Shown: one piece after another, positions 1 through 64,000 of the stretch | Numbering within the stretch: the stretch's first letter is position 1 | Layout of the letters: each line of letters starts with the position of its first letter | Origin: Granulicella sapmiensis | GTDB lineage: Bacteria > Acidobacteriota > Terriglobia > Terriglobales > Acidobacteriaceae | Length of the DNA stretch: 64,000 nucleotides | Reading direction: 5' to 3' | Assembly (NCBI GenBank): GCA_026225395.1 | Contig: JAMFSR010000037.1 | Coordinates: 62,001-126,000, forward strand | Notes under the pieces: model-generated | What the model saw: only the letters and a program-made list of their open reading frames with translations | What the model was told of the DNA's origin: nothing | Databases searched by the model: none | Program-made: the position numbers and the translations under genes

Positions 1-101
1 AGGAGTTTGTTGCGGATGTGAGGATCGATACGCCGCAGGAGATTCTGTACTACCAGCATGGCGGGATTCTGCAGTATGTGTTGCGGTCGCTGGCGGCGTA
101 A
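1..101 (+). CDS. acnA: Aconitate hydratase, last 32 codons (partial)
   Basis: Open reading from the left window edge in the frame that starts at base 3 and stops at TAA 99-101. The visible tail ends in [15 protein letters not shown], which closely resembles the C-terminal end of AcnA-type aconitases (a YxxHGGILQxVLR signature). The enzyme would interconvert citrate and isocitrate in the TCA cycle in the cytoplasm. Only the tail is inside the window, so domains and iron-sulfur ligands cannot be seen. A terminator hairpin follows 30 bases downstream. Assignment rests on this short tail alone. Confidence 0.7.
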
Positions 102-130
102 GAGCAGCGAACAGGTAACAGCCAACAGGG

Positions 131-160
131 AACAGCGAGCTCTTCGGGGCTCGCTGTTTT
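131..160. terminator. Terminator between convergent acnA and TMEM175-like gene
   Basis: A perfect 10-bp stem (aacagcgagc / gctcgctgtt, loop tcttcggg) followed by TTTT. It lies between the acnA stop and the stop of the minus-strand gene at 163, so it could serve both directions. The bases just before it (about 108-131) are a run of loosely repeated aacag/acagg units. Confidence 0.75.
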
Positions 161-162
161 GT

Positions 163-762
163 TTAGGCGAGCTGTTTCGCCTTAACGCGCCTGTTTCTTC
201 TCTCGAAGAACCCGCTGATTACCGCGGCGACCGCCGGGACGATCAGGAGATAGCGGATGGGGAAGAAGTGGATGGAGATGGCGCAGGCGACCATGATGAT
301 GGTGAGCGTGTAGAGGCGCAGGCGGAGGTTGGTCAACTCCATGGATTTAGGAATGCGGTCGCGCATGCGGATGAACTCAAGCTTGGCGATGAGCGCGAGC
401 CCGATCGCGCCCTGGTTGCCGAGGTAAAGAATTAAGGCCAGTGGCTCGCTGAAGTGCCGCCCAAGAAGCGTGCTCGAAAACGGAAGGATCGTAACGAAGC
501 CGAGAAAAATGAAGGTGAGGATGGCGGCGTGGTGCGTGAAGCCTTCGGTGAGTTTGAAGACGTTGTGCTGCAGCATCCAGTAACGCGCGGAGATGAAGAA
601 GGTGATGAAGAAGGCGACCCAGTCTTCGCCATCCGCGCGCAGGGCCTCCCAAAGATGGCCATGCACGACATCGGTGGGTACTTTGAGCTCGAGCACGAGC
701 AACGTCATGACGATGGCGAAGATCGCGTCGGAGAGGGCTTCCAGCCGGTGCTTGCTGTACAT
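163..762 (-). CDS. TMEM175-family potassium channel-like membrane protein
   Basis: A 199-residue integral membrane protein. The N-terminus carries RLEALSDAIFAIVMTLLVLEL, the conserved first-helix signature of bacterial TMEM175/DUF1211 proteins (R-x3-FSDxxFAI-x2-TLLVL). Several further hydrophobic helices follow and the C-terminus is basic (ERRNRRVKAKQ), suggesting a cytoplasmic tail. Members of this family form K+-permeable channels without the classical selectivity filter; potassium leak is the expected role by homology. The gene is divergent from trpC with only 43 bases between starts, and has no obvious Shine-Dalgarno. No functional link to the trp genes is evident. Confidence 0.8.
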   Translation of the reverse strand: MYSKHRLEALSDAIFAIVMTLLVLELKVPTDVVHGHLWEALRADGEDWVAFFITFFISARYWMLQHNVFKLTEGFTHHAAILTFIFLGFVTILPFSSTLLGRHFSEPLALILYLGNQGAIGLALIAKLEFIRMRDRIPKSMELTNLRLRLYTLTIIMVACAISIHFFPIRYLLIVPAVAAVISGFFERRNRRVKAKQLA

Positions 763-805
763 GATGGGTTTTAGTGTAACCGGGTGGTGGGATTAGCATG
801 GAGAG

Positions 806-1621
806 ATGGCCGAGGCGGTGAAAGAACGGACGATGTATCTGCCGGAGATTCTGGCGCACACGCGCGGCGTGGTCGCTGAGCGTAAGGCTGCGGCGGATGT
901 GCCGGCGTTGGAGCGGGCTGCGGCTGCCCACGCGCCGCGTGGTTTTGCGCGGGCGCTGAAGGCGAAGGCTGCGAATGGGCCGGCGATTATTGCGGAGTTG
1001 AAGAAGGCTTCACCTTCAAAGGGATTGATCCGCGCTGACTTCGATGCGGCGGCAATTGCTCCGATGCTGGAAGCTGGGGGCGCTGCTGTGCTGAGCGTGC
1101 TGACCGATGAGAAGTTTTTTCAGGGGTCGCTGGAGAATCTGCGGCGGGCTTCGGCTGCGGTGAAGATTCCCTGTTTGCGCAAGGATTTTATGGTGGACGA
1201 GTTCCAGGTGCTGGAGGCGCGAGCGAACGGTGCGGATGCGATTCTGCTGATCATGGCTGCGCTGGAGGATGCGGAGCTGCGGGTGCTTCGTGATTCTGCG
1301 CGCAAGCATGGACTAGATGTGCTGTGTGAGGTGCATGATCGCGAAGAACTGCAGCGCGCGCTGGAGTTGGACTGCGAGTGCGTCGGGGTAAACAGCCGCG
1401 ACCTGAAGACGTTTGAGGTTTCGCTTGATCGTGCGTGTGAGCTGGCGGCGTTGTTGCCAGCAAGTGCGGTGAAGGTGGCGGAGAGTGGAATTCATACGGC
1501 CGCGGATATGCAGCGGCTGCGAGCCGCGGGGTATGAGGCGTTCCTGATCGGCGAGTCTCTGATGCGAAAAGCGGATCCCGGCGAGGCGCTGAAGCATCTG
1601 CTGAGTGGGTCGGCGAGTTAG
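806..1621 (+). CDS. trpC: Indole-3-glycerol phosphate synthase
   Basis: A 271-residue TIM-barrel enzyme that decarboxylates and cyclises carboxyphenylaminodeoxyribulose phosphate to indole-3-glycerol phosphate, the fourth step of tryptophan synthesis. Diagnostic stretches are IIAELKKASPSKG (beta-1 with the catalytic Lys), PCLRKDFMVDEFQV (beta-3/4), GVNSRDLKTF and VAESGIHTAADM near the end. The ATG at 806 has GGAGAG six bases upstream; an in-frame ATG at 833 is an alternative start that would trim nine residues. trpF starts two bases after the stop, so the genes are surely co-transcribed. Only trpC and trpF are here; trpB and trpA lie 1 kb downstream behind their own leader, and trpE, trpG and trpD are not in the window. 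Confidence 0.95.
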   Translation: MAEAVKERTMYLPEILAHTRGVVAERKAAADVPALERAAAAHAPRGFARALKAKAANGPAIIAELKKASPSKGLIRADFDAAAIAPMLEAGGAAVLSVLTDEKFFQGSLENLRRASAAVKIPCLRKDFMVDEFQVLEARANGADAILLIMAALEDAELRVLRDSARKHGLDVLCEVHDREELQRALELDCECVGVNSRDLKTFEVSLDRACELAALLPASAVKVAESGIHTAADMQRLRAAGYEAFLIGESLMRKADPGEALKHLLSGSAS

Positions 1622-1623
1622 CT

Positions 1624-2328
1624 ATGTGGGTCAAGATTTGTGCGAACACGAACCTGAAGGATGCGCTGCTTGCGGTTGAGGCCGGCGCGGATGCGGTGGG
1701 GTTCGTGTTTGCGCCGAGCAAGCGTAGGGTCACACCGGAGCAAGTGGCGGATATCGTCGATGGCCTGCCTGAAGATGTCGAGAAGGTTGGCGTCTTTCAC
1801 ACATCCGATCCGTTTGAAGTGGAGCATTTTGTCGCAGCCACCGATCTCACAATCGCGCAGCTGCATGGCGCGTTCGATCAGGAGATGGTGCGGCTGTTGA
1901 GCGCTGAGTTTGGTGGCGAGCTGAAGATCATTCAAACCGTTGCCTACGAGCTGAACGCGCAGGATCGCCAGGCTGCCGATCAGCGTTTTGAGGCGATGCT
2001 GACAGCCGCGTTTGCGGAGCCCGCGGTTTGGGCCGTACTGCTGGATGCCGCGAAGTCAGGGGTCTCCGGCGGGTTGGGTGTGACGTACGACTGGGTGCAT
2101 GTGGCGGAGATCGTGCAGCGCGCCATGGGGGCGCGCGAGCCGCGGCCGCGGGTGATTCTGGCTGGTGGGTTGAAACCGGAGAATGTCGCAGAAGCCATCG
2201 CAGCGCTGCAACCGTGGGGCGTGGATGTGGCGAGCGGTGTTGAAGCCTCGGCGGGCGTAAAGGATCCGGGACGCCTGAAGGCCTTTATCGCGAACGCTCG
2301 TGCGGCAGGCGATAAAATCGGTAAGTGA
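1624..2328 (+). CDS. trpF: Phosphoribosylanthranilate isomerase
   Basis: A 234-residue TIM barrel, somewhat longer than the roughly 200 residues usual for TrpF. It performs the Amadori rearrangement of phosphoribosylanthranilate in tryptophan synthesis. The N-terminus WVKICANTN carries the catalytic Cys, followed by AGADAVGFVFAPSKRRV; the catalytic Asp sits in VLLDAAKSGVSGG and the phosphate site in ILAGGLKPENV. It starts two bases after trpC and its TGA overlaps the GTG of the next gene by two bases, so the three form one tight transcription unit. Confidence 0.95.
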   Translation: MWVKICANTNLKDALLAVEAGADAVGFVFAPSKRRVTPEQVADIVDGLPEDVEKVGVFHTSDPFEVEHFVAATDLTIAQLHGAFDQEMVRLLSAEFGGELKIIQTVAYELNAQDRQAADQRFEAMLTAAFAEPAVWAVLLDAAKSGVSGGLGVTYDWVHVAEIVQRAMGAREPRPRVILAGGLKPENVAEAIAALQPWGVDVASGVEASAGVKDPGRLKAFIANARAAGDKIGK

Positions 2329-2960
2329 GTTCAAAAACCAAGCAGGCAATTTTTATACGTCATGGACAGAGCCGTCAGAACGTCGGTGACTGGAATGGTG
2401 GGTTTGCGGAGATTCCGCTGACTGCCGTTGGAGAAGAACAGGCGAGGGCGCTGGCTGAAACCTGGGACTTCACGCCGAGTCTTATTGTTGTTTCGCCTTA
2501 TCTGCGGACGCAGCAAACGGCAGCCCCAACCATTGCACGCTTTCCCGATGTTCCAGTGGAGACGTGGGAGATCCACGAGTTCACGTTCTGGGACCGGGCG
2601 CACTGGGGCGATGTGATGCCGGATGAAAGTTTCGAAGATGTGGCGCGCTTCTGGCGTGTCGCCGACCCGGAGTACCGGCACAAGGGAAGTGCGGACACCG
2701 CGGGAGCCGAGAGCTTTGGCGATTTGCTGCGGCGAACGGAAGTGGCACTGGAGCGGTTGAGCGCGATGGAGTTCAACGCGCCAGTGCTGTTGTTCACGCA
2801 TGGCCATTTCATGCAGGCCCTGCGGCACACGCTGTTGTTTCCGCACTGGACGGCGGAGCAGAAGATGATGAACTTCGTCGCTTATGACGAAGCCAACAAG
2901 GTTTTGAATACGGAGTTGATTACGGTGGAGTTTGAAGAGGGGAAGTGGCGGCTGCGGTGA
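2325..2960 (+). CDS. Histidine phosphatase superfamily protein
   Basis: A 211-residue phosphoglycerate-mutase-like phosphatase. The catalytic RHG motif is in FIRHGQSRQN near residue 12, and the second catalytic His lies in LLFTHGHFMQAL near residue 155. The start is the GTG overlapping the trpF stop, which gives translational coupling. The family dephosphorylates small metabolites or phosphoproteins and the substrate cannot be read from sequence. Its place at the end of a trpC-trpF unit is unusual; a metabolite-repair role is possible but is only a guess. Confidence 0.85.
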   Translation: MSSKTKQAIFIRHGQSRQNVGDWNGGFAEIPLTAVGEEQARALAETWDFTPSLIVVSPYLRTQQTAAPTIARFPDVPVETWEIHEFTFWDRAHWGDVMPDESFEDVARFWRVADPEYRHKGSADTAGAESFGDLLRRTEVALERLSAMEFNAPVLLFTHGHFMQALRHTLLFPHWTAEQKMMNFVAYDEANKVLNTELITVEFEEGKWRLR

Positions 2961-2969
2961 GCCGCCACT
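2944..2969 (+). terminator. Hairpin over the stop codon of the phosphatase gene
   Basis: A perfect 10-bp inverted repeat (agtggcggct / agccgccact, loop gcggtg) that spans the stop codon of the histidine phosphatase gene. No T-run follows, so it is a weak intrinsic terminator at best, or a 3' stabilising hairpin. Confidence 0.4.
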
Positions 2970-3005
2970 CGAATCTTCTATGACCAAGAGCCACGCGGGC
3001 CGGTA

Positions 3006-3167
3006 TTAGTGGCGGGGCGTCGCGGAGTGGTCATGCACGGTCGGGGTGTGGTCGTGGACCACAGGGGTATGATCGTGCGGTGTTGCCGGGGTAGTAGAGG
3101 CAAACGCAGCAGCAGGGGTTAAGGCCAGTGCGCTTGCAACGAGGATACGGACGATTGTCTGTTTCAT
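3006..3167 (-). CDS. Small exported His-rich protein
   Basis: A 53-residue protein. The start was chosen at the ATG at 3167 because AGGAGTT lies six bases upstream and the product then opens with a clean signal peptide (MKQTIVRILVASALALTPAAAFA). The mature part is about 30 residues and nearly all of it is a repeated HDHTP-type unit (HDHTPVV, HDHTPTV, HDHSATP). Such His/Asp clusters could bind divalent metals in the periplasm, but this is inference. A second His-rich exported protein lies upstream on the same strand. I recognise no family. Confidence 0.6.
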   Translation of the reverse strand: MKQTIVRILVASALALTPAAAFASTTPATPHDHTPVVHDHTPTVHDHSATPRH

Positions 3168-3334
3168 CACAAGAACTCCTAACTGCCATATACGACGCAG
3201 CAGCCAGGAGTCTGGATTCATATTTTGGGCATACGAAAGCAACCAAATAACCGCGTCGTTACTGGGTTACATCGCCTTCTCTTTTTTTGAAACTTTGCGG
3301 TGCTTCGCAGAATCTAATCGACATTCCGCTGTGT

Positions 3335-3646
3335 TTACTGTCCCGGTCGCGCGTACTCTTCGCGCTTTTTGATCTCGTGATGGCGATGGATCTTGTTGGC
3401 GACTACGCCGCCGACTGCGCCTACACCGGCGCCGACAACTGCACCGCCGGGACCACCGACCTTAGCCCCCACAATTGCTCCACCAACAGCGCCACCGGCG
3501 ACAAACTTAGCCTTGGTGTGGTGATGGTGGTCGTGGGCATGCGTCTGGGCCACGGCGTCTTCGTGGGACTCCTGCGCGATAACGGACAGGGGCATGGAGA
3601 GCACGGCTGCGGCTACGGCGGTTGCTGCAAATGTTTTGATTGTCAT
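3335..3646 (-). CDS. Small exported glycine-zipper protein with His cluster
   Basis: A 103-residue protein with a signal peptide (cleavage expected after SVIAQ or nearby), then a His cluster (THAHDHHHH, residues about 35-44), then a Gly/Ala/Val-rich stretch with GxxxG spacing (GGAVGGAIVGAKVGG and onward) typical of glycine-zipper membrane segments, and a basic tail (HRHHEIKKREEYARPGQ). AGGAG lies seven bases before the ATG. Glycine-zipper proteins insert in or associate with the outer membrane or periplasm; the exact role is unknown. It resembles the neighbouring gene at 3006 only in being small, exported and His-rich. Confidence 0.65.
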   Translation of the reverse strand: MTIKTFAATAVAAAVLSMPLSVIAQESHEDAVAQTHAHDHHHHTKAKFVAGGAVGGAIVGAKVGGPGGAVVGAGVGAVGGVVANKIHRHHEIKKREEYARPGQ

Positions 3647-3786
3647 CTCGCTCCTCGGTAAGCCCGCGTGCGGGCGGTCATGTACAGAGACATCCGATGG
3701 CTTCTTTTTGCTTCCAGATGGCCGGAATAAACATATTTATGGGGCAACCACTTGCCGCGAAACGGGACGAGGTATAGGCTATTGCC

Positions 3787-3858
3787 ATGCGTTCGTTCTT
3801 CAGCCCGCGCCCGTTTACCTTCCGCTACTGGCCTACAGTAGCGGCCACGGCGGACTGA
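3787..3858 (+). CDS. Candidate aromatic leader peptide of the trpBA unit
   Basis: A 23-codon frame from ATG 3787 to TGA 3856-3858, ending 112 bases before trpB. Six of its 23 residues are aromatic: Phe4, Phe5, Phe10, Phe12, Tyr14 and Trp15. The Tyr-Trp codons sit in the left arm of a perfect 7-bp hairpin (3824-3842), and a terminator hairpin with a T-rich tail follows at 3900-3932. This is the arrangement of a ribosome-mediated attenuator: stalling at Tyr/Trp (or Phe) codons would change folding downstream. The Shine-Dalgarno is weak (AGG about eight bases upstream). There is one Trp codon rather than the usual two, so Phe/Tyr supply may also be sensed. Not proven; see findings. Confidence 0.5.
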   Translation: MRSFFSPRPFTFRYWPTVAATAD

Positions 3859-3899
3859 GCTTAGCTGACGTTTCAGCAAGATTCTCAAGTTACCTACCG
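3824..3899 (+). promoter_or_regulatory. Attenuator hairpin region between leader peptide and terminator
   Basis: The first stem pairs gctactg (3824-3830) with cagtagc (3836-3842) and contains the Tyr and Trp codons of the leader frame. The right arm and following bases (gcggc at 3841-3845) can instead pair with gccgc at 3901-3905, which is part of the left arm of the terminator stem, so an antiterminator alternative is possible. Pairing was worked out by eye; no energies were computed. Confidence 0.45.
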
Positions 3900-3932
3900 A
3901 GCCGCGACAGCCAATGTCGGGGCTTTTGTTTT
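3900..3932 (+). terminator. Leader terminator upstream of trpB
   Basis: A 10-bp stem with one mismatch (agccgcgaca / tgtcggggct, loop gccaa) followed by TTTTGTTTT. It stands 38 bases before the trpB ATG, with no upstream full-length gene on this strand for 930 bases, which is what an attenuator terminator would look like. Confidence 0.65.
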
Positions 3933-3970
3933 GTGCGATGGAATTTTGATTCATCCGATGGAGAAGCGAG

Positions 3971-5218
3971 ATGAGTGTTAGCCAGTTAACAAGTCCGGTG
4001 ACGGTGCCCACTTCGAGCACGCCTGGGCGCTTTGGCGTCTATGGCGGCCGCTATGTGCCGGAGACGCTGATGGCGGCGCTGCTGGAGCTCGACGCGGCGT
4101 ATGCGGAGGCCCAGGCCGATCCGGCGTTCCATGTGGAGCTGGATGGGTTGCTGAAGGATTATGTGGGGCGGCCGACTCCGCTGTACTTTGCCAAGCGGCT
4201 TACGGAGACGCTGGGCGGGGCAAAGATTTACCTGAAGCGCGAAGACCTGCTGCATACCGGCGCGCACAAGATCAATAATGCGCTGGGTCAGGCACTGCTG
4301 GCGCGCCGCATGGGCAAGCAGCGGATCATCGCGGAGACCGGCGCGGGCCAGCATGGCGTGGCTACGGCTACGGTGTGTGCGCTGTTTGGGCTGGAGTGCG
4401 TCGTGTATATGGGTGAGGAAGACATGCGGCGGCAGGAGCTGAATGTGTTCCGCATGCGTCTGCTGGGCGCTGAGGTACGTGGCGTGGCGTCGGGCTCGGC
4501 GACGCTGAAGGATGCGATCAACGAGGCCATGCGCGATTGGGTCACCAACGTACGCAACACGTTCTACATCCTCGGCTCGGCGCTGGGATCGCATCCCTAC
4601 CCGACGATGGTGCGGGACTTCCATCGCGTGATTTCGATTGAGAGCAAGCGGCAGATCCTGGCGCACGAAGGCCGTTTGCCGGATGCGATTGTGGCTTGCG
4701 TGGGCGGCGGGTCGAATGCGATTGGCGCGTTCTATGAGTACATCCCTGATACGAATGTGGCGCTGATAGGCGTCGAGGCCGGCGGGCGCGGGACGGCGCT
4801 GGGCGAGCATGCGGCGCGGTTTGCGAAGAACGGCGGCGGGGTTCCGGGAGTGCTGCAGGGCACATACAGCTATGTGTTGCAGAACGACGCCGGGCAGGTG
4901 GCGGCGACGCACTCGGTATCCGCGGGCCTCGACTACGCGAGCGTTGGGCCGGAGCATGCGATGCTGCATGACTCCGGTCGCGCCACCTACACAAGCGCCA
5001 CCGACGAGGAAGCGCTGAACGCCGTGAGTGTGCTCTCGCGGACGGAGGGGATTATTCCTGCGCTTGAAAGCGCGCACGCGATAGCGGAGGCGATCAAGCT
5101 CGCGCCGAAGATGGGCAAGGACAAGATCCTGATGGTGAATGTGAGCGGGCGCGGGGATAAGGATATTGGGATTATGACGCGCGAGATGAATTTGAGTGGC
5201 GTGGAGGCGAAGGGCTAA
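3971..5218 (+). CDS. trpB: Tryptophan synthase beta subunit
   Basis: A 415-residue PLP enzyme that joins indole and serine to make tryptophan in the alpha2-beta2 complex. The PLP lysine is in [13 protein letters not shown] (about residue 98), the loop [13 protein letters not shown] and the phosphate-binding [10 protein letters not shown] are intact, and [13 protein letters not shown] is the standard N-terminal stretch. Length matches classical TrpB1. GGAGAAGCGAG precedes the ATG. The stop overlaps the trpA start by one base (TAATG), typical of trpBA coupling. Expression is probably controlled by the leader at 3787-3932. Confidence 0.97.
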
Positions 5219-5991
5219 TGCCGATTCGTTTCAACAAGAGGCCGGGGCTGGTGATTTATCTGACGGCTGGTGATCCTGATCTGGCGACGACGCGTGAGAT
5301 GGCGCTTGCCGCCATCGATAACGGCGCCGACGTCATCGAGCTTGGCGTACCCTTTAGCGATCCGCTGGCAGATGGGCCAGTGATTCAGCGGGCAAGCGAA
5401 CGCGCTGTGGCTCGTGGCACAAGATTGTCGGATGTCCTCACGATCTGTAAGGAGCTGCGTGCTGCGCGCCCGGCGGCGGGGATCATTCTGTTCAGCTATC
5501 TGAATCCTGTCGTTCGGTTTGGCTTGCCAGCGTTTGCGAAGGCCGCGAAGGAAGCGGGCGCCGACGGCGTGCTGCTGACTGACATGATCGTGGAAGAAGC
5601 CGGCGAGTACCTGCAGGTGATGCGCGAGCACGACCTGATGCCGGTCTTCCTCGCCGCACCGACGTCGCCCGACGAGCGCCTGAAGGCCATCGCGGAAGCC
5701 TCGCGCGGGTTCGTCTATGCGATCTCGCGGGTTGGCATTACGGGCACGCAGACGGAGCTCGCCAGCGACGCGCAGGGCCTGGTCGAGCGCATCAAGCAGT
5801 TCACCACGCTCCCCGTCGCACTGGGCTTTGGCGTTTCGACCGCGGCTCATGTGAAGGCCGTTGGGGACTTTGCGGATGCTGCCGTGGTTGGCAGCGCTAT
5901 CGTCGGGTTGATTGAGAAGACTGCGGCCGGCGAAGAGGCGAAGGCCGTTGGAGAGTTTGTGGCGGCGTTGCGAGGCGGAAATGCAGCGTGA
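5218..5991 (+). CDS. trpA: Tryptophan synthase alpha subunit
   Basis: A 257-residue TIM barrel that splits indole-3-glycerol phosphate to indole and glyceraldehyde 3-phosphate, channelled to TrpB. The catalytic Glu and Asp lie in VIELGVPFSDPLADGPVIQ; the phosphate site is in GFGVSTAAHV and VVGSAIVGLIE. It overlaps trpB by one base and is followed 86 bases later by the chorismate mutase gene, so it is probably the middle of a trpB-trpA-aroQ-DAHP synthase unit. Confidence 0.97.
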   Translation: MPIRFNKRPGLVIYLTAGDPDLATTREMALAAIDNGADVIELGVPFSDPLADGPVIQRASERAVARGTRLSDVLTICKELRAARPAAGIILFSYLNPVVRFGLPAFAKAAKEAGADGVLLTDMIVEEAGEYLQVMREHDLMPVFLAAPTSPDERLKAIAEASRGFVYAISRVGITGTQTELASDAQGLVERIKQFTTLPVALGFGVSTAAHVKAVGDFADAAVVGSAIVGLIEKTAAGEEAKAVGEFVAALRGGNAA

Positions 5992-6077
5992 AATCGGGCT
6001 TAAACACGTATCATCGTAAAGGTAGATTTTCTTCAGATCGCAGCGAGTTTTGAAATTTGTTGAAGGCAAGAGGACTT

Positions 6078-6347
6078 ATGGAAATTGCTGACTGGCGTAA
6101 CAAGATTGACGAACTGGATGAGCAAATCGTAAAGCTGATCTCCGAGCGCGCCGCGGCTGCGGTTGCCATTGGCAAGCTGAAGCAGGAGAGCGATGCGCCG
6201 ATCTATGAGCCGAACCGGGAGCGCGTTGTGTTTGCTCATGTGCGGGACATCAACCCTGGCCCGCTATCGGGCGTGCAGGTGCAGGATATTTACGAGCGGA
6301 TTATGGATGTGATGCGGACGCTGCAGCGGCCTGTTGAGACGAAGTAA
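6078..6347 (+). CDS. aroQ: Chorismate mutase, AroQ class, monofunctional
   Basis: An 89-residue helical protein that converts chorismate to prephenate, the branch to Phe and Tyr. The family pattern is visible: WRNKIDELDEQIVKLISERA, GKLKQES, then YEPNRERVV, supplying the Arg, Lys and Glu residues of AroQ active sites. The ATG at 6078 was chosen because AAGAGGA is placed five bases upstream; an upstream TTG at 6057 would add only a non-conserved stretch. Location after trpBA and before DAHP synthase joins Trp and Phe/Tyr synthesis in one unit. In some bacteria this mutase also regulates DAHP synthase by complex formation. Confidence 0.9.
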   Translation: MEIADWRNKIDELDEQIVKLISERAAAAVAIGKLKQESDAPIYEPNRERVVFAHVRDINPGPLSGVQVQDIYERIMDVMRTLQRPVETK

Positions 6348-6465
6348 AGAGGCAAAGACTTTGACGCAAAGTGCGCAAAGTTGAAGCCAAGTTTCGCGAA
6401 GCAAGGGCGACGAGCCCCAATGAATTAGAAGTGCAAATTTTGGACGGAAGCAAAGGACAATAGTG

Positions 6466-7509
6466 ATGATCGTAGCCATGCAGGACCGGGCAACGGATGA
6501 CCAGATTCAACATGTGATCGAGCGGATGGTTGAGCTCGGCTTCAACGTGCATCGCACGACGGGCGAACTGCAAACCATTCTTGCCGGCGTTGGAACGCCT
6601 TCGCACTTTGAGGTGACGGAGTTTCAGGTGCTGCCCGGCGTACACCAGGCGTATCGCATCTCGTCGCCGTACAAGCTGGCGGGGCGAGGTTTCCGGCCGG
6701 AAGGCACGCGGGTCACGTTCCCGAATGGGCTGGTTGTGGGCGGCGATGAGATCGTCATCATGGCTGGGCCTTGCTCGGTGGAAGGCCGCGACCAGATTCG
6801 CCTGAGCGCGAAGCAGGTAGCCGCTGCCGGCGCGCAGTTCCTGCGTGGCGGAGCGTACAAGCCGCGCAGCTCGCCGTACAGCTTCCAGGGCATGGGCGTT
6901 GAAGGCCTGAAGCTGATGCGCGAAGCCGCCGATGAGTATGGCCTGCTCGTTATCACCGAGGTCATGGAGATCTCGCAGATCGAAGCCATGCTGCCCTACA
7001 TCGACTGCTTCCAGGTCGGCGCGCGCAACATGCAGAACTTCAACCTGCTGCGGGAACTCGGCCATGTACGCAAGCCGGTGCTGATGAAGCGCGGTATCGC
7101 GGCGACGATCGAGGAAGTGCTGCTTTCGGCGGAGTACATTCTGAGCGGTGGCAACTATGACCTCATGCTGTGCGAGCGCGGCATTCGCACTTACGAAACC
7201 GCTACGCGCAACACAATGGACATCTCCGCGATCCCGGTGCTGAAGAAGCTGACGCATCTTCCGGTGTTCGGCGATCCTTCGCATGGCGTCGGTATTCGCG
7301 ATCTCGTTCCGCCTATGGCTCTGGCTTCAGTCGCCGCCGGTGCGGACGGATTGCTGATGGAGATGCATCCCGATCCGAACAAGGCGATGAGCGATGGCGC
7401 TCAGTCGCTGTTTCCGGATCAGCTGGAGAAGCTGGTAGCGAAGCTGCGGCAGCTGGCCCCCGTAGTGGACCGTTCGATTGCTCCGGCCGTTTCGCAGGTG
7501 CATGCCTAA
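6466..7509 (+). CDS. aroF: 3-deoxy-7-phosphoheptulonate (DAHP) synthase, N-terminal ACT-like domain type
   Basis: A 347-residue first-step enzyme of the shikimate pathway, joining PEP and erythrose 4-phosphate. An N-terminal ferredoxin-like regulatory domain (residues about 1-70) is followed by the TIM barrel with VIMAGPCSVEG, FLRGGAYKPRSSPYSFQG, GARNMQNFNLL, KPVLMKRG and FGDPSHGVG, characteristic of the class Ibeta enzymes known from Thermotoga. That regulatory domain normally confers Tyr/Phe feedback inhibition. GTG 6463 directly before ATG 6466 is an alternative start. The 118 bases before it contain gcaaag repeated three times. proB overlaps its 3' end. Confidence 0.95.
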   Translation: MIVAMQDRATDDQIQHVIERMVELGFNVHRTTGELQTILAGVGTPSHFEVTEFQVLPGVHQAYRISSPYKLAGRGFRPEGTRVTFPNGLVVGGDEIVIMAGPCSVEGRDQIRLSAKQVAAAGAQFLRGGAYKPRSSPYSFQGMGVEGLKLMREAADEYGLLVITEVMEISQIEAMLPYIDCFQVGARNMQNFNLLRELGHVRKPVLMKRGIAATIEEVLLSAEYILSGGNYDLMLCERGIRTYETATRNTMDISAIPVLKKLTHLPVFGDPSHGVGIRDLVPPMALASVAAGADGLLMEMHPDPNKAMSDGAQSLFPDQLEKLVAKLRQLAPVVDRSIAPAVSQVHA

Positions 7510-8359
7510 CTTGAAATTCGGGGAGCTGAACTTGCATCGCATCGTTGTCAAACTCGGGACCAACGTCATCATGCGGCCAGACGGCCGTGTGGCGCTTGGC
7601 CTGTTGTGCGGGCTCGTAGAGCAGATTGCTGCGCTGCGTGCGGATGGCCTGGAGATCCTCGTGGTCTCTTCAGGCGCTGTTGGCCTGGGCATGGAGCGGC
7701 TTGGCCTGACCACGAGGCCTACCAACGTGGCGCAGATCCAGGCGTGCGCGGCGATTGGGCAGTCACGCCTGATGTCGCTCTACGACGACGCGTTCGACCG
7801 GCTGAGCTGTCCCATTGCGCAGGTGCTGCTGACTGAGGACGACTTCCGCGATCAGGAACGCCACGCAAACCTGCGCGCCACGCTCGACGCGCTGCTCACA
7901 TTGGGTGTGATCCCGATTGTGAATGAGAACGACACTGTATCGACGGCAGAGTTGGATCGTCCTGCGGAGAACGGCGAAGCTTCTGAGCGCGAGCGTATCT
8001 TCGGGGATAACGATAAGTTGTCGGCGCTGCTGATGAAGCACATCGGCGCGGACCTGCTGGTGCTGTTGAGCGATGTCGATGGGTTATACGACCGTCACCC
8101 CGGAACGCGCGGAGCGAAGTTGATCCAGCGCATAGAGGTGATTGACGACAGCGTGCTTGCGCTGGCCGATGGCCGCAGCGGACGCGGGCGTGGCGGCATG
8201 ATCTCGAAGCTGGAGTCGGCGCGCATTGTGTTGCGCGCGGGTAAGCAGGTCATCATCGCCAACGGCCGCACACCCTCAGTGCTGGAGCGTATCGTTGCGG
8301 GCGAAAACCTCGGCACGAAGTTCGCACCCGTGCTGCATGCGGCGGGAGCAGGACGATGA
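7502..8359 (+). CDS. proB: Glutamate 5-kinase lacking the PUA domain
   Basis: A 285-residue kinase that phosphorylates glutamate for proline synthesis. RIVVKLGTNVI at the N-terminus, VVSSGAVGLGM, PIVNENDTVS and FGDNDKLSALL are the family motifs, and GRGGMISKLESA lies near the end. The protein stops where the amino-acid kinase fold ends; the C-terminal PUA domain of the E. coli enzyme (367 residues) is absent. The ATG at 7502 overlaps the DAHP synthase end by eight bases; a TTG at 7531 with GGGGAG upstream would give a start directly at the first beta strand and is equally credible. The stop overlaps proA (ATGA). Confidence 0.92.
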   Translation: MPNLKFGELNLHRIVVKLGTNVIMRPDGRVALGLLCGLVEQIAALRADGLEILVVSSGAVGLGMERLGLTTRPTNVAQIQACAAIGQSRLMSLYDDAFDRLSCPIAQVLLTEDDFRDQERHANLRATLDALLTLGVIPIVNENDTVSTAELDRPAENGEASERERIFGDNDKLSALLMKHIGADLLVLLSDVDGLYDRHPGTRGAKLIQRIEVIDDSVLALADGRSGRGRGGMISKLESARIVLRAGKQVIIANGRTPSVLERIVAGENLGTKFAPVLHAAGAGR

Positions 8360-9678
8360 GCGCGGCTGCGGTTGCGTCGCCTGCGAGCGTGAGCTCACGG
8401 GAGATTGCGATTGCGGCCAAGAGCGCATCGCGCCTGCTGGCGCCGCTGGATGAAGCACGGCGCAACGCGGCGTTGGAAGCCATGGCCATTGCGGTAGAAG
8501 CGGCGGCTGTTGAGTTGATGGCGGCGAACACGGAAGACCTCGCGGTTGCCGCTTCGATGAGCGGCGAGGAGAAGCTTTCTTCGGCGACGACCTCCCGGCT
8601 AAAGCTCAACGACCATAAGCTGCGCGAGATGGTCGAGCAGATCCGCTCGGTGAAGGCGCTGCCTGATCCGCTGGGCCGTGCGCTCGATGAGATCGAGCTC
8701 GACCGCGGACTGGAGCTCGAAAAGATCAGCGTGCCGCTGGGTGTGCTGGCAGTGATCTTTGAGGCGCGCCCCGACGCCGTCACGCAGATTGCAGCGCTGG
8801 CGGTTAAGTCCGGCAACGCCGTCATCCTGAAGCCTGGCCGTGAAGTTGAGCACACCGCAACCGTTCTCGTGCGCGTGTTGCGCGAATCGCTTGAGGCGCA
8901 GGGCTTGCCTGTGGACGCCGTCTCGTTGGTGATGGGCCGCGAGCGCATCGCGGAGCTGCTGGGAATGCACGGGCTGATCGACATGGTCATCCCGCGCGGC
9001 AGCAACAAGCTGGTGGAGTACGTGCAGGCCAACACGCGTATCCCTGTGCTCGGCCACTCCGAAGGCATATGCCACATCTACATCGACCGCAGCTTCGATG
9101 AGGCGCTGGCGCTCGATGTGATCGACGATGCAAAGACCGACTACCCGGCAGCGTGCAACGCGGTGGAGACCGTCCTCGTACATCGCGACATCGCAGCGGA
9201 GTTTGTGCCGAAGCTCGCGGCGCGTCTGCGTTCGCGCGGTGTGGCCATGCGTGGCGATGCGGCCGTACGTGGCTTGGCCGATGTTTCCGAGGTCGAAGAC
9301 TGGCACACCGAATTCGGTGATCTGGAGTTGGCGATTGGGGTAGTGGACTCGATGGATGCAGCGATCGAGCACATCCACAAGCACGGCTCGTTGCACACAG
9401 AAAGCATCATCACGAGCGACAAGGCGGCTGCCGAACGCTTCCTGCGCGAGGTGGACGCAGCAGGCGTCTTCCACAACGCTTCAACAAGATTTTCAGACGG
9501 TTTCCGCTACGGCTTTGGTGCAGAAGTCGGGGTGAGCACCAGTAAGTTTCACGCGCGCGGGCCTGTAGGACTCGATGGCCTGACGACCTACAAGTATGTC
9601 CTGCGCGGGCATGGTCAGACGGCCGGAGAGTATCGTGGAACGAATGCGAAAGCGTTTACGCATCGGCGAAAGGGCTGA
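8356..9678 (+). CDS. proA: Gamma-glutamyl phosphate reductase
   Basis: A 440-residue aldehyde-dehydrogenase-fold enzyme making glutamate 5-semialdehyde in proline synthesis. PLGVLAVIFEARPDAV, NAVILKPGREVEHT, VIPRGSNKLVEYVQ, the catalytic Cys in PAACNAVETVLVH, and GFGAEVGVSTSKFHARGP are intact. It overlaps proB by four bases (ATGA), consistent with the ProB-ProA complex being made from coupled cistrons. tyrA begins two bases after its stop, so proline and tyrosine genes share the transcript. Confidence 0.97.
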   Translation: MSAAAVASPASVSSREIAIAAKSASRLLAPLDEARRNAALEAMAIAVEAAAVELMAANTEDLAVAASMSGEEKLSSATTSRLKLNDHKLREMVEQIRSVKALPDPLGRALDEIELDRGLELEKISVPLGVLAVIFEARPDAVTQIAALAVKSGNAVILKPGREVEHTATVLVRVLRESLEAQGLPVDAVSLVMGRERIAELLGMHGLIDMVIPRGSNKLVEYVQANTRIPVLGHSEGICHIYIDRSFDEALALDVIDDAKTDYPAACNAVETVLVHRDIAAEFVPKLAARLRSRGVAMRGDAAVRGLADVSEVEDWHTEFGDLELAIGVVDSMDAAIEHIHKHGSLHTESIITSDKAAAERFLREVDAAGVFHNASTRFSDGFRYGFGAEVGVSTSKFHARGPVGLDGLTTYKYVLRGHGQTAGEYRGTNAKAFTHRRKG

Positions 9679-9680
9679 GG

Positions 9681-10547
9681 ATGGCGACGCGCGTTCTCAT
9701 CATCGGGACGGGGTTGATCGGCGCGTCGGTGGGCCTGGCGCTGAAGGCGCAGAAGTTCGAAGGCAGCGTCGCGGGTTGGGACGCCAATCCGCGCGAGCTT
9801 GCCACCGCGCTTGAGGCTGGCGCGATCGATCAGGCGTTAGAGGCTGACGAACTATCGGACCCGGACATCGCTGACATCTTTCTTCTCGCCACGCCCGTGC
9901 TTCCTATCCTCAACTGGATGCAGCGTCTCGCGCCGAGCCTCGATCACAAGCAGCTTGTTACCGATGTCGGCAGCACGAAGCTGCAGATTGCCCAGATGGC
10001 CGTCGCAGAGTTCAACCAGCCGCATCGCGCGCGGTTCCTGCCGGGGCATCCGATGGCCGGCAAGGAGTCCGGCGGCGCGGCGCTGGCAGATGCAACGCTG
10101 TTCCAGGGCGCGACATGGTTGTTTACGCCGGTCGACGCACAAAGCTCGGAGCTTGAAAAGGAGTGGCGGGAGCTGGTTGCGGGCATGGGCGCGGTGGTGC
10201 GGGATCTCGACGCCGCGCAGCATGACGAAGTCTGCGCGTGGGTGTCGCACCTGCCGCAGATGGTTTCAACCGCGCTGGCGGCGCTGCTGGAAGATACGTT
10301 CTCCGGCGACCCGGACGGCATGGCCGCGGTGCAGGCCATCGGCGGCCGCGCGCTGCGGGAAACGACCCGCCTGGGCGCGAGCCCTTACAGCATGTGGCGC
10401 GACGTCGCCCTCACCAACACCGAGCCCATCGCCGCCACGCTGATGGCGCTCGAGCAGCGGCTACAGCACATGCGCGAAAACCTGCGGACGCCGGAGCTGC
10501 GCGAAGAGTTCGCAACGGCGAACCGGTTCCGCAATAAGCCGAAATAG
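9681..10547 (+). CDS. tyrA: Prephenate dehydrogenase
   Basis: A 288-residue NAD(P)-dependent oxidative decarboxylase producing 4-hydroxyphenylpyruvate for tyrosine. The Rossmann motif VLIIGTGLIGASVG is at the N-terminus, then VTDVGSTK and the active-site stretch PGHPMAGKESGG. No C-terminal ACT domain is present, so feedback would have to come from the DAHP synthase. It begins two bases after proA and ends the aromatic/proline block; 35 bases later an ECF sigma gene begins. Confidence 0.93.
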   Translation: MATRVLIIGTGLIGASVGLALKAQKFEGSVAGWDANPRELATALEAGAIDQALEADELSDPDIADIFLLATPVLPILNWMQRLAPSLDHKQLVTDVGSTKLQIAQMAVAEFNQPHRARFLPGHPMAGKESGGAALADATLFQGATWLFTPVDAQSSELEKEWRELVAGMGAVVRDLDAAQHDEVCAWVSHLPQMVSTALAALLEDTFSGDPDGMAAVQAIGGRALRETTRLGASPYSMWRDVALTNTEPIAATLMALEQRLQHMRENLRTPELREEFATANRFRNKPK

Positions 10548-10582
10548 CCTTCCCAAAATTTTCCGGCAATAACCTAACCGCC

Positions 10583-11224
10583 ATGCCAACCGACTGTCTA
10601 ACCTCGCGAATGGATGACGTGGAGCAGGAGGCCATCCGGCGTGTCGTCGCCGGCGATCGGGACGCATACCGCGTGCTGATGGAGCGCCATCTGCCTGCGG
10701 TCCTCCGTGTCACGGCGCGCATTACCGGCAGTCCGGTCGATGCGGAAGAGGCTGCGCAGGAAGCGTTTCTGCGCGCCTACAACAAGCTTCCGGAGTTCCG
10801 CGCACAGGCGGCCTTCGGCACATGGGTGTACCGGATCGCTATGAACTGCTCGCTCAATCTCGTGGAACGCCGCAACCGCGACCTGGGCTGGAACGCTGTG
10901 GCGCTCGATGGCGGCAAAGGGCAGGAGAACATCGCGGTATCGCGCAGCCTGACTCCCGAAGCAGCGTTGTTGGACGACGAAGCTTTGACGCTGCGGGAAC
11001 GCGCGATGCAGTTGCTTACACCGATGGAGCGAACAGCGTTCGTGTTGCGACATATGGAAGACCAGCCGATGAGCGTGATTGCGGAGGCGCTGGGCGTGCC
11101 GGTGAACTCGGCCAAGCAGGCGGTGTTTCGAGCCGTCGCGAAGTTGAGGCAGGAACTGAGGCCGATGCGCAAGAACCCCGCGATGGCAATGCCGGGGATT
11201 GCGCTGGCAAAGGAGCGAGTGTGA
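10583..11224 (+). CDS. ECF RNA polymerase sigma factor
   Basis: A 213-residue sigma factor with region 2 (RVVAGDRDAYRVLMERH, then DAEEAAQEAFLRAYNKLPEF and FGTWVYRIAMN) and region 4 (LLTPMERTAFVLRHMEDQ, then IAEALGVPVNSAKQAVFRAVAKLR). The family directs RNA polymerase to stress or envelope promoters and is normally held by an anti-sigma factor, for which the overlapping next gene is the natural candidate. ATG at 10610 is an alternative start. No recognised promoter repeat was found upstream. Confidence 0.93.
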   Translation: MPTDCLTSRMDDVEQEAIRRVVAGDRDAYRVLMERHLPAVLRVTARITGSPVDAEEAAQEAFLRAYNKLPEFRAQAAFGTWVYRIAMNCSLNLVERRNRDLGWNAVALDGGKGQENIAVSRSLTPEAALLDDEALTLRERAMQLLTPMERTAFVLRHMEDQPMSVIAEALGVPVNSAKQAVFRAVAKLRQELRPMRKNPAMAMPGIALAKERV

Positions 11225-12054
11225 AGACGATCGATGAGAACGAGTTGATTGCGTACCACCTGCGCGAGCTTTCGCCTCTGCGCATGCGTGCGGTCCGCGC
11301 GGCGCTGGAGCGCGATGCAACGCTCGCGGCGGAGTCGGAAGAGATTGCGGAGACGCTGCGGGCGTTCGGCGGCGGCCCAGCGCCCGTTGTGGACGAGGCG
11401 ATGCTCGAGCGGACCTGGCAGAGTATGCGGCCATCGCTTGCGGTGTTGACGCCGGAGGTGAAGCATCGCAACTGGCGCTGGGCGTGGATGCTGGGTGCGG
11501 GCCTGGCCGCTGCGGCTATTGTGCTGACGATGGTGTTGCCGGTGCATCATGCTGCACAGCCGGATGTTGTTGCTTTGCAACATCACATGATCGAGCCAGG
11601 CCCCAGCGCTTCTTCGGCCGAAGCTGCCAACGTGATTCAGGAACTCGCCGCCACAAACGGTGTAGTTGCAGGTCCGCGCCGGTACAACAATCGTCCAGGA
11701 CCGCTGACGACTTTGCCGGTGGCCGCCGATCCTGCGCTCGCGGCGCATCTTGATTCCGCGGAGCGGCTGCTCACGCAGGTCAGCCACCAGGAAGGTCCTC
11801 TGCCCGTGGAAACTCGCAGAGAGGTGCATCATCTACTGCTGGAGAACGCGATCTATCAGCAATCGGCACAGGCGCATGGCGACCTGGCCGAAGCCGGCGT
11901 GATGGACGACCTTGGCCGTGTGCTGGTTTCGCTCGATGCAGCGCCGCCGGAAACGGCCAGCACTGCCGATACGTTTCGGTTGGAAATGAACGTCGGTGGC
12001 GTGCTGTTCGACCTCCGCATTTTGAAGAACAACAAGAGTTCAGCTCGTGAGTAA
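11221..12054 (+). CDS. Anti-sigma-factor-like single-pass membrane protein
   Basis: A 277-residue protein starting at the GTG that overlaps the sigma stop by four bases, which implies coupled translation. Residues 1-60 (NELIAYHLRELSPLRMRAVRAAL and so on) resemble the cytoplasmic helical part of anti-sigma factors but no HxxxCxxC zinc motif is visible. A transmembrane helix (WMLGAGLAAAAIVLTMVLP) lies near residue 90 and the rest, about 165 residues, would be periplasmic. Role as anti-sigma factor is inferred from position and topology. Further HEAT-repeat genes follow immediately, suggesting a signalling or envelope-surveillance operon. Confidence 0.65.
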   Translation: MKTIDENELIAYHLRELSPLRMRAVRAALERDATLAAESEEIAETLRAFGGGPAPVVDEAMLERTWQSMRPSLAVLTPEVKHRNWRWAWMLGAGLAAAAIVLTMVLPVHHAAQPDVVALQHHMIEPGPSASSAEAANVIQELAATNGVVAGPRRYNNRPGPLTTLPVAADPALAAHLDSAERLLTQVSHQEGPLPVETRREVHHLLLENAIYQQSAQAHGDLAEAGVMDDLGRVLVSLDAAPPETASTADTFRLEMNVGGVLFDLRILKNNKSSARE

Positions 12055-12073
12055 CGCTCGAAAGGAAAATCTT

Positions 12074-13129
12074 ATGCAACGCAACTTCATGTTTCTCTCT
12101 CTCGCTTCCGTCGTAACGTTTGTGGGTTTCTCGTGTGGCGCGGTTGGCTTCGCACAAAATCCCGAGCCGGTATCCGGCGTGGAGATCGTACAGGCCCCCG
12201 GTGTTCCCCCTCCCGCGCCCGCACCGCCGGACTTCAACAACGGTCTCAAGGCCATGGACGAAGGCCGCTGGAGCGACGCGCTGAACTCGTTCGACAAGGT
12301 GCAGGGCGAGTACGCCGATGCGGCGCTCTACTGGAAGGCCTACAACCTGGAGAAGCTGGGCCGCAAGGATGATGCGCACGCGGCGTGCAGTCTGCTGGCA
12401 AGCAGGGCCGCGCAGAGCCCGTGGAACGCGGAGTGCATGGCCCTGCAGGTGCAGAGCGGCGTCGACAGGGCGAAGCTCAATGTGAAGCTTGCGAATCTGA
12501 AGACGGCGGACATTCATGTCAAAGCCGATCAGGCGAAGATTAATGCCGATGGGATGCGCGAGGCGGCGAGGGCAATGCGGGACACCAATCGAGATCTGTA
12601 CCGCGGTATGGGGGACGCGTATAGTGACGGGCCCTACAAGGTCAACGATGCACCGCATGATCCGAACGACGATCTCAAGCTGCTGGCGCTGAACTCGCTG
12701 ATGGAGCAGGAGCCGGAGAAAGCAATGCCCGCACTGCGCACCTTCATCTTCTCGGATAAGCCGATCGAGCTCCGCCGCCGCGCCTTGTTCGTGCTGGGCG
12801 AAAGCAAGGCTCCGGGTTCACGGGAACTCCTGGTCGAGATTGCCACCAAGCACACAGAGCCCGCGCTGCAGCGCGCCGCCGTGCAAACGCTGGCGACCAC
12901 CGAAGGCAAAGCCGCGGCGCCTGAGCTGCTCAAGATCTATCAGGGCTCGACCGATCCGCAGGTCAAACGCGCGGCGGTAAGTGGCTTGTTCATTGCACAG
13001 GATGCACCGGATCTTGTGACGCTTGCGAAAGCAGAGAAGGACATGGACACCAAGCGCTATGTCGTGACCCAGCTAGCGCTCATGCGCGATCCGGCAGCAA
13101 CGGCGTACATGGAAGAGCTGCTGAAGTAA
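12074..13129 (+). CDS. Exported HEAT-repeat protein with N-terminal TPR-like segment
   Basis: A 351-residue protein. ATG 12074 was chosen because GAAAGGAAAA lies eight bases before it and the product then begins with a signal peptide ending near GFAQN. A Pro-rich spacer and a TPR-like segment (FNNGLKAMDEGRWSDALNSFDKVQGEYADAAL as helices) precede C-terminal HEAT repeats at about residues 210-345 (IELRRRALFVLGESKAPGSRELLVEIA and repeats of the type TEPALQRAAVQTLA). These form protein-binding solenoids in the periplasm. The first bases overlap the preceding gene, so it belongs to the sigma/anti-sigma unit. Partner unknown. Confidence 0.75.
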   Translation: MQRNFMFLSLASVVTFVGFSCGAVGFAQNPEPVSGVEIVQAPGVPPPAPAPPDFNNGLKAMDEGRWSDALNSFDKVQGEYADAALYWKAYNLEKLGRKDDAHAACSLLASRAAQSPWNAECMALQVQSGVDRAKLNVKLANLKTADIHVKADQAKINADGMREAARAMRDTNRDLYRGMGDAYSDGPYKVNDAPHDPNDDLKLLALNSLMEQEPEKAMPALRTFIFSDKPIELRRRALFVLGESKAPGSRELLVEIATKHTEPALQRAAVQTLATTEGKAAAPELLKIYQGSTDPQVKRAAVSGLFIAQDAPDLVTLAKAEKDMDTKRYVVTQLALMRDPAATAYMEELLK

Positions 13130-13170
13130 CAAAGCTCGCAGGCCCAACAACGAACGAGGAGGACACAACG

Positions 13171-14265
13171 ATGGCAGCATCGATAGGCACACGTGCGCGT
13201 GTAGCGGCGGTCGTCGCGAGTTTGGCGATGGTCAGTATGAGCAGTCTGGCGCAGCAACCAAAGGTAAGCCATGCGGAGTTCAGCGTAAAAAGCGGCGGCT
13301 TACAGCAGGCGATTGCCGCCGTGCAGGTTCCTACCTGGATCGGCTACGAGTTCGCAACAACCAGTCGCATACGTTCCGGTTGGAGCGACAATGTGTTGCA
13401 CCTCGAAGGGGATCGTGACAGGGACGGCCAAAAGCGTGTGATAGATCCAAATGCGCCGATCCCTCCTGGAATGGTGCTGCTGCGCGTGGCTTCGGGCAGA
13501 GTGACGAAAGTGCATGTGGACGAAGCCGATCTTGAGATCGATGGCGGCGGCTTGCCGTTCGTATGGCTTTCAAGCGTCAGCCCCGCAGAGTCCGTGAAGA
13601 CGCTGAAAGAAATCGTGGATGCCAGCGTTGCAAAGGACACATCCGCATCCGGGCACGAGCAGGAGCATGATGCGCGACGGTTGCAGGATGGAGCCCTCGT
13701 CGCGATCGCTCTGGGCAGCGCGCCGGAAGGCACTGCAGCCTTGCGATCCTTCACGGCCCCAAGCTATCCGGCGGACGTCCGCGACCGCGCCGCCTTTTGG
13801 CTGGCCAACGAACGCGGCGCAGAAGGCTTCACCACCGTGAAGTCGTTGCTCCAGACCGAGCAGGATCAATCGCTGCGCGAGAAGCTGGTCTTCGATCTCA
13901 CCTTGGTCAAGGGCGACTCGCATAAGGCAGCCCTTGATGAACTGCTCGCTCTGGCCAAGTCCGATCCCTCCCCGGCCATCCGCAGCAAAGCGCAGTTCTG
14001 GCTTGCCCAGGTCGTCTCCAAACAACCCGACGGCCGTGTCACTGCGCTCCTCACGCAGCAGGCATCGGACGACCCCAACGCAGCGATCCGTAGATCCGCG
14101 GTCTTCGCGCTCTCGCGCCTTCCCGCAGACGAAGGCGTGCCCAAGCTGGTGGAGCTGGCCAGTACCACCAAAGACCCGACTACACGCCGCGAGGCCATCT
14201 TCTGGCTCGGCCAGTCGAAGGACCCGCAGGCTCTCGCCTATCTCGAAAAGCTCGTTACGCAATAG
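13171..14265 (+). CDS. Exported HEAT-repeat protein
   Basis: A 364-residue protein with a signal peptide (cleavage near SMSSLAQQ), an N-terminal domain of about 140 residues without a recognised family, then HEAT-like repeats from about residue 170 to the end (DVRDRAAFWLANERG, PAIRSKAQFWLAQV, AAIRRSAVFALSRL, TTRREAIFWLGQSKD). The repeats share the RxxAxFWLxx core with the protein just upstream, so the two genes are probable paralogs. AACGAGGAGG precedes the ATG. A strong terminator follows at 14285, marking the end of the sigma/anti-sigma/HEAT operon. Confidence 0.78.
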   Translation: MAASIGTRARVAAVVASLAMVSMSSLAQQPKVSHAEFSVKSGGLQQAIAAVQVPTWIGYEFATTSRIRSGWSDNVLHLEGDRDRDGQKRVIDPNAPIPPGMVLLRVASGRVTKVHVDEADLEIDGGGLPFVWLSSVSPAESVKTLKEIVDASVAKDTSASGHEQEHDARRLQDGALVAIALGSAPEGTAALRSFTAPSYPADVRDRAAFWLANERGAEGFTTVKSLLQTEQDQSLREKLVFDLTLVKGDSHKAALDELLALAKSDPSPAIRSKAQFWLAQVVSKQPDGRVTALLTQQASDDPNAAIRRSAVFALSRLPADEGVPKLVELASTTKDPTTRREAIFWLGQSKDPQALAYLEKLVTQ

Positions 14266-14284
14266 CATCAGCGGCGCGAACGAT

Positions 14285-14324
14285 ATGATGGGGATGAACT
14301 CAACGTTCATCCCCATCATGTTTT
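14285..14324 (+). terminator. Strong terminator after the HEAT-repeat operon
   Basis: A perfect 15-bp stem (left arm 14285-14299, right arm 14305-14319, loop tcaac) followed by gtttt. It separates the HEAT-repeat genes from the aryl-sulfotransferase-like gene. Confidence 0.85.
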
Positions 14325-14336
14325 CGGAGAAGCGCC

Positions 14337-15713
14337 ATGCAGCGTCTCAGCAAAGCCATCCATCGTTTCCAGTCCATCGCGGCTCTCATGTTGCTGTCGG
14401 CCGTATGCGTGGCGGAGTCGCCGCGCATCTACCCAACCGGCGTTACCATCTACGATCCCGCGCGCGCCTATAACTGCTTTGTCGGGTTCAGCAGCCTCGA
14501 TGGACACATGCACCTGATCGACATGGACGGCAACGAAGTTCATCGCTGGGAGCATCCCGGCAATCCCGGTGAAGTAATCGACCCGAAGCTCATCGGCGGA
14601 GCGCGCGGTCATGTGATGCTGCAACTCGCAGAAAATGGCGATCCCCGCGGCGGCATCTTTACGAACAAGACAGTTGGCGAAGTCGATTGGGAGGGCAAGA
14701 CCGTCTGGCAGTGGAGCGGCGAAGCAACGGATGGCTCCGCACGGCAAAACCACGATTGGCAGCGGCTGAAGAACGGCAACACGCTCCTGCTGGTGACGAT
14801 TCCGCATGCTGTGCCTGGCCTCGGCACAAAGGCGATCGGCGATCAGGGTATCCAGGAAGTTACACCCGAAGGCAAAGTCGTGTGGAGCTGGATTGCTGGC
14901 GATCATCTCGCCGAGTTCGGCTTTCCGCCTGAAGGCATGGCCTATCTTCGCGAGCGCGTGAAGCGCAATCCTCCCGAGCCTTATGGCTATCTCGAGATCA
15001 ACGACATGCAGGTGCTCGGCCCCAACAAGTGGTTCGACGCAGGCGACATGCGCTTTGATCCCGACAACATCATGATCGACGCCCGCAAGGGCAACGTCGT
15101 CCTCATCCTTTCCAAAAAGACCGGCCATGTAGTGTGGCGTCTCGGGCCGGTATTTCCAGGCGACGAGTACTCGCCCGATCAGCGTATCGGGAAAAAGAAT
15201 GTTCCGCGTCCCGTGGATCAAATCTCAGGCCAGCACAACGCCCACCTCATCGCGGAGGGCCTACCCGGCGCAGGCAATCTGCTTCTGTACGACGATGAAG
15301 GCGGTGCGGGCTTTCCACCGGCGGCGCTGGGCATCTATGCGGGTTCGCGCATCCTCGAGATCGATCCCGTGAAGAAAGAAATTGTATGGCAGTACACAGG
15401 CGAAAACTCCGGCCGCCCGACATGGACGTTCTTTACGTCATTTGTTTCGAACGCGCAGCGACTTCCGAACGGCAACACGCTGATCGACGAAGGCATGAAC
15501 GGCCGCATCTTCCAGATCACGCCGCAGGGCGACATCGTGTGGGAGTATGTGACGCCATATGTGGGTAAGTCCACGGCCGACGGCAAACCGTTTGAAAACA
15601 GCCTGACGTACCGCGCGCAAGCAGTGCCGTACGACTGGGTCCCCGAAGGAACGCCGCACGCCGAGAAACCCGTGAAGGAACTCGACGTAACGACGTTCCG
15701 CGTGCCGTACTAA
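14337..15713 (+). CDS. Aryl-sulfotransferase (ASST)-like exported protein
   Basis: A 458-residue protein with a signal peptide ending near CVAES, then repeated beta-propeller-like blades with the pattern W-x-Y/H and GN (HLIDMDGNEVHRWEH, KTVWQWSGE, GNTLLLVTIPH, KVVWSWIAGDH, GHVVWRLGP, GQHNAHLI, EIVWQYTGEN, LPNGNTLIDEGMNGRIFQI, GDIVWEYVTPY). This is the arylsulfotransferase family, whose PAPS-independent members move sulfate between phenols in the periplasm. I cannot map the catalytic His with certainty, and many members of the family have no shown activity. It starts 12 bases after the terminator, so its promoter must overlap the hairpin region or lie inside the previous gene. Confidence 0.8.
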   Translation: MQRLSKAIHRFQSIAALMLLSAVCVAESPRIYPTGVTIYDPARAYNCFVGFSSLDGHMHLIDMDGNEVHRWEHPGNPGEVIDPKLIGGARGHVMLQLAENGDPRGGIFTNKTVGEVDWEGKTVWQWSGEATDGSARQNHDWQRLKNGNTLLLVTIPHAVPGLGTKAIGDQGIQEVTPEGKVVWSWIAGDHLAEFGFPPEGMAYLRERVKRNPPEPYGYLEINDMQVLGPNKWFDAGDMRFDPDNIMIDARKGNVVLILSKKTGHVVWRLGPVFPGDEYSPDQRIGKKNVPRPVDQISGQHNAHLIAEGLPGAGNLLLYDDEGGAGFPPAALGIYAGSRILEIDPVKKEIVWQYTGENSGRPTWTFFTSFVSNAQRLPNGNTLIDEGMNGRIFQITPQGDIVWEYVTPYVGKSTADGKPFENSLTYRAQAVPYDWVPEGTPHAEKPVKELDVTTFRVPY

Positions 15714-15720
15714 AGCTGCC

Positions 15721-16842
15721 CTACCCGCGCCCACGCGCATTCGGAGCCGGCGGCGGATAGTGCGGCTTGCGCTTCGCAGGCGCCTTCACCGGCGGCTCGA
15801 TCTCAATGGTCCGGTGCAGATCGACGGCTTCCGCCATCGCGTACTTCAGCTTCTCAATGCCTTCGCCGCTCACGGCAGAGATCAAAAACAGCGGCAGCTT
15901 CTTGCGCTTGGCAAAGGTCGTCAGCTTCTTCAGCTTCTCCGGGTTGGCGACGTCCGCCTTGCTCGCCACAAGAATCGTCGGCTTCGCCGCAAGCGCGGGG
16001 TCGAAGCTCTTCAGCTCGGCGGTAATCACGTTGTAGTTGGCCACCGGGTCGGAGGTTTCGCCCTTCGCGCTCTCGGCCGTGATGGCAGAGTCGGACACAT
16101 CAATGAGATGAATCAGAACCGAAGTCCGCTCGATGTGTTTGAGGAACTGCACGCCCAACCCTGCGCCAAGATGCGCGCCTTCGATAAGCCCGGGCATGTC
16201 CGCCACGGTGAAGGATTTTTCGTAAGGTGGGTCGCCCACCTGCACGACGCCGAGATTAGGCTCGAGCGTCGTAAACGCGTAATTCGCAATCTTCGGCTTC
16301 GCAGCCGAAAGCCGCGAGATCAGCGTCGACTTGCCGACGTTCGGAAAGCCCACAAGACCGGCATCTGCAAGCAGTCGCAGCTCAAGCCGCAGATTCAACG
16401 CCTCACCCGGCCGTCCGAGCTCATGCTCCCGCGGCGCCTGGTGCGTCGAGGTCGCAAAGTGTTGGTTGCCCCTTCCACCACGTCCACCGCGCGCGATGAC
16501 GAGTTCTTCGCCGGCGTGGGCAAAGTCGTGGATCAGCTCTCCGGTGTCGTCGTTGTAGAGCAGCGTGCCTACAGGCACCTTAAGAATCGTGTGCTCTCCG
16601 GCCGCGCCGGACATATTGGAACCCAGCCCGTGGCCGCCACGCTCGGACTTCCACTCCGGGTTGAACCGGAAGTGGACCAGCGTGTTGTGCGAAAGCGAAG
16701 ACTGCATGAGGATGTCGCCACCATGGCCGCCGTCGCCACCCGAAGGTCCGCCGCGGGGGACAAACTTTTCGCGCCGGAAGGCCATACATCCGTTGCCACC
16801 GTCGCCGGCCTTGATACGAATTCGTGCTTCATCGATAAACAT
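15721..16842 (-). CDS. obgE: GTPase ObgE/CgtA
   Basis: A 373-residue ribosome-associated GTPase. The Gly-rich OBG domain ([18 protein letters not shown] and repeated GG turns) spans residues 1-158, followed by the G domain with [15 protein letters not shown] (G1), a switch Thr in the [11 protein letters not shown] segment, [12 protein letters not shown] (G3), and VASKAD (G4). The C-terminus is short and Pro/Lys-rich, not the acidic tail of E. coli. The family acts in 50S maturation and stringent response. It is convergent with the ASST gene (7 bases apart). Confidence 0.96.
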
Positions 16843-17256
16843 GCAAACCTGCTTCTCCTCTAAGTGTAACGAACGGCGTGGGCAAGGGGTGAGTTTCGAG
16901 ATCGCGCAGGAGTTTCGACCAGCTTTTTCAACAGGCGGGCGTACTTATATTTCGAGCGCCCATGTTTATATTTCGAGCACCTATTTTGGGGAAACTGCTC
17001 GACATCCACAAAAACAGGTGGTACTTTGGGAATTCGTTCCACAATGCAACCTGTGCAATCGCTGAGCTGAGATGAGGCGGGCGGTCTCGATAACACGAGA
17101 TGCAGGGAAAGTATTTTCTGGCGGTTCCGAAAGCAGCCAACGCAGGGTTTTCAAGGCTGAAACGGGATCGCAAATTGTTTTTTAAGGGGCTTTGATCTGC
17201 TCGCGATAGATTGCGAAGGACCGAAGCCAGAAGCACCAACATTTTGGAGGCACTAC
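16843..17256. other. Intergenic region upstream of the first TonB-dependent receptor
   Basis: A 414-base gap between the divergent obgE and the receptor at 17257. It holds a 13-bp direct repeat TTATATTTCGAGC at 16945-16957 and 16966-16978, exactly 21 bp apart, in a locally AT-rich patch. No convincing gene was seen. The receptor ATG is preceded by TTTTGGAGG. Confidence 0.5.
16945..16978. promoter_or_regulatory. Two 13-bp direct repeats at 21-bp period
   Basis: TTATATTTCGAGC occurs twice, 21 bp start to start, about two helical turns. This spacing suits a protein binding the same DNA face twice. It lies 103 bases from the obgE start and 279 bases before the TonB receptor start. Regulator unknown. 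Confidence 0.35.
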
Positions 17257-20200
17257 ATGGTACGGAACTTGAAGCAGTCACTGTTTTTCACTTGTTGCCT
17301 GAGCCTGCTGTTGCTCGTTGCCGGCGTGAGCGGAACAACGGCGCGGGCGCAGTCCGCCGTAGACGGAGCCGTTGCAGGCACGGTAGTCGATAGCACAGGC
17401 GCCGCGCTGCCGAACGCTACAGTTGTGGTCCACAACTCCGCCACCAACGCGGACGTGACGGCAACGGCCGACGCCAGCGGGTACTTCCGCGTATCGCGCC
17501 TGGTTCCCGGTATCTATGAGGTGAAGGTGACTGTCGGCGGTTTCTCCGATTACTCCGCCTCGCATGTGACCGTCGAAGTAGGTAAGTTGACCGAAGTAAC
17601 GCCCAAGATGGGCGCGGCCGGAACATCGGCAACGGTCGATGTGAGCTCGGAAGTTCCGGTCATCAACACAGAGACTTCGGACTTCACCACCGAGTTCAAC
17701 CCGCTCGCCCTGAGCACGCTGCCGATCAACGGCCGCCACTGGACGGCATTCGCCCTCTTGAGCCCGGGCGTAACGCTGGGCAACAGCGCCTTCGGTCTGG
17801 TGACCTTCCGCGGTGCTTCCAACCTCCAGAACAACTTCATGATCGACGGCTCGGACGATAACCAGTCCTTCCAGTCGGTCGAACGCGGCTACACCCGCGT
17901 TGGCTACTCCTCTCCGGAAGACGCCATCCTCGAGTTCCAGGTGCTCACCTCGAACGTATCGGCCCAATATGGCCGCGCGGTAGGCGGCGGCGTCAACGCC
18001 GTAACGCGCTCCGGCTCCAACCAGTTCCACGGCGACGCCTTCGAGTACTACCGCGATAACGACTTCGGCGCGATTAACCCCTTCAACACGCTGGTCATTC
18101 CGGTCCCCGGCAGCACCGCCACCCAGACCATCCACGTAAAGCCTACCGACAAGCGCCACCAGTACGGCGGCAGCTTCAACGGTCCGCTCATCAAAGACAA
18201 GCTCTTCTTCCTGTTCGCGTTCGATCAGCAGAAGCGCAACTTCCCCTCGGTCGCTACCCCCACCCCGCAGTTCCTGCTCGACAACGTTGCGGCTGACAAC
18301 AACTGCACACTCGTTGCCGGTGGCACGACCGATGCAGTTACCTGCGCGGAAGCTCGTGGCGTTCCTGTTGCCGACATCAACGCGGCCATGGCCTACATCA
18401 ATGGCCAGAGCGGCATTGCTCCCCGTAAGGGCGACCAGATCCTCAACTTCGCCAAGCTCGACTACAAGATCAACGACAAGAACAACGCGTCGATCATCTA
18501 CAACCGCATGCGTTGGGATTCACCCAACGGCATCCAGACCAACCTCGTCAACCGCCGTGGCATTACGTCCTTCGGTAACGACTTCGTGAAGGTCGACTCC
18601 ATCATCGGCAAGATCGATACCGTCATCGCGCCGAAGATCATCAACGAGTTCCGCATGGAGTACGCGCGCGACTTCGAAACCGAAAACGGCGACACTCCCT
18701 TGGCCAACGAGCCGACGACTACTGCGGGCGGCCTTCCTCCGGGCGTCATCATCAACGTGAACTCGGGTTTCTCCATGGGAACCCCGTACTACGTTCCCCG
18801 TTCGAGCTATCCGAACGAGTCCGAAACCGACTCGGTCGATAACGTCACCTGGACCCTCGGCAATCACACGCTGAACATCGGCGGGGAGTATCGCTGGGCG
18901 CAGGACAACATCGTCGACGTCGACTACGAGCACGGCTTGTTTACTTACTCGGCGCTGGCGGACTTCTTTACCGACTTCGCCCACACGGCGCAGGCGCCTG
19001 TTGTTACCCCGCAGTCTGTCGGTTGCAATGCGCTGCGCAACACCGGAACCGGCGCCCTGCCCTGCTACACCAATCTGCAGCAGGCGTTCGGACATCCGCA
19101 GTTCGTGTATCACACCAACGATTACGCGGGTTACGTCCAGGACGACTGGAAGGTCATGAAGCGCGTCACCGTCAACCTCGGTGTCCGTTACGACTACGAG
19201 CAGCTTCCTTCTCCGAAGATTCCGAATGCGGCGGTTCCGCAGACCGCCTCCATGCCGAGCGATAAGAACAACTTCTCGCCGCGCGTAGGTATCGCGTGGG
19301 ATGTGTTCGGCACAGGCAAAACGCTTGTCCATGCTGGCTTCGGTCTCTACTACGGTCGTATCCAGAACGGCATGATCTACAAGGCACTGGCTTCCACCGG
19401 TTCAGCGAATGCTCAGTTCCAGCTGAACAGCTCACTGACATCGGCCAACGCTCCGTTCTATCCGAACATCGTGGGCAGCGGTACCCCGCCTGCGGTATCC
19501 AACATCACGGCGTTCGCGAAGGGCTTCCAGAACCCCGTTTCGGATGAGTTCAACGTGAGCATCCAACAGGACATGGGCTTCAACACGATTTTGGGCATCG
19601 CTTATCTGGGTTCGCTCGGCAAGCAGCTGCCCAACTTCATCGATGCGAACATCGCACCGGCGACGACGACCAAGACCTACACCTTCACCGGTGGCCCCTT
19701 GGCCGGCGACTCGTGGACGGTGCCGCTATACAACGCTCGCATCAACCCGGCTTACAACGCTTTGTCGCTGATCACCAGCAACGTCACCACGAACTACAAC
19801 GCACTTGCTGTAACGCTGGATCATCGCCTCACAAAGGGCGTTCAGGTTGGCGCAAGCTACACCTGGTCGAAGGCGCAGGACTACGGCATGCCGCAGACTG
19901 CTCTGGCGGACGCGAACGATGCAACCGATCCTTTCACACAGAAGCCGGACTACGGCATCTCGGCCAACGACATTCCCCAGCGTTTCGTGGGTAATATCAC
20001 GCTCATGCCGAAGTTCGCTTTGACCAACAAGATCGCTTCGGTTGCGGCCAACGGTTGGACGCTGGCTCCGGTCTGGGTTGTTCAATCGGGTGCGCCTTAT
20101 AGCTACGGCTTGAGCGGCGGCACGGCAGTTGCCGGTGGCGCCACCACCTACAACGGTTCCGGCGGCAGCGGTGCCGGCGGCGGCGCGTACGTCGACTTCA

Positions 20201-20520
20201 AGGCATATCCGCAGTATGCGGGACAGGACGTATTCAAGGGAATCTATCCTGCACGCAACAGCGTGCGAGGAACGACCCTCGACGACGTCGATGTGCGCCT
20301 GAGCCGTGCTTTCTCCTTCATGGAAAAGTACAAGCTCACGCTCTCGGGTGAGGCCTTCAATATCCTCAACCGTCAGAACTTTACGGCGTTCAACACAGGT
20401 GCTTACTCGATCACGGGAACAGCGGCGGCTTACCAGTCAACGTTCGAAACCCCGAGCGGCGCAGCGAACACGATCTTCCGCGAGCGGCAGATCCAGTTCG
20501 TTGGGCGCTTCGAGTTCTAA
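17257..20520 (+). CDS. TonB-dependent receptor, Oar-like, with N-terminal carboxypeptidase-regulatory (CnaB-like) domain
   Basis: A 1087-residue outer-membrane protein. Signal peptide to about residue 33 (ends TTARAQS), a carboxypeptidase-regulatory-like domain at about 35-125 (GAVAGTVVDSTGAALPNATVVV, DASGYFRVSRLVPGIYEVKV), a plug-like region at 130-250 (LSTLPINGRHWTAFALLSPGV, AQYGRAVGGGVNAVTRSGSNQFHG), then a large beta barrel ending in VGRFEF with a terminal Phe, the outer-membrane insertion signal. Such proteins are greatly expanded in Terriglobia and are thought to take up or bind complex organic matter; the substrate here is unknown. TTTTGGAGG precedes the ATG. It is followed by a terminator, so it is probably monocistronic. 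Closest relative in the window is the gene at 20849. Confidence 0.9.
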   Translation: MVRNLKQSLFFTCCLSLLLLVAGVSGTTARAQSAVDGAVAGTVVDSTGAALPNATVVVHNSATNADVTATADASGYFRVSRLVPGIYEVKVTVGGFSDYSASHVTVEVGKLTEVTPKMGAAGTSATVDVSSEVPVINTETSDFTTEFNPLALSTLPINGRHWTAFALLSPGVTLGNSAFGLVTFRGASNLQNNFMIDGSDDNQSFQSVERGYTRVGYSSPEDAILEFQVLTSNVSAQYGRAVGGGVNAVTRSGSNQFHGDAFEYYRDNDFGAINPFNTLVIPVPGSTATQTIHVKPTDKRHQYGGSFNGPLIKDKLFFLFAFDQQKRNFPSVATPTPQFLLDNVAADNNCTLVAGGTTDAVTCAEARGVPVADINAAMAYINGQSGIAPRKGDQILNFAKLDYKINDKNNASIIYNRMRWDSPNGIQTNLVNRRGITSFGNDFVKVDSIIGKIDTVIAPKIINEFRMEYARDFETENGDTPLANEPTTTAGGLPPGVIINVNSGFSMGTPYYVPRSSYPNESETDSVDNVTWTLGNHTLNIGGEYRWAQDNIVDVDYEHGLFTYSALADFFTDFAHTAQAPVVTPQSVGCNALRNTGTGALPCYTNLQQAFGHPQFVYHTNDYAGYVQDDWKVMKRVTVNLGVRYDYEQLPSPKIPNAAVPQTASMPSDKNNFSPRVGIAWDVFGTGKTLVHAGFGLYYGRIQNGMIYKALASTGSANAQFQLNSSLTSANAPFYPNIVGSGTPPAVSNITAFAKGFQNPVSDEFNVSIQQDMGFNTILGIAYLGSLGKQLPNFIDANIAPATTTKTYTFTGGPLAGDSWTVPLYNARINPAYNALSLITSNVTTNYNALAVTLDHRLTKGVQVGASYTWSKAQDYGMPQTALADANDATDPFTQKPDYGISANDIPQRFVGNITLMPKFALTNKIASVAANGWTLAPVWVVQSGAPYSYGLSGGTAVAGGATTYNGSGGSGAGGGAYVDFKAYPQYAGQDVFKGIYPARNSVRGTTLDDVDVRLSRAFSFMEKYKLTLSGEAFNILNRQNFTAFNTGAYSITGTAAAYQSTFETPSGAANTIFRERQIQFVGRFEF

Positions 20521-20549
20521 AAAACCGAGTCGTACAACGAGCAAAAAAC

Positions 20550-20581
20550 AGCGGCGGCCTTCGGGTCGCCGCTGCTTTTTT
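20550..20581 (+). terminator. Terminator after the first receptor
   Basis: A 10-bp stem with one G-U pair (agcggcggcc / ggtcgccgct, loop ttcg), then a T-run. It is 30 bases after the receptor stop. Confidence 0.88.
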
Positions 20582-20848
20582 GTTCGCATAGGCCGCGGTC
20601 TTACAGGTTGCGCGGATTGCGGAGCGGCCGAAAGAAAAATATTCGATGAATGAGCGTCCAGTAGCAGCCCAGCTTCATACGTGGCTGCTAGGATGGCTCG
20701 GTTCAAAGTTAAGCACATCTGCACACCGGACGCGAGAAACGCGCCGGGAGTCTCCCGGCTAACGGGAAGCAGGGCAACACTTTTTACGGGCCGGCTCCAT
20801 GTATCGATGAGTGTGGGTCGCCAATGTTCAATTTTCAAGGAGATCCAG

Positions 20849-23800
20849 ATGATTCGAATGATGCGTACCAGCAGGCTCGCGGCAGTTTGCGCGGCCGCTC
20901 TTTCCGCAGGTCTGTTGCATGCCCAGTCTTCCACGCAGGGCGCGATTGCAGGAACGATCGAAGATGCTACCAACGCTGTCGTGGCGAAAGCTTCGATCAC
21001 CATCCACAACGATGGAACCAACGCTGAAGAGCACCTGACCGCGGATGACAGCGGCTACTTCAAGGAGCCGCTGCTCGAGCCCGGAACGTATACAGTGACC
21101 GTCGTCGCTGGAAGCTTTGAGAAGTACGTCGCCAACCATGTCACCGTGCAGGTAGGCCAGCTCACCAACCTTGCGCCGCATCTCACCGCGGGTGGTTCAA
21201 GCGAGACCGTGATGGTGACGGCCGACGCTCCAATCATCAACTCCGATTCGCCTGACTTCGCCTCCAACATCAATCAACGTGCGCTCGAAGATGTTCCGGT
21301 AAACAACCGCCGTTGGTCGAGCCTCGCCCTGCTCACGCCGGGCGTCACGGTAGACTCAAGCGGCTTCGGCCTCATCAGCGTTCGCGGCATCAGCACAATC
21401 CTCAACAACGTCGAGATCGATGGCGCCGACGACAACCAGGCATACTTCGCCGAAGAGCGCGGCCGCACGCGCGAAGCCTATTCAACATCGGCCTCCGCGG
21501 TGCGAGAGTTCGCGGTGAACACCGGCGTATACGCAGCAGAGTACGGACGCGCCGCCGGCGGCGTCATCAACTCCGTCACCAAAAGCGGAACCAACCAGAT
21601 CCACGGTGAGCTCTACGCATACGATCGCGAATCCAAGTTCAACGCCTTCAACGACCAGAGCACGTTGCCAGTTGTGAGCCCCACAGGCGCGGTCACCAAC
21701 GTGCCCTTCAAGCCCAAGGACATCCGCAAGATCTACGGCTTCACCGTAGACGGCCCGCTCATCAAGGACAAGCTCTTCTTCATCTACACCTACGACCAGC
21801 ACAGCCGCATCTTTCCGCTCTCCGGCGTAGCGGGCAATCCCGCCGGCGGCCTCGCCACAACATCCTCGCCCGGCTTCAACCAGATGCCGGACCTCACGCC
21901 TCCCGCGGCCTGCCAGAACAACGGCTTCGTCGCCACCACGCTGCCGAACATCCTCGATGGCGAAGCCTGCACCCTCGCCGCTCGCCTCGGCCATCCCGGC
22001 AACTATCTCTACGGCTACAACGCCTACACGCAGGGCATCGCGCTGCTCGATACCGACCTCGGTCTCATCCCGCGCGTGGGCTATCAGGAGATCAACACCC
22101 CCAAGCTCGACTACCAGATCACGCCGACCGAACACGTTAGCGTGCTCTATCACCGCCTTCGTTGGGATTCACCCGGCGGCGTGCAGACCACAGCCACCGG
22201 CGGCTACTCGTTCGATTCCGCAGGCAACGACTTCGTAAAGCTCGACTATGGCGTAGCGAAGTTGACATCGCTGCTCTTCGGCCGCTTCAGCAACGAAGTC
22301 CTTTATCAGTACGGCCGCGAGCTCAACGACGAAACGCAACAACCCTTCAGCGCCTACTCTCTCTCGCAACTGCAAACCGCCAACGGCAACATACCGTATG
22401 TGGCGCTCGATACCTCCACCGGCTTCTTCGTCGGCTCGCCCTACTACTCCTATCGTCCCAAGTATCCTGACGAACGCAAGTGGCAGATCGGCGACACACT
22501 GTATTACAGCCACGGCAATCACAGCCTGAAGTTCGGCATCGACATGGTGCATAACTACGACCTCACCAACGAGAGCCAGTACTACGAAGGCGACTTCATC
22601 TACACCACCAACATCGCCAACTACCTCGCCGACCTCGGCAACAAGGGCAAGGCTACGGGCTCGTGCGATGTCAACCAGACCAGCTACGCCACCACCGCGG
22701 CTGCCGTCACCACCGGCGCTTACCCTTGCTACAACAGCTACGAGCAGGGCTTCGGCAATCCTGTATTCCAGATCGCAACCATGGACTATGGCTTCTTCGG
22801 CCAGGATAACTGGAAGGTCACACCACGGCTCACACTGGAGCTGGGCGTTCGTTACGACTACGAAAGCCTTCCCGCTCCCGTTGCCTCGATCATTGCTCCG
22901 GTCGCCGCAACCACGACCAATGCGGCGTACACCCCATACAATGGTCTGGCAAATCATCCGAGCGACAAGAACAACTTCGGTCCGCGCATCGGCTTCTCGT
23001 TCGATGTCTTCGGCACGGGCAAGACGGTACTGCGCGGCGGCTATGGCCTTTACTATGGCCGCATCACCAACGGCAACATCGGCACAGCTCTTTCCAGCAC
23101 CGGCAGCCCGCTTTCGCAGAGCACCGTAACAGTCACACAAAAGTCGGTCGGCCTTGCCGGCTTGCCGATCTTCCCCAACACGTTCACATCGAACCAGCTT
23201 GCTGTAAGCATTCCTCCAGCGGGATACTTCCTGAGCCCGCACCTGCAGAACCCGCAGGTGGATGAGTTCGATCTGCAGGTACAGCAGCAACTCGGACATG
23301 GAACTGTGTTCCAGGTCGCCTACCTCGGCGGTTACGGACGCACGCTGCCCAACTTCCTCGACGTCAATCTCGACCCTACAACGATCGCAAATATTTCGGT
23401 CAATGTAGTGGACTCGACAGGCAAAGGACCGCTGACAACAGGCGTGCATGTCGTGCCGACCTATACCAAGTACGGCAACACCGCGCTGCTCGGTCCTTCG
23501 GCCACAAGCTTCACCTCCATCACCGAGTACACCAGCAACGTCAACTCGGCCTACAACGCGCTTTCAGCGGAGATCCAGAACCGCTCCTTCAAGAGCCTGC
23601 AGTTCGATGTGAACTACACGTGGGCGCACGCTCTGGACTACAGTCAGAACGCCTCCACAGCGGGCAACGTAAACGGATGGTACGACCCTTACACCAACCC
23701 ACGCGTGAACTACGGTAACAGCAGCTTCGATATTCCCAACCGCATCGTTGCGTACGCGCTGTATAACCTTCCCGGCATCGGAACGGGCACACCGTGGAAG

Positions 23801-24223
23801 TACGCCGTGAATGACTGGAGCCTCGATACAAGCTTCCAGGCGCAGAACGGCCTGCCTTACTCGGCAGGCGTAAGCGGCAGTAACTCGAGCAGCGCCATCG
23901 CCGCGGACTGGAACGGCAACGGCAACGTCTCCTTCGTTCCGGACCTCGGACACAACAACCTCTTCTTCCCGCGCGACATCGTCGACGATGTGCGCGTAGA
24001 GAAAGGCTTCGCCTTCACCGAGCGCTACCGGCTGCAGATCTTCCTGCAGGCGTTCAATGTAGCCAACCATCAGAACGTCACAACAGTAAACACCCCGGCC
24101 TACAAACTGAGCGGCGGCGTGGCCACCTATCAGGCAAACTTTGGCACCGTCAGCAAGACCAACAACAGCGGCTTCAGCTATACGCCAAGACAGCTGGAGT
24201 TGTCGGCGAAGTTTACTTTCTAA
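20849..24223 (+). CDS. TonB-dependent receptor, Oar-like, second paralog
   Basis: A 1124-residue outer-membrane protein. ATG 20849 was chosen over an upstream in-frame ATG at 20681 because AAGGAG lies seven bases before it and a signal peptide then starts the protein (ends LLHAQSS). Order: carboxypeptidase-regulatory domain (GAIAGTIEDATNAVVAKASI, DDSGYFKEPLLEPGTYTV) at about 30-110, plug region (LEDVPVNNRRWSSLALLTPGV, AEYGRAAGGVINSVTKSGTNQIHG), barrel to LELSAKFTF with terminal Phe. It shares many block motifs with the gene at 17257 (GPLIKDKLFF, LNFPRRF-like and NNFGPRIGFSFDVFGTGKT), so the pair arose by duplication and then diverged widely. The 266-base gap before it is presumably its promoter. 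Confidence 0.9.
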   Translation: MIRMMRTSRLAAVCAAALSAGLLHAQSSTQGAIAGTIEDATNAVVAKASITIHNDGTNAEEHLTADDSGYFKEPLLEPGTYTVTVVAGSFEKYVANHVTVQVGQLTNLAPHLTAGGSSETVMVTADAPIINSDSPDFASNINQRALEDVPVNNRRWSSLALLTPGVTVDSSGFGLISVRGISTILNNVEIDGADDNQAYFAEERGRTREAYSTSASAVREFAVNTGVYAAEYGRAAGGVINSVTKSGTNQIHGELYAYDRESKFNAFNDQSTLPVVSPTGAVTNVPFKPKDIRKIYGFTVDGPLIKDKLFFIYTYDQHSRIFPLSGVAGNPAGGLATTSSPGFNQMPDLTPPAACQNNGFVATTLPNILDGEACTLAARLGHPGNYLYGYNAYTQGIALLDTDLGLIPRVGYQEINTPKLDYQITPTEHVSVLYHRLRWDSPGGVQTTATGGYSFDSAGNDFVKLDYGVAKLTSLLFGRFSNEVLYQYGRELNDETQQPFSAYSLSQLQTANGNIPYVALDTSTGFFVGSPYYSYRPKYPDERKWQIGDTLYYSHGNHSLKFGIDMVHNYDLTNESQYYEGDFIYTTNIANYLADLGNKGKATGSCDVNQTSYATTAAAVTTGAYPCYNSYEQGFGNPVFQIATMDYGFFGQDNWKVTPRLTLELGVRYDYESLPAPVASIIAPVAATTTNAAYTPYNGLANHPSDKNNFGPRIGFSFDVFGTGKTVLRGGYGLYYGRITNGNIGTALSSTGSPLSQSTVTVTQKSVGLAGLPIFPNTFTSNQLAVSIPPAGYFLSPHLQNPQVDEFDLQVQQQLGHGTVFQVAYLGGYGRTLPNFLDVNLDPTTIANISVNVVDSTGKGPLTTGVHVVPTYTKYGNTALLGPSATSFTSITEYTSNVNSAYNALSAEIQNRSFKSLQFDVNYTWAHALDYSQNASTAGNVNGWYDPYTNPRVNYGNSSFDIPNRIVAYALYNLPGIGTGTPWKYAVNDWSLDTSFQAQNGLPYSAGVSGSNSSSAIAADWNGNGNVSFVPDLGHNNLFFPRDIVDDVRVEKGFAFTERYRLQIFLQAFNVANHQNVTTVNTPAYKLSGGVATYQANFGTVSKTNNSGFSYTPRQLELSAKFTF

Positions 24224-24242
24224 CAACGCTGCATGCAGGAAG

Positions 24243-24272
24243 AAGGGCGGTAGCTTCGGCTGCCGCCCTTTC
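24243..24272 (+). terminator. Terminator after the second receptor
   Basis: A 12-bp stem with one G-U/mismatch position (aagggcggtagc / gctgccgccctt) around a ttcg tetraloop, followed by TCTCGTTT. It is 19 bases after the receptor stop. Confidence 0.8.
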
Positions 24273-24441
24273 TCGTTTGGCGACGGTTACGTCTTTGCTC
24301 TTCACAAAATCGGCGATCTCGAATAGTCTCCGAAGAAACTCTCTGTGATTTCCGGCGACGCGGCTTTGTTATCGACGGACATAACTTCACCCTCTATGAG
24401 ATTTAGGTGCCCCGGCCTGCGCCGTTTGTTCTGGGGCGGGG

Positions 24442-27400
24442 ATGCTTTGGTTGAACGTGCGGCTGCTCGTCGGGATTCTGGTGCTGGCTTCGACTCTCGC
24501 GTGTAGCGCGCAGGAGTCAACGCCGGCCGCTGGTTACGCGCCGCCGGAAAGCAACGCCTTCGCAATACCGAGTGCAGACGAGTGGGCGCTGACAAGCGAC
24601 CGCATAGCGGAGCTCCCTGCAGACCCGCGCCTTTGGGAAGGCTTAGCATTACTGGCCTCAAGTGCGAATGAAGCAGTCGTAGCCGCCGGCGGCTCCGGAG
24701 ACGGCGAAGCAGACCTCGCCGACGGCCGCAACGGCAGCGTGACCACGGGCCTAAGCTACAACGGCATGTCCCCGGCAGAGAACTCCGTCACGCTCGATGG
24801 TCTCTCCATGCAGCAGAACTTCCGCGGAGGTTCCCGTGGCAGCGGCGCGCGCGGCGCAACCACAGGCGGCTCCGTCAGCGGTGCCAGCTTCGGTCAGGGA
24901 GCGGTGCGATCCTACCGCGTAATGCCCGGCACATACTCAGCAGAGTTCGGCGACGCAGCCGGAGCAGTTACCGCAATCGAGTCTCTCGTAGGAACAGCGG
25001 CATGGCATGGCGAAGCAACAGCCTCTGTGCGTTCGAGCGCCTTGGCAGCCTACAACCCCTTCTCGGTCGTCACGCACTATCGCAACGGCTCCATCACAAA
25101 CTTCCTCGTCCGCCCCGAAGACACCCTTATCCAAATCGGTGGCCACATCAGCGTGCCGATAGGCCAGCTCTTCCCATCGAAGAAGTTCAGAAAGCAGCTC
25201 ACAATGTTTGCTTCCTTCGAACAAGAGCTCCGCAACGATCCCGCGATCGCTTCCCCCGCGATGGACACGTTCTACGCCCTCACCCCAACGCAAACAGCTC
25301 TGCTCGGCAATCGAGGCGTTAATGCAGCTGCCACAAACACCGCGCTCGACTATCTGGACAGCCTGACCGGCGCCGTCCCACGTAGCTCCATGCGGACCCT
25401 CGGCTTCCTTCGCATCGACGAGCAGGCCGGCAAGCGCGACCACCTCGTCGGCACCTATCAGGGCAACCGTTTCAATCTACCCGCCGGCGCCGGATTCCGC
25501 TCCGCCTCCAACGCGGTAGTGAACAGCGGCATAGCAAGCGTGGGCAACTCCACCATCAACGTAGACGCCGTCGCCGCCCACTGGCTGCACACATTCTCCC
25601 CACGCCTCGCGCATACTCTCCGCGCCCAGCTCGTGCATGATCTGGAGTTCGAAACCCCGCGCCCCCCGCTCGCACAGGAGCCTGCCATCTCCGTCGATAG
25701 CTACGCCCCGGAAGTCGAGATCGCCCCCAACGGCTTCACCTACGGCACCCCGGCGAACCTCGGCCGCGTGGCCTATCCCGACGAACGCCGCATTCAGCTC
25801 GTGGATGAATGGGAGCTCACGCGCCGCAAGCACCAACTCCACGCCGGCTTCGACTGGAGCCGCATCGACGACCGCATCGAGTCCTTCGCCAACCCCTACG
25901 GCACGTTCCTCTACGACAGCGGCGTCACCGGCGGCCATGCAGGCGGCCTCGTAGACTGGATCACCGACTACACCTTCGGCGTCAACGCCTATCCCAGTGG
26001 CGCCTGCCGCAACGCCGTCGGCGCCACGTTGCACTACTTCTGCTTCCGCAGCTACACGCAAAGCTTCGGCGCCGCTCAAACTCAGTTCGTCATGCACCAT
26101 CTCGCAGGCTATGCGGAGGATGCCTGGCGTCCGCGCAGCGATCTCCAAATCACGCTCGGCGCACGCTACGAGTACACACTCCTCCCACTCCCGCAAATAC
26201 CCAACGCCGTTCTGGACCAGGACCTCCAGCAATTCAGCCCCCACGCCGGCCTCACCTCAAGCTTCCCCGAAGATCGCAACAACATCGGCCCCAGAATCTC
26301 AGCCGCATGGTCACCCCGGGGCGGCAAGCTGCTCACAGCGCACATAGGCTATGGCATCTTCTACGGCCGTTTGCCGGGCACGACAGTGAGCGCCGCGCTC
26401 GCCGATACAGCACTTCCTTCAACAGCACTGCAAATAAGAATCCGCCCCACAACAATAACCGCCTGCCCGCAAAGCACAACCGTGGGCTTCGGCTATCCCT
26501 GCGCGTACGACACCCTTCCACCAGCCGCGGTCCAGCAGACGACCTCCGCCATGGTCTTCGCCAACAACTTCCGCCTGCCTGCCATCCAGCGTGCCACGCT
26601 CATCCTCGAGCGCGCCCTCGGCCGTCACGGATTCGTGCGCGCCTCCTACGCCATGGCGCTCTCCGCGCAGCTCCCCGGCAGCGTCGATCGCAACATCGCA
26701 CCCTCAACCACCATCGCCAACTTCGTCCTGCAGGGCGGCGACGGCAAAACCGGCGTGCAGAGCGGCGAAACCTTCGCCGTCCCTCTTTACACAGCCCGCC
26801 GCTGGACCCAGTACGGCCCCATCACCGCCGTCACCTCGAACGCCAACGCCACCTACCACGCCGGCACGCTCGAAGCTTCCGCACACGGCTGGCGCGGCCT
26901 GGAAATCCGTGGCAGCTTCACTTACTCCCGCGCCATCGACTATGCCCCGCAAATCTCCGGCACGCCGCAGACCAACGCCCAGTTCGACCCTTACAGCAAC
27001 GGCTACGACAAAGGTCTCTCCACCCTCAACTTCCCGCGCAGGTTCAGCGGCGATGCCATCTACCGCACAAAACTGGAAGCCGGCCCAAGGCTGCTCCATC
27101 AAGCGCTGAACAACTGGCGCACATCAGCCATCGCCGTCGCTGCCACAGGCGCGCCCTACAGCTACGAAATCTCCGGTGGACCGTATCTTAGCGGCGGCCA
27201 CGAAACCATCAACGCCTCCGGCGGCGCCACCTACCTGCCCACAGTCGGCCGCAACACGCTTCACCTGCCCACACGCGCAACCGTGGATCTCCGCATAGAG
27301 CGCGGCTTCACTCTTCGACACGCAACCCACCTCAGCACCTTCGCCGAAGCCTTCAACCTCCTCAACCAACGCAACCTAACCCGCGTTGAAACCCGCGCTT

Positions 27401-27585
27401 TTCTCCCCGGAACACCCTCCACACTCCCCGATGGCGATGCAGGCCCTACGCCCCTTGTTTTCCAGAACGCCGCCGCCCTCGCTACCGAAGGCCTCACCAC
27501 GCCCGCCTTCGGCCAGCCCACATCCTCCACCAGCGGCGTCAGCCGCGAGCGCCAGATGGAAGCCGGAATAAGGCTGGAGTTTTAG
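24442..27585 (+). CDS. Oar-like outer-membrane protein, third paralog, without regulatory domain
   Basis: A 1047-residue protein with a signal peptide (ends STLACSAQES). In contrast to the two genes before it there is no CnaB-like domain; a Gly/Asp-rich plug-like region (SVTTGLSYNGMSPAENSVTLDGLSMQ, GTYSAEFGDAAGAVTAIES) starts within the first 110 residues. The barrel keeps paralog blocks (AYPDERRIQLVDEWELTRR, SQPHG-type turns, NNIGPRISAAWSPRGG) and ends in GIRLEF with terminal Phe. A TonB box cannot be identified. It has low similarity to its two neighbours outside the barrel blocks and may have another ligand or rely on a separate partner for TonB contact. Start is ATG after GGGGCGGGG. Confidence 0.85.
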   Translation: MLWLNVRLLVGILVLASTLACSAQESTPAAGYAPPESNAFAIPSADEWALTSDRIAELPADPRLWEGLALLASSANEAVVAAGGSGDGEADLADGRNGSVTTGLSYNGMSPAENSVTLDGLSMQQNFRGGSRGSGARGATTGGSVSGASFGQGAVRSYRVMPGTYSAEFGDAAGAVTAIESLVGTAAWHGEATASVRSSALAAYNPFSVVTHYRNGSITNFLVRPEDTLIQIGGHISVPIGQLFPSKKFRKQLTMFASFEQELRNDPAIASPAMDTFYALTPTQTALLGNRGVNAAATNTALDYLDSLTGAVPRSSMRTLGFLRIDEQAGKRDHLVGTYQGNRFNLPAGAGFRSASNAVVNSGIASVGNSTINVDAVAAHWLHTFSPRLAHTLRAQLVHDLEFETPRPPLAQEPAISVDSYAPEVEIAPNGFTYGTPANLGRVAYPDERRIQLVDEWELTRRKHQLHAGFDWSRIDDRIESFANPYGTFLYDSGVTGGHAGGLVDWITDYTFGVNAYPSGACRNAVGATLHYFCFRSYTQSFGAAQTQFVMHHLAGYAEDAWRPRSDLQITLGARYEYTLLPLPQIPNAVLDQDLQQFSPHAGLTSSFPEDRNNIGPRISAAWSPRGGKLLTAHIGYGIFYGRLPGTTVSAALADTALPSTALQIRIRPTTITACPQSTTVGFGYPCAYDTLPPAAVQQTTSAMVFANNFRLPAIQRATLILERALGRHGFVRASYAMALSAQLPGSVDRNIAPSTTIANFVLQGGDGKTGVQSGETFAVPLYTARRWTQYGPITAVTSNANATYHAGTLEASAHGWRGLEIRGSFTYSRAIDYAPQISGTPQTNAQFDPYSNGYDKGLSTLNFPRRFSGDAIYRTKLEAGPRLLHQALNNWRTSAIAVAATGAPYSYEISGGPYLSGGHETINASGGATYLPTVGRNTLHLPTRATVDLRIERGFTLRHATHLSTFAEAFNLLNQRNLTRVETRAFLPGTPSTLPDGDAGPTPLVFQNAAALATEGLTTPAFGQPTSSTSGVSRERQMEAGIRLEF

Positions 27586-27738
27586 CCAATCGCCGCCCCG
27601 CACGCGACCATTCCTGGCTCTTCGTGTTCCGATAGAGGACAACGTTCGCCAATGTTGCATTTTCGGGCAGAACGATCCGCCATCCGTTTGCATCCAACTC
27701 AAAACGCTGCAAAGTAAAAGGTAAGGGGTCCCGGGACG

Positions 27739-28722
27739 ATGAATCTGCTCGCATTGGTCACGCATCATGGCTATGCGACCACGATGGTCATCATGTTCCT
27801 CGCCGCCTGCGGCCTTCCGCTCCCGCTTTCCATCGTGCTCTTGGCTGCCGGGGCCAACGCCCATCACGGTTCGCTGAACCTCGGCCTGGTCATGTTCTAC
27901 GCCACGCTGGCATCGCTCCTGGGCGATACCCTCATGTACCTCGGCGGCCGCTACACCGGCTGGTGGCTGCTCGCAGGCATCTGCCGCCTGAGCATCAATC
28001 CCGAAGACTGCATCTTCGGCTCGGCAAAGTCGTTCTACGAGCGCGGCCCAAAAACGCTGCTCATCTCCAAATTCGTCCCCGGCCTTTCCACCGTAGCCGC
28101 CGCGCTCGCCGGCAGCCTGAACATGCGCGTCACACGCTTTCTTCGGCTCGATGTCTGCGGCGTTGCGCTCTACGTCATCTGCTGGACCTCCCTCGGCTTC
28201 GTCTTCGCCCGCTGGCTCCGCGACATCATCGGCTGGCTGGAGCGCCTCGGCCACATCGCCGCCGAAGGCCTCCTGCTCCTCGTCGTCGCCTACTTCTGCT
28301 GGCTCGCCTGGAACTGGCTGCACGACCGCCGCTTCAAACACATCGAAAAAGTCGCCGCCCTCGACCTCTTCGAAAGCATCCGCACCTCCTCGCACGACCG
28401 CCTCGTCATCATCGCCGACGTCCGCTCCCACGGCTACTACGACCCCGGCATGCAGCGCATCAAGAACTCCATCCGCGTCGAACCCTCCCGCCTCAAGGAA
28501 GAACTCATCGCCCTCCGCGAGTTCATGGCCCCCGAGTGCGAAATCTACCTCTACTGCTCCTGCGCCCGCGAAGCCACCAGCGTCCGTGTCGCCTACATGC
28601 TCGAACAGGAAAACTGCCAGACCAAGGTCATCCAGGGCGGCCTCAAAGCCTGGGCCAAAGCCGGCGGCCCCATGGAACCCGTCCCCGCCGGCGACGTAGA
28701 ACACCTCCCCCGCTTCGACTAA
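27739..28722 (+). CDS. DedA-family membrane protein fused to a rhodanese domain
   Basis: A 327-residue protein. Residues 1-200 are a DedA/VTT membrane domain (ACGLPLPLSIVLLAAGA, SLLGDTLMYLGGRYTGWW, FVPGLSTVAAALAGSLNM, with the conserved Gly and Arg/Pro features); residues 215-320 are a rhodanese domain with IIADVRSHGYYDPGMQRI and the active loop LYCSCAREATSVRVA containing the likely persulfide Cys near 274. DedA proteins handle lipid carrier transport across the membrane; the rhodanese part would carry sulfane sulfur or sense thiols. This fusion architecture is known in other bacteria. It is convergent with the gene at 28819. Confidence 0.9.
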   Translation: MNLLALVTHHGYATTMVIMFLAACGLPLPLSIVLLAAGANAHHGSLNLGLVMFYATLASLLGDTLMYLGGRYTGWWLLAGICRLSINPEDCIFGSAKSFYERGPKTLLISKFVPGLSTVAAALAGSLNMRVTRFLRLDVCGVALYVICWTSLGFVFARWLRDIIGWLERLGHIAAEGLLLLVVAYFCWLAWNWLHDRRFKHIEKVAALDLFESIRTSSHDRLVIIADVRSHGYYDPGMQRIKNSIRVEPSRLKEELIALREFMAPECEIYLYCSCAREATSVRVAYMLEQENCQTKVIQGGLKAWAKAGGPMEPVPAGDVEHLPRFD

Positions 28723-28727
28723 ACGGA

Positions 28728-28794
28728 GGGAGCAGGAGCCTTTAGGCCCCTGATTAGGGTCTGCCACAAAACGGGCTTTAGCCCCGGGCCTTTT
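28728..28794. repeat. Palindrome-rich intergenic repeat, likely bidirectional terminator
   Basis: Between two convergent genes. Contains gggct-tt-agccc at 28773-28784 and a GGCC-rich partner stem (cctttaggcccc at about 28739-28751), ending in TTTT. The gggctttagcccc type is similar in form to the hairpins at 31600-31611 and may be one repeat family. Confidence 0.5.
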
Positions 28795-28818
28795 GCTTTC
28801 GCGGCCACAATCAGCCCC

Positions 28819-30045
28819 TTACGCCACAGCCTTAGCCAACCGCGCCAACAGCTTCGTATGCGGCAACCCATCCGCATACGTCTTCAACACCAAACTCCGC
28901 AGGATCGGCGTCCGCATCACCTTGAACCCTCGCTCCGGCGTCGCATAAAAACTCCGCGCCGCGCGATGCGAAAACGCCAGCGTCTCCTGCAATCCCGCCA
29001 ACTCCCGCGCATACGCCGCCGCCACATCCCCACCCTCCAGCACCGCCGCCGCCGCAGCCTGCCCACTCACCAGCGCCGAATGAATCCCCTCGCCCGTCAG
29101 CGGGTCGACCAACCCCGCCGCATCGCCAACCAGCAGCACCCGCCCACGAGGCACATACGCATGCCCACCCAACCCAAGATACTGCCCCGTCACATGCGCT
29201 CCAACGGCAGCCAAATCCACCCCCAGCTTCTGCATCGTGTACAGGTTCAACAACGTCCGCGTCACCCTCTCATGCGGCCTGTCGTTGTTCGCCGCATTGT
29301 CCGTCCGAGGCACAAACCCACCCACCCCAATGTTGATGTGGTCGCCCTTCGGAAACAGCCATCCATACCCACCCACAATCGGGCTGAAGTCGAACACCAG
29401 GTCCAGCGGCCCATCGCCCTCGGGCAGCTTCGTCGGCAGCGCCGCATAAGGTACTATCGCCTCCAGCGCAAACCCCCGCGCATACCACTCCGGGTCCTGC
29501 GCGGACGGCGAACCGTTCTCCAGCTGGCTCGCCAGCCGCCGCATCTGCCCGTTCGACCCATCGGCCCCAATCACCACCGGAGCCTTCAGCGTCTCCACCC
29601 CGCCATCGCCCACCGCAACATCAACCTCCACGCCACCAGCCACCTCCCGCAGTGCGACGATCCCCTCAATCTTCCGCAGCTCCGCTCCCTGCGCCAGCGT
29701 CTGCTTCAAACAAAAATCATCGAACCGCTCCCGCACCGCCATCGCGCAGATCGGGTTCCGCGTCTTCACCCTCACCTCGCGCCCCTTATCAGCCAGCGCT
29801 CCAGCCCCCGGCCTCTCTGCAATCTGCAGCACAATCTCCCGGCAAACCCGCTCCACGACCGGCTCAACCGAGTACCGCAGCGCGCCCATCGTCTTCCGCG
29901 TCAACCCGCAGGCACAGGCCTTATGCCGCGGAAAGCTCCGCTTATCCAGCAGCAAAACCCGCTTACCCACCCGGGCAAGATCATAAGCAGCCGCACAACC
30001 CGCCGGGCCGGCGCCCACAATCAAAACGTCATAACCCTCAAACAT
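28819..30045 (-). CDS. FAD-dependent oxidoreductase, geranylgeranyl-reductase family
   Basis: A 408-residue flavoprotein with the N-terminal FAD-binding motif YDVLIVGAGPAGCAAAYDLARVG, then RSFPRHKACACGLTRKTMGAL (the Cys-containing substrate loop of the geranylgeranyl reductase family), APVVIGADGSNGQMRR, and VLLVGDAAGLVDPLTGEGI, the second FAD motif. Such enzymes reduce isoprenoid chains of lipids or quinones, or act as hydroxylases; the exact substrate is unclear. The start is close to GGGGGA. Convergent with DedA-rhodanese, and followed upstream by a 530-base gap. Confidence 0.88.
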   Translation of the reverse strand: MFEGYDVLIVGAGPAGCAAAYDLARVGKRVLLLDKRSFPRHKACACGLTRKTMGALRYSVEPVVERVCREIVLQIAERPGAGALADKGREVRVKTRNPICAMAVRERFDDFCLKQTLAQGAELRKIEGIVALREVAGGVEVDVAVGDGGVETLKAPVVIGADGSNGQMRRLASQLENGSPSAQDPEWYARGFALEAIVPYAALPTKLPEGDGPLDLVFDFSPIVGGYGWLFPKGDHINIGVGGFVPRTDNAANNDRPHERVTRTLLNLYTMQKLGVDLAAVGAHVTGQYLGLGGHAYVPRGRVLLVGDAAGLVDPLTGEGIHSALVSGQAAAAAVLEGGDVAAAYARELAGLQETLAFSHRAARSFYATPERGFKVMRTPILRSLVLKTYADGLPHTKLLARLAKAVA

Positions 30046-30574
30046 TCCCCCAGTTTAGCCCGCTCTTGCCTTGCTGTTGCCTGTTTTCGCCAGAGCGAAG
30101 CACCCAGCATGTCGCACACCCCACACCACCGCCCGGGTGGCCCATTCATGCGCGCTCTTTGCGCATGAGTGGGGAACACCAATCGTCAATCAGCAACGTC
30201 GTCTTTGTCTTTCCGGTTAACACTGGACACCAACGACTTCGGGTGGGGATCAGGCAGCGCCCGACCGTCTCCTTCGAAGGGATTCACCCGAATCATGGGC
30301 CCGCGGCCGCATCTTCCTCAATCCAAAAGGGATAAATTTGGTGCCTTCAAGGCAACCCTAAAATCCCCCAATCATCCGTTAACTCCCATCGTTGCATAGA
30401 GTTAGCCGCAAAAGAACCTCCTTCGGCCACTCTTTCCGGCCTCCGGGCGTCCAAGACTAGAACCTCTACTGCTCTCCCACCTTTGGGGGATACGGCAGCG
30501 GAGTTCCCCCGGTCGCGATATCCGAATTCCCGGAGTCAGACGCTCGGTTAGCTCAAACACAAGGGAGTAAATGC
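30046..30574. other. Long intergenic region with palindromic repeat and long 5' leader of the OmpA gene
   Basis: A 529-base gap between divergent genes. It contains the 30132-30180 palindromic repeat and about 390 bases that run up to the OmpA-family gene. In the latter I see short local hairpins (for example in the stretch 30425-30450, cctccttcggcc and ccggcctccggg) but no match to a riboswitch consensus that I can recall. AAGGGAG lies nine bases before the OmpA ATG. No gene recognised. Confidence 0.5.
30132..30180 (+). repeat. Dispersed palindromic repeat, copy 1 (CCGGGTGGCCCAT type)
   Basis: Starts CCCGGGTGGCCCATTCATGCG, has an inner stem (catgcgcg / gcgcatg), and ends GAGTGGGGAACACC. The outer ends match copies at 34428-34471, 60541-60588 (reverse) and 62650-62695 (reverse). 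The inner hairpin here is the CATGCGC version rather than CTTCGCG. Confidence 0.75.
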
Positions 30575-31522
30575 ATGAACATTCAGCGTCAACTTAGAAC
30601 TACCTGCAGCTTGGCAATCTCCATGGCGGCACTCGCGTCCGTCGGCATCACAGCAGCACACGCCCAGCAAGCTACCGTTGAAGGCTTCGTCATCGGCCGC
30701 AGCGGCGAGCAGATGGCGATCAAAACGCCGGACAGCCCCCGCCTCACCGTCATCCTCTCCGACAACACCCCGGCCACTGAAAAAGGCGGCTTCCTCGGCA
30801 TGAGCCACAAGAACCTCGGCATCGAAGCCCTCGTCCCCGGCCTGTCCGTAAAGGTCGAAGGCTCCTACAACCCCGATCACCAGTTGGTTGCCAAAAAGGT
30901 CGTCTTCTCGCGCACTTCGCTCAGCACGGCAAAGGCAGTCGAGTCTGGCCTCTATCCCGTCAACGCCGAAGTCGCAGGCGTCAAGGACCAGCAGCGCTCT
31001 GATCGTAAGGACATCGAACAAAGCCAGGCTGACATCGCCAAGAACTCGCAGGACATCGACACCACCAAGCAGGGTCTCGATGCCACCACCCAGGCCACGG
31101 CAGGCAATACCACAGCCATCGGCACCACCAACACCCGCATCGGCTCCTTGGACCAGTTCGAAACCAAGGACAGCATCACCGTCAACTTCGCCAATGGCAA
31201 AGCCACCGTCAGCAAAAAGGACAAGGATCAACTCGCTGACTTCGTAAAGGCCGTCGCCGATACCCCCGGCTCCATGATCGAAGTCCAGGGCTACGCTTCC
31301 ACCTCCGGTTCAGCCACGCTCAACCAGAGGCTGAGCCAGGAACGCGCTGACGCCGTCCTCGCCATCATTCAACAGACCGGCGCCGTCCCCATGACCCGCA
31401 TCCTCGCACCCGCGGCCATGGGCACCACCAACCAGGTCGCAACCGAGCACACCCGCAGCGCCCAGGCCGAAAACCGCCGCGTCGTCGTCACCATCGTCGT
31501 CAACAAGGGGATCACCGGCTAA
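30575..31522 (+). CDS. OmpA-family cell-envelope protein
   Basis: A 315-residue exported protein with a signal peptide ending near TAAHAQQ. Residues about 30-115 form a beta-rich domain of an OB/BON-like type with unknown name (TVEGFVIGRSGEQMAIKT); residues about 130-185 are a helical linker (repeats of QSQADIAKNSQDIDTTKQ); the C-terminal OmpA domain spans about 195-310 with MIEVQGYASTSG and LSQERADAVLAII and AENRRVVVTI, the peptidoglycan-binding motif. It should tether the outer membrane to peptidoglycan. The 5' leader is unusually long. Confidence 0.88.
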   Translation: MNIQRQLRTTCSLAISMAALASVGITAAHAQQATVEGFVIGRSGEQMAIKTPDSPRLTVILSDNTPATEKGGFLGMSHKNLGIEALVPGLSVKVEGSYNPDHQLVAKKVVFSRTSLSTAKAVESGLYPVNAEVAGVKDQQRSDRKDIEQSQADIAKNSQDIDTTKQGLDATTQATAGNTTAIGTTNTRIGSLDQFETKDSITVNFANGKATVSKKDKDQLADFVKAVADTPGSMIEVQGYASTSGSATLNQRLSQERADAVLAIIQQTGAVPMTRILAPAAMGTTNQVATEHTRSAQAENRRVVVTIVVNKGITG

Positions 31523-31559
31523 CCCTATAAGAGCTTGTTGACATACCACCGTTTTGAAG

Positions 31560-31611
31560 GGCACGGCTTCAGCCGTGCCGTAAGGCCGCATTGGCATTAC
31601 GGCTTTAGCCG
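31560..31611. repeat. Two adjacent perfect palindromes
   Basis: ggcacggct-tc-agccgtgcc (31560-31579, 9-bp stem) and cggct-tt-agccg (31600-31611), both after the OmpA stop. Together with gctgaggggg they look like a small repeat unit. They resemble the palindromes at 28773-28784 in sequence style. Confidence 0.45.
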
Positions 31612-31660
31612 CTGAGGGGGTATGTTTCGAGCCCGGCTCTACTGTTTCAAAGCCCCAAAT

Positions 31661-31709
31661 GGCGATAGTGCGAAGAGCTTCATGAACTCAAAGCTCTCGC
31701 ACTATCGCC
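31661..31709. terminator. Long bulged hairpin between OmpA and the sigma gene
   Basis: Left arm 31661-31680 and right arm 31691-31709: 12 bp perfect (ggcgatagtgcg / cgcactatcgcc), one bulged A, then 7 bp perfect (agagctt / aagctct), loop catgaactca, followed by catttt. This can be a terminator or a small mobile palindrome. It ends 47 bases before the sigma factor ATG. Confidence 0.6.
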
Positions 31710-31755
31710 CATTTTGTATTTGTGTGCGGCAGCCTCGTTTGTTAGCTTGACGTGC

Positions 31756-33021
31756 ATGCCGCAGAATGTTCCCGAAGCCCTCGGCAAAACCATCGAGACG
31801 CTCTACCGCTCCGAATCCGGCAGGATCCTCGCTACGCTCGTGCGTCTGCTCGGTGATCTTGATGTCGCCGAAGAGGCCATGCACGAGGCCTTTGCCGTCG
31901 CCCTGGACACATGGCCTCAAACCGGCGTACCGGAGAACCCACGCCCCTGGCTCATCTCAACCGCGCGTTTCAAAGCGATAGACGGAATACGCCGCCGGGC
32001 GCGCTTCGACAGAACACAGAAAGACCTCACGCTCTACCTCGAAACGCGCATCGACCATGCACCTCTCGCGGGTGAATTCCAGGATGAGGAGATCGAGGAC
32101 GACCGCCTCCGCCTCATCTTTACCTGCTGCCATCCCGCTCTCCCGCCGGAAGCGCAAACAGCGCTCACGTTGCGCGAAGTGTGCGGGCTCACAACCGAAG
32201 AGATCGCCCGCGCATTTCTCGTTACGCCGGCGACGCTCGCGCAGCGCATCGTCCGCGCAAAGACAAAGATTCGAGACACCCCGATTCGGTACGAGGTGCC
32301 GTCGGCGCAGGAGCTGCCGGACCGCCTGGACGCCGTGCTCCAGGTCATCTATCTCATCTTCAATGAGGGTTACTCGGCCGCGGCAGGAGCGGAGGTAACG
32401 CGGGCCGAGCTAACCGCCGAGGCGATCCGCCTGGGCCGTTTAGTGAGCGAACTCCTGCCGGAGCCGGAGATCCTTGGGCTGCTCTCCTTGATGCTGCTGC
32501 AGGAGTCCCGTCGCGCCGCCAGGTCTTCGTCAACCGGAGAGCTGATCCTGCTGGAGCATCAGGACCGCAGCCTCTGGAACCGGGAGCAGATCGCCGAGGG
32601 AGTGGCCTTGCTGGAGAAAGCCCTGAACTCCCGCCGCTTCAGCTCGTACACGCTGCAGGCAGCGCTCGCCGCCGTTCATGCTCAAGCCGAATCGGTCGCT
32701 GCGACAGACTGGCGGCAGATTGTTGCGCTTTACGACCAATTGTTGCGAATTCAACCGTCTCCGGTCATACAGCTCAATCGCGCCGTGGCCATTGCTATGC
32801 GCGATGGTCCGGAGGCCGGCCTGGCACATATCGACGCGGTGTTGGAACAGGGTGAATTGGCAAAGTATTACCTGGCACACTCCGCCCGTGCAGACATGTG
32901 CCGCAGGCTCGGCAGGACATCTGAAGCCCGGTCCTCGTATGAAAAAGCTCTGGCGCTGACCCAACAGGAACCGGAGCGGCAATTCCTGCGAGAGCGGATT
33001 CGTCAGTTGAACGAAAAATAA
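31756..33021 (+). CDS. ECF sigma factor with C-terminal extension, ECF42-like
   Basis: A 421-residue sigma factor, about twice the normal ECF length. Region 2 ([43 protein letters not shown]) and region 4 ([29 protein letters not shown]) are followed by a helical extension of about 220 residues ([30 protein letters not shown], and [15 protein letters not shown]). This extension, and the three DGPF/YCII genes just downstream, match the ECF42 group, in which the extension is needed for activity in place of an anti-sigma factor. ATG 31756 was chosen; there is no Shine-Dalgarno. No anti-sigma gene is adjacent. Confidence 0.88.
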
Positions 33022-33032
33022 TTCTGGATGAT

Positions 33033-33061
33033 TGTCGAATTCCAGTTCGGCCGTTCGACTA
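33033..33061 (+). promoter_or_regulatory. Candidate ECF42 target promoter upstream of the DGPF genes
   Basis: TGTCGA at 33033-33038 and CGACTA at 33056-33061, 17 bases apart, 71 bases before the first DGPF gene. I recall a TGTCGA -35 element with a CGA-type -10 for ECF42 promoters, and the spacing fits. It starts 11 bases after the sigma stop. Confidence 0.5.
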
Positions 33062-33132
33062 TCTCGTGAAGTCAGGCAGTCGACAAATATCTAAACCCGA
33101 AAACAAGTCACCAACCCCAAGGAGATTCCACA

Positions 33133-33570
33133 ATGCGATTCATGGTCATCGTCAAATCAACCCCGGAGTCCGAAAAAGAAGGCGCCCTCCCCGATCCAAA
33201 ACTCATGGCCGAGATGGGCAAGTTCAACGAAGAGCTCATCAAGGCCGGCATCGTGCTCGCCATGGACGGACTCCATCCCAGCTCCAAAGGCGCACGCGTC
33301 AAATTCTCCGGCAGCTCTCGTACCGTCGTCGACGGCCCCTTCACCGAGGCCAAGGAGCTCATCGCCGGCTTCTGGCTCTGGAAGGTCAAGTCCCTCGAAG
33401 AGGCCATCGAGTGGGTCAAGCGCTGCCCCAACCCCCACAACGTCGACTCCGAAATCGAAATCCGCCAGGTCTTCGAGATGGAAGAGTTCGCCCCCATCCT
33501 GTCCCAGGAGGAGATCCAGCACAAAGTAGCGAAACGGGCTCAGTTGCCGAATCAGACCGCCAACAAATAG
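33133..33570 (+). CDS. DGPF (YCII-related) domain protein 1
   Basis: A 145-residue cytoplasmic protein of the YCII/DGPF family: MRFMVIVKSTPESE at the N-terminus and the eponymous VVDGPFTEAKELIAGFWLWKV in the centre, then a tail of about 35 residues with a basic end (RAQLPNQTANK). AAGGAGAT is placed before the ATG. Members are small dimeric alpha-beta-barrel proteins that accompany ECF42 sigma factors; function is unknown. It is the first of three such genes, spaced 49 and 46 bases apart, probably one operon driven from 33033. Confidence 0.88.
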   Translation: MRFMVIVKSTPESEKEGALPDPKLMAEMGKFNEELIKAGIVLAMDGLHPSSKGARVKFSGSSRTVVDGPFTEAKELIAGFWLWKVKSLEEAIEWVKRCPNPHNVDSEIEIRQVFEMEEFAPILSQEEIQHKVAKRAQLPNQTANK

Positions 33571-33619
33571 CCCAGCCAACTGGCCTACCCGAAGATCGTT
33601 ACAAGAAAAAGGAGAAGCC

Positions 33620-33967
33620 ATGCCGCAATTTCTGGTTGCGATTCACCATCCTGACAACTACGACCCGTCGCTGGAAGGTGAAGCAATGATCCGCGACATC
33701 GATGCGCTCAACGAAGAGATGAAAGCCGCCGGCGCCAGGTTTTTCGCCGGCGGCCTCGAATCGGCACCCAGGGCGAAATCACTGCGCAAGCAGCCCAGTG
33801 GCGAGGTCGTCATCACCGACGGTCCGTACCTTGAGACCAAGGAGCACATAGGCGGCTTTTGGATTCTGGAAGCAGTTGATAGGGAGGAAGCGCTCGCATG
33901 GGGACGAAAGGCCGTGGTCGCATGCCGCGCCCCGGTTGAGGTGAGGCAGTTTGCTCGCCACTCCTGA
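33620..33967 (+). CDS. DGPF (YCII-related) domain protein 2
   Basis: A 115-residue protein with MPQFLVAIHHPDNYD, EEMKAAGARFFAGGLESAPRA and VITDGPYLETKEHIGGFWILEA, the DGPF signature with Tyr in place of Phe. AGGAGAAG lies seven bases before the ATG. Close in length and form to its two neighbours; likely part of a hetero-oligomer or of parallel function. Confidence 0.88.
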   Translation: MPQFLVAIHHPDNYDPSLEGEAMIRDIDALNEEMKAAGARFFAGGLESAPRAKSLRKQPSGEVVITDGPYLETKEHIGGFWILEAVDREEALAWGRKAVVACRAPVEVRQFARHS

Positions 33968-34013
33968 GCAATAGAACGCGACTCACTGAGTCACAGCAAG
34001 CAAGGAGGAAGGT

Positions 34014-34421
34014 ATGAAATACCTCTGTTTGGGATACCTCGAACCAGGAAAATTCGAAGGCATGACCGACGCCGAACGCAACGCAGTGTTCGACGACTGC
34101 TTTGAGCACAACGACCATCTGCGCGCCAACGGCCATCTTCTCGCCGAAGTCCCTCTTCAGTCTCCGCAGACCGCGGTGACCGTGCATTGGAAAAACGGCA
34201 AAATCGCGACCACCGACGGCCCCTACGCAGAAACCAAGGAACAGCTCGGCGGCCTTCAAATCCTTGAGGCGCGAGACCTCAATCACGCCATTCAGCTTGT
34301 CTCACAGCTTCCAGGATTGTTTAAATACGGACTCGGACCGATTGAGATACGGCCAATGGTGGATTTGACCGAAATCGTCAAGCAAAGCGAGCAGCGGCGG
34401 CAAAAAGACATCCCGCAATGA
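34014..34421 (+). CDS. DGPF (YCII-related) domain protein 3
   Basis: A 135-residue protein: MKYLCLGYLEPGKFEGMTDAERN and TTDGPYAETKEQLGGLQILEA, with conserved Asp-Gly-Pro-Tyr. The start follows GGAGG. A palindromic repeat begins seven bases after the stop. Function unknown. Confidence 0.88.
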   Translation: MKYLCLGYLEPGKFEGMTDAERNAVFDDCFEHNDHLRANGHLLAEVPLQSPQTAVTVHWKNGKIATTDGPYAETKEQLGGLQILEARDLNHAIQLVSQLPGLFKYGLGPIEIRPMVDLTEIVKQSEQRRQKDIPQ

Positions 34422-34427
34422 CCAGGC

Positions 34428-34471
34428 CGGGTGGCCCATCCTTCGCGCTTTTGCGAAGGGTGGGGTATCGT
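34428..34471 (+). repeat. Dispersed palindromic repeat, copy 2 (CCGGGTGGCCCAT type)
   Basis: CCGGGTGGCCCAT at the left, inner stem ccttcgcg / gcgaagg, right end GGGTGGGGTATCG. The arms and ends match the repeat inside the second TldD-like gene (62650-62695, reversed) over nearly the whole length. It may serve as the terminator of the DGPF operon. Confidence 0.78.
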
Positions 34472-34535
34472 TTGCAGTAGCAAACGACCGCTCTCTCCCA
34501 GGACCCGCACATACCCTTGCCGCCGCTGTTCACTG

Positions 34536-35306
34536 TTACCTGCCAGCTGCCTCTTCAATCACCTTCGCCACTTCCTTCGGATGCGAAAGCATCACCACAT
34601 GGCTTGAAGGCAGCGTTGTCGTCGTTGCCTTCATCTGCTTCGCCATGCTCGCTTCCTGCCCGGGATCGATCATGTGATCGTTCGAAGCTACGATGTACCA
34701 CGTAGGCTTGTTGTGCCACGCCGCCTGCGTAGGCTGCGCCGCAAAGATCGATCCATGCGTCTCCGGCTGTACCGCCGTGATCAACGCCTGCTCATCCTTG
34801 CTCAAGTCCTGTGCAAACGCGGTAGCGATGCCATCCGGCGAGAGCAGCAGAAACCCATCGGCCAGCGGTGCGATCTTCGTCATCCCCAGCGGCACCGGGA
34901 AAGGCTTGGTGATCTCCGCAATCGACTGCCCTGCATCGGGCGCGAACGCCGCCACGTAAACCAACCCCACCACCTTGGGATCGTTGCCGGCTTCCGTAAT
35001 CACCACGCCGCCATAAGAATGCCCCACCAGAATCACCGGCCCATCCTGCGCCGCAATCGCCCGCTTGGTCGCCGCCACGTCATCCGCGAACGACGTAAGC
35101 GGATTCGCCACCGAGGTCACCTTGTATCCCTTCGCGAGCAGCAAGGGAATCACCTTCGACCAGCTGGATCCATCGGCAAAAGCGCCATGAACAAGAACGA
35201 TATTTTTTGCAGGTGTCTGTGACAAGAGAGTTCCTCCGGTAGTGAAAAGGCTTAGGACAAGAAGCGTAAGAACGTGCTTCCAGAAAGGTCGTAGAGTTTG
35301 GCGCAT
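34536..35306 (-). CDS. Exported alpha/beta hydrolase
   Basis: A 256-residue hydrolase. ATG 35306 is preferred over an upstream start because the product then opens with a membrane-anchor/signal segment (HVLTLLVLSLFTTGGTLL). IVLVHGAFADGSSWSKV is the oxyanion region, LVGHSYGGVV is the nucleophile elbow with Ser, and the catalytic His is in SSHVVMLSHPKEV near the end. The HAD of the family includes esterases and carboxylesterases of the salicylate-binding type; substrate unknown. The family often detoxifies small esters. It is preceded by a 345-base gap containing a hairpin. Confidence 0.8.
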   Translation of the reverse strand: MRQTLRPFWKHVLTLLVLSLFTTGGTLLSQTPAKNIVLVHGAFADGSSWSKVIPLLLAKGYKVTSVANPLTSFADDVAATKRAIAAQDGPVILVGHSYGGVVITEAGNDPKVVGLVYVAAFAPDAGQSIAEITKPFPVPLGMTKIAPLADGFLLLSPDGIATAFAQDLSKDEQALITAVQPETHGSIFAAQPTQAAWHNKPTWYIVASNDHMIDPGQEASMAKQMKATTTTLPSSHVVMLSHPKEVAKVIEEAAGR

Positions 35307-35651
35307 AGTGTTTTTGTTCTCCTCGAACGCGAAAAGGCTCAGAGCAAACAGCATCAGTCGCTCGCAGCGAAGGTCGTGCCTGGTTTTTGTTTTGAGTTGC
35401 AGACGGCAGGAAGTGCTCTGCCTCGGCCCGTCTGTCATGGATGCCTGAGAGGATTCTCGAACGCGCCGTAGAACGACACAACCCTAGATGGAGGGTTGTT
35501 TTCGCACCCCACTTCTGAACCGCGCGGAAAACTTTCGTTACCCAACCCCGCCCAAAGGTATGTCAAGTTTGCTGGACACCATAAAACGCAAAATCAACCA
35601 GCAACTCACCGTGCGACTCCACAAAATTGCACGGTAAAAAACCGCCAAAAC
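35307..35651. other. Intergenic region between two minus-strand genes
   Basis: A 345-base gap. It contains a perfect 8-bp hairpin (acaaccct / agggttgt, loop agatgg) at 35478-35499 followed by TTTTC on the plus strand, and an AT-richer stretch at about 35570-35650. No gene recognised. The GGAG before the hydrolase start lies about 14 bases upstream, farther than usual. Confidence 0.4.
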
Positions 35652-36722
35652 CTACCCCACGGAAGCCATTCCCATCGCCTCCGCCAGCAGGGAATAACTC
35701 CGCAATCTCGCCTCATGCGAGTGCGTAATCGTGTTCACAATAAGCTCGTCCAGCTTGAGTGCAGTGGCAATGGAACGCAGCTGTGAAGCCACCTTCTCCG
35801 GCGTACCCACAACATAACGCGGCCATTCACCCTCTTCCGGCGCATCATAGCTGCCGGCAGTGAAAGAGACCAGCGGATTCGGCGCTGTAGGCACAGCACT
35901 TAGCTCACGCACAGCCTCATCAGGCGTGGCCACAGGCCGCCGATCATCCATGCGAATCCGCCGTTGTAACAAGCGCACCGAAGAGTGCAAATACTCAGCT
36001 TCCTCCTGCGTAGGCGCACAGATAACGCCAATAGCGAGCGTGGCTTCGGGCGTTTTCTGCTCTGCAGATGGCGTGAAATTCTGCTGATAATACTCAATCG
36101 CCTGTCGCGTTGCGATAGGCGAAAAGAAGTGCGCAAACGCATAAGGAAGGCCTTCTCTCGCAGCCGTTACAGAAGACCACGTCGACGACCCCAGCAGCCA
36201 CATCACGGGCGCTCCTGGGGCAGACGGCATCACGTTGATCTTGCGAAATGGATGGTCTGCCGGAAAGCGTTCCGGGTGCAAAAACGCTGTCAATTCAGCA
36301 AGTTGGTCGGGGAAGTCGTCGCGCTGCGAGGCCTTCCGATCGCGCCGCAACGCATAAGCTTCCAACTGTCCACCCCCCGGCGCGCGGCCCAGGCCAAGGT
36401 CGATGCGATTGGGGAACATCGCATGCAGCGTGCGGAATACCTCAGCCACCTTCAACGGCGCATAGTGCGGTAGCATGATGCCGCCGGAGCCAACGCGGAT
36501 GTTGTTCGTTGCTGCCGCCGCGCGGCCGATCAGGATTTCAGGCGCCGTACACGCCAGCAGATTCATCGAGTGGTGCTCGGAGTACCAGAGGCGCGTGTAG
36601 CCGAGCTTATCGACGTGCTGCGCCAGCGCGAGCGAGTTGTTGAGCGCGTCCGAAGGCGTGAAGCCTTCGGGAACGGGCGATTGATCGAGAACCGAAAGAC
36701 GAAGCGGGCGCGTGCTGCTCAT
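35652..36722 (-). CDS. Luciferase-like (LLM class) flavin-dependent oxidoreductase, MsnO8-like
   Basis: A 356-residue TIM-barrel monooxygenase-like protein. ATG 36722 gives the usual N-terminus (PLRLSVLDQSPVPEG); diagnostic stretches are YTRLWYSEHHSMNLLACTAPEIL, IRVGSGGIMLPHYAPLKVAEVF and IDLGLGRAPGGG, and WLLGSSTWSSVTAA. These enzymes use FMN reduced by a partner reductase to oxidise unknown substrates. It is divergent from the heptapeptide-repeat gene, with 124 bases between. Confidence 0.9.
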   Translation of the reverse strand: MSSTRPLRLSVLDQSPVPEGFTPSDALNNSLALAQHVDKLGYTRLWYSEHHSMNLLACTAPEILIGRAAAATNNIRVGSGGIMLPHYAPLKVAEVFRTLHAMFPNRIDLGLGRAPGGGQLEAYALRRDRKASQRDDFPDQLAELTAFLHPERFPADHPFRKINVMPSAPGAPVMWLLGSSTWSSVTAAREGLPYAFAHFFSPIATRQAIEYYQQNFTPSAEQKTPEATLAIGVICAPTQEEAEYLHSSVRLLQRRIRMDDRRPVATPDEAVRELSAVPTAPNPLVSFTAGSYDAPEEGEWPRYVVGTPEKVASQLRSIATALKLDELIVNTITHSHEARLRSYSLLAEAMGMASVG

Positions 36723-36846
36723 AGGGATTGGATGAGCGGGGACGAAGATCGACGCGTTTCTGCGTTGCTGGCGGGAACGTTTGGGCGATTGGGACGTCCA
36801 ATCGGCTAGGCTGCGAAGAATAGACTGCTGGCAGGAGCGCGCGCTG

Positions 36847-38565
36847 GTGAGTGGGCGACGAGTGATTGGCCGAGTGTGCGGACGTTGGCGGCGCGGCTTG
36901 TTGCTTGCGGCTCTGGTGGTGTTTGGCGGCGTATCCGGAGCCTTGGCGCAACAGGATGAGTCCGAGACGCCCGGCGCGGTCAATGTGCTGGACTCGCTGC
37001 GGCAGGGGCCACTGGTGATCTGGGTGGTGGGCCTAGCCGCACCCAAGATTCCTAAGATCCAGGGCGCACAGGTCTATCGAGCGCCCGATCCGGGGTATCA
37101 CGAAGCGACAACCGGAAGCCTGGGGCAAACGGCAGGGAGCTTCGGCCAGACCGCCGGAAGCTATGGTGTAGACGCCAGCAGCCCAACGATCAGTGCGCCG
37201 AGTTCGCCGAACATTCCGCGGGCTGACCCTAGTGCGAACACAGCGTCAGGCGCTGGATATACCGAGCAGACTTCGGGAAGCTTTGGTCAGACTTCCAGCA
37301 GCTACGGCACGACGGCCAGCAGCCATGGACAGACTGCCGGCTCGCTTGGGCAGACTTCAAGCAGCTACGGTCAGACCTCCGGCAGTTACGGACAGACGGC
37401 GGGCAGCTATGGGCAGTCGGCTGCCAGCTTTGGAGAGTCCGCAACGGCTACCGATGCGGATAAGGCGAGGTCTGCGCCGCGAGTCGTGGGAGCGAGTCCG
37501 ATGTTGCAGGAGCTGCGTTCGCAGATCGGCGATGCGTTGCCGGAGCTGGCGGTGAGTTTCCAGGATGTACCGATTGATCTATTGGCTCAGGACCTGAGGG
37601 CCGCGGTGGGGACGGCGAATTACCCGGATGTGTTGATCGGGAATCTGCCGCAAGAGGGGTTTCCGACCGGACTGGTGATGGGAGCGTTGTCGCCGGCGCG
37701 GTTTATGGACGATGGAGTGACCGACGGCCAGACGTTTGAGCATCAGTTTGTGGTGCTCAGTGCGGCGCCGCATGTGCGCACGGCGGTAGCGTTTGCGCTG
37801 TGGATGGGCGAGCCGTATGAGGAGTGCCCCGGATGCGTGGAGGCCGGACTCCAACCGGATGAGAAAGCCGCGGCAGGCGTAGCAGTGGTGGCGATGCAGC
37901 GGTTGATGCAGGGAAGCAGCGTGGGCGAGGATGCCGACCCGCTGATGGCTCCGTTTCCGCCGAACCTGGGACGGTCGATTTTGACGTCGAGCGGCAATCG
38001 GGTTTTGAGTGAGGATCTGGCGCATGTGGAGCTGATGCGGGCTTCGACGGCGGGCAGGCTCGCGGCGGTGAGTTTGCGGGTGATGGTTGGGTCGGCGGGC
38101 GTGTTTGGTGTGGCGCATCCGCTGGTGGTGTTGCGCAAAGGCGATGACGGCAAGTGGCGCGTGCTGCATGTGTCATTGAACCTGCCGGCGGTGGAGTCGC
38201 AGACGCAGCGTGAGGCGCTGGTGGACAAGTGCACGGACACGATTTGCGGAACCGATGCGGGTGCGCTGGCGGGCGTGTCGCTGGCATCGCCAAGAGATGG
38301 CGAGCAGCAGCATCCGACGCCGGAGCTTTGGTGGGACAACGGTGGAGGGTCGCGGCTGGAGGTCGTGGAGTGGCAGGGCAATGTGGGTGGAGGTTGGTCG
38401 GATGCGCGGCTGTTCCTGGTGCCGGATCGCGGAGCGAAGCTAAGGACACGCGTGACGGCGCAGTTTGCGAGCCGCGAGGCGACGTATCGCTGGCGGGTGT
38501 GGAGTGTGGGTGCGGATGGTGCGACGAAGATCAGCGCGTGGCGGACGTTCAAGGTGGCAAGGTAA
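36847..38565 (+). CDS. Exported protein with Gly/Ser/Gln heptapeptide repeats
   Basis: A 572-residue protein starting at GTG 36847 (AGGAG nine bases upstream); a signal peptide (GLLLAALVVFGGVSGALAQ) follows an Arg-rich start. Residues about 90-200 are low complexity, built of heptapeptides of the type G-S-[LFY]-G-Q-T-[AS]: three units at 37114-37176 and eight at 37276-37443. The remaining 370 residues have no family I recognise; they contain Trp-rich beta segments at the C-terminus (ELWWDNGGGS, YRWRVWSVGADGATKISAWRTF). It may be a surface or adhesive protein with a spacer of repeats. No homologous neighbour is visible. Confidence 0.72.
   Translation: MSGRRVIGRVCGRWRRGLLLAALVVFGGVSGALAQQDESETPGAVNVLDSLRQGPLVIWVVGLAAPKIPKIQGAQVYRAPDPGYHEATTGSLGQTAGSFGQTAGSYGVDASSPTISAPSSPNIPRADPSANTASGAGYTEQTSGSFGQTSSSYGTTASSHGQTAGSLGQTSSSYGQTSGSYGQTAGSYGQSAASFGESATATDADKARSAPRVVGASPMLQELRSQIGDALPELAVSFQDVPIDLLAQDLRAAVGTANYPDVLIGNLPQEGFPTGLVMGALSPARFMDDGVTDGQTFEHQFVVLSAAPHVRTAVAFALWMGEPYEECPGCVEAGLQPDEKAAAGVAVVAMQRLMQGSSVGEDADPLMAPFPPNLGRSILTSSGNRVLSEDLAHVELMRASTAGRLAAVSLRVMVGSAGVFGVAHPLVVLRKGDDGKWRVLHVSLNLPAVESQTQREALVDKCTDTICGTDAGALAGVSLASPRDGEQQHPTPELWWDNGGGSRLEVVEWQGNVGGGWSDARLFLVPDRGAKLRTRVTAQFASREATYRWRVWSVGADGATKISAWRTFKVAR
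37114..37443 (+). repeat. Heptapeptide-encoding 21-bp tandem repeat
   Basis: Two runs of 21-bp units (37114-37176, three units; 37276-37443, eight units) in the same reading frame. Units vary at third positions and at residue 3 (Leu, Phe, Tyr or His) while Gly4 is invariant and Gly1 alternates with Ser or Ala, which implies selection on the protein and rapid unit number change. Confidence 0.8.
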
Positions 38566-38735
38566 GCGCCTTCGTCATCTTCGGCAGGGTGAGTGTACCG
38601 AGACATGCATTCCGTTGTGGAGCTCAGACATCCGTTACAGGCCCCTGCGGTAGCGATGGTCCGACTTGGACGGTATGAGCTTTGTCAGTCCCCTGGCGAT
38701 GGACAGCCTGGATAGGCTGTTAGCCTTAGATACCA

Positions 38736-38981
38736 GTGCCTTCCATTTATATAAGCAAGCTTTTTCATGAGTTACGCGACGAACTCCTTTCGGCGATGCA
38801 CGTTGCGGTCGAGCGTGAAGTTCGGGCTGGAAAGCCGGTGGACGTGAACCGTCTGTGGCGGACGTTTTCTCGTGCGGCCGCGGGTAAAATGGCCAGCCCG
38901 GTGGAAGTCTCCGACCACTGCGTGGAAGCAGAGCGGCCAGTCGTGAAACGGCGCAGGCCGGTCGAGTCTGACGAGAGTTGA
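38736..38981 (+). CDS. Small hypothetical protein
   Basis: An 81-residue frame from GTG 38736. Its composition (about 15 basic and 15 acidic residues; LWRTFSRAAAGKM, VVKRRRPVES) looks like real protein, and it has no competing frame on the other strand with better features. No Shine-Dalgarno is obvious and the family is unknown. An internal ATG at 38796 could be the true start. I place it low. Confidence 0.3.
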   Translation: MPSIYISKLFHELRDELLSAMHVAVEREVRAGKPVDVNRLWRTFSRAAAGKMASPVEVSDHCVEAERPVVKRRRPVESDES

Positions 38982-39100
38982 CCGGAAAGCGTAAGGCGAA
39001 GACCCTTGAAGACGGCGTCATCGGCAACTGCCCTTCACGGCTTTAACAGTTGCCGAAACCCGACTTTGCGGGACGTGCGAACCGTATCGCCCTGCTGTAG

Positions 39101-39128
39101 TGTTGAATATTTTTGCTAATATTCAACA
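39101..39128. promoter_or_regulatory. Perfect palindrome abutting the HTH regulator start
   Basis: An 11-bp perfect inverted repeat (tgttgaatatt at 39101-39111, aatattcaaca at 39118-39128, spacer tttgct) that touches the ATG at 39129. It is AT-rich in a GC-rich setting and is of the size bound by a winged-helix dimer, so it is probably an operator for autoregulation. The mRNA start must lie in or very near it, so translation may be from a leaderless message. Confidence 0.65.
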
Positions 39129-39722
39129 ATGCGCGATAGCGGAATTGAACCCAAGCATGGTCAAGTCGACCCATACATCATTCGGAACCGGAAACAGCTT
39201 GCCACGCTCAAAGCCGCCGCACGCCAGGAACTGCTCGACGTACTTTCCTCGATGGGGACTGTTTCTGTCGCAGAGTTAGCAACCGCACTGGGTAAGCCAG
39301 CCGACAGTTTGTACTATCACTTGCGCATTCTTCAGAAAGCCGGTCTCGTGGTCGAAGACGGCACACGTGAAGAAGCAGGCCACAACGAGCGACTTTACCG
39401 TGCTGTCGCTTCGGATCTTCGGCTCGCATACACGCCCGGGCCGAAGGGGAATGCAGAAGCGGTCACGCCCATAGTTGACTCTATGCTGCGGCTCACGTCG
39501 CGAGACTTTAAAGCTGCCTTCACAGACGCGACCACGGTGGTTGAAGGACCGCAAAGAGAACTATGGGCAGCACGCACCACCGGCTGGCTTACCGAGGAGC
39601 AGGTGGAGGAACTAAACCGGCATCTGGCGTCTATGCGGCAGATAACCGTCTCTTCGCCTCCGCGCGATGGAGGGGAGCGACTGTATGCGTTGACGATGGT
39701 ACTTGCGCCACTGAACCGCTAA
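39129..39722 (+). CDS. Winged-helix (ArsR/HTH_20 type) transcriptional regulator
   Basis: A 197-residue DNA-binding protein. Residues about 30-100 form the winged helix (ARQELLDVLSSMGTVSVAELATALGKPADSLYYHLRILQKAGLVVEDG), with SLYYHLR as recognition helix. The C-terminal half (RLYRAVASDLRL and onward) is of unknown type, with no metal Cys motif, so it is not a classical metal sensor. It starts on the last base pair of a perfect palindrome, most simply an autoregulatory site, and its only close downstream neighbour is the aspartic protease at 39799. Confidence 0.85.
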   Translation: MRDSGIEPKHGQVDPYIIRNRKQLATLKAAARQELLDVLSSMGTVSVAELATALGKPADSLYYHLRILQKAGLVVEDGTREEAGHNERLYRAVASDLRLAYTPGPKGNAEAVTPIVDSMLRLTSRDFKAAFTDATTVVEGPQRELWAARTTGWLTEEQVEELNRHLASMRQITVSSPPRDGGERLYALTMVLAPLNR

Positions 39723-39798
39723 GGCAAATTACCTGCGGGTGTATAGGCAGACATGGGTAGCAACCACGTTTCTCCAACGAATTGATAGAGGCCCAGCT

Positions 39799-41136
39799 AT
39801 GACACGATCCGGATGTACAAAACTGCTGTTTGCATTTCTATGGATAGCCATAAGCGGCATTTGCTCTCAAGAAATGAGCGCAGCCGGAGTTCAATCGGCG
39901 AACGTCACCATCGGTGATGTTCCGATGGCTCAGCTCACGTCTGAAATCACGAAGACCACTCCCGGGCCGCTGCGTGACTTCTTCGCCGGGGTGCTCGCCG
40001 CGCGTGAAGGAAGAGATGATGAGGCCATTCAACTCTTTACGCAGGCATTGCCATCGCTACGCCGCACAGACCCGGACCAGGCTGCGTTCGCCTTGCGCCT
40101 TCTTGCGGACGTCTACGACCGAGAAGGCCTTTATGCGCGCTCCAGTCCCTTGTACGATGAGTTGGACACATCCGGTCTTTTGAACAGACTGCCCGAGGTA
40201 TATCGCCAGGGGGCAAAGGACGATGCCGAATTGGCGCGGGTACTAGCCGGCTCTCCCGTACAAACGATTGCGCGCAACGGGCCGGTGCATCTGGTCACGA
40301 GCCGCAACAATCCGCTTGGATTGATTACAACGGAGCTCACCGTGAATGGCGTCCGCTCAGAGTGGATTCTTGACACAGGCGCGAACGAGTCCGTCATCAG
40401 CCGGAGCCTTGCATCGCAGCTACATCTTTCCCTTCTTCCGGGTGTGGCCCACACTTCGGGTGGTGTTACGGGCATCGAGAATGAGCTGCACGTAGCGCTT
40501 TTGCCGAACCTTCCACTGGGCGGAGTCACCGGCCACAACGTCCTTCTGATGGTACTGGATGACGCCAACCTCACAATTCCTAACGGCAACGGGGGCTCCT
40601 ACCGCATCGCAGGAATCATTGGCTTCCCGGTGCTTCGCGCTCTGGGAAGCATTACGTTCCATCACGACGGTACGCTTGACGCGACGGTAGATGGCGGAAG
40701 TGCGTCTGCGGGTTCTCCCTTGGAACTACACATGCTCAACCCGGTCACAGAGGCGGCAGTAGAAGGCGAACTCATTCCCTTCACGCTCGATACCGGAGCC
40801 TCTGGGACGAACCTCTCGGTGCGCTTCTTCGATCGGTTTCAGGTAGAGAAGTCAACATGGAAGAAGGTACAAACGAAGAACTTTGGTGCAGGTGGAGAGA
40901 CGGCGTCGCAGAGTTATCTTGTCCACTCTATCGCTCTTGAGGTTGGAGGACGCACAGTCACTTTGCAAAACCTCGCCGTCACTCCTGCCGCGCAGCATGC
41001 CGATATCGATACGCTCTTCGGAAATATCGGCGAAGATTTGTTCCAGTCTGTGCAAAGCTTTACCTTCGACTTTACGAACATGCGCTTTGTGATGGGACCG
41101 CTGCTATCTGCCTCTAACGCAACCAGAAAAGATTAG
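39799..41136 (+). CDS. Exported aspartic protease-like protein with two DTG motifs
   Basis: A 445-residue protein with a signal peptide (SGCTKLLFAFLWIAISGICS). Residues about 50-150 form a helical TPR-like domain (REGRDDEAIQLFTQALPSL, FALRLLADVYDREG). Two retropepsin-like signature sites follow: WILDTGANESVIS at about residue 192 and FTLDTGASGTNLS at about 331, each DTG with hydrophobic flanks, and each followed by an IIGFPVLR-like or LFGNIGEDLF segment. Two DTG sites in one chain suggest a pseudo-dimeric, pepsin-type active site made by duplication of a half. Exported retropepsin-like proteins of this form are typical in Acidobacteria; substrate unknown. It follows the HTH gene by 77 bases. 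Confidence 0.78.
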   Translation: MTRSGCTKLLFAFLWIAISGICSQEMSAAGVQSANVTIGDVPMAQLTSEITKTTPGPLRDFFAGVLAAREGRDDEAIQLFTQALPSLRRTDPDQAAFALRLLADVYDREGLYARSSPLYDELDTSGLLNRLPEVYRQGAKDDAELARVLAGSPVQTIARNGPVHLVTSRNNPLGLITTELTVNGVRSEWILDTGANESVISRSLASQLHLSLLPGVAHTSGGVTGIENELHVALLPNLPLGGVTGHNVLLMVLDDANLTIPNGNGGSYRIAGIIGFPVLRALGSITFHHDGTLDATVDGGSASAGSPLELHMLNPVTEAAVEGELIPFTLDTGASGTNLSVRFFDRFQVEKSTWKKVQTKNFGAGGETASQSYLVHSIALEVGGRTVTLQNLAVTPAAQHADIDTLFGNIGEDLFQSVQSFTFDFTNMRFVMGPLLSASNATRKD

Positions 41137-41698
41137 TCCTGAGAAACGCGCATGTCGTCTGGATCGATTCTGGGTTGGCGGTACATCACCGAGTCACTCA
41201 TCGAGGCCGGACTAGGATCCATAAGTCGCCTTATCGGAAGTAATCGCCCGGCATTCTCAACCGCGAAGAGCAGGCCGATGCACTCATCGACAGGTCCTTG
41301 AGCGTGTTTCATAGACCTCTGACAGTGATTGTCCCCTTGGGCAAACAGCAGATCCTTCCCCGTTGGCTTCGCTCAGGGTTAGGATGACAAGTTTGTGGTG
41401 TGACTTTTAGACTCACCACACTCGTATGGTGGGTCTAAAAGTCGTGGCGGTACTGTGCCGGGCCTTCAGCCCTCTTTCTGTGGCGGGCCTCACCTGGGCC
41501 TTCGGCCAGGCTGGTATGTTGCCGGGCCTTTGGCCCTTCGTGTTGTGGTTGGCCTTGAAAGTCCCGTCGATCCTGAGGTTGTACCGACATACGCCCCTCG
41601 GTTGGCTATGCGACACGAATGACTCAGGACACCCGGCATTTATGGAACAGGCGCGAGCATGGTCGTGGGACGGCGGTTGAATCCGCTATGCTCGGGGT
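41137..41698. other. Repeat-rich intergenic region
   Basis: 562 bases without a convincing gene. It contains a near-perfect 17-bp palindrome at 41402-41443, then three GGGCC-type hairpins (gggccttcagccc, ctgggccttcggccagg and gggcctttggccc) in tandem at about 41459-41550. The left 260 bases hold no structure I recognise. The sequence ccccgttggcttcgctcag is like other repeat fragments at 60650-60690. Confidence 0.5.
41402..41443. repeat. 17-bp palindrome (GACTTTTAGAC type)
   Basis: Left arm 41402-41418 and right arm 41427-41443 pair over 17 bp with one G-U, loop of 8 bases. It begins and ends at the same sequence, like a mobile terminal palindrome. Adjacent to the tandem GGCC hairpins. Confidence 0.6.
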
Positions 41699-42529
41699 GT
41701 GAGTTTCGTTCGACAGGGTGAGGGTCCGGCGCTGCTGGAGGTGCGCGATCTGCGGATTGCGTTCGCGGGCAAGGAAGCGGTGCGTGGCGTTTCGTTTGAG
41801 GTAAATCGCGGCGAGACACTGGGGTTGGTGGGTGAGTCGGGGTCGGGGAAGTCGGCGACTAGTCTGGCTATGATGCGGTTGTTGCCGGAGTCGGCGAAGG
41901 TGACCGGATCGATTGCGTTGGACGGTTCTGAAATGCTGACGCTGCCTGAAGCCGAGATGCGGCGCAGGCGCGGGCAGGACGTTGCGATGATTTTTCAGGA
42001 GCCGATGACGGCGCTGAATCCGGTGATGAAGGTGGGGCGGCAGATCGGCGAGGCGCTGCTGGCGCATGCTCCGAAGATGGGGCGGCGTGAGGTGCGGGAG
42101 CGCGTGCTGCAGGCGATGCATGAGGTCGGGCTGCCTGATCCGGAGCGGCGGTGTGATGACTATCCGCACCAGTTTTCGGGTGGGCAGCGGCAGCGGGTGG
42201 TGATTGCGATGGCGCTGATCAATAAGCCTCGGTTGCTGATTGCCGACGAGCCGACGACGGCGCTGGATGTGACGGTGCAGGCGCAGATCCTGGCGTTGTT
42301 GAAGAAGCTGCGCTTGGAGCATGATTTGTCGATGTTGTTTATCTCGCATGACCTGGCGGTGGTGGCGCAGGTGGCGGATCGTGTGGCTGTGATGCGGCAT
42401 GGAGAGATTGTGGAGCAGGGAACGGTGGCGCAGATCTTCGGCGATGCGCGACATGAGTACACGCGGAAGCTGTTGGCGAGTGCGCCTTCGATGACAACGG
42501 ATAGAGATCGGCCTTTGGCGACGGTTTAG
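41699..42529 (+). CDS. ABC transporter ATP-binding protein, Dpp/Opp type, orphan
   Basis: A 276-residue ATPase. Walker [12 protein letters not shown] near residue 45, signature FSGGQRQRV, and Walker [13 protein letters not shown] are intact, and the switch His is in SHDLAVV. The oligopeptide-transporter C-terminal extension with the oligo_HPY consensus is missing; the protein ends 20 residues after [10 protein letters not shown]. No permease or substrate-binding gene is adjacent, so the importer partner is unknown. The start is GTG with no clear Shine-Dalgarno. Confidence 0.85.
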
Positions 42530-42673
42530 GCGAGGGTGTTTCTTCGGCTTCGAACCCGCACCCGGTTCTTGAATTGGAGAGGAATGAGGGCTGAGAGGGG
42601 CGAGGATTGAGGGTGGATGCTCTCATGCGCAAAGCGGACGTTGGTTGGAATGGGGTAGACTGACCGTCGGCTC

Positions 42674-43423
42674 ATGCGCGCGTTAGTAATTTCGGACATT
42701 CACGGTAATCTTCAGGCTCTCGAGGCAGTGCTCGCGGCAGCTGGGACGGTCGATCAGGTATGGAACCTTGGCGATACGGTGGGGTACGGCGCGAATCCAA
42801 ACGAGGTCATCGATATTATTCGGCCGTTGGCGGCGGTGAATGTGCGCGGCAATCATGACCGTGTTTGTTGCGGGTTGACGAGTTCGCAGGGGTTCAATCC
42901 GGTGGCGGCGGAGGCGGCTACCTGGACGCATGCGACGCTGACTCCGGAGAATTTGCAGTGGCTGCGCGATATGCCCAAAGGGCCTGTGCCGGCGACGGAG
43001 CGTGCGATGTGTGCGCATGGATCACCGCTGCATGAGGACCATTACATTGTGTCGATGCGCGATGCGTGGACGCCGCTGCAGCGGATGCAGACCGAGATTA
43101 CGTTCTTCGGGCATACGCATGTGCAGGGTGGGTTTTCCCAGCGCGATGCGGAGTGGGAAGAAGAACGTCCGCAGTATGAGGAGCAAGAAACAGCGGAAGA
43201 AGTAACGATCGATGTCCCCGAGGGGACGCGGCATTTGATCAACCCGGGGTCGGTGGGGCAGCCGAGGGACAGCGACTGGCGCGCGGCGTTTGCGATCTAC
43301 GACGATGGCGTGGAGCAAATTACGTTCTATCGCATTCCCTACGATGTAGCCGCGGCGCAGGCGGCAATTCGGGCGGCGAAGCTGCCGGAGCGGCTGGCGG
43401 GACGGTTGGCGGTCGGGCGGTAG
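42674..43423 (+). CDS. Metallophosphoesterase family protein
   Basis: A 249-residue cytoplasmic phosphoesterase with the calcineurin-like signature: DIHGNL, NLGDTVGYG, VRGNHDRV, CAHGSPL and GHTHVQGG. All metal ligands (Asp, His, Asn) are present. Members hydrolyse nucleotides or phosphodiesters; the substrate is unknown. Sequence between the DIHGN and GHTH is typical of the YfcE/MJ0936-like branch. It is convergent with the patatin gene, separated by a 28-bp perfect inverted repeat. Confidence 0.88.
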   Translation: MRALVISDIHGNLQALEAVLAAAGTVDQVWNLGDTVGYGANPNEVIDIIRPLAAVNVRGNHDRVCCGLTSSQGFNPVAAEAATWTHATLTPENLQWLRDMPKGPVPATERAMCAHGSPLHEDHYIVSMRDAWTPLQRMQTEITFFGHTHVQGGFSQRDAEWEEERPQYEEQETAEEVTIDVPEGTRHLINPGSVGQPRDSDWRAAFAIYDDGVEQITFYRIPYDVAAAQAAIRAAKLPERLAGRLAVGR

Positions 43424-43445
43424 AGGCAGGGCTGGGGGAGAGTGT

Positions 43446-43527
43446 AGAGGATAGAGTGTAGAGGATAGAGAAAGCGCTTTGGTGCTGCTCTGATGCCGTT
43501 TTCTCTATCCTCTACACTCTATCCTCT
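43446..43527. terminator. 28-bp perfect inverted repeat between convergent genes
   Basis: Left arm 43446-43473 and right arm 43500-43527 are exact reverse complements over 28 bp, with a 26-base loop. The left arm contains an inner 14-nt direct repeat (gtgtagaggatag plus a). Such long perfect arms are stronger than needed for termination and suggest a mobile element. Confidence 0.75.
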
Positions 43528-43531
43528 GCTT

Positions 43532-46174
43532 CTAAAAGAACTTGCCCAGTGTGAAGACGAACTTGCGTTCGCCGTGATCGCCGAAGGCTGGGGCTAGTGT
43601 GATGACGCCGAAGGGTGTTTCGGCTACTAGGCCTACGTAGAAGTCCATGCGGTTGAGGGTGGGGGCGTCGGGGGAGCGCATCTGGGCGAACTCGTAGGTG
43701 CCGCCTACGTAGATGGACTGGCCGAGCGGTGCGGGCAGCGTGGCGAGGCGGCGCAGGTAGCCGGGCGTGACGAGGAAGTAGTCCGTGCCGCGGTACTGGT
43801 CGATGGAACTGGCGGCGAGGCGCAGCGGGCCGCCGAGGGTGAAGCGGAAGGGCTGGGCTACGTCGCGGTTGAAGAGCGTGCCGCCTTCTGCGTTGGCGAG
43901 GAAGGTGTTCTTTTTCGAGATGGTTTCAGCGACCTGGAACTGTCCGGTGAAGCGCGGTGCGGAGGGACTGTCCGGCGTGTCGTAGAGGTAGCCGCCGTTG
44001 AGTACGGCGCGAACGCCGAAGCGTGGCACCAACGCGCGGTCCTGGTTGTCAAAGACGTAGCGTGCGCGGGCGGTTTGCGAGTTGCCGCTGTAGTTGGGCA
44101 GGCCATCGGAGCCGGTGGTGGTGGTCCACTGGACGTCTTCGTCGTCCCATCCGAGGCGGAGCTCCTGGAACTTGCCGTCGGTCCAACCGGCGTCGGCACC
44201 GGCGCCGGCAAACTGCGACTGGCGCTCGGAGATGCGGTAGTTGCCCTGGTAGATGTAGTAGGGCTGGCGGGTGATGTCGGCGCGTGGGGCGAGGAAGTAG
44301 TGGCCGAGCGGACGCGGCTTCCAGTAGTACTCGCCTTCGAGTTTTGTGAGATAGCCGATATCGAACTTGGCGCGGAAGCCGGAGCCATAGCCGCCGAGGT
44401 CCTGCCAGTTGAGGATGGTGGCGAAGGTGGCGCGAGTGTCACCGCCGGTCTGGGCTTCGATATCGAGGCCTAGGTCGAGGAACGGCGGGCCGGTCTTCTT
44501 GTCGTTGACCGAGACGAGGATGATGGGATCTTCGGGGGTGGCGTCCGGGATAGCAGCGGTTTGCGCGGTGGTGACGCCGGAGGCGTCGGTGGTGGGTGCC
44601 TTGGCGGCGGTCGCGTCGGGTTTTACCGGCGTGACAATGCTCTGCGGTCCTTTGAGCCTGGTCTTCTTTTTTGCGAAGGCGTAGGGATCGGTGTTGAGGT
44701 TCAAGGGGTTGGCGCTGTTGTAGCCGACGGTATAGTCAACGTCGTAGCGGCCGTCAGCGCGGATGATGGCGAGCTTCTTCTCGATCTGGTTGACATCCAC
44801 GGGCTTGCCAACGAGGGGGTTGAAGACTGTCTGAGTGACGGCGGCTACGCCTGCGTTGGGCGCTTTGACCTTGACCTGGAGGACGTTGCCGGCGGGTGGA
44901 CGCTCCTTGGATTGCTTGTGTTCGAGGTAGGCGGCCCAGTCGGCATCGGAGACGGCGTACTTGAGGAGCTCGTCCTTGTGGGCTTCGGCTGCGGCGTATC
45001 CGCGCAGGGCGAGCTTGTCGGTAGCGAGGTAGTCGTTGGCGGTGAAGCCGTTGATGTCGGGCATGATGACGACGTTGGCGAGCTTCCGGTCGGCGGCTTC
45101 GTTGTTTTCGATGCCGACGGCGAAGGCACGCTGGAGGACACCGAGGATGGAGTCGAGATCGCCCTTGCCTACGGGTGAAAGCGGGAGGCTGATGGCGATG
45201 ACGACGTCGGCGTTCATGGCTTTGACGTCGGCGGTAGGCAGGTTTTGGAGGATGGCGCCATCGACGAACTCGTGGCCGTTGAGCTCAAAGGGGCGAAAGA
45301 CGCCGGGGATGGAGGCGGAGGCGCGGACGGCGTCCTGGAGCGAGCCGCGGGAGAAGGTGACGGTCTTGGCGGCGTTGAGGTCGGTGGCCTGGCAGCGGAA
45401 GGGGATGGGGAGATCGTTGAAGTCGGTCTGGTCGTTGTAGCGGAGGAACTCGCGGTCGAGAAGCTCGTTGAGGCCGGTGTCGGTGAGCAGGGAGTTGCGG
45501 AGAGAGACGCCGTGCTTGAGGCCGACGGAGAGGCCGGAAGGGATTTCGCGGTCGTCTTCGCGGCGGCGGTAGTTGAGCGCGGCGTAGTCGGAACCGATGC
45601 GGAAGACGCGGTTGACGTTGTCGTTGGTGAGGATGTGCTTCATCTCCTCGGGCGTGTGGCCGGTGGAGTAGAGCGCGGCGAGGATGGAGCCCATGCTGGT
45701 GCCGGCGATGACGTCGACGGGGATGTGGTGCTCTTCCATCCACTGGAGGGTGCCGATTTCGCTCATGGCGAGCGCGGCGCCGCCGCCCATGGCGACGCCG
45801 ATGACCGGGCGGGTGTGAGGGATGTCGGTGGGGGGTGTAGAGGGATCGAGGGGGCCGAGTTTGAGGGACTGGGCGCTGGCGGCGTCTTCACCGGCGGTGG
45901 CGGGTTTGGAGGCGGAGGTGTTATCGGTTCCGGAAGGGGGCTTGGCCTGGCCGTTCTGGTTCTGGTCTTTGCTCTTGGTGGGGGTGTCTTTGGAGCCGAC
46001 GCCGGCGGCGGTTCCGGCGTTGGAGGAGCCCTTTCCCGCGGTGTTCTGGACTGCTTGCTGCGTGTCGACGATGACTTGCCCTGCGGCCGAGCCCTGAGCG
46101 TGGAGGTATGGAACTGCGAGGCTGAGGAAAGCGATTGCGGCGAGGCGGAGCGGAGAAGCGGGTCGGGTCAGCAA
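43532..46174 (-). CDS. Exported patatin-like phospholipase with POTRA and beta-barrel, type Vd-like
   Basis: An 880-residue protein. TTG 46174 has AGGA eight bases before it and gives a signal peptide (PLRLAAIAFLSLAVPYLHAQ). A low-complexity spacer (Gly, Thr, Pro, Lys; residues about 30-110) precedes the patatin domain: GVAMGGGAALAMSEIG, the nucleophile in AGTSMGSILAAL (near residue 160) and FVDGAILQNLP with the catalytic Asp. A POTRA-like region (FNPLVGKPVDVNQIEKKLAIIRADGRYDVDYTV) and a C-terminal beta barrel of about 300 residues ending in FTLGKFF follow. This order is that of PlpD-type (type Vd) autotransporters, which present a phospholipase on the surface. Confidence 0.85.
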   Translation of the reverse strand: MLTRPASPLRLAAIAFLSLAVPYLHAQGSAAGQVIVDTQQAVQNTAGKGSSNAGTAAGVGSKDTPTKSKDQNQNGQAKPPSGTDNTSASKPATAGEDAASAQSLKLGPLDPSTPPTDIPHTRPVIGVAMGGGAALAMSEIGTLQWMEEHHIPVDVIAGTSMGSILAALYSTGHTPEEMKHILTNDNVNRVFRIGSDYAALNYRRREDDREIPSGLSVGLKHGVSLRNSLLTDTGLNELLDREFLRYNDQTDFNDLPIPFRCQATDLNAAKTVTFSRGSLQDAVRASASIPGVFRPFELNGHEFVDGAILQNLPTADVKAMNADVVIAISLPLSPVGKGDLDSILGVLQRAFAVGIENNEAADRKLANVVIMPDINGFTANDYLATDKLALRGYAAAEAHKDELLKYAVSDADWAAYLEHKQSKERPPAGNVLQVKVKAPNAGVAAVTQTVFNPLVGKPVDVNQIEKKLAIIRADGRYDVDYTVGYNSANPLNLNTDPYAFAKKKTRLKGPQSIVTPVKPDATAAKAPTTDASGVTTAQTAAIPDATPEDPIILVSVNDKKTGPPFLDLGLDIEAQTGGDTRATFATILNWQDLGGYGSGFRAKFDIGYLTKLEGEYYWKPRPLGHYFLAPRADITRQPYYIYQGNYRISERQSQFAGAGADAGWTDGKFQELRLGWDDEDVQWTTTTGSDGLPNYSGNSQTARARYVFDNQDRALVPRFGVRAVLNGGYLYDTPDSPSAPRFTGQFQVAETISKKNTFLANAEGGTLFNRDVAQPFRFTLGGPLRLAASSIDQYRGTDYFLVTPGYLRRLATLPAPLGQSIYVGGTYEFAQMRSPDAPTLNRMDFYVGLVAETPFGVITLAPAFGDHGERKFVFTLGKFF

Positions 46175-46271
46175 TGGCGTCCTAGCTAGATCGTGCGTTG
46201 TTACAGCGTGGTACAGGCTAAGACGCCATTTCGTATAGCGTTGGATGGCTGAGGTGAGGCGGCGCCTGGTG

Positions 46272-46988
46272 CTAACGGGTGTATTCGGTGAAGAGCTCCG
46301 GGAACTGGACCTCGAGGGCACCGATCTTGGGGATGTCGCAAACCTGGATGTAGGGGTTGTGCGGGTTCTTCATGGCGTAGTCCTGGTGATAGTCTTCGCC
46401 GCGGTAAAAGGCGACCAGAGGAACCAATTGGGTGACGATCGGCTGGGGGAAGACGTGCGCGGCGTCGAGTTGAGCAATGTAAGCGGCGGCGACCTCTTGT
46501 TGCTCGGGGGTGGTGTAGAAGATGGCCGAGCGGTAGCTGGTGCCGATGTCTGCACCCTGGCGGTTGAGTTGGGTGGGGTCGTGGAAGACGGAGAAGAAGA
46601 TGCGGAGCAATGTACCGTAGGTGACTTTGCTGGGGTCGAAGACGATCTCAATGGCTTCAGCGTGGCCGGTGCCTTCGCCGCAGACCTCGCGGTAGTTGGC
46701 GGTTTCTTCGGCGCCGCCGGAGTAGCCGACGGTGGTCTTGAGGACTCCTTTAACGCGCTGGAAGACGGACTGCGCGCCCCAGAAGCAGCCTCCGGCGAGG
46801 ACGGCGGTTTCGGTTTCGCCGGCGTCGTAGCCGGCCTCGGGAGCGACGACGTCGCGGATCGGGGCGGGGATGGGTTCTTTGCGGATGGTAGCCATACGGA
46901 ATTGCCTCCAGAGACGAAGGGCGAGCCAGATCAGGGCGAAAACCGCAAAGGCGCGGGCGGCGTAGATCAGCAGGCCGTAGAAGTTCAC
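46272..46988 (-). CDS. msrA: Peptide methionine (S)-S-oxide reductase with N-terminal membrane anchor
   Basis: A 238-residue enzyme with AVLAGGCFWGAQSVFQRVKGV containing the catalytic Cys, then VGYSGGAEETANYREVC, GTGHAEAIEIVFDP and FYRGEDYHQDY. The first 35 residues form a hydrophobic helix followed by RLWRQFR, so MsrA is likely membrane-anchored, and probably faces the periplasm. It repairs oxidised methionine. It starts 110 bases before the nucleoside hydrolase on the other strand. Confidence 0.92.
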   Translation of the reverse strand: MNFYGLLIYAARAFAVFALIWLALRLWRQFRMATIRKEPIPAPIRDVVAPEAGYDAGETETAVLAGGCFWGAQSVFQRVKGVLKTTVGYSGGAEETANYREVCGEGTGHAEAIEIVFDPSKVTYGTLLRIFFSVFHDPTQLNRQGADIGTSYRSAIFYTTPEQQEVAAAYIAQLDAAHVFPQPIVTQLVPLVAFYRGEDYHQDYAMKNPHNPYIQVCDIPKIGALEVQFPELFTEYTR

Positions 46989-47032
46989 GGGTATTGGACG
47001 CGGATGGGAGGGGTTGCGATGCGGGGGTGGGT

Positions 47033-47075
47033 GCGGGGGAGTGAATAGTGAAATAGTGAATAAGGCAAAAGCTTT
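47033..47075. repeat. Short degenerate repeat (agtgaatagtg type), copy 1
   Basis: A run of agtgaatagtgaaatagtga with period 7-8, in the divergent region between msrA and the nucleoside hydrolase. A similar run occurs at 55540-55568. Confidence 0.35.
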
Positions 47076-47098
47076 GTGGTTCGAGAAAGGTTGGGGAG

Positions 47099-48196
47099 AT
47101 GAGCGGGATTTCGCGGCGGCAGGTGATTCGGGGAGCGTTGTTGGGTGGGGCAGCGATGATGGTGGGGGATGGATTGGTGTTGGGGCAGGCTGTGCCGGCG
47201 ATTATTCCGCCGAAGGGGATTGAGGAGACGCAGCCGAAACTGCAGGGGATTCGGCGGGTGATTGTGGATACCGATCCGGGCAATGACGATGCGCTGGCGC
47301 TGCTGATGGTGATGGCCGCGCCGCAGTTGGTGGTGGAGGCGGTGACGGTTTGTCCGGGCAACATGGGGCAGGAGGGCTACGACCAGCAGGTGCGGAACGC
47401 GCTGTTCATGGTCGATCTGGCGGGCAAGAGCGGGCAGGTGAAGGTGTATCGGGGGATGGCGAAGCCGATCCTGAACCGGCCGTATCCGGTGGCGACGTTT
47501 ATCCACGGCAAGTACGGGCTGGGCGACGTGCAGGTGCCGGAGGTGAAGCAGAAGGTGGAGGCTGAGCACGCCGTCGATGCGATGCGGCGGATTGTGAACG
47601 GCGCGCCGGGTGAGGTGACCATTCTGGCGCTGGGCGGGCTGACGAATGTGGCGATGGCGATGCTGCGGGATCCGGAGTTTACGCGGAATCTGAAGGGGAT
47701 CCTCTTTGTTGGCGGAAAGTATGCCATTCCAACCATGGCGGCGAGCTATAACGTGCTGGTCGATCCAGAAGCGGCGCACGTGGTGATGACGTCGGGCGTG
47801 AAGATTACGATGACGGCGGATTCGAGCGGGCGCGACTCGATCCTGGTGGATGCGGACTACGACCATGCGGCTACGTTCCATACGAAGTGGAGCAGGTTCT
47901 TTATCGAGTCGAACAATTTGAGGCGGCAGTATGAGACGAAGTACCGCGGGGCGGCGGGGTCAGTGAATGCAGACCCGCTGGCGCTGGCGCTGGCGATCGA
48001 TCCGTCGATCGGGCAGAAGTTTATGTCGGTGTATGTGCGGGTGGAGTTGGAGGGTGAGTACACGCGCGGGCAGCTGGTGTATGGCGACGATATTTATTCG
48101 GGACATCCGGTTCCGCCGGGGAACGTGGATATGTGCGTCGCGGCGGATGCGGCGAAGTTCAAAGAGTTGGTGTTTGGGACGCTGAAGAAGGGGTGA
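47099..48196 (+). CDS. Nucleoside hydrolase, Tat-exported
   Basis: A 365-residue enzyme cleaving nucleosides to base and ribose. A twin-arginine signal (SRRQVIRGALLGG) with cleavage near GQAVPA starts the protein. The Ca2+-binding Asp cluster DTDPGNDDALALL, TVCPGN, and the downstream ILALGGLTNVAM and LVDPEAAHVVM stretches are typical of the IU-nucleoside hydrolase family. A periplasmic location suggests salvage of extracellular nucleosides. GGGGAG lies before the ATG. Convergent with the gene at 48297. Confidence 0.88.
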   Translation: MSGISRRQVIRGALLGGAAMMVGDGLVLGQAVPAIIPPKGIEETQPKLQGIRRVIVDTDPGNDDALALLMVMAAPQLVVEAVTVCPGNMGQEGYDQQVRNALFMVDLAGKSGQVKVYRGMAKPILNRPYPVATFIHGKYGLGDVQVPEVKQKVEAEHAVDAMRRIVNGAPGEVTILALGGLTNVAMAMLRDPEFTRNLKGILFVGGKYAIPTMAASYNVLVDPEAAHVVMTSGVKITMTADSSGRDSILVDADYDHAATFHTKWSRFFIESNNLRRQYETKYRGAAGSVNADPLALALAIDPSIGQKFMSVYVRVELEGEYTRGQLVYGDDIYSGHPVPPGNVDMCVAADAAKFKELVFGTLKKG

Positions 48197-48296
48197 TTTG
48201 AGGGTGAACCACTGTAGTTAACATCCAGTTCAAGCGGTGGTTTAAGGGTTACTAAGTGGGGTACTGACATACTTGCGTCCGTGGCTTCTGACGGGT

Positions 48297-49151
48297 CTAG
48301 TCGGCGTACTCGTAGTCGGGGTCCTCAATTTTAACGAAACGCCTAGTCTCCACAACGTACTTCCGAAAGAAACCAGTGTTTCGGATGACGTCAAGGCTAT
48401 CTCGGTATTCAATGAACCCCAGGCAGTAGATCCATCCGTTTTGGCCGCGTCCTTGATCGGCTATGGCTTGCGTGATTCTCTGCCATCCCACCATATCGTG
48501 GGAAAGAGTGAAAGGGACAGTCTCGCTCTTTCCGGAGTCCAGAACAAACTTTCCCAAACTGTTCGTCTCCTTGTCGAAATCAGGAGCGTACCCCAAGATG
48601 CCGCTGCGGTCGTGGCCTATAGTGAGGTTGCTGCGCGTGATGGTGGCACAACTCCCACCTATATTGGCGATGGTCATCTCGATGATCCACGGATTAATGG
48701 CGTTCTGTTTACTCGCTCCCTGAACGAGTCTTATACGGCGAACGAGCAGCTTGGGTCGAAGGGTAGTCTTGAGGGTTTTGTGAGCGGCTATTCCAGCCCA
48801 TATAGCAGCGCCTACTCCCAGAAAGCCAGCTGCGACGAGCAAGATATTGGCAACCGAATCTATCCACTTGGGGATACTCCACGGTACAGAACGGGGAGCC
48901 GCATTGGTGACAATTATGAAGGTCTGATTGCCGGAGGAGGAACCGCTGTTGGGTGCATTCTCCTTGTTTTGACTGGGTATCTCCTTGCCTCGAAAGGGTT
49001 GCGCTGGGGGCCGGTGACTATTGGCGTCGCCGCGGCTCTCGTTTGGGTACTGCTGCTCGTGAGCGCGTGCATCGGGTGTTTTCCCGGCAGTTGGCACAGG
49101 TGTTTGTGCGACGGCCAAGAACACAGCGAAAACCGCCAGATATTTGAGCAT
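48297..49151 (-). CDS. Membrane protein of unknown function
   Basis: A 284-residue protein. The first residues form a signal-like segment (YLAVFAVFLAVAQTPVP), then a disordered region to about residue 95, then a transmembrane helix (SVANILLVAAGFLGVGAAIWAGIAAHK), and a C-terminal soluble domain with beta character (IRNTGFFRKYVVETRRF). It resembles a class of single-pass proteins common in accessory DNA with an Ig-like or DUF-type outer part, but I cannot name the family. It starts the minus-strand series of this gene patch. GC content is lower than the neighbouring housekeeping genes. Confidence 0.7.
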   Translation of the reverse strand: MLKYLAVFAVFLAVAQTPVPTAGKTPDARAHEQQYPNESRGDANSHRPPAQPFRGKEIPSQNKENAPNSGSSSGNQTFIIVTNAAPRSVPWSIPKWIDSVANILLVAAGFLGVGAAIWAGIAAHKTLKTTLRPKLLVRRIRLVQGASKQNAINPWIIEMTIANIGGSCATITRSNLTIGHDRSGILGYAPDFDKETNSLGKFVLDSGKSETVPFTLSHDMVGWQRITQAIADQGRGQNGWIYCLGFIEYRDSLDVIRNTGFFRKYVVETRRFVKIEDPDYEYAD

Positions 49152-49161
49152 GGGGGCAATC

Positions 49162-49482
49162 CTACCGCATTACTTTTCCCGCCAACTCTGAGCATGTCGG
49201 GCGCCCCGTTGAGGGCCGAAATCCCTTTGGAACCCCGCCACTACCATCGGAAAATTGCGGGTCTGAATCGCAAACCTGTCCCGTCACTGTATCGAAAGCC
49301 GTCGTGTCTGATAGCGGTCTAAAGCGTTCTACGTCGACCTTTCCATTTGTGACCTTTATTTGAGAGAGGGGCTGAACACCCTCTTGCTCAGCTGGCCTCC
49401 TGACTCCAATCAACACCCCTACCCCCAGAAACACTAAGAGCACAGCCGCAACCCCCGATACACGGAAGAATAGGGACGTCAT
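49162..49482 (-). CDS. Small membrane-anchored protein of unknown function
   Basis: A 106-residue protein from ATG 49482 (a GTG at 49488 is an alternative; AAGAGG lies just upstream). One transmembrane helix at residues about 10-30 (VSGVAAVLLVFLGVGVLIGV) and a soluble part rich in Ser, Gly and Asp with two Cys residues near the end (GQVCDSDPQF, GRPTCSELAG). It is 10 bases upstream of the gene at 49151 on the same strand, so the two are probably one operon. No family recognised. Confidence 0.6.
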   Translation of the reverse strand: MTSLFFRVSGVAAVLLVFLGVGVLIGVRRPAEQEGVQPLSQIKVTNGKVDVERFRPLSDTTAFDTVTGQVCDSDPQFSDGSGGVPKGFRPSTGRPTCSELAGKVMR

Positions 49483-49557
49483 ATCCACCTCTTTTCCAAT
49501 GGCCTTTATCGTATGCGATAAACTGGATTCTCTACAAGAGCATTTGATAGTTGTGAG

Positions 49558-49794
49558 ATGGGAAGCGAAATTAGTGTCCGTCTGGGCGCTAGGATTCGCG
49601 CTTTGCGGAGGGCCAAGGGCTGGCGGCTTAGTGATTTAGCGGCGCATTCGGCCGTAAAGGACGTACACCTGTCCTATGTGGAACGAGGTATGCGCTCAGT
49701 GGGATTTGATGTTTTGGCGAAGATCGCGAAGGGTCTGGACATATCGCTATCGGAATTGCTGAAGGATATTGAGGACGAAAAAGGTGAACACTAA
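49558..49794 (+). CDS. XRE-family helix-turn-helix regulator
   Basis: A 78-residue DNA-binding protein: LGARIRALRRAKGWRLSDLAAHSAVKDVHLSYVERGMRS is the helix-turn-helix, with a DISLSELLKDIED tail. Such single-domain regulators commonly control a divergent or neighbouring operon; here the gene at 49482 faces it with 75 bases between starts. Its last bases overlap a convergent short gene. Phage-type or toxin-antitoxin roles are not excluded but no toxin is adjacent. Confidence 0.85.
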   Translation: MGSEISVRLGARIRALRRAKGWRLSDLAAHSAVKDVHLSYVERGMRSVGFDVLAKIAKGLDISLSELLKDIEDEKGEH

Positions 49795-49925
49795 GGCTTT
49801 TTAGCGGTTTTGCGTGCCTCCTTTTGTCTCTTCAGGCGTTCACGCATGGCTTCAGGCTTCACCTTAAGGACAGTCTTCATCACACCCTCAAACCGCTCCT
49901 GCTCCGTTGCTGCCTTCTTTCCCAT
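49791..49925 (-). CDS. 44-residue basic protein of unknown function
   Basis: A short frame from ATG 49925 to TAG 49791, convergent with and overlapping the XRE gene by four bases. The product has 15 Lys/Arg in 44 residues and helix-forming composition (EQERFEGVMKTVLKVKP and MRERLKRQKEARK). No Shine-Dalgarno is clear. It is divergent from the next gene at 49943 with 17 bases between starts. Real-gene status is plausible from composition only. Confidence 0.5.
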   Translation of the reverse strand: MGKKAATEQERFEGVMKTVLKVKPEAMRERLKRQKEARKTAKKP

Positions 49926-49942
49926 GCGCTTAGGATAGCGCA

Positions 49943-50215
49943 ATGGACGAAATCCCTGAAGTGGAAGTTAAGTTATGGGAGTTGGTTGAGATACTTCTCC
50001 TTCGCGCGATTGCTCAACGAGTCGTGCTGGAGAAGTGGACTGCGGATGATGAGGACTGGAAGCCCGAAGTTGAGCGCGCCGAGATTTTGAACGCTCCAAA
50101 GATTCGCTCACACTTTGACGAACTACGGGCATCATTGTACGGATTATCTTCGCAATCCCCTCGCGCAACAGATTGGTCTTCGATTGTGGATCTGATAGAC
50201 AAAGAGAACTTCTAG
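49943..50215 (+). CDS. Small protein of unknown function
   Basis: A 90-residue acidic protein (MDEIPEVEVKLWELVEILLLRAIAQ, EKWTADDEDWKPEV). AGGAT lies seven bases before the ATG. No motif recognised. It lies between the 44-residue gene and the transposase in a patch of short unknown genes. Confidence 0.6.
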   Translation: MDEIPEVEVKLWELVEILLLRAIAQRVVLEKWTADDEDWKPEVERAEILNAPKIRSHFDELRASLYGLSSQSPRATDWSSIVDLIDKENF

Positions 50216-50273
50216 CCTCTTGCATCGGGACACACTCCGTGCGATGATTCGCGTAGAGAGATCGAACCGATGA

Positions 50274-50296
50274 CCCCGCCTGGCAGCGGGGTTTTC
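50274..50296. terminator. Terminator before the transposase 3' end
   Basis: A 7-bp stem (accccgc / gcggggt, loop ctggca) then TTTT. It lies between the small gene at 50215 and the convergent transposase. Confidence 0.7.
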
Positions 50297-50309
50297 ATTT
50301 GCCTAAATT

Positions 50310-51242
50310 CTATACCCGAGAAATCAGTTCGGCATAGGTGAGTCTCCGCCCCTGAATCCCATGCAGTGCGACATGGTGCCGTTGCTGCTCCGTAAAGCCT
50401 CTGCGGACGTTGAAGCGAAACGCCTGCTCGGTGGCGTAGGCTGCGAGGTGTTTTGGCATGACACTAATGTATGTGCCTTTAAGCATCCTTTTTAGACAAC
50501 TCCAGAAATTTTCGATCGAGTTGGTGTGGTAACGGCCGACGGTATATCCATCAAACCCGTGGTTCACGTTCACATGGTAATGCTTCGTTCCTTTATATCC
50601 ATGATGCTCGTCGGTTACCAGGACGGCATCGGCGGCGAGGCTGCGATTGATGATCTCGTGAAGAACCTCTTTGTTGCGATTTTGGATGATTTCGGTTTGA
50701 ACAATTCCAGCTCGCTCCAGCAAACCCAAAATCATCGTCTTTGCCATACCTCCAGTGGCTCTCTTGCTGAATCCTGCACCCACAGGACGCTTGCGCTTGT
50801 GCATGTTTTGAATCTTGCCACCAACGAAAGCTTCATCAGCCTCCACGACTCCCGTCAAAATCTGCGGTTCGGCCTTCATCGCCTCTCGTAATCGATGGAG
50901 CATGAACCATGCCGATTTTTGGGTGATTCCGATGGTCCTGGCTACTTCGTGGGAACTCATGCCGTTACGGCAGTTTCCGAGCATCCATGCAACTAGCAGC
51001 CATTTGCTGAGGGCGATGGGGCTATCCTCGAACACCGTTCCGACCTTCACGGAGAACTGCTTGCGCGGGTGTTTCGCTTTGCACTGGAAGAGGCGGCGCC
51101 TTGGCATCCACGTTGCAGTAGTGGAATCACAGGTAGGGCAGCGCACAACCCCGTCCGGCCAGCGGAGCCGGATCATGTAGTCTATGCAGTTTTGAGGGTT
51201 GTCGAAGTGGATGATGGCTTCTTGCAGGGTCTTCAAGATCAT
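50310..51242 (-). CDS. IS1595-family transposase
   Basis: A 310-residue transposase. ATG 51242 was chosen over an upstream frame start because it opens the conserved zinc-binding N-terminus (CPTCDSTT with a Cys pair). The catalytic region has VVEADEAFVGG (first Asp), VTDEHHGYKG (second Asp) and NSIENFWSCLKRMLKGTY (Asn/Glu), the DDE/N arrangement of IS1595. The protein ends normally. No terminal inverted repeats were found in the flanks, so this may be a single gene rather than a complete element. Confidence 0.9.
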   Translation of the reverse strand: MILKTLQEAIIHFDNPQNCIDYMIRLRWPDGVVRCPTCDSTTATWMPRRRLFQCKAKHPRKQFSVKVGTVFEDSPIALSKWLLVAWMLGNCRNGMSSHEVARTIGITQKSAWFMLHRLREAMKAEPQILTGVVEADEAFVGGKIQNMHKRKRPVGAGFSKRATGGMAKTMILGLLERAGIVQTEIIQNRNKEVLHEIINRSLAADAVLVTDEHHGYKGTKHYHVNVNHGFDGYTVGRYHTNSIENFWSCLKRMLKGTYISVMPKHLAAYATEQAFRFNVRRGFTEQQRHHVALHGIQGRRLTYAELISRV

Positions 51243-51292
51243 GACGAGTTCTTCCCTTGCCTTGCTGTTACAGTTTTCGCTGAGGTGAAACG

Positions 51293-51580
51293 ATGGATAA
51301 GGCTGTTGCTGAAGAGTTGTGCAAGTTTTTGGATGATTTGTCTTTGTTTGTAACTGAGACCTATCAGAAAGCACAGGCATTAGAACGAATGACAGAAGAA
51401 GAAAACTTTACGAAAGAGGCGTTTCGTCAGGCAGAAGGCCGGACGGATGCAGTCGTGCGGCTTGAATCCTTAAGCGCCCACGTCGCAGAGCTACGAGAAG
51501 CATTGCATCTGTCTCCGACAGCCCGTCCAACTCTGCCAGAGAAACCGGCTGCACCAGATTTGTCATTTTTGGAAGACTAG
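51293..51580 (+). CDS. Small coiled-coil protein of unknown function
   Basis: A 95-residue protein with GAGGTG six bases before the ATG. It is helical and acidic (AVAEELCKFLDDLSLFVTE, EEENFTKEAFRQAE, VRLESLSAHVAELREAL), with a heptad-like pattern and a Pro-rich end (PTARPTLPEKPAAPD). It is 50 bases from the transposase start and divergent, so it could be a passenger gene of the element. Function unknown. Confidence 0.65.
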   Translation: MDKAVAEELCKFLDDLSLFVTETYQKAQALERMTEEENFTKEAFRQAEGRTDAVVRLESLSAHVAELREALHLSPTARPTLPEKPAAPDLSFLED

Positions 51581-51734
51581 ATTCACTCACGGAGTCATGT
51601 ATATCGTTGCCCTAAGTGGTTAATGCTTTGGGTGAAGCGCGACTGCGGTGGCATGCGCGGTTGATTGATAGTGGCTATAAGCCGACATGTCAGGACCGAC
51701 TACTTTTGCATTTTAGGCTCCGATCCTCTGCCCT

Positions 51735-52187
51735 TTATTGGGCGATGGACTGGATGACCTCGAAGAGATTTCCCCAGGGATCGGCAAAGAATGCGACACG
51801 GAGACCCATTGCGGGTACGTCGTGTGCCTCGCTGGCGATGGTCACGTCACGGCGCTTCAATTCGTCGATGACCGCGTCCACGCTATCGACACTGAAACCG
51901 GGGTGATGCCATCCAGACATGTTGTAGCTGTCATGCAGATCTTTATAGGCGGGACGTTCCGCCGCGCCCGGGCCGGCCATCAATTCGAAATGGAAAGCAT
52001 CGTCCCCGGCTGGATATAGGAAGCCGAAGCTGAGCCCGGCTACGGACACTGTTTGCTTCGACCGAAAATCGAGCTTGTCGGCATACCAGGCAATCGCCAT
52101 GTTGAAGTCAGGCACACGAATGGCTGCGTGATTGATCTTCAAAGAAGCAAGCGGGCTGGAGGCGGGTGGCGTGCTGAGTGGGGTCAT
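51735..52187 (-). CDS. VOC-superfamily (glyoxalase/bleomycin-resistance-like) protein
   Basis: A 150-residue protein with LKINHAAIRVPDFNMAIAWYADKLDF, SGWHHPGFSVDSVDAVIDEL and FFADPWGNLFEVIQ, the paired beta-alpha-beta-beta-beta VOC modules with His and Glu metal ligands. Members are dioxygenases, lyases or binders; the substrate is unknown. It ends an operon with two epoxide-hydrolase-like genes, all transcribed away from the MarR-PDZ gene, so a detoxification or catabolic role is likely. Confidence 0.85.
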   Translation of the reverse strand: MTPLSTPPASSPLASLKINHAAIRVPDFNMAIAWYADKLDFRSKQTVSVAGLSFGFLYPAGDDAFHFELMAGPGAAERPAYKDLHDSYNMSGWHHPGFSVDSVDAVIDELKRRDVTIASEAHDVPAMGLRVAFFADPWGNLFEVIQSIAQ

Positions 52188-52222
52188 TGTCTTTCCTTAG
52201 GGGGTATAGTGCTGTCGCCAAA

Positions 52223-53242
52223 TTACAGCGCCTTCGCTCTGAGCCAGGAACGCATGGTTCCGGTCACTTCTGCCTTGCGTTCGAGAGGCAGCCAGTGGCC
52301 CGAACGCAGGCTGTTCACCGTGAGGTCCTGACAAGTGTTGCGCATTGGCTCGCCGGAACGGTTGTGGGTGATATCGCAGAGACCATCGAATTCGCCATTG
52401 ATGAACAAGACGGGCTGGCACAGCCTGCCTCCATCCGGCGATTCGTGCGCGTAGGCGATGTTGGCGATGTCGTTCAAATACCATGAGTTTCCGGGCCGGA
52501 ATCCAGTAGTACGGTAGACCTTTACCAGACTGTCGAAGTCAGTGGGAGGCCAGAGTGCGGGATCAGGCTGCATCGCTGGAGCATGATGCACGGAGCCGAA
52601 CCAACCACCATTGCGCGTAATGATCGCAGACCGGTAGACCTTTCCCACGGATTCGGGATTCCCGCTGCGGTATATCGCCGCTAGGCTCGCCGGGATGTCC
52701 GCATTGAAGTCAGTGACCGTCTGGTCGAAGTGAGTCAGGTAGAAGCGGTAATAGTCCCACTGTCCGTCCGGATACTGATTGGTGGGATAGAGTTCGCGGT
52801 CGATGAGCGGCAGATGGTTGGATAATGCAAAGGCTTTCGGCGCATACGGAACGGAGATGAAGACAACGCCGCGGCTTCGCTCGGCGTGATGTGCGGACAA
52901 CGCCCCGACAACGGGACTTCCGAGGTCATGCCCGACCCAGATAGCCGAACTCCCGCCAAGATGGTCATGCAGCTCGACCATATCGGCGGCGATCTCTTTC
53001 AGGGCATAGGCGTCTGAGGGGACAGGCGCAGACGAGCCACCATAGCCGCGCATATCCGGCGCAATGCAGTGCCAGCCTTCAGACGCGAAGGCTTCAATCT
53101 GTGCGCGCCAGATCAGGCCAATCTCGGGCCAGCCGTGAAGGAAAATCATCAAGGGGCCATCTGCAGGTCCGGCCTGCCAGTAGTGCGTCGTGTGACGTGG
53201 CGAACTGAAAGTAGCGTCGGCGAGTGTGAAGGATGTTGCCAT
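52223..53242 (-). CDS. Alpha/beta hydrolase, epoxide hydrolase-like
   Basis: A 339-residue hydrolase starting at ATG 53242 with AAGGAAC seven bases upstream. LMIFLHGWPEIGLIWRAQIEAF (oxyanion HGWP), APDMRGYGGSS, and the nucleophile in WVGHDLGSPVVGA (Asp of GHDxG) are the epoxide-hydrolase set; the conserved His lies near SGHWLPLE. The nucleophile is Asp, so an epoxide or haloalkane substrate fits. It begins 11 bases downstream of the paralog at 53254 and shares the HGxPE-MRGYG-GHDxG pattern with it. Confidence 0.85.
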   Translation of the reverse strand: MATSFTLADATFSSPRHTTHYWQAGPADGPLMIFLHGWPEIGLIWRAQIEAFASEGWHCIAPDMRGYGGSSAPVPSDAYALKEIAADMVELHDHLGGSSAIWVGHDLGSPVVGALSAHHAERSRGVVFISVPYAPKAFALSNHLPLIDRELYPTNQYPDGQWDYYRFYLTHFDQTVTDFNADIPASLAAIYRSGNPESVGKVYRSAIITRNGGWFGSVHHAPAMQPDPALWPPTDFDSLVKVYRTTGFRPGNSWYLNDIANIAYAHESPDGGRLCQPVLFINGEFDGLCDITHNRSGEPMRNTCQDLTVNSLRSGHWLPLERKAEVTGTMRSWLRAKAL

Positions 53243-53253
53243 TGTGAGTTCCT

Positions 53254-54201
53254 TTAGGCAGGGCTTACAGCGCGCAGGAACTTCACAAGCTGTTCGCTGA
53301 CTTCGGCAGAGGCCTCGTGTTGTATCCAGTGGCCTACATTGTCGAGTTCTAGGTTTCCAACGAGACCCGGAAGCCCGCCCCGCAGCTTTTCGGCTGGGGG
53401 GTAAAGCGCCCCTAGGTCGTCCGCTTTTCCGGAGATGTAAAACGAGGGCTGGGTGATCTTCGCGCCTTTCCAGGCGGCGGATAGATCGAAATATGGCTCG
53501 GCAGCACGATAGTAGTTGAGTGCACCGTGAAAGCCGGTGCGTTGAAATTCCGCTATGTTGTGCGCAAGATAATCGGGTTCTACCCATGAGGGCAGCGGCC
53601 CGGGCGCGGGACGATGAAGACTTCGTGCAGGGTCCAGAGGATTCCATCGTGTCTCAGTCGGAGAAGAACCAGACGCCCAATACAAAATTCCTGGAATCGT
53701 GACGGCAGCGTCAACCCAAATCTGGTCGGCTTCTGGTTTTATCTGTTCGAACATATAGAAATCGTTTTCATGCCCGGAGGCGCGCATGCGCTCGAAAACG
53801 CTGGCATCGCCGCGCGGAAAGTAAGGCACACTCAGGCAGAACACTGCTGTGAATCGATCCGGACGCATCATGGCGGTATTCCATGCATGCGTCGCTCCCC
53901 AGTCGTGACCCACGATCACAGCACTGGAAATACTTAGGGCATCGAGGAGTCCGACTAGGTCCCCCGCCGTATGCAACGGCGTGTACAAAGCGGGGTCGCG
54001 TGGCGCTGAGCTACGCCCGTACCCGCGCATATCCGGAGCGATCGCTCGATAGCCGGCTGACGCGACGGCTTTCATCTGCTGTCGCCACGTATCAGAAGTG
54101 TCCGGAAACCCGTGACAGAAAAGAACGGCCGGCCCCTCGCCGAGCTCTGTCACGTGCAAAGAGATGCCATTCGTGTTGACCTGAGAGTCCTTGACGTCCA
54201 T
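53254..54201 (-). CDS. Alpha/beta hydrolase, epoxide hydrolase-like, first of the operon
   Basis: A 315-residue protein; ATG 54201 has GGAGG four bases before it and is preferred to the upstream 54225 start. AVLFCHGFPDTSDTWRQQM, AIAPDMRGYGRSSAP, and IVGHDWGATHAWNTA (nucleophile Asp) are typical epoxide hydrolase motifs, and the final His sits in DNVGHWIQHE. It is first in the operon with 53242 and 52187. The 30 bases between its start and the palindrome at 54231 are its promoter region. Confidence 0.87.
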   Translation of the reverse strand: MDVKDSQVNTNGISLHVTELGEGPAVLFCHGFPDTSDTWRQQMKAVASAGYRAIAPDMRGYGRSSAPRDPALYTPLHTAGDLVGLLDALSISSAVIVGHDWGATHAWNTAMMRPDRFTAVFCLSVPYFPRGDASVFERMRASGHENDFYMFEQIKPEADQIWVDAAVTIPGILYWASGSSPTETRWNPLDPARSLHRPAPGPLPSWVEPDYLAHNIAEFQRTGFHGALNYYRAAEPYFDLSAAWKGAKITQPSFYISGKADDLGALYPPAEKLRGGLPGLVGNLELDNVGHWIQHEASAEVSEQLVKFLRAVSPA

Positions 54202-54230
54202 CTGTCCTCCATTCCTCGAATTCATCCTAG

Positions 54231-54256
54231 ATATTTGCTTGAACTAAAGCAAATAT
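54231..54256. promoter_or_regulatory. Perfect palindromic operator between hydrolase operon and MarR-PDZ gene
   Basis: A 10-bp perfect inverted repeat (atatttgctt at 54231-54240, aagcaaatat at 54247-54256, spacer gaacta), then taatatgctttt resembling a half-site. It is 30 bases upstream of the hydrolase start and 50 upstream of the MarR-PDZ start, and is the size of a MarR dimer site. Confidence 0.7.
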
Positions 54257-54305
54257 TTTCTAATATGCTTTTGACAAAGCTAACTCGGATAGGGTGACAT
54301 GAGGT

Positions 54306-55106
54306 ATGCCAATAGATCATGTCGATCGAGTCGTCGAACAGTGGAGAGCCGAACGGCCTGACTATGACCTGGCTCCGGTTGAGATCATCGGACGAGCAGG
54401 CCGCATCATGGAGCACGTCGATCGCGCTCTTGAAGCAAAGTTCGAAGAGTTTCAGATTTCAAGGGCGTCATTTGATGTGTTGGCCGCACTTCGTCGCAGC
54501 GGCAAACCTTACAAGCTGACGCAACGCGATCTGATGCGTAGTCTCTTTCGCACATCCGGGAGCATGAGTCTCAGAATCGACGCCTTGCAGAAGCAAGGGC
54601 TGGTGAAACGGTCTCCCGACAGTGAAGACCGTCGCTCTGTCTTCGTCACTCTGACTGCCAAAGGCGTGGACCTCCTCGAAACCGTCATTCCTGCGCATCT
54701 TGAGAATGAAGGCAGCCTTGTCGCTGGGCTTAGTCGAACCGAACGAACGCAGCTCATTGGCTTGCTCCGGAAGTGGCTGGTCAGCCTCGAAGAGGAGGTA
54801 GCCCACGGTCGTCAGCTTTACCTGGGCATGACTTTGCTCGATTCTCGCGCCTCGACGAAGATGCGACGCGCTGTTGGTCTGCCCGATATCCCAGGTTTGC
54901 TTGTCAATAAGTTTGCGGCCGGCAGCCGGGCAGAAGAACTCGGGTTCCGGAAGGGCGATCTCGTCACTTCCATCGAGAGACAAGCCGTTACGTCTCTGGT
55001 GGACCTTCGCAGGATATTGAATCACTCCGAATCAAAGACGAAGAAGGTTCGAGTCGTTCGCGGAGTCGAGACGGTGGAGTTCAAGCTTACGAGTTCCTCC
55101 ATATAG
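54306..55106 (+). CDS. MarR-family regulator fused to a C-terminal PDZ domain
   Basis: A 266-residue protein. Residues about 25-165 are a MarR winged helix (EIIGRAGRIMEHVDRALEAKF, SRASFDVLAALRRSG, LTQRDLMRSLFRTSGSMSLRIDALQKQGLVKRSPDSEDRRSVFVTLTAKG). From about 175 a PDZ-like domain follows (LVNKFAAGSRAEELGFRKGDLVTSIERQAVTSLVDLRRILNHSE, then VRVVRGVETVEFKL), with the GLxxGDxI-like core. A PDZ attached to a MarR repressor is unusual; it could bind a C-terminal peptide or an enzyme. It is divergent from the hydrolases and most likely regulates them. Start supported only by lack of competing ATG with better ribosome site. Confidence 0.82.
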   Translation: MPIDHVDRVVEQWRAERPDYDLAPVEIIGRAGRIMEHVDRALEAKFEEFQISRASFDVLAALRRSGKPYKLTQRDLMRSLFRTSGSMSLRIDALQKQGLVKRSPDSEDRRSVFVTLTAKGVDLLETVIPAHLENEGSLVAGLSRTERTQLIGLLRKWLVSLEEEVAHGRQLYLGMTLLDSRASTKMRRAVGLPDIPGLLVNKFAAGSRAEELGFRKGDLVTSIERQAVTSLVDLRRILNHSESKTKKVRVVRGVETVEFKLTSSSI

Positions 55107-55199
55107 GAAGGGCGCTAAGCCAGACAGTGTTCTGCTCAGAAGCTAACTTGATGAGTACCGATAAACGCTCTTATCGTTATTTTGGGCGTAACGGCCTGC

Positions 55200-55538
55200 C
55201 TAACCCGGAGGCCAGTGCATCTGCCTTCCGCCGAGGATGTGGATGTGGAGGTGGTCGACGGTTTGGCCGCCGTCGGGGCCGGTGTTGAGCACCAGGCGGT
55301 AGCCGTTGGTGAGGTTCTGGGCGCGGGCGACTTCGCCGGCGGTGTGGAGAAGCTGGCCGAGGACGGCGGTGTCGTCCTGGGTGGCGTGCGCGTGCGAGGC
55401 GAGGTGGTTCTTGGGGATGACGAGGATGTGCGTGGGCGCCTGGGGGTTGATGTCCGGGAAGGCGAGAGTTTGCTCGTCTTCGTAGAGGCGGTTGACGGGG
55501 ATTTCGCCGGCGACGATTTTGCAGAAGAGGCAGCTCAT
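55200..55538 (-). CDS. HIT-family nucleotide hydrolase (HinT-like)
   Basis: A 112-residue protein with CLFCKIVAGEIPVNRLYED (zinc-binding start), DINPQAPTHILVIPK and the histidine triad HLHIHILGG near residue 100. ATG 55538 gives the standard start; upstream is a repeat run and no Shine-Dalgarno. HinT hydrolyses nucleoside phosphoramidates. It is convergent with the MarR-PDZ gene. Confidence 0.92.
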   Translation of the reverse strand: MSCLFCKIVAGEIPVNRLYEDEQTLAFPDINPQAPTHILVIPKNHLASHAHATQDDTAVLGQLLHTAGEVARAQNLTNGYRLVLNTGPDGGQTVDHLHIHILGGRQMHWPPG

Positions 55539-55570
55539 AGCAGTGAATAGTGGATAGTGAATGGTGAATA
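55539..55570. repeat. Short degenerate repeat (agtgaatagtg type), copy 2
   Basis: Runs as agtgaatagtggatagtgaatggtgaata directly upstream of the HIT gene start (read on the plus strand), with a period of about 8 bases. Similar to the run at 47033-47075. Confidence 0.35.
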
Positions 55571-55653
55571 AAAGCAAGTACACGTCCTGGCCGCGTCAGG
55601 CGGAACCCGGCCGTTCACTCGCCCGTATGATCTTCATAAGGAGCCCAACGTCC

Positions 55654-56505
55654 ATGCACCGCATCATGAAGCGACATATCGGTTTACTCGTGGCACTTCT
55701 CGTTTTCATCCCTTGCCTGTGTGCGCATGCGCAGACGCCGATCGTGGAGGAACCGAACTATACGCCCACGCTTACCTTCGACGTCGCCACCATCCGCCTT
55801 GCGCCACCGCCGGACGCCCATTTCCACGTATCCGTCTCCAGCCCGCCGCACTCCAGCCGTTTTGAAGCCACGAACCTTCCTATGAAGGCCCTTCTTCAAA
55901 TTGCGTACGGCTTCGATGCCCCGGTTGTCGGCGCACCGGACTGGGTCGCGAGCACGTTCTACAACATCCAGGCCCGCTCGGATGAAGACTCCGATGCCAG
56001 GCTGGCGAAGCTCACCACGAACGAGGTGCGGCTGGAGAAGCGGAATGCGATTCGCGTGTTGTTGGCCGAGCGCCTGGGCCTGAAGACGCACCTTGAAACT
56101 CGTAATTCGTCCATCTACAACCTCGTCGTGGGCAAAGGCGGCGTGAAGATGCAGCTTGTGCCTCCGCCACCTGCCGGCGAAGCACCGGTCACGCCTCCGC
56201 CCGCCGACGTTCAGGCGCATGGATCGCAGCATGGATTGGAGTTCGTTGGATCGAATGCACCGCTGCGGGCTATTACCGGCGCTCTGAGCTCGATGGTAGA
56301 AGCGCCTGTCGTCGATAAGACGGGCCTCAATGGAATTTACAACTACACGCTCCAGTTTGGACGCGAGTGGTCCGCAAACGATCCCAACGGCTGGCCTGAG
56401 ATCTTCACGGCGGTGCAGGAGCAACTTGGGCTCAAGCTCGAAGCTGTGCATGAGTCCGTGCCCAATCTTGTGGTCGACCACATCACGAAGCCGACGGAAA
56501 ACTGA
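55654..56505 (+). CDS. TIGR03435-family exported protein
   Basis: A 283-residue protein with a signal peptide (LLVALLVFIPCLCAHAQ). TFDVATIRLAPPPDAHFHVSV and ATNLPMKALLQIAYGF are the first conserved blocks of the TIGR03435 family, an uncharacterised family very abundant in Acidobacteria; later blocks are RFEATNLPM, MVEAPVVDKTGLNG and the final LKLEAVHESVPNLVVDHI. Start is ATG with AAGGAG ten bases upstream. Function unknown; often near sensor genes but here it stands alone, followed by a short hairpin. Confidence 0.88.
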   Translation: MHRIMKRHIGLLVALLVFIPCLCAHAQTPIVEEPNYTPTLTFDVATIRLAPPPDAHFHVSVSSPPHSSRFEATNLPMKALLQIAYGFDAPVVGAPDWVASTFYNIQARSDEDSDARLAKLTTNEVRLEKRNAIRVLLAERLGLKTHLETRNSSIYNLVVGKGGVKMQLVPPPPAGEAPVTPPPADVQAHGSQHGLEFVGSNAPLRAITGALSSMVEAPVVDKTGLNGIYNYTLQFGREWSANDPNGWPEIFTAVQEQLGLKLEAVHESVPNLVVDHITKPTEN

Positions 56506-56512
56506 GACAGAA

Positions 56513-56533
56513 GCGCCTCCCTTGCGGAGGCGC
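56513..56533. terminator. Hairpin between TIGR03435 gene and htpG
   Basis: A perfect 8-bp stem (gcgcctcc / ggaggcgc, loop cttgc) between convergent genes, without a T-run. Confidence 0.5.
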
Positions 56534-56561
56534 GATCGGTTTGCAGCGTGGTTGCCTTGGA

Positions 56562-58475
<1,914 letters not shown>

Positions 58476-58493
58476 AACACCTTTGATTATTGC

Positions 58494-58520
58494 AAAAACC
58501 GAGCCCCTGTGAAGAGGGGC
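58494..58520 (-). terminator. Hairpin upstream of htpG
   Basis: gcccct / aggggc (loop ctucac-like on the minus strand) followed on that strand by ctcggttttt. It is placed before the htpG start and may end an upstream transcript or act as a leader attenuator. Confidence 0.4.
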
Positions 58521-58815
58521 AAGCCGGCGTTCCCGGGCCGGGGTGGTTTTGTCGTGGTGGCCTTATTTTGTAGCGCTTAGGACAGTTACGCCGCAGGGGG
58601 CTAACTTGGGGGCGGTCACTGACTCGTCGGTCAGAACATCTTTCATCGCGGCCGTCATGGAATTTGGGGGATGGACGGGGTTTCCCGGAATGGGAATTGG
58701 CGTTGCGTTTTGACGTCTTATGGCAAGTTGTCAATGAGATACTGGCGGGACTTCTGCGGGCTGGCTCGCACAGGGATCAACACTGAGCGCAAAGGTTTCG
58801 CCCTGAAAAGCGAAA

Positions 58816-58846
58816 CGCCTCGGGGTTGCCGCCCCGAGGCGATTTT
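58816..58846 (+). terminator. Perfect 10-bp GC hairpin
   Basis: cgcctcgggg / ccccgaggcg with loop ttgccg, followed by attttc. No protein gene lies upstream on this strand; it may end a small RNA or be an isolated element. Confidence 0.6.
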
Positions 58847-58983
58847 CCTACAGAAGGAGGTGAGGCCTTTGCGGTCCGTAAGGATTCGCTTTGGTAAGCT
58901 TTCGGTGCAGATTCCAGGAGAGATCCTGGTTGCCCTGTGCTCGAAGGCTATGTGGTTGGTGCTGCTATTGCGGCGCTGATCTT

Positions 58984-59085
58984 TCTCAACCTTCTCCTCT
59001 GCGATGCCACTCGCAGGGGAGAACTTGTTTCTATTCTCAACCTTCTCCCCTGAGATGCCAGTCGCAAGGGAGAACTTGTTTCTGG
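58984..59085. repeat. Two-unit 51-bp tandem repeat with hairpin in each unit
   Basis: Units 58984-59034 and 59035-59085 begin tctcaaccttctcc and contain gcgatgccactcgc-type cores; each unit folds back (for example ttctcctctgcga with tcgcaggggagaa, 12 of 13 pairing). The two units differ at several positions that keep the stem. Confidence 0.7.
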
Positions 59086-59135
59086 AGATATTGGACGCCT
59101 TTTAGGGGCTGGGAGTCAATAGAAATGCGGGCTTT

Positions 59136-60467
59136 TCACTTCTTGAAGTATTTGGGTTCCATTCCGGGAGTCCAGGGGTTGTAGGCTTTGCCGAAGGCGG
59201 CGCGGCGGCCGATGGAGGGATGGCTGAAGGCCCAGAATTCGTAGAAGCGGTTGGGGTTGGGGTCGTCGTAGCCGGATTGGCCGAGGACGTCGAACGCGTT
59301 TTTGACGGTGGTTTGCGGGTCGGCGACCAGGCCGTGGATGGCTTCCTGGCCGTAGACGTCGGCGGCGTGTTCGTCATGGCGGCTGAAGCCGTTGTTGACG
59401 GGTTCGAGAACGAGGCTGAAGAGTGAGAAGGAGAGCATGAGGACGGCGAAGGCGGCCCAGTCGGTTTGGCCGGGAATGCGCCAGCTGACCCCGAAGCGCG
59501 CGATCGCCCATTGGACGAAGCGGTAGCCGAGGAAGAGGGTGATGAACATGACGACGATGCTGAAGAGGATGCCGATGACGATGTGTCCGAGGACGTAGTG
59601 TCCGGACTCGTGGCCGAAGATGAAGAGGATTTCGTCGGGTGTGCCTTTGGTGAGGGAGGTATCCCAGACGACGACGCGCTTGGAGGCACCGAAGCCGGTG
59701 ACGTAGGCGTTGATGGTGGTGACTTTTTCGCTGGCCTTCATGAGGAACATGCGGTCGGGCGGGATGTCCATGTGGCCTTTGGCAACCACTTGTTCGAGTT
59801 GCGCGACGAGTTCTGGGTGGTGGAGCTGGAGGGGTTCGAACTTGTTGAAGATGGGCGAAAGGTACGGAACGGCGAAGACGCCGAAGAGTGTGATGGGGAT
59901 GGAGAAGCCCCAGAAGACGAGCCACCAGCGTTTGGGGAACTTGCGGATGACCCAGAAGAGGAGCATGACGAGCAGGCCGCCGATGATCCAGGCGAGGCCG
60001 AAGGCTTTGGCTTCGTCGCCGATCCAGCTGGGCCAGCTTTGGACGGAGAGACCGTAGACGCGGGAGAGGTGCTGCTCGTAAAGGCTGATGGGAAGGCCGA
60101 GGAGGGTGTCGACGATGAGGTAGAGAAGGAGAAACAGGAAGCCCTGCGCCCAGCGGTTGGCGCTGGCTTTGACGGCGGTGTCGCGCATCCAGGCGACGAT
60201 GCCGAGGGCGAGCAGGAGGACGAGCGAAAGGATGCCCCAGACCTCGTCGACGAAGTGGAGGGTGACGTGAATGCGGCTGAGGTGGTGGGACTTGGCGAGG
60301 TCTTCGGGCGAGAGCGCGTAGTCGGGAAGGTTGCCATGGGTTGGGGCGGCGGCGAGTTCCTGCGCGGCGTAGGCGTTGGCAGCGTGCTCGGCTGGGGTCT
60401 CGGCGGCATGGGCGCGGGTGATTGGGAGAAGGAGGCAGAGGAGCAGAGGCAGGTGGCGTAGGCGCAT
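59136..60467 (-). CDS. M48-family membrane metalloprotease (Ste24/CAAX protease 1-like)
   Basis: A 443-residue protein with a signal segment (LRHLPLLLCLLLPITRAHA), several transmembrane helices (for example WGILSLVLLLALGIVAWM, WIIGGLLVMLLFWVI, VIGILFSIVVMFITLFLGYRF), and the zinc motif IFGHESGHYVLGH near residue 290. The C-terminal part has NGFSRHDEHAADVYGQEA supplying the third zinc ligand. These enzymes cleave membrane or prenylated proteins, or act in envelope quality control. Start supported by GAGGA seven bases upstream. Its neighbours on the plus strand are the TldD/TldE-like pair, another protease system. Confidence 0.9.
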   Translation of the reverse strand: MRLRHLPLLLCLLLPITRAHAAETPAEHAANAYAAQELAAAPTHGNLPDYALSPEDLAKSHHLSRIHVTLHFVDEVWGILSLVLLLALGIVAWMRDTAVKASANRWAQGFLFLLLYLIVDTLLGLPISLYEQHLSRVYGLSVQSWPSWIGDEAKAFGLAWIIGGLLVMLLFWVIRKFPKRWWLVFWGFSIPITLFGVFAVPYLSPIFNKFEPLQLHHPELVAQLEQVVAKGHMDIPPDRMFLMKASEKVTTINAYVTGFGASKRVVVWDTSLTKGTPDEILFIFGHESGHYVLGHIVIGILFSIVVMFITLFLGYRFVQWAIARFGVSWRIPGQTDWAAFAVLMLSFSLFSLVLEPVNNGFSRHDEHAADVYGQEAIHGLVADPQTTVKNAFDVLGQSGYDDPNPNRFYEFWAFSHPSIGRRAAFGKAYNPWTPGMEPKYFKK

Positions 60468-60540
60468 GGGTTTGTCCTCGGTGTGGTTTAGTTTGCAGGA
60501 TGTTGGGGTTGGTGGCAAACCGGAGGTGAGTTGGACAGTT

Positions 60541-60588
60541 GGTGTTCCCCACTCATGACGATGAGACCGTCATGAATGGGCCACCCGG
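60541..60588 (-). repeat. Dispersed palindromic repeat, copy 3 (CCGGGTGGCCCAT type)
   Basis: Reverse orientation: begins ggtgttccccactcatgacg and ends tgaatgggccacccgg. Outer ends match copies 1, 2 and 4; the inner stem (atgacg / cgtcat) is its own. It shares the GGTGTTCCCC edge with copy 1 (AACACC read forward). Confidence 0.75.
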
Positions 60589-60852
60589 CGGTGGGAATGG
60601 GCCAGAAGAAAGCAGGTCTCTTCACTTCCCCTTCGACAGGCTCAGGGTCGGTCGAGATGACAGTCTTGTGGTTGCGCTCCGCTCAGGATGGCAGGGTTGT
60701 GGATGTGCGGGAAGGGCGAGAAACTGCGTTGGTGTTAGGACGTCCAATAGAAGTGCAAGTTTCGGTACACTCGGCATACGATCTCTCGTTGCCAGAAATG
60801 GGCTCCCTTGACTCTTTCGATGTTTCCTTCTCCTTTGAAACGTACTTTTTGG
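60589..60852. other. Intergenic region before the TldD-like gene
   Basis: About 260 bases. Contains tccccttcgacaggctcagggtcggtc and ccgctcaggatggc, fragments similar to those at 41360-41390. No gene recognised; promoter of the TldD pair is expected near 60720-60810. Confidence 0.4.
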
Positions 60853-62607
60853 ATGCGTAAACCGGTTGTGCTGCTGGGGCTTGTGCTGGCCGCGGGCAGT
60901 GGGCCGTGGGCGGAGACGCCTGCGGCTGGTGGTGGTGCTGCGCCTTCGACGAGTGATCCCGCGATTATGCAGGCGATGTCGAGCGAGCTGGACCGGGCGA
61001 TGACGTCGTTGGGGACGAGTGCGACGCCTACGGCGGACGTGAAGGCGGGCGCATTGCCGCCGAAGCCTTACTTCCTGAGCTACTCGGTGGCGGATGCGGA
61101 GAATGTGAGCATCAGCGCGCAGTATGGCGCGATCATGAACTCGAATGCGGCGCACACGCGGACGGCGGATGTGCAGATTCGGCTGGGGACGCCGGCGCTC
61201 GATAACACGCATGGCGACCACAGGACGAGCGCGTTGACGACGCTTCCGCTGCCTTTGAGCGATGACAAGGATGCGATCGAGCGAACGCTTTGGTTTGCGA
61301 CCAATCGCGGCTATGGCAAGGCTCTGGATGCGCTGGAGAAGGTGAAGACCGAGCAGCAGGTGCGGGCGAAGGAAGAGGATTTGTCGGCGGATTTTTCGAA
61401 GGAGATGCCGCAAAGTGATGTGTTGCCGAGTCTGCCGAAGCTCGATGTCGACAAGGCTGCGTGGGAGCAGCGGCTGCGCGAGATTACGGCGGTGTTCAAG
61501 GGTTTCCCGGATATTTATTACGACACGGCGATCATGCAGACTTCGAACGAGACGGACTATTTTGTTTCGAGCGAAGGCGCGCATGTGGCGACGCCGAACC
61601 AGGTGGCGCGGTTGATCGTGGTGGCTCGCACGCGCGCGGCCGATGGTATGGACCTGTTTCGCGTGGAGACGTTTGAGGCGGACAAGACGGGCAATCTGCC
61701 GGCGCAGAGTGAGGTGCTGGAGAAGACTGTCGCGATGGCGAAGAACCTCGATGACCTGCGGGCTGCGCCGATTACGGAGCCGTATAACGGACCGGCGATT
61801 TTGAGCGGGCGCGCGGCGGCGGTGTTCTTCCATGAGGTGCTGGGGCATCGGCTGGAAGGACAGCGGCAGCGTGGCGATGAAGAGGGGCAGACGTTTACGA
61901 AGCTGTTGAACAAGCCGATTCTGCCGAAGTTTTTGTCGGTCGCGGATGACCCGACGATCCGCGAGTTCGATGGGCATCCGCTGAGCGGGCACTATGCGTT
62001 TGACGATGAAGGCGATCCGGCGCGGAAGGTGGATCTAGTGCAGGATGGTGTGCTGAAGACGTTTTTGATGTCGCGGCAGCCGATTGCGAGTGTGCAGGAG
62101 TCGAACGGGCATGGGCGCGCCGAGACGGGCAAGATGCCGACGGGACGGCAGGGGAACTTGATTGTCACGTCGACGAAGACTGTTTCGGATGCTGAGCTAA
62201 GAGAGATGTTGAAGGCCGAGGCGAAGAAGCAGGGCAAGGCTTATGGGCTTTACTTCGAGGACATTTCTTCTGGGTTCGCGGTGACGACGCGGCGCAGTCC
62301 GCAGGCGTTCCAGGTGATTCCGCTGGTTGTTTACCGTGTTTATGTGGATGGGAGACCGGATGAGTTGGTGCGTGGGGTTTCGATTGTGGGGACGCCGCAG
62401 GCTGCGTTGATGAGCATTGTGGCGACGGGCGATCATCAGGATATTTTCAATGGCGAGTGCGGGGCGGAGTCGGGGACGATTCCGGTGAGTGCGGTGGCTC
62501 CGGCGATGCTGGTGAGCGCGATTGAGACGCAGAAGCAGGCGCAGGGGACGGCGCGGCCGCCGATTGTGCCGGCTCCGCCGTTGGGGCTGAAGAAGGGTGG
62601 GGAGTGA
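60853..62607 (+). CDS. Exported TldD/PmbA-family metallopeptidase with HExxxH motif
   Basis: A 584-residue protein. A signal peptide is visible (RKPVVLLGLVLAAGSGPWAE); starts at 60820 (ATG) and 60808 (TTG) are alternatives. The metal site FFHEVLGHRLEG (HExxxH) is near residue 325, SNGHGRAETG follows near 417, and the C-terminal beta-rich half ends in a basic and Pro-rich tail. TldD with TldE (PmbA) makes a protease that finishes antibiotic peptide maturation or degrades unfolded peptides, but in E. coli it is cytoplasmic; a signal peptide places this copy outside. The stop overlaps the next gene (TGATG), so the pair is coupled. Confidence 0.85.
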   Translation: MRKPVVLLGLVLAAGSGPWAETPAAGGGAAPSTSDPAIMQAMSSELDRAMTSLGTSATPTADVKAGALPPKPYFLSYSVADAENVSISAQYGAIMNSNAAHTRTADVQIRLGTPALDNTHGDHRTSALTTLPLPLSDDKDAIERTLWFATNRGYGKALDALEKVKTEQQVRAKEEDLSADFSKEMPQSDVLPSLPKLDVDKAAWEQRLREITAVFKGFPDIYYDTAIMQTSNETDYFVSSEGAHVATPNQVARLIVVARTRAADGMDLFRVETFEADKTGNLPAQSEVLEKTVAMAKNLDDLRAAPITEPYNGPAILSGRAAAVFFHEVLGHRLEGQRQRGDEEGQTFTKLLNKPILPKFLSVADDPTIREFDGHPLSGHYAFDDEGDPARKVDLVQDGVLKTFLMSRQPIASVQESNGHGRAETGKMPTGRQGNLIVTSTKTVSDAELREMLKAEAKKQGKAYGLYFEDISSGFAVTTRRSPQAFQVIPLVVYRVYVDGRPDELVRGVSIVGTPQAALMSIVATGDHQDIFNGECGAESGTIPVSAVAPAMLVSAIETQKQAQGTARPPIVPAPPLGLKKGGE

Positions 62608-64000
62608 TGGGGATGGTGCCGGTTTTGAAGAGAGCGGTCGAGCTTTGCTCGATACCCCACCCTTTCGCAAATGCGCGAAAGGATGGGCCACCCGCGTTTG
62701 TGGTGGGTGTTGTATTGGTGGGCCTGACGATGTGTGCGAACGCACAAACCCCGATCTCCAAAAGCGAGAGATCGGGGGCACCCAGTGTAGTTGCCAATGC
62801 TGAGAGTGATTCGTTGTTGACGGCGATGAAGGAGGAGCTGGCGCGGGAGAAGGAGTTGCTGGTGTTGCCGGGGATGCAGCGGCCTTACTTTATGGAGTAC
62901 CGGCTGGAAGATATCGATAACTACGAGGCTGTGGCGAACTTTGGGGCGTTGACGCGGGAAGGTGAAACGCATCAGCGGGTGGTTCGGGTGCAGGTGCGGA
63001 TTGGGGACTATGCGACGGATTCGAGCTCGTCGCGCGGGGACGGAGCGCTGGAGCTCGCGCCCGGGGACGATGATCCGGCGGCGTTGAAGTATGCGCTGTG
63101 GACGGCGACCGACGAGGCGTATAAAGCGGCCCTGCGGGCGTACTCGGCCAAGCAGGCAGCGTTGAAGAGCTTTCAGAGTCCGCCAACGGCGAATGACTTT
63201 ACGCCGGCCAAGCCTGTGGTTCGAGTGGAACCGGTGGTGAAGCTGGAGATCGATAAGGACGAGTGGAAGCAACGGATTATCGAGGCGAGTGGTTTGTTTC
63301 TGATCGCGCCTGAGGTGAAGAGCTTTGCGCAGGATGTGCAGTTTTCTTCGGCCAGCGTGAATGGGATTGTAGTGAACCGCTATACGGTGAACACGGATGG
63401 GACTGTGCTTCGGCATGGCTATGCCGGGTATACGGATTCGATCAACGTGAGCGGGCAGGCTGATGATGGGATGCAGTTGAGCCGGAATAACGGATCGACG
63501 GCGGTAACCGGGGCGGGGTTGGAGAGTGCGGCATCGTTGCATAAGAGGACGATTGAAAACCTGAAGAGCCTGGAAGAGCTGCGGCATGCGCCAGTGGTGG
63601 AGGCGGAGGATTATCACGGGCCGGTGTTGTTTTCAGGCGATGCGGCGGCGGACGTGATCAGCAAGTTGTTTGTGCCGAACGTGGAGGCTGATAGGCCGGA
63701 TATGGGGACGACGGCGAGGACGCAGGGAGCGTATCAATCGAGCCTGCATACGCCGGTGCTGCCCGCGTTTCTGACGGTGGTGGATGATCCGGGGCTGAAG
63801 ACGTTTGAAGGCGAGTCGCTGGTGGGCGCTTATGCCGTCGACGATGAAGGTGTGCCGGTTGAGCCGGTGACGATTGTCGATAAGGGCAAGCTGGTGGACT
63901 TTTTGATTGGGCGGGAGCCGGTGAAGGACTTTCCGGAGTCGAACGGGCATGGGCGTGCGGCGCCGGGGCAGGCGGCGCATTCGCGGGCTGGCGTGATTGA
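62607..64000 (+). CDS. Exported TldE/PmbA-like partner, N-terminal part (partial)
   Basis: Runs from ATG 62607 (overlapping the previous stop) off the right edge with no stop; at least 464 residues. The same fold blocks as the previous gene are present (MRPYFMEYRLEDIDNY-type start, FLTVVDDPGLKTFEGESLVGAYAVDDEG, DFLIGREPVKDFPESNGHGRA), but the metal site is missing: where the partner has HEVLGHR this protein reads ISKLFVPN. It is the inactive TldE-like half. N-terminal region: residues 15-30 are encoded by a palindromic repeat (62650-62695), a hydrophobic segment (FVVGVVLVGLTMCANA) follows, and residues 48-57 are encoded by a second palindrome (62749-62777). Confidence 0.82.
   Translation, partial: MGMVPVLKRAVELCSIPHPFANARKDGPPAFVVGVVLVGLTMCANAQTPISKSERSGAPSVVANAESDSLLTAMKEELAREKELLVLPGMQRPYFMEYRLEDIDNYEAVANFGALTREGETHQRVVRVQVRIGDYATDSSSSRGDGALELAPGDDDPAALKYALWTATDEAYKAALRAYSAKQAALKSFQSPPTANDFTPAKPVVRVEPVVKLEIDKDEWKQRIIEASGLFLIAPEVKSFAQDVQFSSASVNGIVVNRYTVNTDGTVLRHGYAGYTDSINVSGQADDGMQLSRNNGSTAVTGAGLESAASLHKRTIENLKSLEELRHAPVVEAEDYHGPVLFSGDAAADVISKLFVPNVEADRPDMGTTARTQGAYQSSLHTPVLPAFLTVVDDPGLKTFEGESLVGAYAVDDEGVPVEPVTIVDKGKLVDFLIGREPVKDFPESNGHGRAAPGQAAHSRAGVI
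62650..62695 (-). repeat. Dispersed palindromic repeat, copy 4, inside a coding region
   Basis: Reverse orientation of the CCGGGTGGCCCAT family, nearly identical in reverse complement to 34428-34471 including the CGATACCCC end and a CTTTCGC inner stem. It lies in frame in the N-terminal coding part of the TldE-like gene, with no stop introduced. Confidence 0.8.
62749..62777. repeat. 10-bp palindrome inside the same N-terminal coding region
   Basis: ccccgatctc (62749-62758) and gagatcgggg (62768-62777) pair perfectly with loop caaaagcga. It is in frame and encodes part of a Ser/Lys/Arg linker after the signal peptide. Confidence 0.65.

Follow-up and report, generated by a model that had tools for sequence, protein, structure and literature searches.

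A probable ribosome-mediated attenuator with Phe, Tyr, and Trp codons upstream of a trpBA-chorismate mutase-DAHP synthase unit in Granulicella sapmiensis

Introduction

Can a single leader RNA report on the charging of tRNAs for all three aromatic amino acids, rather than for Trp alone? The question is raised by the region preceding trpB in a 64,000-nt stretch of Granulicella sapmiensis DNA (the window, to which all coordinates refer). Attenuation is a textbook mechanism for single amino acids. The E. coli trp (trpL) and pheA (pheL) leaders follow a four-arm logic of 1:2, 2:3, and 3:4 pairings, with control codons in arm 1 and a terminator before the first gene, while the E. coli ilvGMEDA leader contains control codons for several amino acids and exerts multivalent control. 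An initial annotation of the G. sapmiensis locus proposed an aromatic leader peptide, a perfect hairpin at 3824-3842, an antiterminator pairing, and a terminator with a T-rich tail at 3900-3932, and suggested that general aromatic charging is sensed. The analysis described here indicates that the element at 3787-3934 is probably a ribosome-mediated attenuator of the trpB-trpA-chorismate mutase-DAHP synthase unit, which reads Phe, Tyr, and Trp tRNA charging together.

Leader frame, RNA structures, and promoter

The PALP-family ORF that opens the unit is taken here to encode TrpB because trpA follows it (Table 1). Downstream of the DAHP synthase gene are proB-like and proA-like ORFs (assigned by sequence reading), followed by a prephenate dehydrogenase gene.

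Table 1. Features of the leader region and the downstream unit, in window coordinates
Feature	Position	Strand	Basis
-35-like hexamer TTGCCG, 17 nt before the -10-like hexamer	3752..3757	+	TTGC/TTGA recurrence in homologous leaders
-10-like hexamer TAGGCT, ending 6 nt before the leader ATG	3775..3780	+	positional conservation of TANNNT
Leader ORF, MRSFFSPRPFTFRYWPTVAATAD plus stop codon	3787..3858	+	frame reading, recurrence in relatives
Proposed control codons: Phe TTT 3814-3816, Phe TTC 3820-3822, Tyr TAC 3826-3828, Trp TGG 3829-3831	3814..3831	+	stalling model
Hairpin 1:2	3822..3844	+	fold; covariation in 76 family sequences
Arm 2, GTAGCGGC; core GCGGC 3841-3845 pairs with 3901-3905	3838..3845	+	pairs formed, almost invariant
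Middle hairpin GCTGA-CGTT-TCAGC, between arms 2 and 3	3864..3877	+	fold
Terminator hairpin, arms 3 and 4, T-rich tail to ~3934	3899..3925	+	fold, covariation, terminator scan
trpB, first gene of the unit	3971..5218	+	ORF, PALP family
trpA	5218..5991	+	Trp_syntA
Chorismate mutase type II	6078..6347	+	CM_2
DAHP synthase, entry step of the aromatic pathway	6463..7509	+	DAHP_synth_1

The leader frame is present as first annotated, with 23 codons that include four Phe, one Tyr, and one Trp codon. This short predicted ORF thus carries putative control codons for the amino acids that the operon produces, as expected of an attenuator. Among 108 family leaders, 52% of the codons around the hairpin are aromatic in the leader frame, as compared with 6% and 15% in the other frames. 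The hairpin proposed at 3824-3842 is also real, but its extent had been understated, as it sits within a 9-bp stem (3822-3830 with 3836-3844, loop 3831-3835) that has control codons in or beside arm 1 and covariation behind it (see below). The proposed antiterminator segments, GCGGC at 3841-3845 and GCCGC at 3901-3905, are indeed complementary, and the pairing can be extended by two base pairs (GT:AC, 3838-3839 with 3907-3908) across an A.G mismatch. The middle hairpin would shorten the antiterminator loop; in some homologues, small hairpins of differing sequence seem to be present at the same site (by eye, uncounted). The annotated terminator was recovered as two 5-bp stems separated by one G.G mismatch and closed by a loop of 5, with the tail CTTTTGTTTTG; an intrinsic terminator therefore lies between the leader and the first gene, with a gap of approx. 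38 bases to trpB.

Folding of 3820-3935 is more stable than in any of 200 shuffles (z -3.6), and that of 3787-3935 is equalled in 2 of 200 (z -2.6). The 2:3 pairing of the window is matched by 78 of 500 shuffles and so receives weak support from this sequence alone. In the four equilibrium folds run, the terminator wins over 2:3; thus, the 2:3 pairing would have to act kinetically.

The nearest upstream ORF (3335-3646) is located on the opposite strand, and therefore the promoter should fall between it and the leader. A strict sigma-70 scan found no promoter; the promoter suggested here is based on positional conservation relative to mononucleotide shuffles. In particular, 83 of 119 leaders have a TANNNT box 5-10 nt ahead of an ATG that is in frame, versus 252 of 2380 shuffles (11%). 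Among these 83, the best -35 candidate starts with TTGC or TTGA in 64, and a Shine-Dalgarno-like 4-mer is present in six. Since the -10-like box of the window lies so close to the ATG, the transcript probably begins at or near this codon. The conserved position of the box and the rarity of Shine-Dalgarno-like motifs make it likely that the leader transcript is leaderless, with its start at or next to the ATG. A promoter downstream of 3858, which had been named as evidence against attenuation, was not seen; the promoter-like pattern is instead found just upstream of the ATG.

Conservation within the genus and spread through the family

A trpB match was found in 24 of 28 same-genus genomes. One match (G019, E 5e-4) was taken as spurious and one gene is in two pieces, which left 23 real loci to be read. 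The initial annotation had staked its reading on the frame and its aromatic codons recurring in relatives, and in all 23 loci the leader frame is open and includes a Trp codon, and the GCCGC terminator arm is present. The Tyr codon is present in 22 of them (L087 has Asp), and a full ATG-started frame likewise in 22 (L084 has Ns over the start). The stop codon lies 30 nt past the Tyr position in 22 leaders and 33 nt past it in L090. In most loci, hairpin 1:2 is near-identical; its arms are changed in L087, L097, L098, and L099. The trpB match of L096 (G023) was reported with one in-frame TGA.

At E<=0.01, a covariance model (R1) built from 20 same-genus leaders gives matches in 126 of the 250 genomes of the family, the weakest being partly false. 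Of about 150 matches listed, the stronger 130 were examined along with L001 and L002; since one locus is represented twice among these 132, there are 131 distinct matches. The next gene, assigned by blastp and confirmed by Pfam for representatives, is trpB in 41, DAHP synthase in 34, shikimate kinase (aroK) in 33, and chorismate mutase in 14; one further leader stands at a contig end, and the remaining eight matches, all below 31 bits, are false. The assigned aromatic ORF starts at most 120 nt from the model's end in 120 of 122 matches. Moreover, all five trpB loci that have at least 3.2 kb of downstream sequence show a DAHP synthase match no more than 3.6 kb away. The eight false matches (L138, L140-L143, L151, L153, and L155; 24 to 31 bits) were dropped, as none of the four genes is next and they look like plain terminators; true matches scoring equally low are L235, L154, L150, L157, and L144. 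In L182, L199, and L217, the gene that comes after the chorismate mutase gene and its aromatic leader resembles lpxC (by sequence reading).

The genome of the window itself carries a second copy (L136:590-744, contig C29) before aroK, whose leader starts with MTTFRTSGRFSYYYWYPQRPADVRLSL and contains a YYYWY run. In the stretch examined upstream of trpE in this genome, no short ORF starting with ATG exceeds 18% aromatic codons, and none reaches 20% within 400 nt upstream of distant trpB genes (13 loci; 126 nt for L006). The lack of aromatic leaders at distant trpB genes indicates that the element is not tied to trpB itself.

In the order, a second model, R2, gives matches in 143 of 249 genomes, every one of which belongs to this family; in the phylum, it does so in 45 of 396 genomes, nine of them outside the family. 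Five of these nine look like Phe/Tyr-rich leaders before pheA or chorismate mutase-pheA-DAHP synthase (by Pfam, except L252); the other four (L254, L256, L257, and L258) were discarded, and so was L259, a match within the family. In the leaders of L250, L252, and L253, from other families of the phylum, Phe and Tyr codons alternate (FYFYFYF, FYFYF); these leaders, too, precede pheA or chorismate mutase-pheA-DAHP synthase units.

Both stems covary in an alignment of 76 of the 132 match loci, picked for variety and fitted to the proposed structure. Two-sided changes occur at three of seven pairs of hairpin 1:2 (94% of cells paired) and at six of ten terminator pairs (97%). The arms of 1:2 change together with the codons (TAC/GTA, TAT/ATA, TTC/GAA, TGC/GCA, TCT/AGA, ACC/GGT). 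The 2:3 core pairs are formed in 70 to 76 of the 76 sequences per pair and are kept, by eye, even where 1:2 is broken; as this core is almost invariant and shows no covariation, covariation cannot test 2:3. Compared with their own shuffles, 38% of 109 family leaders have a 2:3 pairing in the best 5% (mean z -1.4). Outside the family, L255 has a 12-pair antiterminator of different sequence equalled by 1 of 500 shuffles; the corresponding counts are 8 for L251, 37 each for L250 and L252, and 63 for L253. By this measure, the pairing is strong in L255 and L251, but weak in L250, L252, and L253.

Codon placing and ribosome stalling

Codon positions were related to a zone of A-sites at which a stalled ribosome (footprint to A-site +12) would mask arm 1 and spare the arm 2 core. 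In total, 123 leaders were kept, 119 of them with a usable ATG; modelling, shuffle, and frame tests used the 107 to 109 with exact core sequences. In the 119 leaders, aromatic codons make up 439 of 740 codons in the zone (59%) versus 353 of 2597 elsewhere (14%). The share is 0.74, 0.63, 0.88, and 0.90 at offsets -27, -21, -15, and -12 from the arm 2 core (107 leaders), 0.12 to 0.44 at -45 to -33, and 0 to 0.09 from -6 on. Phe codons in the zone are mostly TTT (TTT:TTC 144:43 versus 264:549 in first genes; Fisher 1e-28, relatedness ignored), with 69 TTT to 1 TTC at offset -27; outside the zone, leaders have a ratio of 99:93.

The equilibrium probability of the antiterminator core was modelled for the same 107 leaders with the RNA ended just after arm 3. 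It is 0.98-0.99 at A-site offsets -27 to -15, 0.60 at -12, 0.03 at -9, and 0 thereafter; the aromatic share at -9 is still 0.40 despite the low modelled probability. A-sites upstream of the zone average 0.5-0.85, and the ribosome-free 2:3 probability has a mean of 0.37 (0.90 in L182); thus, the model does not predict sharp switching for every relative. The window is predicted to switch sharply: stalling at Phe 3814, Phe 3820, or Tyr 3826 yields 0.99 versus 0.001 without a ribosome. In this model, a stall at the control codons would mask arm 1 and free arm 2, with Trp as a borderline case. The aromatic codons of the leader are not equally suited to this role: the two Phe codons and the Tyr codon just named are well placed, but the first Phe pair (3796-3801) is too far upstream (0.05-0.07), and the effective zone has the Trp codon at its edge (0.64). 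The latter value depends on how far the footprint extends past the A-site, being 0.99-1.0 for 9-11 nt, 0.55 for 13 nt, and at most 0.07 for 14 nt or more; with 9 nt, the first of the well-placed Phe codons falls to 0.51.

The attenuator design is supported by conservation, by covariation of 1:2, by the placing of aromatic codons, and by the promoter-like pattern upstream of the ATG. The RNA would begin at or beside the leader ATG and be translated at once without a Shine-Dalgarno sequence. When all three tRNAs are charged, the ribosome would clear FTFRYW fast and cover arm 2 at the stop codon, or be released so that 1:2 forms; in either case, arms 3 and 4 would build the terminator. If one of the tRNAs is short, the ribosome would stall on Phe 3814, Phe 3820, Tyr 3826, or Trp 3829, masking arm 1 and leaving the arm 2 core free. 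Arm 2 could then pair with arm 3 ahead of the synthesis of arm 4, so that transcription would continue into trpB.

Which amino acids are sensed

That general aromatic charging rather than Trp alone is sensed, as initially suggested, is supported on a comparative basis: Phe, Tyr, and Trp codons are retained at predicted effective positions, the element is also found ahead of genes for DAHP synthase, shikimate kinase, and chorismate mutase, and the Trp codon is missing where chorismate mutase comes first. With the stricter zone, a Trp codon is found in 37 of 40 trpB, 31 of 33 aroK, and 25 of 31 DAHP synthase leaders, and in none of the 14 chorismate mutase leaders, which have Phe, Tyr, His, or Ser at this position (Fisher for trpB versus chorismate mutase, 2e-10, relatedness ignored). 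Since relatedness inflates leader counts, genera were also compared, using a slightly wider zone (aroK 33/33): at least some leaders have Trp in 10 of 10 trpB-type groups (eight genera and two unplaced loci) versus none of four chorismate mutase genera. Of the 119 leaders, 115 have Phe and 115 have Tyr in this wider zone. It thus looks as if the codon set were tuned to the output of the pathway, which argues for real use of each codon. L255, which has chorismate mutase first but lies outside the family, carries a Trp codon and stands against this reading.

A less likely alternative is that a classical attenuator senses one amino acid in practice (Phe or Tyr, or Trp) and that its other aromatic codons are inherited or neutral. 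The window has only one Tyr and one Trp codon, the latter at the zone edge. Moreover, the Corynebacterium glutamicum aroR-aroF attenuator, whose leader reads Phe-Tyr-Phe, responds to Phe and not to Tyr, according to the accounts of Neshat et al. 2014 given in PMC11802643 and PMC4046766, and this case too argues against real use of each codon. However, all three codon kinds occur in the zone in 86 of 105 trpB, aroK, and DAHP synthase leaders (32/40 + 1/1 + 30/33 + 23/31), and Trp is kept in these classes while being swapped in the chorismate mutase leaders.

The strong conservation of the RYW core in the genus would fit a TnaC-like arrest peptide, in which the peptide sequence, not the codon supply, stalls the ribosome; this is highly improbable, as the residues vary among aromatic ones across the family, much of the remaining peptide differs, and the codons change together with arm 2. 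A terminator under the control of a ligand or protein (T-box, riboswitch, or TRAP-like), accompanied by an incidental ORF, is hardly credible. A structured, conserved 5' region ending in a terminator is compatible with it, but the open frame has aromatic codons concentrated in one frame, and none of 4227 Rfam models, including leaders and T-box, matched positions 3000-4500 of the window up to E 10, bar a weak match inside trpB. Six family loci were likewise without a match at gathering score, and for this reason T-box, riboswitch, and known leader identity were rejected. Finally, the chance of a constitutive terminator with a chance ORF and no regulation is negligible: the eight weak model matches do resemble plain terminators, but the genus-wide frame, aromatic next genes, covariation, codon placing, and single-frame aromatic enrichment all stand against it.

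Relation to known attenuators and significance

The attenuator proposed here would share with trpL and pheL of E. coli the four-arm logic, the control codons in arm 1, and the terminator before the first gene; in those leaders, however, the control codons are for one amino acid, and the present element is without an Rfam match. Like the ilvGMEDA leader, it combines codons for several amino acids in one leader, which in that case are branched-chain ones. The E. coli trp and pheA attenuators are also described in PMC11802643, and Rfam RF00513 is named in PMC4046766.

The nearest studied case appears to be C. glutamicum aroR, a leader that contains both Phe and Tyr codons and precedes a DAHP synthase operon; ribosome-mediated attenuation is reported for it in PMC11802643 and PMC4046766. 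As described there, it differs in belonging to an actinobacterium and in having no Trp codon. The Sinorhizobium meliloti trpL attenuator RNA is leaderless and starts at the leader ATG, as proposed here, but is Trp-responsive and belongs to trpE(G) (PMC7298713). The uORFC-13-1 motif likewise combines a predicted uORF, in which at least one codon is for Phe, with a terminator upstream of aroF; in the section of PMC8632094 devoted to it, the motif is assigned to Acholeplasma and unknown environmental sources, with an RBS and 24 representatives, and no Tyr or Trp codon is mentioned. Mixed aromatic codons before DAHP synthase (C. glutamicum aroR) and a Phe uORF before aroF (Acholeplasma) are therefore already known. 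The open-access literature, among the matches listed, contained no description of the present element, no Trp in such a mixed leader, no occurrence before aroK or chorismate mutase, and no attenuator of this kind for Acidobacteriota; subscription papers (e.g., Lopatovskaya et al. 2010, cited in PMC4833913) could hold cases. The proposed mechanism is classical, working like the trp and phe attenuators; the three-way input and the spread over several operons look new.

Somewhat more likely than not is a further reading, in which a single ancestral attenuator spread between operons by duplication or transfer and now forms a family-wide aromatic regulon (DAHP synthase, chorismate mutase, trpBA, shikimate kinase, and partly pheA). 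It would act as an OR gate for Phe, Tyr, and Trp charging within a codon window of approx. 20 nt, with codons retuned to the branch that is fed and Trp dropped where chorismate mutase leads. The comparisons point to one RNA element as the sensor for an entire class of amino acids, in units that include the gene for the entry enzyme. The natural leaders with differing codon sets resemble a codon-swap experiment and make multivalent sensing directly testable; moreover, they provide a regulon prediction for many poorly studied bacteria.
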